Of a DNA stretch of 43,394 nt, positions 1 through 43,394 are shown piece by piece. A model generated the notes under the pieces. The model was given only the letters and a program-made list of their open reading frames with translations. It was not told the DNA's origin and did not search any database. The DNA is from an uncultured Pelagibacteraceae bacterium (GTDB lineage Bacteria > Pseudomonadota > Alphaproteobacteria > Pelagibacterales > Pelagibacteraceae). The stretch is from NCBI GenBank assembly GCA_902595725.1, contig CACJRJ010000011.1, positions 1 to 43,394 on the forward strand. The letters are read 5' to 3'. Position numbers and translations under genes: made by a program. Numbering within the stretch: the stretch's first letter is position 1; each line of letters starts with the position of its first letter.

Positions 1-779
1 GATAGAGCTGCTTCGTACGCATGAGCAAAGCTATGACCTAGATTTAAAATTTTTCTTAAATCTTTTTCTTTTTCATCTTTTTCAACAATTTTTTTTTTTA
101 TTTTACAACTGTCCAATATTGCTTTTTCAATAAAAGGAGATTTTAATTTAATAATTTTATAGAAATTTTTTGTTAAGTAATTAAATGTTTTTTTATTATC
201 AATTATAGAATGCTTTAAAATTTCTCCATAACCACAGATTATTTCTCTCTTAGGAAGAGACTTTAAATTATATATATCGGATATAACTAAATCTGGCTGC
301 ATAAAAGAACCAATCAAATTTTTCCCATATTTATTATTTACACCAGTTTTACCTCCAATTGATGAATCTACCTGGGCTAAAAGTGTAGTAGGTATGTTTA
401 TAAATTTTATTCCTCTTTTATAAATACTTGCAGCAAAACCTGACACATCACCAGTTATACCGCCGCCAAGTGAAATAATACAATCATTTCTATTAAAGTT
501 AAATTTAAATAATTTATTTAATATAGAATTAATACTTTTTAAATTTTTATTTTTTTCACTTGCTTTAAAATAATGAATAATTTTTTTATTTGATTTAATT
601 TTCTGTTTTAAAATAAATAATTTTTTTTTTGGTACTTTTGTATCGTAAATTATTAAAACTTTTTCAAAATAAATTTTACTAAATTTTAATATGTTATTTA
701 TATCATTTATAATATTAGGACCAATTACTATTGGATATTTTTTTGATTTTGTTTTAACAAGTATTCTAGTTTTTTTCAT
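1..779 (-). CDS. aroB: 3-dehydroquinate synthase, 3' part cut by window edge
   Basis: AroB converts DAHP to 3-dehydroquinate, the second step of the shikimate pathway, using NAD+ and a metal ion in the cytosol. About 259 residues are visible from the ATG at 779; the family is about 360 residues, so roughly the last 100 lie outside the window. Visible signatures are the nucleotide-binding SLGGGITGDVSGF, then PTTLLAQVDSSIGGKTGVN, GYGEILKHS and, at the very edge, the metal-ligand motif LNLGHSFAHAYEA. The start overlaps the 3' end of aroK by 14 nt, so the two are translated as one unit, the usual aroK-aroB pairing. Confidence 0.95.
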   Translation of the reverse strand, partial: MKKTRILVKTKSKKYPIVIGPNIINDINNILKFSKIYFEKVLIIYDTKVPKKKLFILKQKIKSNKKIIHYFKASEKNKNLKSINSILNKLFKFNFNRNDCIISLGGGITGDVSGFAASIYKRGIKFINIPTTLLAQVDSSIGGKTGVNNKYGKNLIGSFMQPDLVISDIYNLKSLPKREIICGYGEILKHSIIDNKKTFNYLTKNFYKIIKLKSPFIEKAILDSCKIKKKIVEKDEKEKDLRKILNLGHSFAHAYEAAL

Positions 780-1281
780 ATATACTTTTAATTTGATTAA
801 CTATCATATTTTTAGTTAAACTTTCACAATTTATCTTAAAATTAGCTTCAGAATAAGTTTTTGATCTTTCAATTATTATTTTTTTTAAATCATTTTCACT
901 CACATCAAAGGCAAGAGGTCTTTTTTTACTTTTATATATTCTCTTAATTATTGTCTTGCTTTTCCAATTTAACCAAAATGATACATTATTAATTAATGTT
1001 TCTTTTCTTATATTTTTGTTCAGAAAACCACCACCACCTAAAGATATAATTTTTCTTTTACTTTTTAAGAATTTTAAAGTTATTTTTTCTTCTAAATTTC
1101 TAAAATAAGCCTCTCCTTTTTTTTCAAATATATTATGAATTTTCAAACTCGTCTCTTTTTCAATCGTTTTGTCAATATCTATAAATTTTAGATCAATAGT
1201 TTTAGATAATAGATAGCCTATAGTAGATTTTCCAGAGCCCATCATACCGATTAAAACTATATTTTTTTTATCTAAATCCAT
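766..1281 (-). CDS. aroK: Shikimate kinase
   Basis: Phosphorylates shikimate at the 3-hydroxyl with ATP (shikimate pathway, cytosol). The 171-residue length is typical. The Walker A loop GMMGSGKST lies at residues 12-20, the shikimate-binding DIDKTIE follows near 35-41, and the glycine triplet in SLGGGGFLN is near 80-88. The lid region has KKRPLAF. It is the first gene of a two-gene unit with aroB (14-nt overlap) and starts divergently from the small membrane gene at 1337 across a gap of only 55 nt, which must hold promoters for both directions. Confidence 0.95.
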   Translation of the reverse strand: MDLDKKNIVLIGMMGSGKSTIGYLLSKTIDLKFIDIDKTIEKETSLKIHNIFEKKGEAYFRNLEEKITLKFLKSKRKIISLGGGGFLNKNIRKETLINNVSFWLNWKSKTIIKRIYKSKKRPLAFDVSENDLKKIIIERSKTYSEANFKINCESLTKNMIVNQIKSIYEKN

Positions 1282-1336
1282 AATTCTTTATTGAAAAACC
1301 ACAAATATGTCTTATTTTGAAAATAGTTAACAGTAT

Positions 1337-1522
1337 ATGCAATTTGAAAAAAAAACAAGAATAGGAAGCCCTAAAGGAATTTTTGGAATATTAATTAAAA
1401 TAGTTTTAATAATACTGATTTTATTCACCGCTATCATTTTAATTGATAGAATTAATTTTCCATCACCTATTAAAAAAATTGAAAAAGTAATTCCTAATGA
1501 AAATTTTAAAATTGTTAAATAA
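1337..1522 (+). CDS. Small single-pass membrane protein of unknown function
   Basis: A 61-residue protein with a basic N-terminus (KKTRIGSPKG), one strongly hydrophobic segment at about residues 17-36 (isoleucine/leucine-rich) and a charged C-terminal tail. I recognise no family. It is the first gene after the divergent aroK promoter region and overlaps the next gene by 26 nt in another frame, which suggests translational coupling to the exported 584-residue protein. An antisense frame also exists here, but the sense ORF has the better gene-like start and a sensible topology. It is probably real; its function is unknown. Confidence 0.6.
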   Translation: MQFEKKTRIGSPKGIFGILIKIVLIILILFTAIILIDRINFPSPIKKIEKVIPNENFKIVK

Positions 1523-3251
1523 AACAAGTTTATCAATTTTTTTTGTCTTAATATTAATATTTTCAACCAATCTTAGATCTGAAGATGAACCTGTTGATAT
1601 ATGGGATTTAGAAACAAAGGTTGAAGAAAATAATTCTAGTGAAATTTTAGAAAATAATGATTCCAGTAAACCTAGCATTGAAGTAGATAATAATAATTTG
1701 AATAGCTCAATAGATACTATCGATAGTAACTTGCTATCTGGAAAAGTAAATATTGTAGGACTATATGATCCAGAAGAAAATGGATTGAATATTGATATGT
1801 GGTCTAATTCAAATGGAAATGAAATAAAGTTAATTTTAAATAAATTAAATAAAATGAATCTTTCAAAAGATTCAAAAAAAATCTTAGATATTGCTCTATT
1901 GACAAATTCTTATTTTCCAAAAGAAAATATCACTGAGGAAGAGTTTGTAGATTTTAAATTAAATTATTTAATAAGTAATAATAATAAGGAATTAATTAAA
2001 CTTTATCTAATAAAAAATGAAAGTAATATTTATAATTCAAAATTAATTAAATTTTATATAAATAGTTATCTTGAAAATGCAGATTTAGAAAATGCCTGTG
2101 AAATTTTTAATGAATTAAAATATTTTGATGACGATTATATAAATAAATTTAAAATTTATTGTTTAATTAATCAAAATAATAGAGAAGAGGCTCAACTTCT
2201 TTTTGATTTAAAAAAAGAAACAGGATTTAAAGATGATTTTTTTGAAGATAAGTTTAATTATTTAATGAATTATATTGAAAACGCTGACAGTAAAATTTCT
2301 GATGTAAATATTTTAAACTTTTTTTTGTCCCACAGGACTAATCCAGATTTTATATATAAACCAAATAAAAATACTCCAAAATTTATATGGAAGTATTTGT
2401 CATCGTCAAATTTACTAATAGATATAGATACAATTGATTTAGAAGATAGTGAAAATATTTATTTAATTGAGCAAGCAACTCATGAAAAAAATTATGAAGA
2501 AGAAGAATTATTTGAATTATATAAGAGATTTCAATTCAATATTAATCAATTATTAAACGTAAAAGAATCATACAAGCTTTTAGAAAATTATGAAGGAAGG
2601 GCATTATTGTATCAAAGACTAATATTAACAAAGGATGCTAATGAGCTTTTAGATTTATCTTACAAGCTAAAACAGTCTTTTAATAAAGACAATATAGGAA
2701 ATGCCTTTAACAATAAATTAAAAGAAATTTTATCTTGGATTAATGAAGATGATGTACCATCTAACTATTCATCATTTTATTTTGAAAATATTTCAGCTCA
2801 AAAATCAGAAGAAAAAAAAACAAAAATTAATAATAAAATAATCCACCAATCAAAACTTTTAAAATATTTTGAAGAAGAAAATAATATTAATAAAACTCAA
2901 GAAGATCTAGATAAACTTTTAAAGTTAATAAAAAAAAATAAAGATTATTTTGTATCTACTAAAGATTTAATATTATTAGAATCATTAATTTCCGATGGCA
3001 TTGAAATTAAAAAAAAATATAAAAATATGTTTAAATTCGATCAATCAATTATACCAACAGATCTTCAAATGCTGATAAATAGCAATGAAACGGGAATGAT
3101 TTTACTTAGATTAGTAGAGATCATAGGGGAAGATAATTTAGAAGATTTAGATGCAGATACATTATATTTTATGGCAAGCATATTGAATGAATTAGATTTA
3201 GATTCAATTAGAAATAATTTACTTTTAGAAGTTCTTCCTTTAAAAATATAA
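1497..3251 (+). CDS. Exported helical-repeat-like protein of unknown function
   Basis: A 584-residue protein starting with a clear Sec-type signal peptide: a KILKLLNK basic region, a hydrophobic core at about residues 12-23, and a probable cut near LRS-EDE. The mature part is acidic, rich in N, D, E, L and I, and looks mostly alpha-helical. Repeated helix pairs, such as those with LENADLENACEIFNELK and NREEAQLLFDLKK at about residues 190-240, resemble TPR/Sel1-like hairpins, but I cannot confirm a domain. It probably acts in the periplasm. It lies between the aroK side and def, a place where I know no standard named gene. No catalytic motif is visible. The ATG at 1497 is chosen because it gives the complete signal peptide. 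Confidence 0.75.
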   Translation: MKILKLLNKTSLSIFFVLILIFSTNLRSEDEPVDIWDLETKVEENNSSEILENNDSSKPSIEVDNNNLNSSIDTIDSNLLSGKVNIVGLYDPEENGLNIDMWSNSNGNEIKLILNKLNKMNLSKDSKKILDIALLTNSYFPKENITEEEFVDFKLNYLISNNNKELIKLYLIKNESNIYNSKLIKFYINSYLENADLENACEIFNELKYFDDDYINKFKIYCLINQNNREEAQLLFDLKKETGFKDDFFEDKFNYLMNYIENADSKISDVNILNFFLSHRTNPDFIYKPNKNTPKFIWKYLSSSNLLIDIDTIDLEDSENIYLIEQATHEKNYEEEELFELYKRFQFNINQLLNVKESYKLLENYEGRALLYQRLILTKDANELLDLSYKLKQSFNKDNIGNAFNNKLKEILSWINEDDVPSNYSSFYFENISAQKSEEKKTKINNKIIHQSKLLKYFEEENNINKTQEDLDKLLKLIKKNKDYFVSTKDLILLESLISDGIEIKKKYKNMFKFDQSIIPTDLQMLINSNETGMILLRLVEIIGEDNLEDLDADTLYFMASILNELDLDSIRNNLLLEVLPLKI

Positions 3252-3272
3252 AAATTATATTAAAATTAATTC

Positions 3273-3797
3273 ATGACAATAAAAGCAATTTTGACAGAAC
3301 CAAACAAAATTTTGAGACAAGTTTCAAAACTAGTTGAAAAAGTTGGAAAGGAAGAGCAGAAATTAATGGATGATATGATTGAAACAATGTACAAGGCAAA
3401 CGGAATAGGCTTAGCTGCAATTCAAATAGGTGTTCCAAAAAGAATTATTGTGATGGATATTTCAAAAAATGAAGAAAAAAAAAATCCTATGTATTTTGTA
3501 AATCCAATAATAAAAAATAAAAACTCTGATCTTTCAAGATACGAAGAAGGATGTTTATCAGTTCCTGATCAATTTGCAGAAGTTGATAGACCAAGTTCAT
3601 GTGAGGTTGAATATTTAGATTATAATGGAGAAAAAAAAATTTTAAAAACTTCAGGTTTGCTTGCAACATGTATACAACATGAAATGGATCATTTAGAGGG
3701 AATATTATTCATTGATTATCTGTCAAAATTAAAAAAATCTATGATTATAAAAAAACTATCTAAGCAAAAAAATAAAGTAGACAGAATCATTGTTTAA
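3273..3797 (+). CDS. def: Peptide deformylase
   Basis: Removes the formyl group from the N-terminal methionine of new proteins; a metal enzyme acting at the ribosome exit. All three family motifs are present: GIGLAAIQIG (motif I, about residues 45-54), EEGCLSVP with the metal-ligand Cys (motif II, about 90-97) and QHEMDHLEG with the two His ligands and catalytic Glu (motif III, about 134-142). At 174 residues it has the usual length. It lies just upstream of fmt (3 nt between stop and start), so the formylation and deformylation enzymes are made from one transcript. Confidence 0.97.
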   Translation: MTIKAILTEPNKILRQVSKLVEKVGKEEQKLMDDMIETMYKANGIGLAAIQIGVPKRIIVMDISKNEEKKNPMYFVNPIIKNKNSDLSRYEEGCLSVPDQFAEVDRPSSCEVEYLDYNGEKKILKTSGLLATCIQHEMDHLEGILFIDYLSKLKKSMIIKKLSKQKNKVDRIIV

Positions 3798-3800
3798 TTT

Positions 3801-4724
3801 ATGAGTAAAAAGATAGTTTTTATGGGAACATCAAATTTTGCTATTCCTATTTTAAAATCACTTTATCAAAACGGATATCCAATCCCTGTTGTTTACACAC
3901 AACCTCCAAAAAAATCTAACAGAGGTCAAAAATTAAATAAGTCACCAATAAATTTATTCTCTGAAAATATAACTTTAGACATAAGAACTCCTCAATCTTT
4001 AAAAAATAATAAAGAAGAAGAGTTATATCTGAGTGAATTAAAACCAGATATAATATTAGTAGTTTCATATGGACAGATTATTCCTAAAAATCTTTTAAAT
4101 ATTCCTAAATATGGATTTTTAAATGTTCATGCTTCTCTACTGCCAAAATGGAGAGGTGCGGCTCCTATACAAAGATCAATAATGAATCGAGATGAAGAAT
4201 CTGGAATTAGCATAATGAAAATAAATGAAAATTTAGATGAAGGACCGATTTGTAATCAATATTCGTTAAAAATTTCAGAAAAAATGAATTCAGAAGAATT
4301 ATCTGAAAAATTATCACTAATCGCTTCAGAAAAAATTTTAGATATTTTAGATAACATTTTTGATGGCAATGTGGAATTTAAAGATCAAGACCATTCAAAA
4401 GCAACTTATGCAAAAAAAATTCAAAAACTAGAAGGGAAAATTGATTGGAGTGAAAATGCAGACAATATAATTGGAAAAATAAATGGACTTTACCCATATC
4501 CAGGTGCTTTTTTTTTATTTAATGGCGAGAGATTTAAAATATTAAAAGCAGAGAAATCTAGTACAGCAGGAAAACCTGGAGATATAGCAAGTGAAAATTT
4601 TGAAGTGTGCTGTGGAGAAGGATCAATAAAAGTATTAAGTATTCAGAGAGAGGGTAAAAGAGTTCAACAAATAAATGAATTTTTACTTGGTACTCAAATA
4701 AAAAAAGGCTTCAATATTGCTTAA
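3801..4724 (+). CDS. fmt: Methionyl-tRNA formyltransferase
   Basis: Transfers a formyl group from 10-formyl-tetrahydrofolate to initiator Met-tRNA. At 307 residues it is of normal length. The N-terminal formyltransferase fold begins with KIVFMGTSNFA; the folate-binding and catalytic stretch contains NVHASLLPKWRGAAPIQ (about residues 107-123), including the catalytic N and H. The C-terminal tRNA-binding domain starts near residue 205. It lies in the def-fmt-truA unit; its stop overlaps the truA start by 1 nt (TAATG). Confidence 0.97.
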   Translation: MSKKIVFMGTSNFAIPILKSLYQNGYPIPVVYTQPPKKSNRGQKLNKSPINLFSENITLDIRTPQSLKNNKEEELYLSELKPDIILVVSYGQIIPKNLLNIPKYGFLNVHASLLPKWRGAAPIQRSIMNRDEESGISIMKINENLDEGPICNQYSLKISEKMNSEELSEKLSLIASEKILDILDNIFDGNVEFKDQDHSKATYAKKIQKLEGKIDWSENADNIIGKINGLYPYPGAFFLFNGERFKILKAEKSSTAGKPGDIASENFEVCCGEGSIKVLSIQREGKRVQQINEFLLGTQIKKGFNIA

Positions 4725-5464
4725 TGTATAGATATCAAATTTTGATTGAATATGTTGGAACCCCTTTCGTAGGCTGGCAAATACAAAAAAAAGGAAAATC
4801 TGTTCAAAAAATAATTCAATCAACCCTATCAAAATTATTAAAGCAAAAAATTATTTTATATTCTGCAGGGCGCACTGATCGAGAAGTTCATGCAAGCGAA
4901 CAATCAGCTCATTTTGATGTTGAAAATAAAATTCAAAATATAGATAAAATGGTTAAATCTCTAAATTTTTTTTTAAATAGAAAAAAAATTTCTATAATTA
5001 ATATTATTAAAAGAAATAAACATTTTCATGCAAGATATTCTGCAAAAGAAAGAGTATATAAATATTTTATTATTAATCGTTTAGCTACTCCTGTTATAGA
5101 AAATGAAAGAGCATGGCACATAAGAAAGAAACTAGATATTAAATTACTAAAAGAAGGGGCTAAAAAATTAGTAGGGACACACGACTTTAGTACAATGAGA
5201 GCAACAAATTGTTACGCTAAAAGCCCTATAAAAAAAATTAATAAAATAACTGTAAAAAATGTAAATAGTAAAATTGAAATTGAATTTAGGTCAAAATCTT
5301 TTTTAAGAAACCAAGTTAGATCAATGGTTGGTTGTTTAAAATATTTAGCAGAAAAGAAATGGAATATTAAAAAATTTAAAAATGCTTTTAAATCAAAAAA
5401 AAGGAAAAATTGTGCACCACCTGCACCAGCTCATGGACTATATTTGACTAAAGTTATTTATTAG
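4724..5464 (+). CDS. truA: tRNA pseudouridine(38-40) synthase
   Basis: Converts uridines 38-40 in the anticodon stem of many tRNAs to pseudouridine. At 246 residues it has family length. The opening YQILIEYVGTPFVGWQ is typical. The catalytic Asp lies in AGRTDREVHASEQ (about residues 46-58): the family consensus there is GRTDAGVHA, so Ala-Gly is replaced by Arg-Glu right after the catalytic Asp. Other signatures are intact: HARYSAKERVYKYFI, GTHDFSTMRA and SFLRNQVRSMVG. The 3' end overlaps the convergent SET gene by 11 nt, leaving no room for a separate terminator. Confidence 0.95.
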   Translation: MYRYQILIEYVGTPFVGWQIQKKGKSVQKIIQSTLSKLLKQKIILYSAGRTDREVHASEQSAHFDVENKIQNIDKMVKSLNFFLNRKKISIINIIKRNKHFHARYSAKERVYKYFIINRLATPVIENERAWHIRKKLDIKLLKEGAKKLVGTHDFSTMRATNCYAKSPIKKINKITVKNVNSKIEIEFRSKSFLRNQVRSMVGCLKYLAEKKWNIKKFKNAFKSKKRKNCAPPAPAHGLYLTKVIY

Positions 5465-5930
5465 TTCTATTTGATATTTTAAATCTTTTATTAATTCTCC
5501 AGCGACTTTCAGTTCTAACTATATAGCCACAACAATTAATAGATTTACACTCACAAGGAAACTGCCTGTAATCAGAGTCATAACCAAAGCCATAGTCACA
5601 AGTTATTTCCTCGCCTTTTTTAATTTCTCTATTTGAAACAACCCAAATTTTTAAACCTGTTCCTTCGTAATCTGCATTGTTTGTGCAAGAATGATTGATT
5701 AAGCGCGCCGTATTCCAAGGGACTAGTCCATCCAAGTCATATCTTTTATTTAAATTAAACAAATAAATTGGTTTTGCATTATCAAATTTATCGGAATCTT
5801 CAGTTTGTTTTTTTGTAATAATTTTTCCTACATATTCTATAATTTTAGTTCCTGCCTTAATATTCTTAGTAGCGTAAAGACCTCTTCCATTTCTATCAAT
5901 ATTTGATTTTTTAATTTTATAGAGTTTCAT
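5454..5930 (-). CDS. SET-domain protein-lysine methyltransferase
   Basis: A 158-residue stand-alone SET domain, predicted to move a methyl group from SAM to a protein lysine. The hallmarks are in order: NGRGLYATKNIKAG at about 13-26, the knot motif ARLINHSC at about 75-82, EEITCDYGFGY at about 107-117 and a post-SET zinc motif CECKSINCCG (CxCx4C) at about 126-135. There is no signal peptide. The next gene upstream on the same strand is a histone-deacetylase-fold enzyme 31 nt away, so two lysine-modification enzymes are likely co-expressed. The substrate is unknown; bacterial SET proteins have been linked to methylation of ribosomal or nucleoid proteins. Confidence 0.88.
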   Translation of the reverse strand: MKLYKIKKSNIDRNGRGLYATKNIKAGTKIIEYVGKIITKKQTEDSDKFDNAKPIYLFNLNKRYDLDGLVPWNTARLINHSCTNNADYEGTGLKIWVVSNREIKKGEEITCDYGFGYDSDYRQFPCECKSINCCGYIVRTESRWRINKRFKISNRTNK

Positions 5931-5961
5931 GTGAATTTATTTAACGAAAGAATTTTTATTT

Positions 5962-6885
5962 TCAATTAAATTCTATTAGTGCGTTAACATGCTCATTCGC
6001 ACTTTCAGCCAAGGCATTAAGATCATAGCCACCTTCTAAAATAGAAACAACTTTTCCATTACAAAACTCCTTTGTTGTTTCCAAGGCTCTTCTGGTTATC
6101 TCATAATAGTCCTTAGACTCTAAATTTAGCTGACATAATGGATCAAGACGATGAGCATCATAGCCCGCTGACATTAATATAAACTCAGGTCTAAATTCTT
6201 TTAATCTTTTAAGCATATGCTCATAAGCATCAAAATATTGCCTAGAGTTAGTGCCTGCTGCCAGTGGGATATTTAAAGCATTGTTATACTCACCTTTTTC
6301 ATCCTCTGTTCCACCTCCTGGATAGTATGGATATTGATGCAAGCTTGAAAAAAAAACATTCTTGTTAGACTTAAGAATATCATAAGTTCCATTTCCAAAG
6401 TGACAGTCCCAGTCCAAAACTGCAATTCTCTTATATTTATATTTAGAAATTAGATAATTTGCAGCAACACCAATATTATTTATTACACAAAAACCCATTG
6501 CTTTACTTTTTTCAGCGTGGTGTCCCGGAGGTCTTGTAACACAATGAGCAGCTCCAAATTCTTTATTTTCAACTCCATCAATTGCAGCGATTATCGAACC
6601 AACTGCGTCGAAAGTAGCATCTTTGCTACCAGGTGAAATAATTGTATCACCATCTAAAAATACTAAACCTTTTTCGGGAAAAGCATTTTCAACTGTATCT
6701 ACATAACTAGAAGAATGTGCTTGTTTAATAATGTCTTTGTCAAAGCTAACTGGATTTTTCCAAATTAACTTTTTATTTTTTTTTAATTTTTCAAGTATTG
6801 AAGTGACTCTTGATATACTTTCAGGATGTCCAGAACCAGTATTGTGATTTAAAGAAGATTTAGATGTAATTATTGCTGTTTTCAT
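5962..6885 (-). CDS. Histone deacetylase/AcuC-family amidohydrolase
   Basis: A zinc hydrolase of the arginase/deacetylase fold that removes acetyl groups from lysine or small amines. Over 307 residues the main active-site motifs are present: RPPGHHAEKSKAMGFCV with the HH pair (about residues 118-134), the zinc ligands in LDWDCHFGNGT (about 155-165; the second His of the usual HH is Phe), MSAGYDAHRLDP with the third metal-ligand Asp (about 238-249) and LEGGYDL with the transition-state Tyr near 283-289. Its start and the dapE stop meet at 6885. Whether it acts on proteins, polyamines or acetoin-related substrates cannot be told from sequence. Confidence 0.9.
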   Translation of the reverse strand: MKTAIITSKSSLNHNTGSGHPESISRVTSILEKLKKNKKLIWKNPVSFDKDIIKQAHSSSYVDTVENAFPEKGLVFLDGDTIISPGSKDATFDAVGSIIAAIDGVENKEFGAAHCVTRPPGHHAEKSKAMGFCVINNIGVAANYLISKYKYKRIAVLDWDCHFGNGTYDILKSNKNVFFSSLHQYPYYPGGGTEDEKGEYNNALNIPLAAGTNSRQYFDAYEHMLKRLKEFRPEFILMSAGYDAHRLDPLCQLNLESKDYYEITRRALETTKEFCNGKVVSILEGGYDLNALAESANEHVNALIEFN

Positions 6886-8024
6886 TAAAAATAATTTTCT
6901 AAAATATTATAATATATTCTAGTCAATTTTTTCAAATCTGAAATTGGTGATCTCTCATCTACCATGTGAATGGTGGTGTTTCTTAATCCTAACTCTAATC
7001 TTGGGATTGAACCTAAAAATCTACTATCACTTGTACCACCTCTACAATTCAATTTTGCAGAATTACCTGTAACTTTTTTAACAATTTTTTTAACCATATA
7101 AATTTCTTTATTTGGTTTAGTATAAAAAGCTTCACCACTCACTCTATATTTTATTTTAGTTTTACATTTTTCTTTTTTTGCAACCGCATTTATTATTTTA
7201 CTTAGTTTTTTCTTTAGAGAAGCTGATTTATGTTTAGAGTTAAATCTAACATTAAATTTTGCACTGGCTGATTGAGGCACTACATTTTCAGATAAATTAT
7301 CTACGTTCATTTTTGTAAATTCTAAGTTAGATGGAGGCATAAATTTTGTACCATTATCTAACGATGAACTTTTTAATTTTGCTATTATTTTAGCTAAAGC
7401 TGTACAAGGGTTTATATAAGTTCCAGCAAACGCTGAGTGACCACTTTTCCCATATACAGTTACAATTCCATTCATAGATCCACGTCTTCCGATTCTTATT
7501 TCATCTCCAACTGATTTATTTGAAGAAGGCTCTCCCACTATAGAAAAATCTATTTTATCTCCTTTTTTTCTAAGGTATTTCATAACTGCTGGACAACCAT
7601 AACCTGTTGTTTCTTCGTCCGCTGTAATAATAATTGAAATAGATCCTTTAAATTTTTTATTGTTAATAAATTTGCTAATTGCACTTATAAAGCAAGCTAT
7701 TCCACCTTTCATATCTTGGGATCCTCTGCCATTTAGGTATCCGTTTTTTATAACTGCTTTAAATGGTGAAATTTTCCAGTTATTTAAATTAGCAACCGTA
7801 TCAGTATGGCCGAGAAAATTTATGTGAGGTTTTGAATTACCGGATCTTGCATACAAATTTAACGCTGGTTTTGGCCCAGTTCCTTTTGATTTAATAATTA
7901 TACATTTAAAACCAATAGCAGTAAGTTTTCTTGATAAGAATTTCATTATACCCTTATCTTCAGTTTTAATTGTTGGAAATCTTATTAGCTCTTGAGCTAA
8001 TTTTATCTCATTAAAAATTTTCAT
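6885..8024 (-). CDS. dapE: Succinyl-diaminopimelate desuccinylase
   Basis: Hydrolyses N-succinyl-LL-diaminopimelate to succinate and LL-diaminopimelate in lysine and peptidoglycan synthesis. The 379 residues carry the M20 peptidase motifs: the metal-ligand region FLGHTDTVA (about 70-78), NGRGSQDMKGGIA with a bridging Asp (about 95-107), TADEETTGYG with the catalytic Glu pair (about 133-142), and SIVGEPSSNKSVGD. The C-terminal RGGTSDSRF gives the last metal-binding region. It sits directly downstream of dapD with 2 nt between them, matching consecutive pathway steps. Confidence 0.95.
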   Translation of the reverse strand: MKIFNEIKLAQELIRFPTIKTEDKGIMKFLSRKLTAIGFKCIIIKSKGTGPKPALNLYARSGNSKPHINFLGHTDTVANLNNWKISPFKAVIKNGYLNGRGSQDMKGGIACFISAISKFINNKKFKGSISIIITADEETTGYGCPAVMKYLRKKGDKIDFSIVGEPSSNKSVGDEIRIGRRGSMNGIVTVYGKSGHSAFAGTYINPCTALAKIIAKLKSSSLDNGTKFMPPSNLEFTKMNVDNLSENVVPQSASAKFNVRFNSKHKSASLKKKLSKIINAVAKKEKCKTKIKYRVSGEAFYTKPNKEIYMVKKIVKKVTGNSAKLNCRGGTSDSRFLGSIPRLELGLRNTTIHMVDERSPISDLKKLTRIYYNILENYF

Positions 8025-8026
8025 TA

Positions 8027-8857
8027 TTAATCTCTTAATAGGTCATTAATAGATGTTTTAGACCTTGTTTTTTCATCAACTTGTTTAATAATAACTGCAC
8101 AATATAGAGAAGGTGCCGAAGTATTATTTTTGTCAGGCAAAGACCCAGGTACTATAACTGAATATGGAGGTATTTTCCCATAAGTAATCTCCCCTGTTTT
8201 TCTATTTACAATTTTTGTTGATTGGCCGATATACATTCCCATACTTATTACAGATCCTTCTCCTACAATTACTCCTTCTACAACTTCTGACATTGCTCCT
8301 AAAAAAACATTATCTTCAATAATTGTAGGTAATGCTTGTGCTGGCTCTAATACTCCCCCAACTCCACTTGCAGCAGATATATGACAATTTTTTCCAATTT
8401 GACTACAGCTACCTGCTCTAGCAAAAGTGTCAATCATTGTACCCTCATCAATGTACGCACCTATATTAACATAACACGGCATTAGGACTGCATTTTTGCC
8501 AACAAAAGATCCTTTTCTCACAGGTGAGTTTGGAACCATCCTAAAACCTGCTTTTTCATGATCTTCTTTTGTCCATCCCGCTGTTTTGCCTTTAAGTAAG
8601 TGAGCTTTGTCATACCAACTACTATAAGGGCCATTTAAATTTTCCATTGGATAAATTCTAAAACTTAACATGATTGCTTTTTTTAAATGTTGATGGGTTA
8701 CCCATTCTCCATTGATTTTTTCTGCAACTCTAACTTTTCCACTGTCTAAATCTGCAATGATTTGATTAATAGTATCTTTAATCTTTTTATCAGAATTAGG
8801 GTTTATTTGATCTTTATTTTCCCAAGCATCATTTATAATTTTTTTTATATCACTCAT
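8027..8857 (-). CDS. dapD: 2,3,4,5-tetrahydropyridine-2,6-dicarboxylate N-succinyltransferase
   Basis: Succinylates tetrahydrodipicolinate with succinyl-CoA, two steps before DapE. At 276 residues it matches the family. A helical N-terminal domain is followed by a left-handed beta-helix of hexapeptide repeats from about residue 110 ([23 protein letters not shown] and further turns), with the family signature [14 protein letters not shown] at about 162-175. It is expressed with dapE and lies 4 nt from the HAD gene, in an argB-HAD-dapD-dapE run common in Alphaproteobacteria. Confidence 0.97.
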
Positions 8858-8861
8858 AATA

Positions 8862-9551
8862 TTATTCCTCTTTTAATAACCTTATTTTTTTTAAAAATAA
8901 AGCAAGATTATCAATTTTGTAGTCAATCGCATCTTTATATTTTTCTATGTCATTAATTGGTTGATCATTAATAAACCAAACTTTTGTCATATCTTTTGCT
9001 GTATCAGATGAGAGATTTTTGGCAATATCTTCTATATAAACTGTTTCTTCACTAGAAGGAATTTGAAACTTGTCGCACATTAATCTAAGTGATTCAGGAT
9101 TAGGTTTTGGTCTAAATTTAAAGTCAACAATATCCATAATTTTTCCATCAAATAAATCATCAATACCTATTTTTTTCATACAATTAATTGCATGTTCTTT
9201 GCTGCCATTGGTTGCACAATACATTTTTATATCTAATTTTAATAGCTCTTCTCTTAATTCTGTATCTTTTTCAAGACAGTCATAACTAATATTGTGTACA
9301 TACTTAAGAAACTCTTTGGCATCTATTAAATCTGGATAATTTTTCATTAATCCATTTAATGAAGTATCATACTTATAAAAATAATCTGCTTGAATTTCTT
9401 TTGCCTTAATTTTATCTATTCCGAGTTTAATTGAGATAAATTCTGTCATTCTGTTTGATACTTGACCAAATAAAGTTTTTAGGTATTTTGGATGATATAC
9501 ACATCCATCCATATCCAAAATTAAATATTTTACTTTTTTTAAATCTTTCAT
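8862..9551 (-). CDS. HAD-superfamily phosphatase, probable pyrimidine 5'-nucleotidase
   Basis: A 229-residue HAD hydrolase. Motif I is [10 protein letters not shown] (about residues 12-21) with the nucleophile and acid/base Asp; the more usual form in this family is DxDNTLY. Motif II is CATNGS, motif III uses the Lys in FRPKPNPES, and motif IV is YIEDIAKNL. The family found at this place beside argB and dapD in Alphaproteobacteria is annotated pyrimidine 5'-nucleotidase, and the length fits, but the substrate is not proven by sequence. Its start overlaps the argB stop by 4 nt, indicating coupling. Confidence 0.8.
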
Positions 9552-10396
9552 TTTCTGATTAAAGTTCCCGCACCTTTATCAGAAAATAACTCAAATAATA
9601 TAGAATGAGGTTTTCTTCCATCAACTATAACTACACCTGTCACTCCATTATTTACAGCATCAAGACAAGTATTGATTTTAGGAATCATTCCACCAGAAAT
9701 ATCACCATCTTTAAGCATTTTTTCTGCAACTGAAGAATTAATCTCAGAAATTAAATTTTTATCTTTATCAAGAACACCTTCAACATCGGTCATCAACAAC
9801 AATCTTCTTGAGTTTAGTTCTTTTGCAACTGAGCCAGCAACAATATCAGCATTTATATTATAGGTTTTTTTATCATTGCTGGTACCCATAGGTACCACTA
9901 TTGGAATTTTTTTTTCTTTTATAATTTTTAAAATACCTTTCAAATCTATTTCTTTTGGCGAACCAACAAAACCAAGTTCTTTTTTTTCTGGTTTAATTTT
10001 AATTATATTTTTATTATTAGGTGCTACAGATTCTGCATTTATTTGAAGATTTTTTAAATTATTTATAATTTCAGAATTTAATTCTAAAAGTGCTTCTTCG
10101 ACAACTTTAATAGTTATTTCATCAGTAACTCTCAAACCATCAATAAACTTTGATTCTATATTTAATTCATCAAGTTTTTTTTTTATATTTTTTCCACCAC
10201 CATGAACAATTATTACTGACAATCCCAATTTATATATTACTGAAATATCTTCAATGAATTGTCTAAATAAATTCTCATGAAGTAGTACTGATCCACCACA
10301 TTTAATTACAATTATTTCTTCTATGTACTTTTCAATATATTTTTTAACTTCATCGATAGATGGACCATTAGTGGGTAAAATTTTTTCTAAATCCAT
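9548..10396 (-). CDS. argB: Acetylglutamate kinase
   Basis: Phosphorylates N-acetyl-L-glutamate with ATP, the second step of arginine synthesis and the usual feedback point. The 282 residues show the amino-acid kinase fold: VIKCGGSVL (about 31-39), VIIVHGGGKNIKKKL (about 60-74), INADIVAGSVAKEL (about 179-192) and GGMIPKI near 235-241. The long N-terminal helix present in arginine-sensitive hexameric enzymes appears to be there (residues 1-25). It begins directly after the yidC stop. engB/yihA, which I recall between yidC and argB in many relatives, is absent here. Confidence 0.96.
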   Translation of the reverse strand: MDLEKILPTNGPSIDEVKKYIEKYIEEIIVIKCGGSVLLHENLFRQFIEDISVIYKLGLSVIIVHGGGKNIKKKLDELNIESKFIDGLRVTDEITIKVVEEALLELNSEIINNLKNLQINAESVAPNNKNIIKIKPEKKELGFVGSPKEIDLKGILKIIKEKKIPIVVPMGTSNDKKTYNINADIVAGSVAKELNSRRLLLMTDVEGVLDKDKNLISEINSSVAEKMLKDGDISGGMIPKINTCLDAVNNGVTGVVIVDGRKPHSILFELFSDKGAGTLIRK

Positions 10397-12076
10397 TTAT
10401 TGAACTGTTTTAACAGCTGTTCTTTTTATAATAACATACTGTTGTGCCATTGTTAAAACGTTGTTGACCGTCCAATAAATCACAAGACCTGATGGGAAAG
10501 GTGCCAATATTACAGTTAAAAAAAGTGGAAAGAACATAAATATTTTAGCTTGTATTGGATCTGGAGGAGTAGGGTTAAGTTTTTGTTGTAAATACATTGA
10601 AACTCCCATTAAACAAGGCCAAGCACCGATCAGCAAAAATGATGGCGGATCCCAAGGGATTATTCCGAATAAATTAAAAATTGAAGTAGGGTCTCTTTCT
10701 GATAAATCGTGTATCCATCCAAAAAAAGGCTGATGTCTCATTTCTATAGTTACAAATAACATCTTATAGATTGCAAAAAAGAAAGGTATTTGAATTAAAA
10801 TTGGCAAGCAACCAGAAAGGGGATTAATTTTTTCTTTTTTATATAATGCCATCATTTCTTGCTGTAACTTTACTTTATCTTCTTTGTGAAGTTCTTTTAA
10901 TCTTGTCATTTCCGGTTGAAGGACTTTCATTTTTGCCATTGATCTAAACGAATAGTTTGCAAGTGGAAAAAATGCCAATCTAATACAACATGTAATTAAA
11001 ACGATTGCTATTCCGAAATTACCTGAGATTTTGAAAAAATAATCTATAGCAAAGAATAGCGGTTTAACTATAAAATAAAACCATCCCCAGTCTATTGCCA
11101 AATCAAATTTTTCTATTCCTAATTTTTCTGCGTATCCATCAATAACACTAACTTCTTTTGCCGCTACAATAATTTTAATATTATTTGATTTAGTTTCATT
11201 TGCACCAATTTCAGTTGGTTTTGTTTCAATAAAATTAGCTTTGAATTTATTTTTGTATTCAAAATCTGCTTTAAATTCCTTATTTTTTTCAGGAACTAAG
11301 CTAGTGATCCAGTATTTGTCAGTTATTCCAAGCCATCCTTTTTCCGCATTTACCGAGTATTTTTTCTCTTCTATATCGTCATAATCTTGTTCTATTAATT
11401 GCTCATCAAATACTCCAAGAAGTCCTTCATGAAGAATATAGAAGTTAGTTACTTCAGGCGCAGTATTCCTTACTATTTGTCCATATGAATAAAAATTATA
11501 TTTTTTTTCAGTTGTATTTTTTATAGATTGATTGACAGTAAACAAATATTCATCATCTATGCTTATTTTTTTTTCGAATATAATTCCTTGATCATTTTTC
11601 CATCTAAGGGTTATTGGATTATTTGGTGTGAGTTTATTATTTCCTACTACTTCCCATAACGTTTTACTATTTGGCACATCTATATTCTCATTATTTGTCG
11701 CCCAACCAGTTTCAACATAATATCCATTATTTAAATTACGTGGGTTTAATAAAACTACTTGGTCATTTCCTTCTAATGTTTCAGTATATTTCTTAAATAT
11801 TAAGTCATCAATTGCAGCTCCTTTTAAAGATATTGATCCTTTTATGCTTATGTTATCAAATTCTATTCTTTGATTTTTTGATTTTGCTTCATCTCTAGAA
11901 ATTTCTAATACTTTTTCTTCAACTTCTAAACTTGGAGCTTCAGTTGTTTCTATAACTTTATTTTTTTCTTCTTTAGCTTCTTTTAATTCTTGTGGGCTGG
12001 GAGCCCAAAAAAGTGAATAAAGAATAATTACAGCTGCACTAAGAGAAATTGCTGCAATAACATTTTTTGTATCCAT
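10397..12076 (-). CDS. yidC: Membrane protein insertase YidC/Oxa1
   Basis: Inserts and folds inner-membrane proteins alone or with SecYEG. The 559-residue layout is that of the Gram-negative family: an N-terminal membrane anchor (about residues 7-24), a periplasmic beta domain of about 300 residues, and a C-terminal five-helix core with PLFFAIDYFFKISGNFGIAI, the basic cytosolic hairpin MAKMKVLQPEMTRLKE, and NPLSGCLPILIQIPFFFAIY. It lies in rpmH-rnpA-yidD-yidC, with only 0-1 nt between members, the classical order. Confidence 0.97.
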   Translation of the reverse strand: MDTKNVIAAISLSAAVIILYSLFWAPSPQELKEAKEEKNKVIETTEAPSLEVEEKVLEISRDEAKSKNQRIEFDNISIKGSISLKGAAIDDLIFKKYTETLEGNDQVVLLNPRNLNNGYYVETGWATNNENIDVPNSKTLWEVVGNNKLTPNNPITLRWKNDQGIIFEKKISIDDEYLFTVNQSIKNTTEKKYNFYSYGQIVRNTAPEVTNFYILHEGLLGVFDEQLIEQDYDDIEEKKYSVNAEKGWLGITDKYWITSLVPEKNKEFKADFEYKNKFKANFIETKPTEIGANETKSNNIKIIVAAKEVSVIDGYAEKLGIEKFDLAIDWGWFYFIVKPLFFAIDYFFKISGNFGIAIVLITCCIRLAFFPLANYSFRSMAKMKVLQPEMTRLKELHKEDKVKLQQEMMALYKKEKINPLSGCLPILIQIPFFFAIYKMLFVTIEMRHQPFFGWIHDLSERDPTSIFNLFGIIPWDPPSFLLIGAWPCLMGVSMYLQQKLNPTPPDPIQAKIFMFFPLFLTVILAPFPSGLVIYWTVNNVLTMAQQYVIIKRTAVKTVQ

Positions 12077-12319
12077 TTAATTTCTTTTCTTTTTTACAGG
12101 GTCAAATCCGCTACCACCACCCAATATTTTAATTGGATGGCAAGATAAAATTCTTTTAGAACCCAATATGCAGCCTTTTATAAATCCAAATTCTTTTAGG
12201 CAATCAATAAAATATTCAGAACATGTTGGAAGATATCTGCAATTATTTCCTAGAATGGGGGATATAATTAATTGATAAAATTTTATTAATGTAATTAGAG
12301 TTTTTGAAAAAATTTTCAT
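12077..12319 (-). CDS. yidD: Membrane protein insertion efficiency factor YidD
   Basis: A small amphipathic, membrane-associated helper of YidC-dependent insertion. The 80 residues carry the family signature: LITLIKFYQLIISPILGNNC at about 8-27, then RYLPTCSEYFIDCLKEFG with the conserved cysteines, and a C-terminal SCHPIKILGGGSGFDPV. It overlaps the rnpA stop/start junction by 1 nt and abuts yidC. Length and position are both typical. Confidence 0.95.
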   Translation of the reverse strand: MKIFSKTLITLIKFYQLIISPILGNNCRYLPTCSEYFIDCLKEFGFIKGCILGSKRILSCHPIKILGGGSGFDPVKKKRN

Positions 12320-12660
12320 TATTTTATTTTTTTAAAATCGTTAAATGTAACTTCTTTGATATCTGCAAAATCTGCACTTATTATATTTTTTTTTGTAATA
12401 ATTAAATAAGAGTAATTTAAATTTAATTTTGAAATTTTTAAAATTTGATTCATTATATTTCTAAGTCTTCTTTTTATTTTATTTCTTTTAACTGCGTTAC
12501 CTAATTTTTTTTGGACTACAAAACTAATATTTAAATATTTATTACTTTTACCAGAAAGTTTTTTAAAGAAAATAGCTAGATACTTGTTAGATATTTTTTC
12601 CCCTACTAGTATTGACTTGAAATCCTCATTTTTTGAAAGACTCAATAATTTGGCATTCAT
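12319..12660 (-). CDS. rnpA: Ribonuclease P protein component
   Basis: The protein subunit that assists the RNase P RNA in cutting the 5' leaders of tRNA precursors. At 113 residues it has usual length. The RNR-like signature is visible as KLGNAVKRNKIKRRLRN at about residues 52-68, and the N-terminal LSKNEDFKSIL matches the family. Its start codon shares one base with the rpmH stop codon, so L34 and RnpA are tightly coupled, as in most bacteria. Confidence 0.95.
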   Translation of the reverse strand: MNAKLLSLSKNEDFKSILVGEKISNKYLAIFFKKLSGKSNKYLNISFVVQKKLGNAVKRNKIKRRLRNIMNQILKISKLNLNYSYLIITKKNIISADFADIKEVTFNDFKKIK

Positions 12661-12794
12661 TAAACAGTAAGTTTTTTTCTCCCCTTTGCCCTTCTTCTAG
12701 ATATTAGTTTTTTTCCTCCCTTAGTTCTCATTTTAGATCTAAAGCCGTGCCTTCTTTTTCTTACTAATTTACTTGGTTGATATGTTCTTTTCAT
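12660..12794 (-). CDS. rpmH: Ribosomal protein L34
   Basis: A 44-residue, highly basic large-subunit ribosomal protein, translated by eye from the ATG at 12794-12792 to the TAA at 12662-12660. It begins [20 protein letters not shown] and continues with the [20 protein letters not shown] block, the full L34 pattern. It is first in the rpmH-rnpA-yidD-yidC unit; the promoter should lie in the 85-nt divergent gap to the gene at 12880. Confidence 0.97.
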
Positions 12795-12879
12795 AATAAC
12801 TTAATAAAATGTATTTAAAATTTCGGTAGTTATAAGAAATAAGTGTAATAAAGTACAGAGAATTCTAGAAGATAAACAT

Positions 12880-13599
12880 ATGAAAAAAGATATAAATATT
12901 AAAATATTCTTAGGAGTTATTTATTTATCTATAGTTATATTATTTTTGTGGTTAATTTTTAATAATTTTACTTTTAGTGAGCTTGCAAGTTATGATTTTA
13001 TAAAAAATAATACAAATTATTTAATTTCAGCAAGAGAGAGTAGTTTTTTTATAACTTCATTAATTTTCTTAATTTTTACAATCATATGGGTATTGCTATT
13101 AGGTTTTGGCACACCAATTTTTTTAGTTGGTGGATTTATTTTTGGAAAATGGATTGGGACAATTTTAGTTATTTTAGGATTATCTTGTGGGTCAACTTTA
13201 TTATATATTTTAGCAAATTATTTTTTTAAGGATTTAATAAAAGAAAAATTCTCAAAAAAGTTTGCTTCTCTTACTGAGAAGTTTAAAAAAAATGAATTTT
13301 TATTTTTCTTAATTTACAGATTTATAGGAGGAATACCTTTTGCTATATCAAATATTTTACCAACTGTTTTTAATATTAAGATAAAAAATTTCTTTTTTGG
13401 ATCAATGATTGGTATGGCTCCCCAACTTTTTGTTGGAACAAGTCTTGGAGCAGGTATTGAAAAAATAATTCAATCAAATACTACACCACCAAGTTTTATT
13501 ACTCTTTTGACTTCCAAAGATATATATATTCCAATAATTGCTTTTGTTTTAATTATACTTTTAACTTATTTCTTGAGAAAAAAGTTTTATAAAAACTAA
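12880..13599 (+). CDS. TVP38/TMEM64 (VTT-domain) membrane protein
   Basis: A 239-residue polytopic inner-membrane protein. Hydrophobic segments are seen at about residues 8-27, 50-85, 92-110, 145-165 and 212-232. The central FLVGGFIFGKWIGTILVILG and the later RFIGGIPFAISNILPTVFNI with its GxxPF segment are the VTT/SNARE-associated signature. Proteins of this group include DedA-like and TMEM41/64 relatives, some of which move lipids between leaflets; the exact role here is not known. It is a single-gene unit between the divergent rpmH promoter and the convergent tRNA-Thr. Confidence 0.85.
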   Translation: MKKDINIKIFLGVIYLSIVILFLWLIFNNFTFSELASYDFIKNNTNYLISARESSFFITSLIFLIFTIIWVLLLGFGTPIFLVGGFIFGKWIGTILVILGLSCGSTLLYILANYFFKDLIKEKFSKKFASLTEKFKKNEFLFFLIYRFIGGIPFAISNILPTVFNIKIKNFFFGSMIGMAPQLFVGTSLGAGIEKIIQSNTTPPSFITLLTSKDIYIPIIAFVLIILLTYFLRKKFYKN

Positions 13600-13605
13600 T
13601 TTAAA

Positions 13606-13683
13606 TGGTGCCCCCGAGGAGATTCGAACTCCTGACTGACCCTTACCAAGGGCCTGTTTTAACCAGGCTAAAACTACAGGGGC
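13606..13683 (-). tRNA. tRNA-Thr (anticodon GGT)
   Basis: Folded by hand as a full cloverleaf: a 7-bp acceptor (GCCCCTG with CGGGGGC), a D-arm GTTT/AAAC with an 11-nt loop holding the GG pair, an anticodon stem GGCCC/GGGTC with loop TTGGTAA (anticodon at 13647-13645), a 4-nt variable loop, and a T-arm AGGAG/CTCCT with the standard loop TTCGAAT. The discriminator is A at 13609, and CCA is encoded at 13608-13606. The D-stem can extend to 5 bp. It reads ACC and ACT. Confidence 0.95.
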
Positions 13684-13778
13684 TTAATTAAAAATAATTA
13701 GTGTATAAGATTGTTTTGGTCATACAAAAGACTTAATTTTTTTTGAAAATGGTTTATATCTGATTATAAGGAAATGTT

Positions 13779-13982
13779 ATGGGTATACACTACACATATG
13801 GCGCGAATAAAGGCTCTAAGCTTATGGAAAAAAAAGCAAAGCGTGAAAGAAAGCTTGCAGAAAAACGAGCCAAGAAACAAGCTAAATCAGGTTTTGTTAA
13901 AGAAAAAAAAGAAGAAGATAAAACTATTCCATTAGACCAAGTCATTACACTGGATCATCTTACCAATCCTGACAAAAAATAA
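13779..13982 (+). CDS. Small charged conserved-type protein of unknown function
   Basis: A 67-residue soluble protein with a short ordered-looking start (GIHYTYGANKG), a long Lys/Arg/Glu-rich helical stretch (about residues 16-50) and the tail IPLDQVITLDHLTNPDKK. I recognise the general look of a small alphaproteobacterial hypothetical protein but no named family. It has a plausible ribosome site (AAGGAA, 13769-13774) and is followed without a gap by the 33-residue ORF, then dcd. The high basic charge would allow RNA or DNA contact, but that is only a guess. Confidence 0.75.
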   Translation: MGIHYTYGANKGSKLMEKKAKRERKLAEKRAKKQAKSGFVKEKKEEDKTIPLDQVITLDHLTNPDKK

Positions 13983-14084
13983 ATGAATAAAAAAGATAAG
14001 AAAAGCAAATTAGAAATTGCATTAAAAAAAAATTTAAAAAAAAGAAAAATTTTTCAAAAAAAACAACAAAATAAAAAAAAATAA
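13983..14084 (+). CDS. Very small basic protein (33 aa)
   Basis: A short ORF from the ATG directly after the preceding stop to a TAA that shares a base with the dcd ATG (TAATG). The product is almost all Lys, Asn, Gln, Leu and Arg, with a core of the type [15 protein letters not shown]. That core resembles the (L)xxALRxNLxRRKAQxR pattern I recall from small alphaproteobacterial hypothetical proteins, which supports a real gene. Tight packing on both sides also supports it. Function unknown; lysine bias in an AT-rich genome makes false ORFs possible. Confidence 0.5.
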
Positions 14085-14638
14085 TGTCTGTCCAATCTGA
14101 TAAATGGATTAAGAAAATGGCCAAGGAGTATGAAATGATATCTCCTTTTGAAGATAGGCAAGTTAGAGGAAACAAAATATCTTTTGGAACTTCAAGCTAT
14201 GGTTATGATGCTCGTGTTGCTTCAGAGTTTAAAGTATTTACAAATGTAAATTCTGAAGTTGTAGATCCAAAAAATTTTAAATCAACAAACTTTGTTACAA
14301 AAAATGGATCAGAATGTATCATACCACCAAATTCATTTGTTTTAGCAAGTACAGTTGAATATTTTAAAATCCCAAAAGATATATTGGTAATCTGCCTTGG
14401 AAAATCCACATATGCTCGATGTGGAATAATTGTAAATGTCACTCCTTTAGAGCCAGGCTGGGAAGGTCATGTTACTCTTGAATTTTCAAACACTACTCCA
14501 CTGCCTGCTAAAATATATGCAAATGAAGGAGTTGCTCAATTTATATTTTTGAAAGGAAATGAGGTTCCCGAAGTGACTTACGCTGATAGAAAAGGAAAAT
14601 ATATGGGTCAAAAAGGTGTAACTTTACCCAAAGTTTAA
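14084..14638 (+). CDS. dcd: dCTP deaminase
   Basis: Deaminates dCTP to dUTP, feeding dTMP synthesis. At 184 residues it is near family length. Motifs: the N-terminal [26 protein letters not shown] (about residues 31-44), [21 protein letters not shown] with the catalytic region (about 106-126), and [21 protein letters not shown] followed by AQFIF. The start overlaps the stop of the 33-residue ORF by one base, and murA begins 2 nt after the stop, in one + strand unit. Confidence 0.96.
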
Positions 14639-14640
14639 TA

Positions 14641-15900
14641 ATGGATAAACTAGAAGTCTTTGGAGCAAAAAAGCTCAAAGGTAGTGTACGAATTTCAGGT
14701 TCTAAGAATGCTGCCCTACCAATTTTAGCAGCAAGTATTTTATCGAATAAAAAAATTATTTTAAAAAATCTTCCAAACGTAAAAGATATTCAGACAATGA
14801 TAAAATTATTAGAATCTATTGGATCAACTATAAAGTATTCAAAAAAAAACAATTTAATAATAATACAAAATAAAAACAAACTTAAAACTTTTGCATCTTA
14901 TAATTTAGTTAAAACTATGAGAGCTGGTATTCTTGTACTAGGCCCAATGCTAGCAAGATATGGGAAAGCAAAAGTTTCTACTCCTGGAGGATGTACTATT
15001 GGGGTAAGGCCTATAGATTTACATTTAAAAGCTTTAGCACAATTAGGAATAAATTATAAAATAATCGATGGCTATGTTCACGCTTATTCTAAAAAAAAAT
15101 TAAAAGGTGCAAAAATTAGATTTCCTAAAAAATCTGTAGGAGCAACCGAAAATTTAATAATAGCATCATCTATGGCAACCGGAACTACTATCCTATCAAA
15201 CTGTTGTATAGAACCTGAAATAAAGGATTTGGTAAATTTTATAAATTGCATAGGAGGTAAAATTAAATGGATTGGAAAAAGAACTTTAAAAATTAAAGGA
15301 GTAAATAATTTTAATAAGAATGAATATACTATTATGCCAGATCGAATTGAAGCTGGAACATATTTAATTGCAGCCGCAGTAACAGAAGGAAATTTAAAAA
15401 TTATAGGAATTAATCCCAATATTATAAAAACTGAAATAGATATATTAAGAAAATTAGGGGCAAAAATAAAAATTATAAATGAACAAATAAATATTAAAGG
15501 AACTAATAATATAAAAAATATCAATATAAAAACAGCACCTTACCCAGGTTTTCCAACAGACATGCAAGGACAACTAATGGTATTACTTTGTAAAAGTAAA
15601 AAACGTTCAGTGATTAGTGAAGAAATTTTTGAAAATAGATTTATGCATGTAGCAGAATTAAACCGAATGGGTGCAAAAATTAAAACAAAAGGAAACAAAG
15701 CTTTTATTGAAGGTAATACAAATTTTAAAGCGGCTGAATTAATGGCAACAGATTTAAGAGCTTCAGTTTCATTAATTCTTGCTGCATTATCTGCAAAAGG
15801 AAAAACTACAATAAATAGAATATATCATTTAGATAGAGGATATGAGCAAATAGAAAAAAAATTGAGAAAGCTAGGAGCTAATATTAGAAGAGTTTCCTAA
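14641..15900 (+). CDS. murA: UDP-N-acetylglucosamine 1-carboxyvinyltransferase
   Basis: Adds enolpyruvate from PEP to UDP-GlcNAc, the first committed step of peptidoglycan synthesis and the target of fosfomycin. At 419 residues it is full length. ISGSKNAALPILAAS (about 18-32) is the N-terminal signature; the flexible catalytic loop TPGGCTIGVRPIDLH (about 118-132) keeps the PEP-binding Cys. Two-domain inside-out barrel repeats are evident (DRIEAGTYLIAAA, PGFPTDMQGQ, DLRASVSLILAAL). DUF2948 starts immediately after the stop codon. Confidence 0.97.
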   Translation: MDKLEVFGAKKLKGSVRISGSKNAALPILAASILSNKKIILKNLPNVKDIQTMIKLLESIGSTIKYSKKNNLIIIQNKNKLKTFASYNLVKTMRAGILVLGPMLARYGKAKVSTPGGCTIGVRPIDLHLKALAQLGINYKIIDGYVHAYSKKKLKGAKIRFPKKSVGATENLIIASSMATGTTILSNCCIEPEIKDLVNFINCIGGKIKWIGKRTLKIKGVNNFNKNEYTIMPDRIEAGTYLIAAAVTEGNLKIIGINPNIIKTEIDILRKLGAKIKIINEQINIKGTNNIKNINIKTAPYPGFPTDMQGQLMVLLCKSKKRSVISEEIFENRFMHVAELNRMGAKIKTKGNKAFIEGNTNFKAAELMATDLRASVSLILAALSAKGKTTINRIYHLDRGYEQIEKKLRKLGANIRRVS

Positions 15901-16299
15901 ATGAATGAAAAAAGATATCTTGCAAAAATCATAGCTAAAGATCCAAATGGTATACAGGTTATTTCCGCATGCTGTTCCGAAGCAAAAGTAAAAGTTGAAG
16001 AAATAAAATTTCTAAAAAAAAATAAAATATTTTTAATACTAATTGAAAGATTAAATAAAGAAAAAGATAGCAAAAAAAAAATTAAGAGTATTTTAAAGTT
16101 CGATTTTGTAGATGATGTAAAGTCAAAAAACATTGATCAAAATAATAAAGATAACGTTTTAGAATTGATGGCTATTAACCTTTTTAAAGTTGAAGAAAAA
16201 TTTGAGATAACACTTTTATTTAAAAATAATGCATTTATAACTCTATTAACTGAGGTTTTAGAAGTAACCCTAGAGGATCAAAATAAATTAAATGATTAG
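15901..16299 (+). CDS. DUF2948 family protein
   Basis: A 132-residue soluble protein of the alphaproteobacterial DUF2948 type. Recognisable points are the opening LAKIIAKDPNGIQVISACCSEA, a central FLKKNKIFLILIERLN, KFDFVDDVKSKNI, and a second half starting LELMAINLF. The family is usually placed between murA and hisD, exactly as here. Its biochemical role is unknown. The last 8 nt overlap the hisD start, so translation is coupled. Confidence 0.8.
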   Translation: MNEKRYLAKIIAKDPNGIQVISACCSEAKVKVEEIKFLKKNKIFLILIERLNKEKDSKKKIKSILKFDFVDDVKSKNIDQNNKDNVLELMAINLFKVEEKFEITLLFKNNAFITLLTEVLEVTLEDQNKLND

Positions 16300-17557
16300 A
16301 ATATTAGATTGCAAAAACCCAAATTATTTATCCAGATTAAAACTGATACTTAATAAAAGAAGATTTAAAAGCAAAATTAATACAGATATTGTAATTAAAA
16401 TTGTAAAGGATATTAAAATAAATAAACAAAAAGCATTACTAAAATATGAAAAAAAATTTAGCAAAAATACTAAAATAAAACCTACAAAAAAAGAAATAAA
16501 CAAATCAATAAAATCTCTAGATCATAAAATCAAAAATGCAATTGATTTTGCTTATTCTAGAATTTTAAAATTTCATTCTCTACAAAAAAATAAAAATATT
16601 AAATATGTGGATAAACAAAATAATAAAATTGAATATAGATATATTCCTATTCAATCTGTTGGAATATACGTGCCATCTAACCTTCCTTCAACATTGTTAA
16701 TGAATGCTATTCTAGCAAAAAAAATTGCTGGTGTTAAAAGGGTTGTACTTGCAAATCCAAGATTAAATGGAAAATTGAATCCTGCTGTAATGTATGCTGC
16801 AAAAAAATGCGGTATCTCAGAAATTATAAGTGTTGGTGGCAGTCAAGCTATAGCTAGTTTAGCATATATACAAAAAGTAAATAAAATTGTCGGGCCAGGT
16901 AATGATTATGTTGCAAGAGCTAAAAAAGAAGTTTTTGGAGATGTTGGAATTGAAGGAATAGCTGGTCCAAGTGAAATTACAGTTGTGGCAGATAAAAATA
17001 CTAATTTAAAAGAAGTTTTAACATCTTTAATAGGTCAAGCTGAGCATGACACTAATTCACAATGTATATTAATAGTAAATAATCAAGATTTTATTATGTC
17101 TTTAAAAAAATTTTTAATGAAAGAATTAAATAAAATTCCAAGAAAAAATATTGCAAAAAAAAGTCTTCTAAAAAATGGATTGATTCTTAAAGTTTATAAT
17201 AATACACAAATAATTGATTCAATTAATGAAATAGCACCAGAACATTTAGAATTAAATTTAAAAAATTATAAAAAATTAGTTAATAAAATAAAAAATGTAG
17301 GAAGTATTTGTATTGGAAAATACTCTGCGATGGCAGCTACTGATTACAATGTAGGAACTAATCATATTCTACCAACACTTGGTTCGGCAAAATTTTCCTC
17401 TGGACTAAATGTTGGCGAATTTTATAAAAAAATAAGCTACGTTAAATTATCAAAAAAAGGCATTGAAGTTATTGGTAAGAAAGCTATAACTCTTGCCGAG
17501 TATGAAGGTTTAATTGGTCATGCTCAAAGTATAAAATCGAGAATAAGGAGAAGTTAG
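16292..17557 (+). CDS. hisD: Histidinol dehydrogenase
   Basis: Oxidises histidinol to histidine in two NAD+-dependent steps, the last of histidine synthesis. The 421 residues carry the family motifs: [23 protein letters not shown] (read in part, about 128-150), [26 protein letters not shown] (about 195-208), [24 protein letters not shown] with the metal-ligand His/Gln, EIAPEHLEL with the catalytic Glu-His, and the C-terminal VGTNHILPT. It is placed away from hisS-hisZ-hisG by about 3 kb on the same strand. Confidence 0.97.
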
Positions 17558-17559
17558 AT

Positions 17560-17775
17560 TTGGCAAAACAAGATACACTTGAATTCAAGGGAAAAGTAAT
17601 TGATTTACTTCCTAATGCTATGTTCCGTGTTCAATTAGAAAATAATCATATAATTACCGCACATACAGCTGGTAAATTGAGAAAAAATAGAATTCGAGTA
17701 TTGCAAGGAGATAATGTTACAGTTGAAGTTACTCCATATGATCTAACAAAAGGTAGAATTATTTTTAGATTTTAA
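17560..17775 (+). CDS. infA: Translation initiation factor IF-1
   Basis: A 71-residue S1/OB-fold protein that binds the ribosomal A site during initiation. The full family sequence pattern is present: [40 protein letters not shown] and [18 protein letters not shown]. The start is a TTG at 17560, preceded by a good ribosome site AAGGAG at 17545-17550 inside the hisD end; no in-frame ATG exists earlier. In many Alphaproteobacteria maf and yacG follow infA before tRNA-Phe; here the tRNA comes directly. Confidence 0.97.
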
Positions 17776-17780
17776 TAAAT

Positions 17781-17853
17781 GGGTCTCTGGTGTAGCTGGT
17801 GCGCACGAACGCCTGAAAAGCGTTAGGACCTGGTTCGTTTCCAGGGGGACCCA
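17781..17853 (+). tRNA. tRNA-Phe (anticodon GAA), unusual T-loop
   Basis: Hand-folded cloverleaf: acceptor GGGTCTC with GGGACCC (one G-U), D-arm GTGT/GCAC with a 9-nt loop holding GG, anticodon stem AACGC/GCGTT, loop CTGAAAA with anticodon at 17815-17817, variable loop AGGA, T-stem CCTGG/CCAGG. The T-loop is TTCGTTT, so the near-universal A58 is T (17838), and the D-loop position 21 is C rather than A. The discriminator is A; the next bases are CCT, so the CCA end is not encoded. Placement after infA fits the tRNA-Phe of Alphaproteobacteria. Confidence 0.85.
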
Positions 17854-17923
17854 CCTCAAAAAGGATATATTTCTTAATAATAATAACCTTGCAATAAATT
17901 TTAAAATCTAATAACTACTGTGC

Positions 17924-17940
17924 AAGCTAAATATTAGCTT
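17924..17940 (+). promoter_or_regulatory. Inverted repeat in the cold-shock gene leader
   Basis: AAGCTAA and TTAGCTT form a perfect 7-bp inverted repeat with a 3-nt centre, ending 29 nt before the start codon at 17970. It could be a small RNA hairpin in the leader or an operator. Cold-shock genes often have regulated leaders, but this one is short and does not match a known leader that I recognise. Confidence 0.4.
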
Positions 17941-17969
17941 AAGTTAATAACAATAAAAGAAAGAGTAAT

Positions 17970-18179
17970 ATGAGTCTAAAAGGTAAAGTAAAATGGTTCA
18001 ATGGCAAAAAAGGATATGGTTTCATTGAGCGTGAAGACAAAGAAAAAGACGTGTTTGTTCATGCGAGCGCGGTAAGAGAAGCTGGTTTAAGATTTTTAAA
18101 CGAGGGTGATGAACTTACATTTGAAGTTGAGGATGGAGATAAAGGTCCTTCAGCAGTTAAACTGCAAAAAACCTCTTAA
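17970..18179 (+). CDS. Cold-shock domain protein (CspA family)
   Basis: A 69-residue single-strand nucleic-acid-binding OB-fold protein acting as RNA chaperone. The RNP1 motif KKGYGFIER lies at about residues 13-21 and RNP2 VFVHASAV at about 28-35; GKVKWFN at the start is typical. A ribosome site (AGAAAGAG) precedes the ATG. It is a single-gene unit, flanked by the tRNA-Phe upstream and a strong hairpin (18195-18242) downstream. Confidence 0.95.
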
Positions 18180-18194
18180 TTCTAATTCAAATAA

Positions 18195-18242
18195 ATTGTA
18201 TAGGAGTATTCTTAGTTTTCATCTAAGCTATTCCTATACAAT
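18195..18242 (+). terminator. Long hairpin after the cold-shock gene
   Basis: Starting 15 nt after the stop codon, ATTGTATAGGA pairs with TCCTATACAAT (11 bp); further in, GTA/TAT-type pairs and CTTAG/CTAAG (5 bp) extend the stem to a 7-nt loop. The 3' side is followed by TCTTCCTTGC, a weak U-tract, so it may be an mRNA-stabilising 3' hairpin rather than a classical intrinsic terminator. Confidence 0.5.
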
Positions 18243-18333
18243 TCTTCCTTGCATTTATAATTTTAGATGTTATTAAATCTGAAATGATTAAAAAAATTAA
18301 AACACTTAATTTAACTAACAAACATCATCTTCA

Positions 18334-18352
18334 TGCTGGCTGCACGCTAGCA
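18334..18352 (+). terminator. GC-rich short hairpin before tRNA-His
   Basis: TGCTGGC (18334-18340) pairs with GCTAGCA (18346-18352; one G-U) around the loop TGCAC. This is one of the few GC-rich spots in an AT-rich spacer and is followed by ATTTAATC, a poor U-tract. It may end transcripts coming from the cold-shock gene, or be part of a small RNA; the sequence cannot decide. Confidence 0.35.
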
Positions 18353-18377
18353 ATTTAATCATATTATAAATTTAATT

Positions 18378-18386
18378 TTATCCACA
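18378..18386 (+). promoter_or_regulatory. Perfect DnaA-box sequence upstream of tRNA-His
   Basis: TTATCCACA matches the consensus DnaA box exactly. It sits just ahead of a possible -10 element TATAAA (18392-18397), about 13 nt before the tRNA start. If it is used, DnaA could affect transcription of the tRNA-His/hisS/hisZ/hisG unit. Chance occurrence is possible. Confidence 0.35.
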
Positions 18387-18409
18387 TTTAGTATAAAACA
18401 GTAAAAGGA

Positions 18410-18484
18410 GCTGACGTCGTATAACAGTTATTACTCCCGCCTGTGGAGCGGGCTATCTGGGTGCGATTCCCAGCGTCAGTACCA
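18410..18484 (+). tRNA. tRNA-His (anticodon GTG), without G-1
   Basis: Hand-folded: acceptor GCTGACG/CGTCAGT (first pair G-U), a weak D-stem of 3 bp (GTA/TAC), anticodon stem CCCGC/GCGGG with loop CTGTGGA (anticodon 18443-18445), variable CTAT, T-stem CTGGG/CCCAG, loop TGCGATT. The discriminator is A (18481) and CCA is encoded (18482-18484). The base before the acceptor is A (18409), so the usual encoded G-1 is missing. The D-loop has AG (18426-18427) where GG is expected and the T-loop has G at position 55. It lies 5 nt before the hisS ATG. Confidence 0.93.
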
Positions 18485-18489
18485 AAAAA

Positions 18490-19881
18490 ATGGAAAAAGA
18501 ACAAAAATTAATACCTGATTTACCTTCTGGGTTTGAAGATAGATGGAATAAAAAATTAGCTATCAAAAAAAAGTTAATCAAATCTATTGAAGCTAACTTT
18601 TTGAAATATGGTTTTGTACCATTAGAAACTCCATCTTTTGAAAAAAGTATAAATATTGGATCATTTTTGGCAGATGATGAGGCCAATCCTATGTCTGATG
18701 TTTTTTCTTTTAAAGATGACAAAGAACAAATAACATTGAGGTATGATTTGAGTAGCCCTTTAAGCAGATTTGTTGCACAAAATTATAGGGATTTAGCTTT
18801 TCCATTTAAGAGATATGCAATTGGAAACGTTTGGAGAAATGAAAAAAGTGGGAATGCAAGGTATAGAGAATTTACCCAAGCAGACGTCGATATAATTGGT
18901 AATACAAATAAAGCTCAATCAGACTCAGAAATTTGTAATGTAATAATCAGCACACTTTTTAATTGTGGGCTTAAAAAAGATCAATTTAATGTTTCTATAA
19001 GCAATAGAAAAATAGTTCAAGGATTGATTAAGGAACTTAAAATCACTAATCAAGATCAAGAGCTTAAAGTAATTAGGGCTATAGATAAATTAGAAAGAGT
19101 GGGAATAAAAGGCGTTGAGGACTTATTAAAAAAAGAGAGAGTAGACATATCAGGTGCGGTTACGAAGGGTGCAAATTTATCAAATGATCAAGCATCAGAA
19201 ATTTTAAATTTTATAAAAATAAAAAATATTCAAGATTTAAAGAAAGTATTGAAAAATCCAATTTCCGTAGAGGGTATAAGAGAAACGGAAGAGCTTTTAG
19301 AAATAGCTAGTCTTGGAAATTTTTCTAATCAAATTAATACAAATTTTACAATAGTAAGAGGACTTGCTTACTATGATGGTTTTTGTGTTGAAACAAACTT
19401 AAATTTTAAGGCAAAGAACTCAAAAGGAAAAGAAATAGACATTGGAAGTATTGCTTCAGGAGGAAGATATGACAAGTTAATTTCAAGGTTTAAAGGAGCA
19501 GATTTTCCAGGAACTGGAATGAGTATTGGAGTTGATAGATTATTATTTGTAATAAACCAAATTAATGAAATTAAAGTCAAAAGTAATGAACCAATATTAA
19601 TCTGCATATTAGAAGAAAAGCTTATAAAAAATTATTATTCAATTTTAAATATCTTAAGAGACAATGGAATAAATTCAGAATTATACCTCGATTCCTCAAA
19701 AAATTTAAAAAAACAATTAACTTACGCGGATAAAAGAGGCTGTCCTATCGCAATTATAATGGGAGAAAATGAAATTAAAGAAAATAAAATTACTTTAAAA
19801 AAATTAACTTCTTCGAAAGATAATGATCAAATAACTGTTTCCAAAGAAAATTTAATCAATGAAATCAAAAAACTTATCTGA
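18490..19881 (+). CDS. hisS: Histidyl-tRNA synthetase
   Basis: A class II synthetase charging tRNA-His. At 463 residues it is of normal length. Motif 1 lies near KYGFVPLETPSFEK (about 38-51), motif 2 is YAIGNVWRNEKSGNARYREFTQ (read in part, about 113-134), and motif 3 is in GTGMSIGVDRLLF. The His-binding signature VRGLAYYDGF differs from the common RGLDYY by Asp to Ala. Residues 372-463 form the anticodon-binding domain. The ATG lies 5 nt after the CCA end of tRNA-His, so there is no ordinary Shine-Dalgarno site. Its 3' end overlaps hisZ by 23 nt. Confidence 0.95.
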   Translation: MEKEQKLIPDLPSGFEDRWNKKLAIKKKLIKSIEANFLKYGFVPLETPSFEKSINIGSFLADDEANPMSDVFSFKDDKEQITLRYDLSSPLSRFVAQNYRDLAFPFKRYAIGNVWRNEKSGNARYREFTQADVDIIGNTNKAQSDSEICNVIISTLFNCGLKKDQFNVSISNRKIVQGLIKELKITNQDQELKVIRAIDKLERVGIKGVEDLLKKERVDISGAVTKGANLSNDQASEILNFIKIKNIQDLKKVLKNPISVEGIRETEELLEIASLGNFSNQINTNFTIVRGLAYYDGFCVETNLNFKAKNSKGKEIDIGSIASGGRYDKLISRFKGADFPGTGMSIGVDRLLFVINQINEIKVKSNEPILICILEEKLIKNYYSILNILRDNGINSELYLDSSKNLKKQLTYADKRGCPIAIIMGENEIKENKITLKKLTSSKDNDQITVSKENLINEIKKLI

Positions 19882-20914
19882 AAAAATCCTTAGATTGATA
19901 AAGTCTAAAGGGTTTAATAATATTGAATTAGACCCAGTATTAGAAACAAAATATATTTTACAAAGATCGGGAGAGAATTTTAAAAGATTATTGTTTTCAT
20001 TTTACGATCTAAATGGAAAGGAGTTATGCCTCAGGCCAGATCTAACAATTTCTTCTGTCTTAAGATTTGTTCAAAATAAATCAAACAAAAAACAAAAGGT
20101 TTTTTATAGTGGAGAAGCTTTTAGAAAAACTTATAGGAAACAAGATTCTATAATTAAAAACCAAATTGGCTTTGAAATATTAGGCTCAAAAGATAAACAA
20201 AAAGAAGATCAAGAAATTATAGATACTTCAATAAAAATTTTAAAAAGTAGTGGTTTTAAAAAAGGAGTTTTAAAAATTGGAAATGTTGAACTATTTAATC
20301 TCCTAATTAACAAACTTGATATTCCAAGAAGATGGAAAAATAGATTAAAAAGATATTATTGGAATGAAAGTTATTTCAATGAACTTTTAAAAAGATTAGA
20401 AACAAATCTAGATATAGATCCTGTTTTTGTTGAAATTGATAAATCAAGATATTTAAAAATGAGAAAACTTGAAAATTCGAAAGAAGTTGTAGGAAGAAGT
20501 TATAAAGAAATATTAGATCGATTTGATATGAAGATAAATGACCCAAGAAGATCTTCATCAGGAAAAATTAATACAAAAATTATTAAAGAATTTTTAAAAA
20601 TAAAATGTGAATTAAAAAATGCGCCTAAAGTTTTGAATAAATTTTTTCAAAAATATAGGCTTAACATATTTGTTGGTAAAGAATTTTTTCCACTTAATAA
20701 AATAAACAACAAGGATTTAAGAGTAGAATTTTCAGCATTAAGTGGAAGAGATGTAGAATTTTATAGTTCAATGATTTTTTCAATAGAAGTGAAAAAAGGA
20801 AAGAAATTTAAAAATTTTATCTCAGGTGGAAGATATGACGAATTAACAAGTAATTTAGGTTTCAGAAAAGTTTCAGCAGCCGGAGCCGCAGTTAATATGA
20901 GCGTTTATGAATAA
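19859..20914 (+). CDS. hisZ: ATP phosphoribosyltransferase regulatory subunit
   Basis: A synthetase-like protein that lost aminoacylation and works as the regulatory partner of the short HisG in the first step of histidine synthesis. The 351 residues resemble only the catalytic core of HisRS: LCLRPDLTISSVLRFV (about 59-74), YSGEAFRKTYRKQDS, QIGFEILGS and the late ISGGRYDELTSNLG; the anticodon domain is absent. It is placed between hisS (23-nt overlap) and hisG (8-nt overlap), so the synthetase, its paralogue and the HisG enzyme are made together. Confidence 0.93.
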   Translation: MKSKNLSEKILRLIKSKGFNNIELDPVLETKYILQRSGENFKRLLFSFYDLNGKELCLRPDLTISSVLRFVQNKSNKKQKVFYSGEAFRKTYRKQDSIIKNQIGFEILGSKDKQKEDQEIIDTSIKILKSSGFKKGVLKIGNVELFNLLINKLDIPRRWKNRLKRYYWNESYFNELLKRLETNLDIDPVFVEIDKSRYLKMRKLENSKEVVGRSYKEILDRFDMKINDPRRSSSGKINTKIIKEFLKIKCELKNAPKVLNKFFQKYRLNIFVGKEFFPLNKINNKDLRVEFSALSGRDVEFYSSMIFSIEVKKGKKFKNFISGGRYDELTSNLGFRKVSAAGAAVNMSVYE

Positions 20915-21596
20915 GAATACTATAAATATAGGTATACCATCCAAGGGCAGATTGAAGAATGATACTTTAAATATTTTTAAGACAAAAAAGTTAAGAATTT
21001 ACTCTGAAAGAGGAGAAAGAGATTTATTCGGCTATATAAAAAAATCTAATGTAAAAATTATCTATCTTCATGCAAGAGAATGTATTGAACAATTATCTTT
21101 AGGAAATATTGATGTTGGTTTTTCTGGCGTAGACTTACTAAAGGAAAGTGAAATAAATATTCAAAATAAAATTAAAGTTATAAAAAAGTATGAATTTGGT
21201 AAAGCAAACCTTGTTCTTGCCATACCTGATCTTTGGATAGATGTACAAACCTTACTAGATTTAGATGAGGTTGCAGATGAATTTAAAAAAAAGAAAAAAA
21301 AACTTATAAGAGTTGCAACAAAATATCCTAATTTAACAAGGGAATTTTTGTACTCAAAAGGTGTAACCCAATTTCAACTTGTTAAAAGTTTAGGAAGCAC
21401 AGAAGTAGCACCATTTACGGGTACTGCAGAAATTATATCTGATATAACTAGTACCGGAGCAACATTAAAAGCTAATAATTTAAGGATATTGAAAGACGGA
21501 GAGATCTTGAAATCACAAGCTTCTATGATGGTTTCCAAATTAAGTGTCAATAAAAAGGGAATCAGAAAACTTTTAAAATTACTTTCGAAAAATTAA
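20907..21596 (+). CDS. hisG: ATP phosphoribosyltransferase, short form
   Basis: Joins ATP and PRPP, the committed step of histidine synthesis. At 229 residues it is the short type that needs HisZ. Motifs: IGIPSKGRLKNDTL at the start, DVGFSGVDLL (about 71-80), RVATKYPNLTREF (about 132-144) and the PRPP loop EVAPFTGTAEIISDITSTG (about 169-187). The C-terminal regulatory domain of long HisG proteins is missing, consistent with the adjacent hisZ. It is followed 2 nt later by a nuclease-like gene. Confidence 0.96.
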   Translation: MNKNTINIGIPSKGRLKNDTLNIFKTKKLRIYSERGERDLFGYIKKSNVKIIYLHARECIEQLSLGNIDVGFSGVDLLKESEINIQNKIKVIKKYEFGKANLVLAIPDLWIDVQTLLDLDEVADEFKKKKKKLIRVATKYPNLTREFLYSKGVTQFQLVKSLGSTEVAPFTGTAEIISDITSTGATLKANNLRILKDGEILKSQASMMVSKLSVNKKGIRKLLKLLSKN

Positions 21597-21598
21597 AA

Positions 21599-22285
21599 AT
21601 GATCTGGAATAATAAATTTAGCTATCCAAAATCATCAAGATCTATGGAAGATGGGCTAAGAAAATATTTATTTAATAATGCTAAACTACCGAGCGTTACT
21701 TCAATTTTGCAAGCAACCAAATCAGAAGAGGACAAAGCAGCAATAAAAAACTGGGTTGAACGTGTTGGTTCTGCTGAAGCTAATAGAATTAAAAATGAAG
21801 CATCTAACAGAGGTACATCAATGCATTCTTATATAGAAGACTTTTTAAGAGGACGAATTAACGAAAGTTTTTTTGAAAGTAATGAAAAGTATAAAAATAT
21901 GGCAAAAGAAATAATAGACAAAGGTATAAAAGGAAAATTAGAAGAAATATATGGAATAGAAACTACACTTCATTATCCAGAAAAATATGCAGGTACGGCA
22001 GACCTCGTTGGTGTTTATCAAGGAAAAGAAGTAATTATAGATTTTAAACAAGCAAATAAACCAAAAAAAGTTGACTATATTCAAGATTATTTTTTACAAC
22101 TAGGTGCATATACTTTGGCACATAATGTAGTTTATAAAACAAATATTACTTCAGGTGTAATTTTATTATGTACAGTAGACAATTTATTTCAAGATTTTAA
22201 AATTGAGGGAAAAGAATTAATTATGTATCAAAACTTATTTCTTGGAAGGATAAAAAAATTTAATGAACTAAAAAATTTACCTTGA
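21599..22285 (+). CDS. PD-(D/E)XK exonuclease, MGME1/phage RecB-like
   Basis: A 228-residue nuclease-type protein. The N-terminal LPSVTSILQATKSEEDKAAI (about residues 30-49) and the segment ASNRGTSMHSYIEDFLRGR are like those of mitochondrial MGME1 and of phage RecB-like exonucleases. The nuclease core is visible as GTADLVGVYQGKEVIIDFKQ (Asp at about 128, D-F-K near 141-143) followed by the helix QDYFLQLGAYTLAHN. The likely activity is single-strand DNA trimming. It starts 2 nt after hisG and precedes rmuC and an exonuclease I gene, so a role in DNA processing fits. The family call is by eye. Confidence 0.75.
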   Translation: MIWNNKFSYPKSSRSMEDGLRKYLFNNAKLPSVTSILQATKSEEDKAAIKNWVERVGSAEANRIKNEASNRGTSMHSYIEDFLRGRINESFFESNEKYKNMAKEIIDKGIKGKLEEIYGIETTLHYPEKYAGTADLVGVYQGKEVIIDFKQANKPKKVDYIQDYFLQLGAYTLAHNVVYKTNITSGVILLCTVDNLFQDFKIEGKELIMYQNLFLGRIKKFNELKNLP

Positions 22286-22332
22286 CATTATAATTTTAAT
22301 GTTTATATTAAACATACTAAATTAAAGTTACT

Positions 22333-22390
22333 TGTTTAGACACGGCGATTTAGTTTCTTTTAAGAAATTATTCCCAAATCATGCTAAACA
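22333..22390 (+). ncRNA. Nested three-helix leader element before rmuC
   Basis: Three stacked pairings are visible: TGTTTAG (22333-22339) with CTAAACA (22384-22390), 7 bp; GATTT (22347-22351) with AAATC (22376-22380), 5 bp; and TTTCT (22354-22358) with AGAAA (22363-22367) closing a 4-nt loop. Internal loops ACACGGC and TTATTCCC hold most of the G and C. It ends 17 nt before the AGGAG ribosome site of rmuC. It is either a structured leader or an unusual terminator; I recognise no known riboswitch class. Confidence 0.4.
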
Positions 22391-22417
22391 CTTAACTTTT
22401 TAAAAAAGGAGTTATTG

Positions 22418-23347
22418 ATGTTGGAATATATAATTATTGGGTTTCTAGGAGTTCTTTTAATTTTAATTTTTTTAATTTATCAAAAAATTAATAGTGGCGA
22501 CAGTCTTGGGGTAGAAAGAGCAGTAAATACAGGACTTGGAGAAATAAGAACAAAACTTACAACAATTGCAGAAACAAAAGAAAAAATCGAAGGTTTACAA
22601 GGTGATATGGTCGATTTTAAAAATCTTTTCAATAACAAAACCGAAAGAGGTAAATTTGGAGAGGAATATCTTGAAGATATCGTAAAAGATTCAATTAATA
22701 AAAAACACTATAAATTTCAACATACATTAAGCAATGGTAAAAGACCCGACTGTTTTTTAACTTTTGGTTCTGCAGAAGAGTCAATATGTATTGATTCAAA
22801 GTTTAGCTGGGAAAATTATAAAAAAATGCATGAAGAAAAAGATGAACAAATTAAAAAAAACTTAGCAAAATCATTTAGAGAAGATATTGAAAAACACATA
22901 AAAGATATTTCAGAAAGATATATAATTACAGGAGAGACTGCTCCTTTGGCTTTAATGTTTGTTGCATCAGAAGGGGTTTTTAGAGATATTGCAAAACATC
23001 CTGAAAATTTTATAAAAAAAGCCAGAGAAAAAAATGTAGTTATTGTATCTCCCGATACAATTTTTGGTTTTTTAAGAACTTATAGATTATTAATACAAAA
23101 TAGAGAAATGTACATGTTATCGGGTATTATTCAAAAACAAGTTGCAGCATTGGATGAAGATGTAGCAAGGTTATCAAAAAGGATTACTGATGCTGATATT
23201 AAACATAGTCAAATTTCAGAACTTTTTAGACAAGCAAGAACATCTGTAGAGAAAATTCAAAAGCACACATCAAAAATTGTTGAATTAGATTTAGAAGAAA
23301 AAAAAACCAAAGAAATCGAAACAGAAGATTCAAACAAATTTCATTAA
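22418..23347 (+). CDS. rmuC: RmuC-type DNA recombination protein
   Basis: RmuC proteins limit certain rearrangements and carry a PD-(D/E)XK-like core. This one has about 309 residues, shorter than the roughly 475 of Escherichia coli. An N-terminal membrane segment (about residues 3-23) is followed by a short linker helix, then RGKFGEEYLEDIV (about 75-87), PDCFLTFGSAEESICIDSKFSW (read in part, the core D...DxK near 110-131), and a C-terminal coiled region rich in Glu and Lys. The ATG at 22418 is chosen over a TTG 3 nt earlier because it is better spaced from AGGAG (22407-22411). Confidence 0.88.
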   Translation: MLEYIIIGFLGVLLILIFLIYQKINSGDSLGVERAVNTGLGEIRTKLTTIAETKEKIEGLQGDMVDFKNLFNNKTERGKFGEEYLEDIVKDSINKKHYKFQHTLSNGKRPDCFLTFGSAEESICIDSKFSWENYKKMHEEKDEQIKKNLAKSFREDIEKHIKDISERYIITGETAPLALMFVASEGVFRDIAKHPENFIKKAREKNVVIVSPDTIFGFLRTYRLLIQNREMYMLSGIIQKQVAALDEDVARLSKRITDADIKHSQISELFRQARTSVEKIQKHTSKIVELDLEEKKTKEIETEDSNKFH

Positions 23348-23358
23348 ACTAGGAGATT

Positions 23359-24789
23359 ATGAATTTAGCTATTTGGGATATTGAAAGCTCATCAGCATCA
23401 ACAGATTTTGGAAGCATCATTGAAATTGGTGGAATTTTAGTTGATGAAAACTTTAAAGAAAAAGATAGATTTAATTTTAGATGTAGATTACCAGAGGGTG
23501 AAATCCCACAAGCAATGGCCTTAATTGTTAATAAAACAAGCATTAAACAATTAACTCAAGGAAATTTAAGTCATTACCAAATGCTTAGCGAAGTTGAAAA
23601 AACTTTCAAGAAATGGAGCCCAGCAATCTTCATGGGATGGTCGAATATAGGATTTGATGATGAAATGATTAGGAAGGAATTTTTTAAAGGTATTAGATAT
23701 CCTTATATTACCAATGCATCTCCAAATAAAAGACATGATGGTATTAATATAGCCAGGGCTGCTTACGCTGTAGATTCTTCTGTTTTAGAAACAGAGATAA
23801 ACGAAAAAAATAATCCAGTATTTAAACTTGAATCTCTTTCGAGAATGCAAGGTTTAGACTCAAGCGATGCTCATAGCGCCCTAACAGACGCAACTTTGAC
23901 TGCAAAAATTTTAAGTATAATTAAAAAGAGACAACCAAGTACTTGGGATATGTTTTTAAGAACTGCAAATAAACTAGATACAGAAACAATATTTAAAAAA
24001 GAAGAAATATTTAGCTTAAATGAATATTTTTATGGAAAATCAAGATTATATCTATGTGCTCCTCTGCACCCAAAACATTGCATTCATCCTGTTTATAACT
24101 GGGGACAATGTGTGGACATTAGGGTTGATATTGAGCCTATATTAAATATGTCGATCAATGAGTTAAAAGTCGAAATGAAAAAAACTCCTAAATTTTTAAG
24201 AACTATTAGATCAAATAAAGCCCCAATTATACTAGATGCAGAATACGCTATTAAGGTAGAACCATATAATACAATGGATTCAAGTTTGATTAAAAAAAGA
24301 GCAAAATTAGTTAGAGAAAATGAAAAATTTTCTCAAAATATTTTAACAGCACTTAGAGAAATAGCAGAAGAAAAAGAGCAATCAAAATCGCAGGAAGATA
24401 TATATGCAGAAGAAAGTATTTATAATAAATTTACCTCAAATAAAGATACAGCACTTTTTCCTGCATGGCATGCTGCATCTTGGCAAGATAAATTAAAATT
24501 ATTAGATAAATTTGATGATGAAAGACTTGTAGGTTTTGGTAAAAAAATAATTTATCAAGAAGCACCGGAAGTATTGCCGGCCGATATGTTGAAATCTATT
24601 AAAAGATCTATTTCTAAAAGAATTTTAAGTGAAAAATTTGAAAAATGGTGGACAGTTTCAGCATGTTACAACGAAATTGATACACTTAGAGACAAATATT
24701 CAAATGAAAATGATCAGGAAAAATTAAAATTTTTGGATGAACTTAATTCACATGTAATGTCAATACAAAAAAAATATGAAAATTCTTAG
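23359..24789 (+). CDS. sbcB: Exodeoxyribonuclease I-like 3'-5' ssDNA exonuclease
   Basis: Degrades single-stranded DNA 3' to 5' in recombination and mismatch repair. The 476 residues match exonuclease I length. The DEDDh motifs are visible: IWDIESSS (D-x-E, about residues 5-12), FMGWSNIGFDDEMIRKEFF with the second Asp (about 91-109), and HSALTDATLTAKIL with catalytic His and Asp (about 173-186). The SH3-like and C-terminal helical parts follow with less obvious motifs. A ribosome site TAGGAG precedes the ATG. It is the third DNA-processing gene in a row after the MGME1-like gene and rmuC. Confidence 0.88.
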   Translation: MNLAIWDIESSSASTDFGSIIEIGGILVDENFKEKDRFNFRCRLPEGEIPQAMALIVNKTSIKQLTQGNLSHYQMLSEVEKTFKKWSPAIFMGWSNIGFDDEMIRKEFFKGIRYPYITNASPNKRHDGINIARAAYAVDSSVLETEINEKNNPVFKLESLSRMQGLDSSDAHSALTDATLTAKILSIIKKRQPSTWDMFLRTANKLDTETIFKKEEIFSLNEYFYGKSRLYLCAPLHPKHCIHPVYNWGQCVDIRVDIEPILNMSINELKVEMKKTPKFLRTIRSNKAPIILDAEYAIKVEPYNTMDSSLIKKRAKLVRENEKFSQNILTALREIAEEKEQSKSQEDIYAEESIYNKFTSNKDTALFPAWHAASWQDKLKLLDKFDDERLVGFGKKIIYQEAPEVLPADMLKSIKRSISKRILSEKFEKWWTVSACYNEIDTLRDKYSNENDQEKLKFLDELNSHVMSIQKKYENS

Positions 24790-24798
24790 TGTGGATAA
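24790..24798 (-). promoter_or_regulatory. Perfect DnaA-box sequence after the exonuclease I gene
   Basis: TGTGGATAA on the + strand is the complement of TTATCCACA. It begins directly after the stop codon of the exonuclease gene, in the 66-nt spacer before trxA. It is the second perfect box in an intergenic space of this window; a regulatory use for trxA is possible but not shown. Confidence 0.3.
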
Positions 24799-24855
24799 TT
24801 TAATTTTTTTTTTTTTAAGAGTTGAAATAGTAAAATAAAATTATATATAGATCTC

Positions 24856-25176
24856 ATGGCAACAGTTAATGTAACAGACGAAAATTTTGAGATGGAAGTC
24901 ATTAAAGCTGGCAAACCAGTTGTAGTTGACTTTTGGGCTGAATGGTGTGGGCCCTGCAAACAGATTGCACCAACGTTAGAAGAAATTTCTAATGAAATGG
25001 TAAATGATGTTGTGATTGCAAAACACAACATTGACAATGAACCAAACACTCCAACAAAGTATGGAATCAGAGGAATTCCAACCATGCTGCTTTTTTCAGG
25101 TGGTGAATTAAAGGCTACTAAAGTTGGAGCTACTACAAAATCAAATATTGTTTCTTGGATAAAAGAAAATATTTAA
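24856..25176 (+). CDS. trxA: Thioredoxin
   Basis: A 106-residue cytosolic disulfide reductase. The redox motif WAEWCGPCKQIAP lies at about residues 28-40, and the cis-Pro loop GIRGIPTMLLF at about 70-80. The spacer before it has a 14-T tract and AT-rich promoter-like sequence. It converges with folC, with the last 4 nt overlapping. trxA next to folC-accD is a common alphaproteobacterial arrangement. Confidence 0.97.
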   Translation: MATVNVTDENFEMEVIKAGKPVVVDFWAEWCGPCKQIAPTLEEISNEMVNDVVIAKHNIDNEPNTPTKYGIRGIPTMLLFSGGELKATKVGATTKSNIVSWIKENI

Positions 25177-26444
25177 TTTAAATTTAAAACTTCTCCAGCA
25201 AGATATAAGGATCCAGTGATAATAATTATATCATTATCCTTTAAATTTATTGATTTAATAGCTTCCTTAATTGATTTTTTATAATTGATATTATTAAAAT
25301 TTTTTAATTTTTTCATTAAGTCTTCACCATTAATAGCATTAGGTTGGTTTGGAATATCTACAGTTGTTAAAGAAGATATTTGATCTTTAAAATAACTAAT
25401 ATATTCAACATGATCTTTATTATTCATCATTCCTAAAATTATATGTTTATTACATTCTAATGAATTTAAATGTTTACTTAAAACATTAGCACCAAGAGGG
25501 TTATGGGATCCGTCAATATAAATTTTATTATATTTTACTAAATCTTTTAATTTTCCATTTTTTATCTCTGAAAATCTTGCAATGCTTTTAATTTTTTTTA
25601 TTCCATTTATAATATTTTGATTTGAAACATTTATTTCTTCTACATTTCTGATAGTTGCTATAGCTGTTGATATATTTGATAATTGAAATTCTCCCTCTAA
25701 ATTTGGTAGCGGAAGCTTAATACCTCCGTATTTATCCTCATAATAAAAAAATCCATTTTCATTTAATGAGTAGTTAAAATCATTACCAAAAGTTATTTTT
25801 TCAGAAGAATTTTTCTCAATTGAGTTTGATATTTTATTTAAAGTTTTATTTGAGCTTTGTTTCGAGACAATAATTTTTGAAGTTAATAAAGATGAAGTTT
25901 TTTCAAATATTATTTGGTCTATTGTTTGTTTATTTTTTGGTAACCAGTCTAGGTGATCTAAGCCAATAGCAGTTATAACACTTGCTAAATTTGATTTAAT
26001 TATAGAACATGCATCTGCTCTGTGAAATAAACCACTTTCTATTATATTAATATTATTTTTGAAATTTTTAGCATTATAAAAATAAGCAGCTGTTAATATT
26101 TCAAAATAAGTAATGGGTTCGCCTGCATTGATATCCTCTACTTCAGTTAATAATTTTATAAGATTTTCATCAGAAATTTCCTCATCATTATATATAAATC
26201 TTTCATTAATTTTTTGAATGTGAGGACTTGTATAAATATTACAATTTATATTAGCATCTTTTAATATTGCTCTAATTGCTTGGATTGTAGAATACTTACC
26301 ATTTGTTCCAACTACAGATATATATTGTAAATTATCTTGAGGATTTCCAAGTTTTTTGCAAAGCTTACTAATTCGATCTAAACTTAAATCTATTTCTTTA
26401 GGATACAGCTTTTGTAGGCTGTTCAATATTTGTTGAAGTTTCAT
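25173..26444 (-). CDS. folC: Folylpolyglutamate synthase / dihydrofolate synthase
   Basis: Adds glutamate to dihydropteroate and to folates. The 423 residues have the Mur-ligase-like fold: the ATP loop reads VVGTNGKYSTIQAI (about residues 43-56), where GKGST is usual, so a loop Gly is Tyr. GLDHLDWLPKNKQTIDQIIFEK (read in part) matches the metal-binding and Lys region, and YIDGSHNPLGANVL the C-terminal domain. The conserved opening LYPKEIDLSLDRISKL fixes the start, which means the gene truly overlaps the accD 3' end by 47 nt. Confidence 0.92.
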   Translation of the reverse strand: MKLQQILNSLQKLYPKEIDLSLDRISKLCKKLGNPQDNLQYISVVGTNGKYSTIQAIRAILKDANINCNIYTSPHIQKINERFIYNDEEISDENLIKLLTEVEDINAGEPITYFEILTAAYFYNAKNFKNNINIIESGLFHRADACSIIKSNLASVITAIGLDHLDWLPKNKQTIDQIIFEKTSSLLTSKIIVSKQSSNKTLNKISNSIEKNSSEKITFGNDFNYSLNENGFFYYEDKYGGIKLPLPNLEGEFQLSNISTAIATIRNVEEINVSNQNIINGIKKIKSIARFSEIKNGKLKDLVKYNKIYIDGSHNPLGANVLSKHLNSLECNKHIILGMMNNKDHVEYISYFKDQISSLTTVDIPNQPNAINGEDLMKKLKNFNNINYKKSIKEAIKSINLKDNDIIIITGSLYLAGEVLNLN

Positions 26445-27333
26445 TTGATAATTCTGAATTTACCTCAGAATTTCTCTTTAGCAATATTTCAAGCAATTTT
26501 CCAATTTCATTTGTTAAATCTTTTCTATTTACTACCTTGTCAATAAAACCGTGCTTCTCAACAAATTCAGCTGTTTGAAAATCTGGACTTAATTCTTCCT
26601 TAACTGTTGCTTGAATTACTCTTTTACCAGCAAATGCTATTAAACAACCACTTTCTGCAAAATGAACGTCTCCTAACATGGCAAAAGATGCCGTTATCCC
26701 ACCTGCTGTTGGATCTGTAAAACATACTATATAGGGAAGATTAGTTTTTTTTAGTTCATTTATTGCAAGTGTAGTTCTGGTCATATTTGCTAACGCGATT
26801 GGACTTTCGAACATTCTTTGACCTCCTCCACAAGGAAAAAAAACATATGGAGTTTTATTATCTATTGCATGTTGCACTCCATATATAATTGCTTCTCCTT
26901 CTGCGGCACCTACTGATCCTCCTATAAAATCAAAATTTATTGCTCCTGCTGTAACTTGAATGCCATTAATCTGACCTTTTGCAATCATTACCGCGCAATT
27001 TTGACCAGTTTTTTTTTTTGCTTGCACTAATCTTTCTTTATAAGATTTAGTATCTTTCCAATTCAAAGGATCTTCAGCTGGAACTGGTGTTTCAAGAATC
27101 TCGTATTTATTTTTCCCAAAAAATATATCAAATCTTTGTTTACAGCTAATTCTATGATGCTTTCCACATGAGTTGCAAATCCATAAATTTTCTTCTAAAT
27201 CTTTTTTTAAAACTGGACCTTTGCAGCAGCTTGTCCAATCTGAATTTGCAATTTCTTCTTTTGTAGGAAATTTTTTTTGTAAATTTCTTTTTATTTTATC
27301 ACCAAATGTCTTTATTTTTGTTATCCAGTTCAT
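26398..27333 (-). CDS. accD: Acetyl-CoA carboxylase carboxyltransferase subunit beta
   Basis: Part of the enzyme making malonyl-CoA for fatty acids; works with AccA. The 311 residues include an N-terminal zinc-ribbon region with cysteines WTSCCKGP and CNSCGKHH, then the crotonase-like core: GGSVGAAEGEAI (about 134-145), FPCGGGQRMFES (about 162-173) and DPTAGGITASFAMLGDVHFAE. The first Cys pair is adjacent (CC), not CxxC, so zinc binding may be altered. The last 47 nt lie within folC in another frame. Start overlaps trpA end by 4 nt. Confidence 0.95.
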   Translation of the reverse strand: MNWITKIKTFGDKIKRNLQKKFPTKEEIANSDWTSCCKGPVLKKDLEENLWICNSCGKHHRISCKQRFDIFFGKNKYEILETPVPAEDPLNWKDTKSYKERLVQAKKKTGQNCAVMIAKGQINGIQVTAGAINFDFIGGSVGAAEGEAIIYGVQHAIDNKTPYVFFPCGGGQRMFESPIALANMTRTTLAINELKKTNLPYIVCFTDPTAGGITASFAMLGDVHFAESGCLIAFAGKRVIQATVKEELSPDFQTAEFVEKHGFIDKVVNRKDLTNEIGKLLEILLKRNSEVNSELSNETSTNIEQPTKAVS

Positions 27334-28133
27334 AAAATTTTATTTTTTAGTCTTTTTACTACTTTACTTACATTTGTGACAGGATTTTGTCTATTATTCA
27401 AACTTCTAGTAATTTCTTTACAAATTTCACTTCCAATAACTACACCATCAGAATTTGTGAAGGATTTAATTGATTTATTTGTAATTCCAAATCCTATTAC
27501 ACAATTTTTATTTTTATTTATTTTTTTTATTTTAATATAATTTTCTAAAATTTTTTTTGGTGGAACTTTTAATTTTCCTCCTGTAGTGGATAGCATACTT
27601 ATATAATAAATCATATCGTGTGAATCTTTTATAATTTTTTTCATTCTTTTTTTAGAGGTTGTTGGTGATAAAAGTTGAACGAAATTTATAGATTTTTTTT
27701 TACATTTTTTTGCAAATTTTTTATTTTCAGGCCAAGGTAAGTCAACAACAATTAATCCATCAACTTTAGATAATTTACAGTTTTTTATAAAATTATTTTC
27801 ACCATTTTGATAAATTAAATTATAATAACCCATTAATATCAAAGGTTTGTTAGGATTTTTATTTTTAAATTTTTTAGCAATTTGAAAAGTATCTTTTAAT
27901 GTAGTCCCATTTTTTAATGATCTGTAAGTACTATTTTGGATTTGACCTCCATCTGCAATCGGGCAATTGTGTAAAAATGAAAGTTCTAAAATATCAGCAT
28001 ATTTAGCAATTGAATTCAATATTTTTAGTGAATTTTTTTTAGTATTATCACCCGCAACGGTAAATGTTACCAGAGCTGGCCTTTTTTCTTTTTTACAATT
28101 TTTAAATGCTAAACTAATTGGAGATATACTCAT
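27330..28133 (-). CDS. trpA: Tryptophan synthase alpha chain, divergent
   Basis: The alpha chain splits indole-3-glycerol phosphate to indole and passes it to TrpB. The 267-residue barrel keeps catalytic Glu (in ILELSF) and Asp (in PIADGG) and the phosphate loops IGFGIT and VIGSEIC. But the loop normally ELGVPFSDPLADGP reads ELSFLHNCPIADGG (about residues 50-63), so the VPFSD part that contacts TrpB is lost, and the usual AGVTG is STTGG. MGYYNLIYQNG is standard. It overlaps trpB by 1 nt and accD by 4 nt. Position argues for TrpA; the changes leave function open. Confidence 0.8.
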   Translation of the reverse strand: MSISPISLAFKNCKKEKRPALVTFTVAGDNTKKNSLKILNSIAKYADILELSFLHNCPIADGGQIQNSTYRSLKNGTTLKDTFQIAKKFKNKNPNKPLILMGYYNLIYQNGENNFIKNCKLSKVDGLIVVDLPWPENKKFAKKCKKKSINFVQLLSPTTSKKRMKKIIKDSHDMIYYISMLSTTGGKLKVPPKKILENYIKIKKINKNKNCVIGFGITNKSIKSFTNSDGVVIGSEICKEITRSLNNRQNPVTNVSKVVKRLKNKIL

Positions 28134-29362
28134 TAAAATTTTCCTAATCTTTGTCTTAAAATATCTCGATCTTTATGTGCATCACCACACGAGTTTACAA
28201 TTATAACTGTATCCTTACTTAATTTTGGAGCTAATTTTATTGCTTCTGCAAATGCATGGCTTGGTTCCAAACTTGGATTTAAATTTTCATACTTTGTTAC
28301 AAGCTTATAAGCATGTAAAGCTTCTTCATCAGTTGCCGCTGTATATCTTGCCCTTTTAGTATCTTTTAAAAAACAATGAATAGGAGAAACTCCTGGATAG
28401 TCTAATCCGGCACTAATAGATTCTGTTTCTTCTATCTGGCCTTCGAAATCTTGATTTACATATTGGGAGGCTCCATGAAGAATTCCTATTTTTGACCCAT
28501 AAGTCAATGGGGCGGCATGTCTTTTACTTTTCTTTGGCCCTCCAGCTTCAATACCAATAAATTCAACTTGTTTTTTATTATAATGCATAAATTCATTCCA
28601 AAAACCAAAACTTGAAGACCCTCCTCCAACACAGTTTAATAATTTTACTTTTTTTGGAATTCTTCCAAATTCTTTTTTTATTTGTATAAAAAGTTCTCTA
28701 GAAATTTGTGATGTACTCCATCCACAAATTTTGACAAAAATATTGGGTCCTACAGTTGAACCTACACACATATGAGTGGTGTCACAATTTGATACCCAGT
28801 ACCTCATGCATTCGCTAACAGCATCCACGAGTGTTTGACTACCAGTATAAACTGGAACTATTTCAGCACCATTTTTTTTCATTGCATCACAGTTAGGCTT
28901 TTGTCTTTTAATGTCTTTTGCACCCATAAATATTTTACATTTTAAGCCAAATTTTTTTGCAGCCATGCTAAGCATTTTTCCAGCATATCCTGCTCCCGTA
29001 TCACCTACGATATATTTTTTTCCAGCTCTTTTTGCTATAAGACAATGAACAGTAGCATTATAAATTTTATGAGCACCTCCGTTTGCTTCAGAAACAACTT
29101 TTGTCCATATTTGAGCTCCACGAAGATGTTTTGTTAAGTTATTTAATTTTATAAAAGAAGTTGGTGACCCTACCCAGTTTTTAAAATAATAATCTCTTTC
29201 TTTAATAAAATTTTTATTTTTTCTCAATTTTCCAAATAATATTTCAAGGTCTTCTACTGGCTTTTTTAAGGTTTCAGGAATGAAATTACCTCCAAATTTT
29301 CCTCCCCAAAAGCCAAATTTATCGTGTTGATCAATTAATGGGATATTTTTTTTAATTTTCAT
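28133..29362 (-). CDS. trpB: Tryptophan synthase beta chain-like PLP enzyme, strongly divergent
   Basis: The family joins indole and serine using PLP. The 409 residues have the expected frame: FGGNFIPETL at the N-terminus, the PLP Lys in GGAHKIYN, the phosphate loop CVGGGSSSFGFW, and EETESISAGLDYPGVSPIH. Deviations are many: the KREDLNHTG before the Lys is absent (VVSEANGG instead), ETGAGQHG is DTGAGYAG (catalytic Glu to Asp, carboxylate-loop Gln-His to Tyr-Ala), GPHPYP is GPNIFV, and NLSGRGDKD is NSCGDAHKD. It lies between trpF and trpA. It may be a fast-evolved TrpB or an enzyme with another substrate. Confidence 0.75.
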   Translation of the reverse strand: MKIKKNIPLIDQHDKFGFWGGKFGGNFIPETLKKPVEDLEILFGKLRKNKNFIKERDYYFKNWVGSPTSFIKLNNLTKHLRGAQIWTKVVSEANGGAHKIYNATVHCLIAKRAGKKYIVGDTGAGYAGKMLSMAAKKFGLKCKIFMGAKDIKRQKPNCDAMKKNGAEIVPVYTGSQTLVDAVSECMRYWVSNCDTTHMCVGSTVGPNIFVKICGWSTSQISRELFIQIKKEFGRIPKKVKLLNCVGGGSSSFGFWNEFMHYNKKQVEFIGIEAGGPKKSKRHAAPLTYGSKIGILHGASQYVNQDFEGQIEETESISAGLDYPGVSPIHCFLKDTKRARYTAATDEEALHAYKLVTKYENLNPSLEPSHAFAEAIKLAPKLSKDTVIIVNSCGDAHKDRDILRQRLGKF

Positions 29363-29975
29363 TTTTAATCTTATTAATGTTTTCTAAAAAAATTTTTATC
29401 TTTGAAATATCTTTCTCTCCTGATGTTTCTAAGCTTCCTGAGATATCAATAATATCCGTTATTTTAGAATATTTATCAAGCTTATCATCATACTGAATGT
29501 TACCAGCAAGCATTTTATTTACTTTAGTTGACACATTATTCAGTAGCCGATGGTCAAATCCAATAGATTTCTCGTATCCTTTGCTGTCAAACAAAATTAT
29601 TTCAGAAGTAGACTCAAATTTTTTAAATTCTTCAATGTCATTTTTATTTTTGATTGTAATTGCAGTTATGATTTTGACTTTATATTTTTCTTTTATTATT
29701 TTAGTTCTTTTAGGGTCTACATCGTACAATTGATAGTAATCAAAATTTAAGTATTTAATCTTTTCTAAAATTTCATCATTTGGATTTACAAGTACGGATA
29801 CAAAATTTATTTTTTTTTTATCTATATTAATTAATTTTTTAAGACCTTCGTAATTGATATATCTTTTAGATTTGGGGTAATTAGTTATGAAACCAATAAA
29901 TTTAGGAGGATGCTTATGATTTATTATATAATTTAAAGTTTTAGAATCTTTAATACCACAAATTTTTGCATCCAT
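29352..29975 (-). CDS. trpF: Phosphoribosylanthranilate isomerase, divergent
   Basis: TrpF isomerises phosphoribosylanthranilate in tryptophan synthesis. The 207-residue barrel keeps the general base Cys in KICGIKD (residues 4-10) and the general acid Asp in ILFDSKG (about 127-133), plus GFITNYPKSKRYI. The usual phosphate motif GGTGKTFDW reads EKSIGFDH, LAGGL is LAGNI, and VSSGVE is ISGSLE. It ends inside trpB by 11 nt and abuts pyrF. The parallel drift in all three trp genes is notable. Assignment rests on the residues kept and on gene order. Confidence 0.75.
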   Translation of the reverse strand: MDAKICGIKDSKTLNYIINHKHPPKFIGFITNYPKSKRYINYEGLKKLINIDKKKINFVSVLVNPNDEILEKIKYLNFDYYQLYDVDPKRTKIIKEKYKVKIITAITIKNKNDIEEFKKFESTSEIILFDSKGYEKSIGFDHRLLNNVSTKVNKMLAGNIQYDDKLDKYSKITDIIDISGSLETSGEKDISKIKIFLENINKIKNEN

Positions 29976-30646
29976 TATTTATTAAGATGATCAATTAATT
30001 TTTGAATATTTTTTTTTATATTTCCTTTTGTAATTGGTCTTCCAATTACAAGCCAATCACTGCCATTTTTAAATGCTTCTTTCGGTGTCATAGTTCTTTT
30101 TTGATCATTTTTATTTGAATTAAATCTTATTCCAGGGGTAATTATTTCTTTTTTAAAAATTTTTTTTATATATTTTACTTCTCGAGCGCTACAAACAATT
30201 GCATCAAGCTTTGCTTTATTTGCTAGTTTGGCTTGATGAATTACTAACTTTTTTAGTTTCTTATCATAACCTATCTGTTTTAAAGAATAATTATCAATCG
30301 ATGTAAGCGTTGTAACACCAACTAACTTTATTTTACCTGAAACCTTTTTTGTTGCTTTTAATGCTTCTAGACCTGAACTTATATGTATAGTTAAATACTT
30401 AATATTAAGATCTTTAATAACTTTTACAGTAGAAGCGCATGTATTGGGTATATCGTGCAACTTTAAATCAGCAAAAATAATTTTATCTTTAATTTTTGAT
30501 ATAAAAGATCTTCCATGCTTAGAGTTAATAAATTCTAAACCAAACTTATAGCCAATTTTTAATTTTTTTGTATTTGAAGACTTTATTATCTTTTTAACAA
30601 AAGAAGTTTTATTTACATCACAAGCAATAAATATTTTTTTACTCAT
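29975..30646 (-). CDS. pyrF: Orotidine 5'-phosphate decarboxylase
   Basis: Converts OMP to UMP, the last step of UMP synthesis. The 223-residue barrel has the catalytic motif FADLKLHDIPNTCAST with the Asp-Lys-Asp array (about residues 59-74), an early FIACDVNKT, VCSAREVKYI, ITPGIRFNSN and the C-terminal phosphate loop WLVIGRPITKG. It sits between ihfB (8-nt overlap) and trpF, the alphaproteobacterial order. Confidence 0.95.
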   Translation of the reverse strand: MSKKIFIACDVNKTSFVKKIIKSSNTKKLKIGYKFGLEFINSKHGRSFISKIKDKIIFADLKLHDIPNTCASTVKVIKDLNIKYLTIHISSGLEALKATKKVSGKIKLVGVTTLTSIDNYSLKQIGYDKKLKKLVIHQAKLANKAKLDAIVCSAREVKYIKKIFKKEIITPGIRFNSNKNDQKRTMTPKEAFKNGSDWLVIGRPITKGNIKKNIQKLIDHLNK

Positions 30647-30929
30647 CTTTGTTTATATCTTTAAACCATTTTTTTGACATTTTGAAATGTACTGTTTTTT
30701 TTTCTGGCACTTTGACTATTTCATTAGTTTTTGGATTTCTAGATGTTCTTGCTTTTTGAGTTCTACTTTCTAAAGTAAATATATCTCTTAGCTCAATTCT
30801 TTCGTTTCTTTCAAGAGACCGTTCTATTTGAACAAGAATTATTTCTATAAGCTTAGATAAGTCTTTTTTTAAAAAATTCGGCCAATTATCAGATAAATTA
30901 TTTAATATTTTTGATTTAACTACTGCCAA
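30639..30929 (-). CDS. ihfB: Integration host factor subunit beta
   Basis: A DNA-bending protein of the HU/IHF family, working with IhfA in replication, transcription and recombination. At 96 residues it is typical. The order fits: N-terminal helices (LNNLSDNWPNFLKKDLSKLI), ERIELRDIFTLESRTQKAR, and the DNA-arm sequence RTSRNPKTNEIVKVPEKK with the NPxT Pro that inserts between bases. rpsA lies 6 nt upstream, the usual pair. The beta assignment over HU or alpha rests on the neighbours and the RNP arm. Confidence 0.92.
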   Translation of the reverse strand: MAVVKSKILNNLSDNWPNFLKKDLSKLIEIILVQIERSLERNERIELRDIFTLESRTQKARTSRNPKTNEIVKVPEKKTVHFKMSKKWFKDINKDE

Positions 30930-30935
30930 GCTATT

Positions 30936-32669
30936 TTATTTTTCACTATTATCTTTATTTTTCTTCAGTTTATCAGAAAGTGATGAAAATGGTAAATTTT
31001 TTCCTGAAAGTGGTGAAGAAAATTTAGATACAGCCTCTTTATTTTGTAGTTCTTCTAGCAATTTTATACTGATTGATACTTTTCTTTTTTCTATATTTAG
31101 ATCTGAAATTGCAGCATCGATTCTTTCGCCTCCAACGAATCTTGAAGGCCTTGCATCTGCTGAGTTTATAGCTATTTGTGATTTTTTAATTAATAATTCT
31201 AAAGATGAACCTTCAGCTTTAACCAACAGTCCTTTATTATCGGAGGATATAACTTTTACAGTTATTACATCATTAATTTTTTTTGTTTTAAAATAATTAA
31301 ATGGATCTTCAAGGGTTTGTTTAAGTCCAACTCTGACTTTTTGTTCTTCCTTTTTTATCTCTAAAACTTTAGCTTTAATTTCATCCCCTTTTTTATATTT
31401 TTTTAATTCTTCCTCAGGATTTCCCGTATAAGATAAATCATTTGAATGCAAAAATACATCAATATCCAATTCCTCCATTTTAACATAAATTGCATATTCA
31501 TTAATACTTGATATTTTCCCAGAAATTTCCGATCCAACAGGATATTTTTTTTCTAACAGTTCATATGGATTTTCTTTTGTAAGTCTATGAGATATTGCAA
31601 CTCTTCTTTTGTCTTTATCTATTTCGGTAATAACGCAGTCAATCACGTCACCTATTTTAAATAATTTTTTTGCACTTACATTTTTTTTAGTCCAACTAAG
31701 TTCGCTTGAGTGAAGAAGTGTGCTTAGTCCTGGTTCTAATTCACAAAAACAACCATAGTCTGTTATTTTGACAACTTTAACTTTATATAATTTATTTAGT
31801 TCATAGTTTGAAATATGTTCAAACGGGTCTGGAGAAAGTTGTTTAATTGAGCAACCTACTTGTAATTTTTCTTTATCTACTGATATCACTAAAAGTGAAT
31901 GACGCTCACCTATATTAAATATTTCATCCGGATGATTTATTCTTGAATAAGAAATTTCTTGTAAATGTACTAATACGTCAAGTTCTCCATTGTTTACACC
32001 GAAGAAGCAGCCAAAGGAACTATATCCTTTTACTACTGCATCCTTAATAATATCACCAACTTTATACTTTTCGATAATTTTAGCTTTATCCTCCTTTCTA
32101 TTTGATGAAATTATTTGCCTTCTTGAAACACATGCATTTCCTCTAATTTTATCTAATTTAATTAGAGCAAATTTTTGAGGCTCATTCATTAAATGGGAAA
32201 TATCTTTTAAAGGTTTATCTGAAATTTGTGATCCTGGACAGAACATTAATGATCCAGTGTCGACATGCTCTACAATCACTCCTCCCTTGCATTTTGACGT
32301 AATTTTTCCAATAATTGGTTCATTTTTTTCGAATGCTTTTTCAAGTTGACGCCATTGCTTAATTTTTTGTGCCTTTGTTACAGAAACTACAACATCTCCA
32401 TTTCTATCCTCAATTTTTTCTAAAAAAACTGGAATTTTTGAACCAACTTTAAGTTTATCATTAATATTTAAAGTTTTTAGTTCGTTGATATCCAAAACAG
32501 GTTCTGATTTTAATCCTTCTACAAATAAGAAAACAAATTTACTTGTTATTTTTGTTACAGTTCCATCAATAATATTGCCTTCTTCTATTTTAATTTTAGA
32601 TAATTGTGAATTTAGGAGTTGTTCGAAATCTTTTGAGGCTTTAGTATTTAAATCTTTATATATTTCCAT
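30936..32669 (-). CDS. rpsA: Ribosomal protein S1
   Basis: A long RNA-binding small-subunit protein that helps load mRNAs lacking strong ribosome sites. The 577 residues hold six S1 repeats starting near residues 30, 115, 202, 288, 375 and 460; the third and fourth show the clearest form (FGCFFGVNNGELDVLVH and YGCFCELEPGLSTLLH). The tail after about 545 is charged and low in complexity. It overlaps the end of cmk by 14 nt and precedes ihfB. S1 is likely important here because many genes in this window start with no visible Shine-Dalgarno site. Confidence 0.96.
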   Translation of the reverse strand: MEIYKDLNTKASKDFEQLLNSQLSKIKIEEGNIIDGTVTKITSKFVFLFVEGLKSEPVLDINELKTLNINDKLKVGSKIPVFLEKIEDRNGDVVVSVTKAQKIKQWRQLEKAFEKNEPIIGKITSKCKGGVIVEHVDTGSLMFCPGSQISDKPLKDISHLMNEPQKFALIKLDKIRGNACVSRRQIISSNRKEDKAKIIEKYKVGDIIKDAVVKGYSSFGCFFGVNNGELDVLVHLQEISYSRINHPDEIFNIGERHSLLVISVDKEKLQVGCSIKQLSPDPFEHISNYELNKLYKVKVVKITDYGCFCELEPGLSTLLHSSELSWTKKNVSAKKLFKIGDVIDCVITEIDKDKRRVAISHRLTKENPYELLEKKYPVGSEISGKISSINEYAIYVKMEELDIDVFLHSNDLSYTGNPEEELKKYKKGDEIKAKVLEIKKEEQKVRVGLKQTLEDPFNYFKTKKINDVITVKVISSDNKGLLVKAEGSSLELLIKKSQIAINSADARPSRFVGGERIDAAISDLNIEKRKVSISIKLLEELQNKEAVSKFSSPLSGKNLPFSSLSDKLKKNKDNSEK

Positions 32670-33315
32670 ATTTATTAAACAATTTTTGCTTTACCAATTT
32701 AACCAATTTAAACTCCATTTGTTTTATAGTTAATTTAGTGGTGTCAACTAATACAGCACCTTTAACAAAAATCAAGGGACTTTCTTTTCTGTTTTTGTCG
32801 CTAGAATCCCTTAATTTTAATGATTTTTCTATTTCACTAAGTTTTACGTTTTTATTTGCCTTTTTATATTCTTTTAATCTTCTTTTAGCCTTTTCCTTAT
32901 TGGAACATTTAAAAAAAATTTTTAAATCTGCATTAGGCATTATTTTTGAAGCAATGTCTCGGCCTTCAATAATTACTTTTTTATTTTTTTTTATAAAGTT
33001 TATTTGAAATTTTTTAAGAGCATTTCTTATATATTTTTTTTTAGCTATAATTGATGCTAATTTAGTTACCTCTAAAGAGTATAGTCTTTTATGCTTTAAA
33101 TTATTTAAATTAATATTTTTAGATTGATATATAATAAATTTTTTATCATATCTATTTTTGTTATTAATTATTTTATAAGCTAGGTATCTGTAAAGTTTTC
33201 CAGAAGAAAGAAGTTTAAATTTAAATTTTTTGGATAAAATTTTACTACCAGTTGTTTTTCCAGACGCACTACTGCCATCTATTGCTATTGAAAAATTAAT
33301 ACTTTTTTTTGTCAA
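32656..33315 (-). CDS. cmk: Cytidylate kinase
   Basis: Phosphorylates CMP and dCMP. The 219 residues begin with the P-loop region IAIDGSSASGKTTGSKIL (about 10-27), followed by SSGKLYRYLAY for nucleotide binding, the signature VIIEGRDIASKIMPNADLKI (about 113-132) and the lid SSDKNRKESPLI. It lies between aroA (4-nt overlap) and rpsA (14-nt overlap) in the well-known aroA-cmk-rpsA order. Confidence 0.95.
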   Translation of the reverse strand: MTKKSINFSIAIDGSSASGKTTGSKILSKKFKFKLLSSGKLYRYLAYKIINNKNRYDKKFIIYQSKNINLNNLKHKRLYSLEVTKLASIIAKKKYIRNALKKFQINFIKKNKKVIIEGRDIASKIMPNADLKIFFKCSNKEKAKRRLKEYKKANKNVKLSEIEKSLKLRDSSDKNRKESPLIFVKGAVLVDTTKLTIKQMEFKLVKLVKQKLFNKYGNI

Positions 33316-34643
33316 TGGATTTTTGCTCCTAGGTTTTTTAACAATGATATGAAATTTGGAAAAGAAGTATCGATTGAATCTTTATCATGGATTATCCACT
33401 TTTTGCCACCCAATGTAAGTGCCGCAATACAGGCCAACATGAAAGCTCTATGGTCTTTCATAAAATTTTTTATTATATAAGATTGTTTTAATTTTAAATC
33501 AGGATTTCCATAAATTTTCAAATTATTATTTTTTTCAATTACTTTAACTCCAATCATTTTTAGAAATTTTAATACAAATTTTAATCTGTCTTGTTCTTTA
33601 TGTCTAAGCTCTCCTAATTTTTTAGCGTAGCTTACTCCCTTGGCCTTAGCACACACTAAACAAAAAATTAATGGCAACTCATCAATTGCTCTGCTATTAA
33701 TTTTAGGATTAATTTTTATTCCTTTTAGATTCGGAGAGTATTTACATTCTATATCTGCGCTTTCTTCTCCTTTATATATTTTTTTATTTTTAATTTTTAT
33801 TTTTCCATTCATTTTTTTTAATATATCAATAATACCAGTTCTCGAATTATTAACGTTTACATTTTTAATTAAAATTTTAGAATTTTTTGTCAATAATGTA
33901 AGAACTATAAAAAAAGAAGCTGAACTTATATCACCTGGAATTGTATAATTAAAAGCTTTATAGTTTTTTGTTCCTTTAAAAGAGATTAATTCAAATTTTT
34001 TTTCTTTTTTTATTTTTATTGGTAACTTTAAATATTTATATAATCTTTCTGTATGGTCTCTTGATGGAATGCATTTGATATTAGTAATTCCATTAGTTTT
34101 CATTGCAGCTAATAATATACAACTTTTTACTTGGGCACTTGCTTTTGATTCTATATAATTTATTGGTGTTGGATAGTTCGTGCCCTTAATTCCAATAGGT
34201 AACTTATTATTTTTTGAATCAATATTTTGACCAAATTTTTTCATGGGCAAAATAACTCTCGAAAAATCTCTTTTTGATAAGCTTTTATCTCCTTTTAAAA
34301 TAACTTTTTTTTTTGAATTTATTAACAATCCTAAAATTAATCTAGCTAAAGTTCCTGAATTTCCTGCATTTATAATTGTATTATTTTTAAATTTAAATCC
34401 TCCGAGTCCCTTTCCATCAATTTCACAAAAATTTTTTTTTATTCTATAATTTATTCCAAGTTTTTTTATAGTTTTTAAGGCATTCATAACATCTTCTGAT
34501 TTTAAAAGATTATATGCAGTTGATTTTCCTATTGCTTGTGATGCAATTAATACAAATCTTATTGATAAACTTTTATCTCCAGGAACGTAGATTTTTTTAT
34601 TATATTTTTTAATTTTTTCATTAATAAAAGATATTTTTTTCAT
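33312..34643 (-). CDS. aroA: 3-phosphoshikimate 1-carboxyvinyltransferase (EPSP synthase)
   Basis: Adds enolpyruvate from PEP to shikimate 3-phosphate. The 443 residues show PGDKSLSIRFVL (about residues 21-32; PGDKSISHR is usual), INAGNSGTLARL (about 90-101), the central SSASFFIVL type segment, LRHKEQDRLKF (KESDR is usual) and KDHRAFMLACIAAL near the C-terminus. It is the first gene of aroA-cmk-rpsA-ihfB. aroB and aroK lie 32 kb away in the same window. Confidence 0.95.
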   Translation of the reverse strand: MKKISFINEKIKKYNKKIYVPGDKSLSIRFVLIASQAIGKSTAYNLLKSEDVMNALKTIKKLGINYRIKKNFCEIDGKGLGGFKFKNNTIINAGNSGTLARLILGLLINSKKKVILKGDKSLSKRDFSRVILPMKKFGQNIDSKNNKLPIGIKGTNYPTPINYIESKASAQVKSCILLAAMKTNGITNIKCIPSRDHTERLYKYLKLPIKIKKEKKFELISFKGTKNYKAFNYTIPGDISSASFFIVLTLLTKNSKILIKNVNVNNSRTGIIDILKKMNGKIKIKNKKIYKGEESADIECKYSPNLKGIKINPKINSRAIDELPLIFCLVCAKAKGVSYAKKLGELRHKEQDRLKFVLKFLKMIGVKVIEKNNNLKIYGNPDLKLKQSYIIKNFMKDHRAFMLACIAALTLGGKKWIIHDKDSIDTSFPNFISLLKNLGAKIH

Positions 34644-34651
34644 TTAAATGA

Positions 34652-35431
34652 TTAATTAATTTGAAATTCATCTCCAAAATATAAATTTCTTGCATTAGTA
34701 TTATTTATTAGTTCTGAAGGTGTTCCTTGAGCAACAATTTTTTTATTAGCTAATATTATAGCTCTATCACTTATAGCAAGCAAATCTCTAGCGGCATGGT
34801 CTGAAATTATGCAACATCTGTTATTATCTTCTGTTTGTAAGTTTACTATTGTTTCTTGAAGGTCTCTAGTAGACATAATATCTAATCCTTGAAATGGCTC
34901 ATCCATTAATATTATTTTTGGATTAGAAATAAGAGACATTGCAATACTTACTTTTTTTCTCTGTCCTCCCGATAAATGTTTTGCTTTAGTATTTTTGACA
35001 GCATCTAATTCAAATTTAGAAATCATTTTTTCAATTCTAAAATTTCTTTCACTTTTATTTTTTAAAACTATTTCACTAATTGCTTTTAAATTTTCTAGGC
35101 AAGTAAGATTAGAGAATATCCCACCTGATTGAGGCACGATACTTAAACCAAAATCTACTGATCTTTTATAAATCGGTATTTCTGTAACATTTTTTTGATT
35201 TATAAAAATATTTCCATAATTTGGTTTTACAAGTCCTACAATGATATTAAAAATTGTCGATTTACCAACACCATTTGGTCCCAGTAAGCCACAAATTTCT
35301 CCTTCTCGAACATTAAATGAAACATCGTCTAAAATTTGTCTTTTGTTATACGAAAGTGATACTTTTTGTAAGGAGATTTTATTTATTTCTTTTTTAAATG
35401 TAGTTATCCTAAATTTCTTTATAATAGCCAT
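34652..35431 (-). CDS. lptB: LPS export ABC transporter ATP-binding protein
   Basis: The ATPase that powers extraction of lipopolysaccharide from the inner membrane by LptB2FG. The 259 residues include Walker A LLGPNGVGKST (about 49-59), a Q-loop IVPQSGGIFSNLT, the signature LSGGQRKKVSIAMS (about 153-166), Walker B KIILMDEP and a switch His in CIISDHAARDL. An extra 17-residue N-terminal segment precedes the usual start, so translation might begin later. lptC lies 4 nt upstream; lptA, normally between them, is not present. Confidence 0.92.
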   Translation of the reverse strand: MAIIKKFRITTFKKEINKISLQKVSLSYNKRQILDDVSFNVREGEICGLLGPNGVGKSTIFNIIVGLVKPNYGNIFINQKNVTEIPIYKRSVDFGLSIVPQSGGIFSNLTCLENLKAISEIVLKNKSERNFRIEKMISKFELDAVKNTKAKHLSGGQRKKVSIAMSLISNPKIILMDEPFQGLDIMSTRDLQETIVNLQTEDNNRCCIISDHAARDLLAISDRAIILANKKIVAQGTPSELINNTNARNLYFGDEFQIN

Positions 35432-35435
35432 TAAT

Positions 35436-36029
35436 CTATTCTTTAATTATTTGAATTTTTTGTTTTCTTAACATTGTAATTGCTATATCGCCAGTTAACA
35501 AATCCAATTTAATTTTATCAGCACTTCCTTCTATATTTATATCTAAAAATTTTATATTATTATATATCATTGCTTTATTATCTTTAAATAATAAATCAAA
35601 ATTGTCCGAATAAATTTTTTTATCTTCAAAAAAACCCGATACATTTTGATAAAAATAAGTATCAAAGTTTAAGGAATCATATTTTGCAAAATCAGATTTA
35701 ATATAAACATTAGGTTTATCTTTTAATCGTAGTTCACCATTAACATCTTTTAATATAATTATGTTCTCATTTTCCTGACTAATTTCTCCTCGAGATGCAT
35801 ATAATCTATATTCATTGCCATTAGCATCTATAGATTTATAATTTATATTTTCTACAATATCTCCATCACTATCTTTAACTTCAATTTTTTCAACCTTAAC
35901 CTCTTTATCCTCCAAATCTAAATCTATTATTTCTTGTTTTTCTGACAAAAAGGTTTTTTCAATAAAGAAGTATAAAGAAGCGATTATTATAAGAAAAATA
36001 AATATTTGAATAACTGTTTTTATATTCAT
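35436..36029 (-). CDS. lptC: LPS export protein LptC
   Basis: A membrane-anchored periplasmic protein that receives LPS from LptB2FG and passes it on to LptA. The 197 residues have one N-terminal transmembrane helix (about residues 7-25), an acidic linker, then a beta-rich domain of the OstA/LptC type (YRLYASRGEISQENENIIIL, VYIKSDFAKYDSLN, FEDKKIYSDNFDLLF, ADKIKLDLLTGDIAI). Low sequence conservation is normal in this family; order next to kdsD and lptB supports the call. Confidence 0.82.
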   Translation of the reverse strand: MNIKTVIQIFIFLIIIASLYFFIEKTFLSEKQEIIDLDLEDKEVKVEKIEVKDSDGDIVENINYKSIDANGNEYRLYASRGEISQENENIIILKDVNGELRLKDKPNVYIKSDFAKYDSLNFDTYFYQNVSGFFEDKKIYSDNFDLLFKDNKAMIYNNIKFLDINIEGSADKIKLDLLTGDIAITMLRKQKIQIIKE

Positions 36030-36998
36030 TTATTGAATATTTGAATCCAATATTGAGTGAATTTTTAAAATTCCAATTGTCCTATTCTTATTTTTTTTGT
36101 TATGTACGCACAAACAAGTAATTTTTTTTTCTGACATTACAGATAAACTTTTTGAAGCTAGAGTGTCTTTATCAACACTAATTGGATTTTTTTTCATAAT
36201 TTTTTTTGCAATTATTTTTTTAAAATCAGTATTTTTATCTTTTATTCTTTTGATATCGCCATCAGAAATAATACCTACTGTTTTATTATTCTTTCTAACT
36301 ATTAGAACTCCCATATTTGATTTTCTCATAACTTTTAGAGCACTACTCATATCTAAATTTTGATTAATAAATGGCATATTATTACCCTTGACCATTAAGT
36401 CTTCAGCAGTCTTTAATTTTACTGAAAGACTTCCACTAGGGTGATATTTTTTAAAATCTAATTTTCCAAATTTTTTATATTCCATAGATGCTATTGCAAG
36501 AGCATCACCCATTGCAAGTTGAGCAGTTGTAGAAGAAGTTGGTACAATTCCATGTCCAGCTTCTTTAACTTCTGGGATATATAATTTAATATCTGATGCT
36601 TTGTAAAGGGTTGAATTCTTTTTTGATACCATACCTATTAGCGTAACTCTGTTTCTATTTGCATATTGAATAATATTTTTAAGTTCTTGAGTTTCTCCAG
36701 AATAACTTATTAATATTAAAACATCTTTTTTGCTTACACTTCCAATATCGCCATGTGAACTATCACCACTTGATAAAACAAAAGAAGGACTTCCAACAGA
36801 TGAAAATGTACTTGATAATTTGGCACCAATTTTTGCACTTTTGCCAACACCACAAAAAACTATTTTTGATTGACATTTAACTATTGCTTCCACAGCTTGA
36901 TCAAAAGATTTGCTTAATGATCTTTTCAATTTTTTTAAAGAAGAAATTTCAAGATCAATTACATTCTTAGCTATAGCTTTATAATTAATTTTTTTCAT
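36030..36998 (-). CDS. kdsD: Arabinose-5-phosphate isomerase
   Basis: Converts ribulose 5-phosphate to arabinose 5-phosphate for Kdo synthesis. The 322 residues hold an N-terminal SIS domain (CGVGKSAKIGAKLSSTFSS at about 49-67, ISYSGETQEL, VPTSSTTAQLAMGDALA) and two CBS domains from about residue 205 (MVKGNNMPFINQNLD; MKKNPISVDKDTLAS). KKYHPSGSLSVKL ends the SIS part. It abuts lptC and lies 6 nt from rnd, forming an LPS-related group. Confidence 0.94.
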   Translation of the reverse strand: MKKINYKAIAKNVIDLEISSLKKLKRSLSKSFDQAVEAIVKCQSKIVFCGVGKSAKIGAKLSSTFSSVGSPSFVLSSGDSSHGDIGSVSKKDVLILISYSGETQELKNIIQYANRNRVTLIGMVSKKNSTLYKASDIKLYIPEVKEAGHGIVPTSSTTAQLAMGDALAIASMEYKKFGKLDFKKYHPSGSLSVKLKTAEDLMVKGNNMPFINQNLDMSSALKVMRKSNMGVLIVRKNNKTVGIISDGDIKRIKDKNTDFKKIIAKKIMKKNPISVDKDTLASKSLSVMSEKKITCLCVHNKKNKNRTIGILKIHSILDSNIQ

Positions 36999-37004
36999 AA
37001 TAAC

Positions 37005-37622
37005 CTAATGTTCAAATATATTAAGTTTATAACCTGAAATTTCCATATCTACTAATGTGGGTATAACTTTCATGCATTTATTAAAAATATCAATTCTGTT
37101 TTCCCTAATTAGCATGCTGGTTAATTTTTTTTTTATTTCAAATAAATATTCCGTATCTTGTGCAGCATAGCTAATTTGTTTTGAAGTAAGATTTGGATTA
37201 CCCCAATCGCTTTGTTGTTCTTTTTTTGATATATCTTTACCACATAGTTCTTTAACTAAATCTCTATACCCATGAAAAGAACTTGCAGTACGAGCTAATT
37301 TTGAAGCAACCTTTGTGCAAAAAATATTTTTTGGTTCTACATTAAGATGATATTTTAACCATAATAAATCTTGTCTTGCATAGTGCATGATAAACTCAGT
37401 TGATGGATTTGATAAAATTTTTATCAAATTAGGAGCCTCATATGTCTTTCTATTTAATTTAACTAAGTAAAAGTGTTTTGATTCAAGACCCAACTGTACC
37501 AGAGTTAATGGATCTCTTCCCAGCACCAGTCCAAGGGCCTCATTATCAATTCCTATAACCTTTTCCTTAGACAAATCAATTTCTGATGGTAAATCATTTT
37601 CAAAAATTTTGATGTTATCCAT
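37005..37622 (-). CDS. rnd: Ribonuclease D-like 3'-5' exonuclease
   Basis: A DEDDy exonuclease domain for trimming structured RNAs such as tRNA precursors. Visible catalytic motifs are VIGIDNEALG (D-x-E, about residues 22-31), MHYARQDLLWLKYHL (second Asp, about 78-92) and SYAAQDTEYLFEI (Tyr and Asp, about 160-172). The 205-residue length is the catalytic domain only; the HRDC domains of full RNase D are missing, as is usual in the short alphaproteobacterial form. It is the first gene of a long - strand run; the divergent gap to 37696 is about 70 nt. Confidence 0.88.
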   Translation of the reverse strand: MDNIKIFENDLPSEIDLSKEKVIGIDNEALGLVLGRDPLTLVQLGLESKHFYLVKLNRKTYEAPNLIKILSNPSTEFIMHYARQDLLWLKYHLNVEPKNIFCTKVASKLARTASSFHGYRDLVKELCGKDISKKEQQSDWGNPNLTSKQISYAAQDTEYLFEIKKKLTSMLIRENRIDIFNKCMKVIPTLVDMEISGYKLNIFEH

Positions 37623-37695
37623 TTTAATATATATATGTTATTTGATTTTTAATTTATATATATAAAGACACAACAATAATGTCTATTTTTTGATT

Positions 37696-38631
37696 ATGAA
37701 AAAAGTATTGATCTTTGGTGGCTCTGGTCAAATAGGGCGCCATTTAATTAGAAAGTTAACTAGAAAGAATTATTTAGTTACAGTTGTAACAAGAAATTTA
37801 CATAAAAAAGGAACTATACTTAAATTAAGTGGCAATCCGGGATATATAGAAGTAATAGAGGGAAATATATTTGATGAAGAGCAATTAAATAGTTTTTTTA
37901 AAGATAAAGATGTATGTATAAATCTTGTTGGGATTTTATATGAAAATAAAAAAAATACTTTTAAAAATATACATGTAAATTTTCCAAAAATTCTCTCAAA
38001 AAAATGTGAAGAATATAAACTTAAACAGTTCATTCATATTTCTGCTCTAGGAATTGAAAAGGCTATAGATAGTAAATATGCTTCTAGCAAACTTGAGGGA
38101 GAAAAAAAAATAATAAATAATTTTTCTAAATCTACAATACTAAAGCCATCAGTAATTTTTTCTGTAGATGATAACTTTAGCTGTAGACTCTTAAATTTGT
38201 TAAGTTTGCTACCAATTTTTCCATTATATTATAACGGGAAAACAAAATTTTCTCCAATTCATGTGTCTGAAATATGTGAAGTAATTACAAGCGTAATAGA
38301 TAAAAATATTTGTTCTGATATTATTGAGTGTGTTGGTCCAGAAGAACTTTCATTCAAGGAAATTTTACAAAAATTATTAATTTCAATAAATAAAAAAAGA
38401 CTATTAATTCCTTTACCAACACAAATTGCTAAACTTAGTGCATTCTTCTTTGAAAAATTTCCTAAGCCCTTAATTACTAGAGATCAATTAAGAATTTTAA
38501 AATATGATAATATTCTTTCAGGACAATATAAATCAAATATAGACTTAGGCATTGAACCAAAACTTAAATTTGAGCATGAAATATTAAAATACTCATATAT
38601 GTGGAAAGAAGGTGGTCAGTATTCGAAATAG
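37696..38631 (+). CDS. NDUFA9-like NAD(P)-binding protein (atypical short-chain dehydrogenase)
   Basis: A Rossmann-fold protein of about 311 residues, similar to the complex I accessory subunit NDUFA9/39 kDa and its bacterial relatives. The dinucleotide motif is VLIFGGSGQIGRHLIRKL (about residues 4-21). NLVGILYENKKNTFKNIHVNFP and FIHISALGI follow the pattern of this family, where the classical YxxxK catalytic pair is changed (here YASSKLEGE). The role is uncertain: possibly linked to complex I or quinone use. The ATG at 37696 is preferred to a TTG 6 nt earlier. Converges with gcrA. Confidence 0.82.
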   Translation: MKKVLIFGGSGQIGRHLIRKLTRKNYLVTVVTRNLHKKGTILKLSGNPGYIEVIEGNIFDEEQLNSFFKDKDVCINLVGILYENKKNTFKNIHVNFPKILSKKCEEYKLKQFIHISALGIEKAIDSKYASSKLEGEKKIINNFSKSTILKPSVIFSVDDNFSCRLLNLLSLLPIFPLYYNGKTKFSPIHVSEICEVITSVIDKNICSDIIECVGPEELSFKEILQKLLISINKKRLLIPLPTQIAKLSAFFFEKFPKPLITRDQLRILKYDNILSGQYKSNIDLGIEPKLKFEHEILKYSYMWKEGGQYSK

Positions 38632-38646
38632 ATTTATTAAAAAATT

Positions 38647-39135
38647 TTAAGCTGATTTAATTTTCTTTTCTATAAACTCTGGCACCTCTTCATCTTCACT
38701 CAAATCTTCTTGCTTGGATTTTGTTTGGAATACAACAATTAAATGTAGAGGACAATATGAAAATTTTTCTACAGTTTTTCTTCCACAAAATGAAGATGAA
38801 TTTTCATCAGGGTGACCTTCCATATATTTGCATGTGTTTTCATTTAATTCTTCTAAACCCAAGTTCTTTGCAGGTTCAAAATTTTTATCTAAAAGTAACG
38901 AGGTAAATTTAAATTTCCTACTTTTTTTATTTATACTTTTTTCTTTAAATTTTAAATTATTCTTGGAGTGAGTTGTTGATCTTTTTATAATTTTTGCTGA
39001 TAGGTTTAGCCTATGAGCTTTACCAATTACTGCATTTCTGCTTACACCACCTAAAATTTCTGCTATTTGGCTTGCAGTTTTACCTTTTCCCCAAAGATCT
39101 TTAAGTTTATTTACTTTTTCTTCTGTCCAGCTCAT
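38647..39135 (-). CDS. gcrA: GcrA cell cycle regulator
   Basis: A global regulator specific to Alphaproteobacteria that binds sigma70-RNA polymerase and acts at promoters carrying methylated GANTC sites. The 162 residues have the diagnostic N-terminal helix-turn-helix SWTEEKVNKLKDLWGKGKTA, ILGGVSRNAVIGKAHRL (about 28-44), and the C-terminal polymerase-binding motif with CKYMEGHP...FCGRKTV...YCPLHL (about 109-136). A Lys/Glu-rich linker joins them. It is divergent from the ABC permease at 39266. Confidence 0.95.
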   Translation of the reverse strand: MSWTEEKVNKLKDLWGKGKTASQIAEILGGVSRNAVIGKAHRLNLSAKIIKRSTTHSKNNLKFKEKSINKKSRKFKFTSLLLDKNFEPAKNLGLEELNENTCKYMEGHPDENSSSFCGRKTVEKFSYCPLHLIVVFQTKSKQEDLSEDEEVPEFIEKKIKSA

Positions 39136-39265
39136 ATACTACTATATGTTGTATGCAATGTTGAATTTATAACAATATGAAGGTACACATACAATTAAAA
39201 TAATAACAAGAGTTATTTTTGTTTTTTTAACAATATTTATAAAAAAAGTTTATGAATACTCATTT

Positions 39266-40075
39266 ATGGTTGAATTAGAAAATAAATATAAGTTTGGAGA
39301 AAGAAGATTTGGTATTAATTGGGTAGGTGCATATACCCTCTATTTAAAAGAAACTTTAAGGTTTTTATCTGTTTTTGGACAAACAATTGTTGGTCCAATT
39401 GTAACTTCAATTCTATTTTTAGCTGTTATTTCCTTAGCATTAGGAAATGATAGGCCAAATGTTTTAGGTGTACCGTTTATAGAGTTTCTTGCACCAGGTT
39501 TAATTGCTATGCAGGTAGTTCAACAAGCTTTTTCTCATTCTTCATCTTCATTATTAATGGGAAAAATAATGGGTAATATTGTTGATTTGATAGGCGCACC
39601 TTTGTCTGCAGCGGAGGTAACTTTTGCAGTAATATTTGCTTCAATAACTAGAGCATTAATGATTGCAATTATCTCAGTATTTATATTTTCTTTAATGATA
39701 GAAATAGAGATTAGAAACTACTTAATATTCTTTTTATATTTGTTCTTAAGCTCTTTTATAATGGGCACAATAGGTTTTATAGCTGGTCTATGGGCTGAAA
39801 AGTTTGATCATATGGCAACCGCTACAAATTTTATTATTGTACCCTTATCTTTTTTATCAGGAACATTTTATTCAGTAGAAAGATTACCCAATTTTTTAAA
39901 TACACTTAGTCATTACAATCCTTTTTTTCATATGATTGATGGATTTAGATATGCCTTTATAAATGAAATGGATGGTTCATTCGGATTTGGTATAATTTAT
40001 TTAGGAGTTATTTCAATAATAACTTGGCTTATTGCATTTCAACTTTATAAAAAAGGTTATAAAATTAAAACATAA
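39266..40075 (+). CDS. ABC-2 type transporter permease
   Basis: A 269-residue inner-membrane permease of the ABC-2 family (drug, polysaccharide or lipid exporters). Six hydrophobic segments are visible at about residues 35-60, 70-92, 115-145, 150-175, 182-205 and 240-260. FLAPGLIAMQVVQQAFSHSSSSL and LSFLSGTFYSVERLPNFLNTLSHYNPFFHMIDGFR (read in parts) are family signatures. No ATPase gene is beside it, so its nucleotide-binding partner must be encoded elsewhere. The same place, gcrA-permease-argD-argF, is known to me from other Alphaproteobacteria. Substrate unknown. Confidence 0.88.
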   Translation: MVELENKYKFGERRFGINWVGAYTLYLKETLRFLSVFGQTIVGPIVTSILFLAVISLALGNDRPNVLGVPFIEFLAPGLIAMQVVQQAFSHSSSSLLMGKIMGNIVDLIGAPLSAAEVTFAVIFASITRALMIAIISVFIFSLMIEIEIRNYLIFFLYLFLSSFIMGTIGFIAGLWAEKFDHMATATNFIIVPLSFLSGTFYSVERLPNFLNTLSHYNPFFHMIDGFRYAFINEMDGSFGFGIIYLGVISIITWLIAFQLYKKGYKIKT

Positions 40076-40084
40076 TTAATCAAA

Positions 40085-41251
40085 ATGAGTGCTTTAGCTA
40101 AAAATTATAACAGAAGAAAAATTGCTTTTAAAAGAGGAAAAGGAAGCTTCCTCTATTCTACTAATGGAAAAAAATATTTAGATTTTGTTCAAGGTATAGC
40201 AGTTAATTCCTTAGGACATTCCAATCCATATCTGATTAGAGCAATAAATAAACAAGCAAAAAAAGTATGGCATGTTTCAAATGCATTTATAATTCCCGAA
40301 GGAGAAAAGCTTGCCAAAAGACTTACACAAAAAACTTTTGCAGATTATGTAATATTTCAAAATAGTGGTGCAGAGGCTACTGAAGCAGCGATTAAGGTAG
40401 CAAGAAGATATTTTTATTCTATTGGAAAACCAAATAAAAATAGAATTTTATGTGTTAAAAATTCTTTTCATGGGAGAACTATTGCGGCCATTTTTGCCAG
40501 TGGAAGTAAAAAAATGACTGAAGGATTTGGACCTAAAGTTGCAGGGTTTGATCATTTTGTATTTGGAAATCATAAGTCTTTAAAAAAAAAGATTACTAAA
40601 AATACAGCAGCAATTATGGTTGAGCCCATCATGGGAGAGGGTGGAATTAAGGTGATACCAGACTGGTGTTTAAAAGAAATAAGAAAATTATGTAATAAGA
40701 AAAAAATTCTTTTAATATTAGATGAAGTTCAATGTGGAATTGGAAGAAGCGGAAATTTTTTTGCTTTTGAAAAATCTAAAGTAAAACCTGACATAGTTCC
40801 AATTGCCAAAGGTATTGGCGGAGGATTTCCAATAGGTGCATTATTGATTACAAAAAAAGTAGCAACTGCAATGGTTCCTGGAACTCATGGTTCTACGTTT
40901 GGCGGAAATCCATTGGCAATGAGTGTAGGAAACGCCGTTTTGGATCAAATTTTTAAAAAAGGATTCCTTAAAAGTATAAAAAAAATATCAAAATATTTTT
41001 TTAACGAATTAAACAAGATTAAAAATGATTATCCTAAATTAGTTAAAGAAGTTAGAGGAGTAGGTTTATTAATAGGTTTACAGCTTTTTAATGATCAAAA
41101 AAAATTTATACAAAAATTAGAGAATAACAATCTACTTACAATCAGAGCTGCTGAAAATGTTGTGCGAATTTTACCTCCCCTAAATGTAAAAAAATCTGAA
41201 ATAAATCTTGCAATAAAAATAATTAGAAAAGTTTGTAAAGAGTGTAAATAA
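40085..41251 (+). CDS. argD: Acetylornithine aminotransferase
   Basis: A PLP enzyme making N-acetylornithine in arginine synthesis; relatives also serve lysine synthesis as succinyl-DAP aminotransferase, which would fit the dapD/dapE route here. The 388 residues show FVQGIAVNSLGHSNP (about 33-47), FQNSGAEATEAAIK (about 95-108), SFHGRTIAAI, LDEVQCGIGRSG (about 216-227), the PLP Lys in IAKGIGGGFPIGA (about 241-253) and HGSTFGGNPLA. argF follows 2 nt after the stop. Confidence 0.95.
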   Translation: MSALAKNYNRRKIAFKRGKGSFLYSTNGKKYLDFVQGIAVNSLGHSNPYLIRAINKQAKKVWHVSNAFIIPEGEKLAKRLTQKTFADYVIFQNSGAEATEAAIKVARRYFYSIGKPNKNRILCVKNSFHGRTIAAIFASGSKKMTEGFGPKVAGFDHFVFGNHKSLKKKITKNTAAIMVEPIMGEGGIKVIPDWCLKEIRKLCNKKKILLILDEVQCGIGRSGNFFAFEKSKVKPDIVPIAKGIGGGFPIGALLITKKVATAMVPGTHGSTFGGNPLAMSVGNAVLDQIFKKGFLKSIKKISKYFFNELNKIKNDYPKLVKEVRGVGLLIGLQLFNDQKKFIQKLENNNLLTIRAAENVVRILPPLNVKKSEINLAIKIIRKVCKECK

Positions 41252-41253
41252 TT

Positions 41254-42183
41254 GTGAAAAACTTTATTAACTTAAAAGATATACCCTCTAAAGATTTAAG
41301 AAGAATCCTGAATGATGCAAAAAAAAGAAAGAAGAAAAGAAAAAAATTAAGTACCCTTGATGTTGATAAAGATAAGCCATTAAAAGGAAAATTGATAATT
41401 CAAATGTATGAAAAACCAAGTTCAAGAACTCGTCTGAGTTTTCACCTTTCAATAGCTCAATTGGGTGGCGGGTCAATAACTATAAAAGCAAATGAATTAC
41501 ACTTAGGAAAAGGAGGTGAAACTTTATCTGACACAGCTAGAATTTTGTCAACTTATGGTGATGGATTTATGCTTAGAACTGGTAGTGATAAAAAAATTGA
41601 AGATTTTAGTAAAAATTTAACTATTCCTATTATAAATTTATTAAGTCCAAGCTCTCATCCATGCCAGGTTCTCTCAGATATATTTACAGTAGAAGAAATT
41701 AAAAAAAAACCTATATCAAAATTAAATATATGTTGGATAGGAGACTGCAATAATGTTTTAAATAGTTTAATAGCCACCTCAGTAAAATTAAAATTTAATT
41801 TAAATGTTGGATGTCCAAAAAATTATAGACCTCCAAAGTTTGTTATAGATTGGGTTAAAAAAAATAAAAGAAAGATAAATATATTTAATGATCCAAAAAA
41901 AGCAGCAAAAAATGCAGATGTAGTATTTTCTGACAAAGTAGTTTCTTTAAATGATAAAGTTAATAAAGCTAAGAAATTTAAAGATTTTAAAAATTACAGA
42001 ATAACCCCAAATTTAATGAAAGTGACCAGACCTCAAAGTATCTTTCTACACTGTCTGCCTAGAGGAAATGAAGTTTCAGAAGAGGTTTTTTCAGGAAAGC
42101 AATCACGAGTGTGGCAACAAGCTCTTAACAGAGTCCATGTTCAAAAAAGTATTCTATTGTATTGTTTTAATAAATTAAGGTAA
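41254..42183 (+). CDS. argF: Ornithine carbamoyltransferase
   Basis: Joins carbamoyl phosphate and ornithine to citrulline. The 309 residues start at GTG (41254). Motifs are the carbamoyl phosphate site KPSSRTRLSFHLS (about residues 53-65; STRTR is usual), SSHPCQVLSDIFT (about 132-144), WIGDCNNVLNSL and FLHCLPRGNEVSEEVF (about 266-281). It is the last gene of argD-argF and converges with the cytochrome gene with a 9-nt overlap. Confidence 0.95.
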   Translation: MKNFINLKDIPSKDLRRILNDAKKRKKKRKKLSTLDVDKDKPLKGKLIIQMYEKPSSRTRLSFHLSIAQLGGGSITIKANELHLGKGGETLSDTARILSTYGDGFMLRTGSDKKIEDFSKNLTIPIINLLSPSSHPCQVLSDIFTVEEIKKKPISKLNICWIGDCNNVLNSLIATSVKLKFNLNVGCPKNYRPPKFVIDWVKKNKRKINIFNDPKKAAKNADVVFSDKVVSLNDKVNKAKKFKDFKNYRITPNLMKVTRPQSIFLHCLPRGNEVSEEVFSGKQSRVWQQALNRVHVQKSILLYCFNKLR

Positions 42184-42702
42184 TAGTTTAGGATTATCAC
42201 TATTTTGATTTAGATATAAAATTACTGAAGCTCTGTCTTTTTCATTTTTAAGTCCTGCAAAACCCATTTTATTACCTTTGATCCAAGTAGATGGTTTTGT
42301 TAAAAAACCATTCATTTCTTCCCAACTCCATTCTTTTCCGTAAGAAGATAGGGCTTTTGAATATTTATAATCTGTTATTGATCCAACTGGTCTGAACATA
42401 ACATTCCATAGCTTTGGACCTATGTTGTTTTTACCACCTTGTTTAATGCTATGACATGCCTTGCACTTCTTATAGACTTTCTCGCCGTGCGCAATATCTC
42501 CCATTGCTAACAAAGCAGTTATATCTACAGATGTTTCAGAGCTTGCTTGTACTGCTTCACCCTCAGGAGCTTCAAGTTTATAAGCAACAATATTTTCGTC
42601 ATCTTTATCAAAAATTATGTCTGATATTTTACCAATACCAAAAACTACTAATATTGTTACAAGTATTGCTGTAATAATTTTATTTATTTCAAAAGAATTC
42701 AT
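42175..42702 (-). CDS. Membrane-anchored c-type cytochrome (CycM-like)
   Basis: A 175-residue electron carrier held in the inner membrane by one N-terminal helix (about residues 9-26) with the haem domain in the periplasm. The haem site is KKCKACHSIK (about 79-88); the NNIGPKLWNVMFRPVG segment and the axial-Met region KMGFAGLKN are like mitochondrial-type class I cytochromes c and CycM/c552, which carry electrons from the bc1 complex to oxidase. A roughly 40-residue acidic linker separates anchor and haem domain. Divergent from kdsB. Confidence 0.93.
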   Translation of the reverse strand: MNSFEINKIITAILVTILVVFGIGKISDIIFDKDDENIVAYKLEAPEGEAVQASSETSVDITALLAMGDIAHGEKVYKKCKACHSIKQGGKNNIGPKLWNVMFRPVGSITDYKYSKALSSYGKEWSWEEMNGFLTKPSTWIKGNKMGFAGLKNEKDRASVILYLNQNSDNPKLLP

Positions 42703-42766
42703 TTATGTTATTTATAATTATTCGTATAACATGTTAGTTGTTAAAAAGCTCAAATATTTAATTATG

Positions 42767-42795
42767 CAATTTGCGTCTCTTAGACGCATAAATTG
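42767..42795 (+). promoter_or_regulatory. Strong hairpin in the kdsB leader
   Basis: CAATTT pairs with AAATTG and, inside, GCGTCT with AGACGC around a 3-nt loop; a 2-nt bulge (AT) lies on the 3' side. The 12 pairs include the only GC-rich stretch of the gap and end 12 nt before the kdsB ATG. It lies in the divergent space between the cytochrome gene and kdsB, so it could control translation of kdsB or be an operator. Confidence 0.45.
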
Positions 42796-42807
42796 TTAAT
42801 AAATATA

Positions 42808-43394
42808 ATGTCTAAAACAGTAATTTTAATACCATCAAGGCTTTCGGCCACAAGGTTGCCCGGAAAGCCCCTTTTAAAAATTAATGGAGTTTCAATAATT
42901 TCTCATGTTGTTAAAAAAGCCAAAGAAGCTGATATTGGTGAAGTGTATGTTGCAACTGGGGATAAAGAGATTCTAGACGACGTTAATTTAAACAAAGGAA
43001 AAGCAATCCTAACTAGCAATAATCACAAAACTGGCTCTGACAGAATTTTTGAATGCTTTGAAAAATTAGATTTAAAAAATATAGGATATATAATTAATCT
43101 TCAAGGAGACGAACCCAATATTGATATAGATGATTTGAAACATCTAAATAAGTTGGTTGATAATAATAAACCAGAAATAGGAACTCTAGGCTCAGAAATT
43201 AAGGATAAAAATAGTTTAATTAATGAAAATATTGTCAAAGTTATTACAGAAAGTAAAATAACAGATGTAAATTTTCCAATAGCTAAAGATTTTAAAAGAA
43301 AATTAAAAAATTTAGAATTAAATACTTATCATCATTTAGGGATATATGCTTATAAGCCCGATGTTTTAAAAAAAATTATTAAATTAGAACAAAC
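42808..43394 (+). CDS. kdsB: 3-deoxy-manno-octulosonate cytidylyltransferase, 3' part cut by window edge
   Basis: Activates Kdo as CMP-Kdo for lipid A core assembly. About 195 residues from the ATG are visible of roughly 245 in the family. Seen are the CTP-binding start VILIPSRLSATRLPGKPLL (residues 5-23), VYVATGDKEI, LTSNNHKTGSDRIFE (about 70-84) and NLQGDEPNID (about 97-106), then NTYHHLGIYAY with the conserved His-Leu-Gly. Together with kdsD, lptC and lptB it shows that the organism makes Kdo-containing LPS. Confidence 0.95.
   Translation, partial: MSKTVILIPSRLSATRLPGKPLLKINGVSIISHVVKKAKEADIGEVYVATGDKEILDDVNLNKGKAILTSNNHKTGSDRIFECFEKLDLKNIGYIINLQGDEPNIDIDDLKHLNKLVDNNKPEIGTLGSEIKDKNSLINENIVKVITESKITDVNFPIAKDFKRKLKNLELNTYHHLGIYAYKPDVLKKIIKLEQ

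Follow-up and report, generated by a model that had tools for sequence, protein, structure and literature searches.

We found that in the Pelagibacteraceae (SAR11) the gene for tRNA-His lies directly upstream of hisS, the gene for its own synthetase, usually with only a few A residues between the tRNA and the hisS start codon. tRNA-His occupied this position in 162/162 Pelagibacteraceae loci with readable upstream DNA, whereas in other alphaproteobacterial families it was found within 1.5 kb of hisS in 0/28 loci, so the adjacency exceeds chance. The junction is probably, though by no means certainly, a streamlined tRNA-mRNA unit, in which excision of tRNA-His would leave a near-leaderless, A-rich hisS mRNA and no dedicated regulatory switch would operate. 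The literature searched, which did not extend to the most relevant older papers, contained nothing pertinent on bacterial tRNA-hisS junctions or on leaderless mRNAs made by tRNA excision. The conserved arrangement is undescribed there; an earlier mention is conceivable.

The locus was examined in a window of 43,394 nucleotides (the whole stretch of DNA analysed), which comes from a Pelagibacteraceae (SAR11) genome assembly of 1.08 Mb with 84% completeness. The original prediction had placed tRNA-His, five A residues and the hisS ATG in a row, with hisZ and hisG overlapping behind. ARAGORN, Rfam, the open reading frames and the protein profiles all confirmed this layout (Table 1). The encoded CCA of the tRNA is at 18482-18484. 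The frame opened at 18490 encodes a true histidyl-tRNA synthetase (HisRS), scoring 340.6 bits in TIGR00442 against a cut-off of 286.75. hisS and hisZ overlap by 23 nt and hisZ and hisG by 8 nt, which bears out the predicted linkage of tRNA-His and hisS to hisZ-hisG. On the 5' side of tRNA-His are hisD, infA, tRNA-Phe and a cold-shock gene. The small hairpin that follows them is possibly the end of the upstream transcript; in a terminator scan it did not score as a terminator.

Table 1. Features of the tRNA-His/hisS locus, in positions of the window
Feature	Position	Strand	Description	Basis
Small hairpin, GCTGGC-TGCAC-GCTAGC	18335..18351	+	downstream of the cold-shock gene, before the tRNA promoter	sequence inspection
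-10-like box, TATAAA	18392..18397	+	presumed promoter of tRNA-His-hisS-hisZ-hisG	conservation
tRNA-His(GTG)	18410..18484	+	G1.U72, A73, no G-1	ARAGORN; Rfam RF00005, 53.5 bits; structure parse
AAAAA linker	18485..18489	+	presumed cleavage region and entire hisS leader	sequence; family census
hisS, ATG at 18490	18490..19881	+	histidyl-tRNA synthetase	TIGR00442, E 1.3e-101; PF13393
hisZ	19859..20914	+	regulatory subunit of ATP phosphoribosyltransferase	top match NF008953, E 5.8e-83, under the curated cut-off
hisG	20907..21596	+	ATP phosphoribosyltransferase	TIGR00070, 178.8 bits, cut-off 75.75

The predicted start of hisS stands. No other ATG, GTG or TTG is in frame upstream of 18490, the alignment of HisRS from relatives begins at residue 1, and no conserved later start codon was found. 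With linkers of 3, 4, 5, 6 and 7 nt, each of the three possible frames occurs between the tRNA and hisS, so a hisS start within the tRNA is not conserved. An earlier or later start was ruled out by the alignment from residue 1 and by linker lengths that are not multiples of three, and no room was found for a separate, longer hisS leader.

The hisS neighbourhoods of relatives were drawn from two partly overlapping collections. One family locus was left out (L163, at a contig end that starts inside the tRNA), and the remaining failures were sister-family genomes. In the sister family, tRNA-His adjoins tRNA-Phe and is separated from the downstream hisS by about 1.4 kb in the five genomes where ARAGORN detects tRNA-His; the stretch between tRNA-His and hisS, read in one case and recognised by eye only, resembles a transporter gene on the opposite strand. 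The comparison of spacing among related genomes that the original prediction had proposed gave linkers of 3-7 nt for 142/151 different HisRS, with 4 nt in 101 of these 142 and pure A in 124 of them. The short linker persists although the tRNA bodies are highly diverse and have been exchanged independently of hisS. Eight of the 151 relatives (L144, L146, L148, L149, L150, L157, L158 and L159) have linkers of 23-47 nt; a small hairpin is present in most of these, and its loop sometimes contains GGAG. CCA is encoded in 150/151 tRNA-His genes, counted once per different HisRS. The tRNA-His of L152 (genome G177) has no encoded CCA (GTGTACGCCCAAAATG) and would therefore need CCA addition after cleavage.

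It is likely, judging from sequence, that tRNA-His is transcribed together with hisS, hisZ and hisG as a single unit. A [TG]ATAA box stands before tRNA-His, nearly always at 10-16 nt, in 117/121 distinct upstream sequences compared with 31% of shuffles; as these 121 sequences are related, the conservation is support rather than proof. This -10-like box fits the predicted single transcript from tRNA-His through hisS. A scan with the sigma-70 consensus gave no plus-strand site at tRNA-His, and shuffles yielded just as many sites, so the promoter is assigned by conservation alone. A promoter would not fit into the five bases between tRNA-His and hisS; one within the tRNA gene is conceivable. Just 5' of the -10-like box, positions 18378-18386 read TTATCCACA, an exact DnaA-box-like 9-mer. 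TCCACA is present in 51 of the 121 distinct upstream sequences and the exact 9-mer in 8.

Starting from the observed anatomy, conservation, single tRNA-His, rarity of Shine-Dalgarno (SD) motifs and enzyme inventory, we propose the following course of expression. A promoter just 5' of tRNA-His would give a single tRNA-His-hisS-hisZ-hisG transcript. An endonuclease, probably RNase E, would then cut in or beside the A4-A5 linker; survival of the hisS mRNA through tRNA excision needs a cut at this place. The products would be pre-tRNA-His and a hisS mRNA whose leader measures some 5 nt at most. This mRNA would be translated from its A-rich start region without SD pairing, as for most genes here. 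The tightness would be an outcome of genome streamlining that recurs at other tRNA-CDS junctions, and the cognate partnership would be a family-wide fixed arrangement carrying a divergent tRNA-His/HisRS pair without G-1. We infer co-transcription, the cleavage site, near-leaderless translation and the absence of a dedicated regulatory circuit. RNase E/G was above the cut-off in 9/9 genomes tested and RNase Z in 0/9, with no canonical RNase Z among them; the protein that matched RNase Z weakly has a beta-lactamase fold, and its gene adjoins a TatD-like gene. Folded as a single sequence, the junction was no better than shuffles (z -1.13). A nearly leaderless hisS mRNA after cutting of the tRNA, as originally suggested, fits the 5 nt junction, and the accompanying idea of competition between tRNA maturation and hisS translation is putative and sterically plausible.

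Tight spacing and a missing SD motif are not peculiar to hisS. In the source genome, the distance from the tRNA 3' end to the ATG of an ORF is 2 nt for tRNA-Pro, 7 nt for tRNA-Leu(caa), 9 nt for tRNA-Leu(tag) and 6 nt for tRNA-Glu. In genome G003 (a single contig, 99% complete), it is 3 nt for tRNA-Gln, 4 nt for both tRNA-Leu(taa) and tRNA-Leu(caa), 2 nt for tRNA-Glu, 6 nt for tRNA-Pro, 10 nt for tRNA-Leu(tag) and 11 nt for tRNA-Thr. Each genome thus has 5-8 tRNA genes that end 2-11 nt before an ATG. Only 7/44 window genes, by simple ORF calling, have an SD-like motif. The absence of SD space noted in the original prediction is therefore true of the junction but does not distinguish it, and the short gap cannot serve as a mark of special regulation. 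Short tRNA-to-ATG gaps are a general feature of SAR11 and a missing SD motif is normal in this window; as evidence of special regulation both were rejected.

hisS still stands out in two respects: the tRNA before it is cognate, and its linker is so often pure A. The non-cognate pair tRNA-Leu(tag)/tig is adjacent, at 4-21 nt, in 47/47 loci whose gap was measurable, sister-family loci among them. Its linker is pure A in 1/47, compared with 124/142 at hisS, hinting at a locus-specific constraint on the sequence of the hisS linker. A tRNA would stand beside its own synthetase by chance about once in 200 (a rough post hoc estimate from some 7 tight pairs and about 1,300 genes), so the pairing may have a function. 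At L216, in G003, the tRNA-Gln is followed after 3 nt by the ATG of a gene that, on visual inspection alone, appears to encode a poly(A) polymerase or a tRNA nucleotidyltransferase.

The tRNA linked to hisS is the working tRNA-His. The tRNA matches of G003 contained no other GTG anticodon; that genome therefore has a single tRNA-His, the one beside hisS, and the idea of a tRNA-like decoy, with another tRNA-His encoded at a different site, was rejected. The incomplete source genome also has a single tRNA-His among 24 tRNA genes. By structure parse, G1.U72 is present in 162/162 family tRNA-His and A73 in 161/162. Base -1 is T, A, G and C in 88, 41, 28 and 5 loci, respectively, with no fixed G-1; in the window, A at -1 is combined with A73. 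The tRNA-binding loop of motif 2 in the window HisRS reads WRNEKSGNARYREF, with Gly replacing Gln, and Gly was present in 139/139 pattern-matched sequences, a further 12 being unmatched by the pattern. By these sequence traits, SAR11 has the divergent alphaproteobacterial (RRCH type) tRNA-His/HisRS pair without G-1. This divergent pair of the RRCH clade was reportedly described by Wang in 2007 and by Ardell and Andersson in 2006, and it has A73, the lack of a templated G-1 and Gly in the motif 2 loop in common with SAR11. According to the accessible part of Amrine 2014 (PMC3937112), divergent tRNA-His/HisRS traits have already been reported in SAR11; that part makes no mention of the tight tRNA-hisS junction.

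The divergent type of the pair also invites a historical explanation, which we regard as unlikely: the tRNA and HisRS, sharing a private identity code, would have moved together by recombination or gene transfer, and the junction itself would have no function. Co-transfer into SAR11 was discussed by Wang 2007, according to PMC3937112. Moreover, some genomes of the same genus have HisRS only 46-54% identical to that of the window, compared with 62-70% for trigger factor, suggesting that hisS was replaced in place. However, the HisRS tree required about 32 changes of tRNA type (the minimum being 9 and the mean of shuffles 94; it is a FastTree tree with many weak branches, so that the count is rough), and tRNA and HisRS would thus often have been separated. 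Judged by this tree, the tRNA types cluster yet swap often while the junction persists. Strict co-inheritance of tRNA type and HisRS was rejected by the same count. One identity code is common to all copies, so linkage is unneeded for compatibility.

The original prediction further held that HisRS could bind the tRNA in its own mRNA and control itself. HisRS or the folded tRNA on the uncut transcript would block both the start codon and 3' processing, and the synthetase level would track the amount of free tRNA-His or enzyme available. A true HisRS substrate does sit 5 nt from the AUG, the pairing is cognate in every family locus, and the linker is short and uniform. Beyond this layout, the proposal found no support: non-cognate pairs such as tRNA-Leu/tig are equally tight and conserved, eight relatives have long linkers, and the tRNA body and HisRS reassort. 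We therefore think it improbable, at perhaps a slight chance, that HisRS senses free tRNA-His in cis and, bound to the uncut transcript, blocks 3' maturation and the start codon. If it did, a real tRNA gene would double as an operator, and one junction would set tRNA-His, HisRS and, via the hisZ-hisG overlap, histidine synthesis. A T-box leader was rejected, since the Rfam scan of the whole window at gathering scores gave only three tRNAs and there is no room between tRNA-His and hisS.

It is more doubtful still that ribosomes use the unfolded 3' half of the tRNA as the hisS leader, with tRNA matured from only a fraction of the transcripts; SD pairing is not required here and the minimum-energy fold of the junction falls short of a full cloverleaf, but only about 9 nt would separate a stable acceptor stem from the AUG, which puts the end of the stem within the usual 30S footprint, and tRNA-His is a sole, essential copy, so its processing must be efficient.

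The proposed streamlined unit resembles several known systems. One is the tRNA punctuation that Ojala, Montoya and Attardi reportedly described in 1981 for the transcripts of animal mitochondria. There too, a tRNA abuts the start codon (here by 5 nt in the window and 3-7 nt in 142/151), its excision would yield a near-leaderless mRNA, and the genome is A+T-rich and minimal. However, SAR11 has a bacterial genome with its own promoters and a short A linker, and cleavage here is predicted. Nor do tRNAs punctuate most SAR11 transcripts, as the 5-8 tight tRNA-CDS junctions per genome involve a minority of genes. In the tRNA-mRNA operon thrU-tyrU-glyT-thrT-tufB of E. coli, tRNA and protein genes are likewise probably co-transcribed and tRNA processing frees the mRNA, but a long spacer holds a normal leader, whereas in SAR11 some 5 nt separate the tRNA from the gene of its cognate synthetase. 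The gene order of pylT-pylS, a tRNA gene directly 5' of its own synthetase gene with a private identity code, is the same; the amino acid and enzyme are unrelated, and the SAR11 pair is the only His pair, and an essential one, in a free-living cell. E. coli thrS is autoregulated via a tRNA-like leader and also has a tRNA-shaped RNA beside a synthetase start codon, but the SAR11 RNA is a real tRNA gene, the only one for His in G003, rather than a mimic, and synthetase binding in cis is hypothetical.

SAR11 bacteria rank among the most numerous cells on Earth, and their genomes have very short spacers. The junction offers a clean natural case for translation start on near-leaderless mRNAs from tRNA excision, and it also suits asking whether the rate of tRNA processing sets the synthetase level. 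Natural variants, namely A linkers of 3-7 nt, mostly hairpin-containing linkers of 23-47 nt and one tRNA without CCA, are ready-made test constructs.

The tRNA-His bodies themselves have unusual elbows. Among 34 distinct bodies, G18 always occurs with U55 (20 bodies) and A18 always with G55 (13 bodies, including that of the window); in L159 both states are lost. T54-A58 is swapped to A54-T58 in seven bodies, with T-loops such as AGCGTAA. Elbow variants were seen in the window (18410-18484), in L035, L052, L059, L151 and L159, and in others. ARAGORN overlooks tRNA-His with the T-loop AGCGTAA or GGCAGAA at about 40 loci (L035-L054 and L069-L133). Absence of tRNA-His from these relatives was rejected because the gene is present, and automatic annotation may list such genomes as having no tRNA-His. 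An unusual elbow is carried by the sole tRNA-His of the complete genome G003, and the A18/G55 state is also found in many tRNA-Phe and in tRNA-Val(GAC). The covarying A18-G55 elbows may be more novel than the junction.

Follow-up and report, generated by a model that had tools for sequence, protein, structure and literature searches.

Does the tryptophan synthase of SAR11, the most abundant bacteria of the ocean, still make tryptophan when residues regarded as almost invariant have changed? The question is raised by a 43,394-nucleotide stretch of DNA from an uncultured Pelagibacteraceae bacterium (contig CACJRJ010000011.1), which we refer to as the window. The original prediction, made from its sequence, was that trpF, trpB and trpA stand in their expected place between pyrF and accD, that all three have lost family signatures, and that either the complex has been rebuilt by co-evolution or it works on another substrate.

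Intact trpF, trpB and trpA genes between pyrF and accD

The placement was as predicted. Three intact open reading frames lie on the minus strand between pyrF and accD, and these flanks mark a slot that is conserved across the compared loci. The features are as follows.

29,975 to 30,646, minus strand: pyrF, upstream flank of the slot (NF001273, 195.4 bits; cut-off 193)
29,352 to 29,975, minus strand: trpF, putative phosphoribosylanthranilate isomerase, 207 aa (PF00697, 70.8 bits; cut-off 22.7)
29,559 to 29,573, minus strand: TrpF residues 135-139, EKSIG, a shortened loop replacing the GG loop (alignment count)
28,133 to 29,362, minus strand: trpB, predicted tryptophan synthase beta chain of SAR11 type I, 409 aa (TIGR00263, 383.8 bits; PDB TrpB, E 2.7e-100)
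29,066 to 29,068, minus strand: TrpB Lys99, the PLP lysine, equivalent to Salmonella K87 (invariant column, 48 sequences)
29,000 to 29,002, minus strand: TrpB Asp121, at the Glu109 position (E to D, by alignment)
28,826 to 28,828, minus strand: TrpB Val179, at the Lys167 position that contacts the alpha subunit (by alignment)
27,330 to 28,133, minus strand: trpA, predicted tryptophan synthase alpha chain of SAR11 type I, 267 aa (TIGR00262, 203.8 bits; PF00290, 217.7 bits)
27,984 to 27,986, minus strand: TrpA Glu50, equivalent to catalytic Glu49 (invariant, 43 sequences)
27,963 to 27,965, minus strand: TrpA Cys57, at the Asp56 position in the loop contacting TrpB (by alignment)
26,398 to 27,333, minus strand: accD, downstream flank of the slot (TIGR00515, 265 bits, below the cut-off of 317.45)

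We rejected frameshifting or misassembly of the window, as the frames are intact and the same motifs recur in many relatives. The genes are not decaying either: dN/dS of trpB between the window and six relatives is 0.03-0.08, implying strong purifying selection within type I and ruling out a pseudogene. Values for locus L042 were past the useful range in several genes.

The altered residues are the usual SAR11 form

The predicted change of ETGAGQHG to DTGAGYAG in TrpB is real. It retains the carboxylate of position 109 as Asp, one carbon shorter than the canonical Glu. Position 109 is D in 122 of 153 TrpA/TrpB pairs, E in 30 and a gap in one; type I TrpB as a whole has the active-site changes E109D, Q114Y/M, H115A/F/N and Asn236 to Ser. 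In these motif counts, as in the contact counts below, identical pairs were counted once; pair and TrpF-loop counts exclude L001-L004 (the window's own genes and a TrpB2 locus), TrpA or TrpB of 200 aa or less, TrpF of 170 aa or less, and low-scoring proteins.

Other proposed losses needed trimming. LNHTG is indeed absent before the PLP lysine, but the KRED of the full motif KREDLNHTG is rare anyway (2 of 18 alphaproteobacterial references). Similarly, where CGDAHKD replaces SGRGDKD, the RGD part has changed, but the Cys is ordinary, being found in all nine canonical Pelagibacterales and alphaproteobacterial rows. The TrpA motif SFLHNCP is present (as ELSFLHNCP), but it is only a local sub-variant, carried by 11 of the 122 DTGAG-type pairs; elsewhere in type I, TrpA mostly shows HNTP or HNCP, and its loop retains the Gly after Glu49-x.

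As predicted, core residues are kept: the PLP lysine (in AHK) and the equivalents of alpha-Glu49, alpha-Asp60 and alpha-Thr183. Both the PLP lysine and the GGGS phosphate loop are invariant in 48 TrpB sequences. Glu49 and Thr183, each present in the window TrpA, are invariant in 43 TrpA sequences, and position 60, Asp in the window protein, is Asp in 146 of 153 pairs and Glu in seven.

Family scores and predicted structures are in keeping with this. The window TrpB misses the NCBIfam TIGR00263 cut-off (392.45) by 9 bits, and type I proteins of ten closed genomes lie on both sides of it (seven above and three below); TrpA is well above that of TIGR00262 (102.35). The AlphaFold model of TrpB (pLDDT 94.2) has TM scores of 0.92/0.97 to 6am8 TrpB and the fold of a fold-type II PLP enzyme, and the predicted TrpA model (pLDDT 93.9) has a TM score of about 0.9 to PDB TrpA, both as single chains. 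With TrpB1 (TIGR00263, which includes the Salmonella and Pyrococcus enzymes) the window TrpB shares the fold, the PLP lysine, the GGGS loop, the equivalents of Arg141 and Asp305, and an operon with trpA; it differs in having Asp for Glu109, altered Gln114/His115 and Asn236, and in the loss of Lys167, GRGDKD and LNHTG. TrpB2 (TIGR01415 / PRK12391) belongs to the same superfamily, but the window protein is not a TrpB2 by that model (90.5 bits; cut-off 518.85).

These features are not a peculiarity of one cell: the odd TrpB and TrpA are the usual form in SAR11 (Pelagibacteraceae), which we call type I. At least 585 candidate stretches in named genomes code for a relative, the best 80 at 81-96% identity. 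At E ≤ 1e-25, exactly one TrpB match per genome was found in 182 of the 197 genomes examined from the order. Seven of the 15 genomes without such a match are at least 90% complete, and one of the 15, G198, carries a type I trpA at the edge of a contig. Kagan et al. (2008; PMC2395257) have already described a separate cluster of trpB in SAR11; the accessible part of that account treats it as a trpB1 cluster, without the residues, the accompanying change in TrpA or the alternative pairs in the slot.

TrpA and TrpB change together

The proposal that the complex was rebuilt by co-evolution is supported for TrpA and TrpB but not for TrpF. Across 73 loci of family f1, trpA identity tracks trpB identity with a correlation of 0.97, whereas trpB and six other genes correlate at 0.18-0.53, and the type groups of the TrpA and TrpB trees match. 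The contact between alpha-56 and beta-167 behaves in the same paired way: among 153 distinct pairs, 28 combine an acidic residue with Lys, 125 combine a neutral residue with Val, Ile or Leu, and none is mixed, a pattern that is confounded by descent and may have only two or three events behind it. These data support alpha-beta co-evolution.

In TrpF, the replacement of the GG loop by EKSIG is real, and relatives outside the family have the GG loop; it is, however, a trait of family f1 and unlinked to TrpBA type. By alignment count, the GG loop occurs in 0 of 106 f1 proteins, 10 of 11 from family f2 (the exception is L119) and 15 of 16 class references (the exception is L152). We therefore rejected joint remodelling of all three genes, since the TrpF loop tracks family rather than TrpBA type. 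TrpF is below the cut-off of the NCBIfam PRAI equivalog models (at best 106.5 bits against 216), and carries KICGI and LFDS, which presumably hold the catalytic Cys and Asp. Its Pfam match, operon position and pathway context point to phosphoribosylanthranilate isomerase.

Deeply different pairs occupy the same slot

Alternative TrpBA pairs occupy this slot both in the window's own genus (L114, L115, L116, L128, L134, L138 and L139) and in family f2 (L117, L118 and L140-L142). Near relatives whose rpsA is 93-97% identical can have TrpBA subunits that are just 26-35% identical. Between L128 and L097, for example, identity is 0.93 for rpsA and accD and 0.86 for folC, but 0.35 for trpB and 0.27 for trpA; at the DNA level it is mostly 0.7-0.94 outside, falls to about 0.5 in trpBA, and returns to 0.84 in accD. 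The tract is not always confined to trpBA: between L138 and L067 (rpsA 0.97, trpB 0.26), low identity extends through accD and folC. These two genes also have deep alternative forms, and displacement may be general to the region and not special to trpBA.

Could all the types have arisen by rapid evolution from a single SAR11 trpBA passed down vertically, with long branches giving the appearance of types? Every type does occupy the same slot, the type stems are long, and the GC3 of the alternative pairs resembles that of their neighbours, with no foreign signature seen. Against this, the contrast between rpsA and TrpB in near relatives is severe, purifying selection on trpB within type I is strong, and type I crosses two families whose rpsA is only about 35% identical, as does type II together with its sister group. 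Moreover, the TrpB tree rejects family f2 as a single clade (p-AU 2.2e-6). On an rpsA tree of 28 chosen loci (21 f1, 7 f2), which has long branches, TrpBA type changes at least nine times, and type II monophyly is rejected weakly (p 0.032). Purely vertical descent is consequently very unlikely.

Sources outside the order were not found for any of the three types. For type I, the best identity beyond the Pelagibacterales was 45% among the listed matches, which omit the weakest; 210 genomes sampled from the class were searched, and 154 matched at E ≤ 1e-60. For type II it was 50% (2 of 299 phylum genomes matched at E ≤ 1e-115), and for type III 38% (19 of 299 at E ≤ 1e-75). Phage origin was rejected because the query peptide patterns had no match in viral_contigs, though such a search would miss distant forms. 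Lateral transfer within Pelagibacter has been described for core genes such as gyrA and for the 16S rRNA gene (PMC12416821); in the main text of that study of marine SAR11, tryptophan and trp have no occurrences.

Tryptophan as the probable product

The window TrpBA is most probably the ordinary tryptophan synthase of the cell, judging from its genomic context. The remaining pathway genes are there as well: trpE, trpG, trpD and trpC are clustered on another contig of the same genome, where trpC scores above the Pfam cut-off and below the NCBIfam ones. Of 25 genomes chosen to cover all types, 23 have trpD and 22 have trpC; all 19 that are at least 90% complete have both. Type I is the sole TrpB match in ten closed genomes, including G066, whose length suggests P. 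ubique HTCC1062. That species is reported to produce all 20 amino acids (PMC5764234), indirect evidence that close homologues with the same residues make tryptophan.

The idea of another substrate, in which a synthase-like pair was recruited to a different nucleophile or amino acid while tryptophan came from another enzyme or from import, fares poorly in this light. The altered beta-site residues at 109, 114 and 115 are what it would lead one to expect, and the window's genome does have a second TrpB homologue, a single copy of TrpB2 type (L120), beside its one copy of TrpB1 type. However, a second, weaker TrpB match occurs in just two of the 25 chosen genomes (that of G203 was left untyped), closed type I genomes combine one TrpB match with trpD and trpC, and other tryptophan synthase types are interchangeable with type I in the same operon slot of close relatives. 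Together with the report on P. ubique, this makes a change of substrate highly improbable. That the alternative pairs themselves are contaminants or chimeras of assembly or binning is barely credible: many of the genomes were assembled from single cells or metagenomes, and in L176, a single-contig assembly, the trpB and trpA frames are shortened, but type II is found in a single-contig genome (G012, 1,343,202 bases) and four further genomes, type III in two, with conserved gene order and GC3 like that of the neighbours.

A probably co-adapted pair, repeatedly replaced

Very probably, then, type I TrpBA is a tryptophan-making, co-adapted pair with a rebuilt interface and beta site, inherited and exchanged as a unit and repeatedly replaced in its slot. 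It would still make tryptophan from indole-3-glycerol phosphate and serine, while the interface between its subunits and portions of the beta active site (Asp for Glu109, changes at Gln114/His115, Ser for Asn236) were presumably rebuilt as a co-adapted set. The two genes would travel together because their interface is likely to be pair-specific. Across the Pelagibacterales, the trpBA of the pyrF-trpF-accD-folC slot appears to have been replaced repeatedly by deeply different pairs, probably by homologous recombination in the conserved flanking genes.

A more speculative extension, which we regard as unlikely, is that trpBA is a diversifying SAR11 locus at which several mutually incompatible pairs circulate and are swapped as a unit. 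Altered or rare versions would be favoured by an agent in the sea, be it an inhibitor, a phage or a factor from a rival, that targets tryptophan synthase, and the alpha-56/beta-167 contact would contribute to a compatibility lock that makes both genes travel together.

In textbooks, tryptophan synthase exemplifies the coupled two-enzyme machine, and its catalytic Glu109 and the contacts between alpha and beta are regarded as nearly fixed. SAR11 cells appear to run it with Asp at position 109 and a rewired contact. Their natural replacements are ready-made alternative solutions, tested in vivo, with which one can examine directly through which contacts the allosteric signal passes. They also bear on why a streamlined genome repeatedly exchanges an enzyme of amino-acid biosynthesis out of step with its neighbours.

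Identity of the window's trpFBA genes

The window corresponds to contig C11, part of a genome of 1.08 Mb and 84% completeness. Its trpF, trpB and trpA open reading frames are all intact, which speaks against a frameshift, and neighbors overlap or abut. In profile searches TrpA scored above the NCBIfam and Pfam cut-offs, TrpB fell 9 bits below the TIGR00263 cut-off, and TrpF passed the Pfam cut-off and fell below every NCBIfam one. AlphaFold models were confident (pLDDT 94.2 for TrpB and 93.9 for TrpA), and both match solved structures of the respective subunit. Among the matches listed, the closest TrpB relatives from named genomes, of uncultured Pelagibacteraceae, are 96% identical, which places the window in SAR11.

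The original prediction held that all three proteins had lost family signatures, the complex being either rebuilt by co-evolution or turned to another substrate. The motif changes it described are all present in the sequence; some of the readings need correction. Cysteine at TrpB position 377 and the missing KRED motif are both normal for the class, and the SFLHNCP of TrpA is a sub-variant of local occurrence. The loop change in TrpF stands apart as a trait of its own. The GG loop is absent from all 106 TrpF proteins aligned from the window's family (99 beside the window's form of TrpB/TrpA, type I; 5 beside type II; 2 beside type III), and is present in 15 of 16 class reference proteins and in 10 of 11 from the order's second family, f2, including five of six beside type I (the exception is L119). 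TrpF does not, then, follow the trpBA type.

We conclude that the window TrpB/TrpA, in which TrpB carries DTGAG, is the form that SAR11 usually has. At E<=1e-25, 182 of 197 genomes of the order (142 of the 149 better ones) yielded a match to TrpB, exactly one per genome; 170 of the 182 were stronger than 1e-100 and 12 weaker. Fifteen of the 197 lacked a match at this threshold; when these were traced through accD, one, G198, proved to carry type I trpA at the end of a contig. Five genomes of 91-96% completeness (G112, G135, G194, G195 and G186) gave no match to the window accD at E<=1e-20; their accD may have diverged further, or this locus may fall in a gap. Among 210 genomes sampled from the class, none of the listed TrpB matches from outside the order exceeded 45% identity. 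SAR11-like trpB had been reported to group separately, probably branching early within trpB1, with the same gene order, single-copy in P. ubique, and with trpF absent from 3 of 37 SAR11-like contigs (Kagan et al., 2008, PMC2395257). In genome G124, locus L145 showed no trpF in the stretch from pyrF to type I trpBA.

Tryptophan synthesis

The type I pair most likely makes tryptophan, as pathway genes, copy number, a report on P. ubique and purifying selection suggest. In the window's genome trpE, trpG, trpD and trpC all lie within one cluster. Among 25 chosen genomes representing all types, trpD occurs in 23 and trpC in 22, and both occur in all 19 with completeness of at least 90%. In G066, a single contig with the length of P. 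ubique HTCC1062 (1,308,759 bases), type I (DTGAGYAG) is the one TrpB that was matched at E<=1e-20; it scores 403.5 bits, above the NCBIfam cut-off. Across six comparisons trpB dN/dS was 0.03-0.08, indicating strongly purifying selection. P. ubique is reported to make all 20 amino acids (PMC5764234).

In the single-contig genome G190 (L176), trpB is shortened to 306 aa and trpA to 167 aa, and trpC is in two pieces (G190:C1:930231-930997), a picture suggestive of frameshifts introduced in sequencing or of genes in decay.

The window's genome also holds the TrpB2-type gene listed here; such a second match occurs in only 2 of the 25 chosen genomes:
L120:8442-9803 (contig C3), minus strand, TrpB2-type gene, PRK12391 721.9 bits
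It is followed by a 400-aa open reading frame with no NCBIfam match; one with a similar start follows the TrpB2-like gene of L122. TrpB2-type genes are sporadic among relatives.

Alternative pairs in the same slot

Between trpF and accD, the following pairs were found; the loci take in 11 of the 12 weak-match genomes (G123 was left out) plus G017.

Alternative and comparison TrpB/TrpA pairs
L114, L115, L128, L134, L139: window's genus, type II; TrpB ESGAG, alpha-Glu at both 56 and 60
L116, L138: window's genus, type III; TrpB ETGAS
L119, L121 and others: f2 type I
L118, L142: f2 sister of type II
L117, L140, L141: f2 canonical alphaproteobacterial pairs

The type groups come out alike in the TrpB and TrpA trees; how the types branch relative to one another differs between the two trees and is poorly supported. 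f2 as a single clade is rejected on TrpB (p-AU 2.2e-6). On the rpsA tree of 28 loci at least nine type changes are needed, and holding type II together is weakly rejected (p 0.032).

Close relatives can carry different pairs. Between L128 (type II) and L097 (type I), identity is 0.93 for rpsA, ihfB and accD, 0.81 for pyrF and 0.86 for folC; it is 0.61 for trpF, 0.35 for trpB and 0.27 for trpA. Their DNA identity drops in the final third of trpF, stays near 0.5 across trpB and trpA, and reaches 0.84 within the start of accD. Similarly, L138 (type III) and L067 (type I) share rpsA at 0.97 yet trpB at only 0.26. Here the drop starts in pyrF and identity stays low across accD and folC. The tracts thus differ in length between pairs, and both accD and folC occur in deep variant forms themselves. 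Compared with the window, L115, L130, L134, L136, L138 and L139 have accD at 42-59% and folC at 26-29%, far lower than other members of the genus; deep alternative forms therefore also exist downstream of trpBA.

Over 73 loci of the window's family, pairwise identities of trpA and trpB correlate at 0.97, and those of trpB correlate at 0.32 with rpsA, 0.18 with ihfB, 0.19 with pyrF, 0.29 with trpF, 0.46 with accD and 0.53 with folC, pairs of loci not being independent. The identity edges suggest that replacement would occur by homologous recombination in the flanks. L042 has a TrpB 91% identical to the window's, although the DNA of its rpsA and accD agrees at only 56% and 51%; this adds to the signs that trpBA has passed between distant strains.

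Probable co-adaptation of the two subunits

In the Salmonella enzyme, loop alpha-L2 and the TrpB COMM domain are reported to form most of the subunit interface, beta-Glu109 to act in indole activation, and beta-Gln114, within loop beta-L3, to belong to the serine carboxylate sub-site (PMC9512447). In simulations, the channel residue beta-Tyr279 interacts with both beta-Lys167 and alpha-Asp56 (PMC8187860). Structure titles show that crystal structures of a beta-K167T mutant exist. Alpha-Asp56 and beta-Lys167 form a direct pair. Of 153 distinct TrpA-TrpB pairs, 28 combine an acidic alpha-56 with Lys167 and 125 a neutral alpha-56 with Val, Ile or Leu167; mixed combinations number 0 of 153. Much of this pattern is due to descent: independent events are few, with a minimum of one on the stem of type I and one on that of type III. 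Arg141 and Asp305 are kept in type I; Asp305 is lost in type II, and the f2 sister of type II also lacks Arg141. Because these fates differ by type, different types have rebuilt different parts of the switch.

By title and abstract opening, in a search that left most subscription papers outside its coverage, we found no description of alternative trpBA pairs in SAR11. Overall, the window trpBA most likely has an ordinary function and belongs to an unusual enzyme lineage already noticed before, and the repeated in-place replacement of the entire alpha-beta pair appears to be an unreported pattern.
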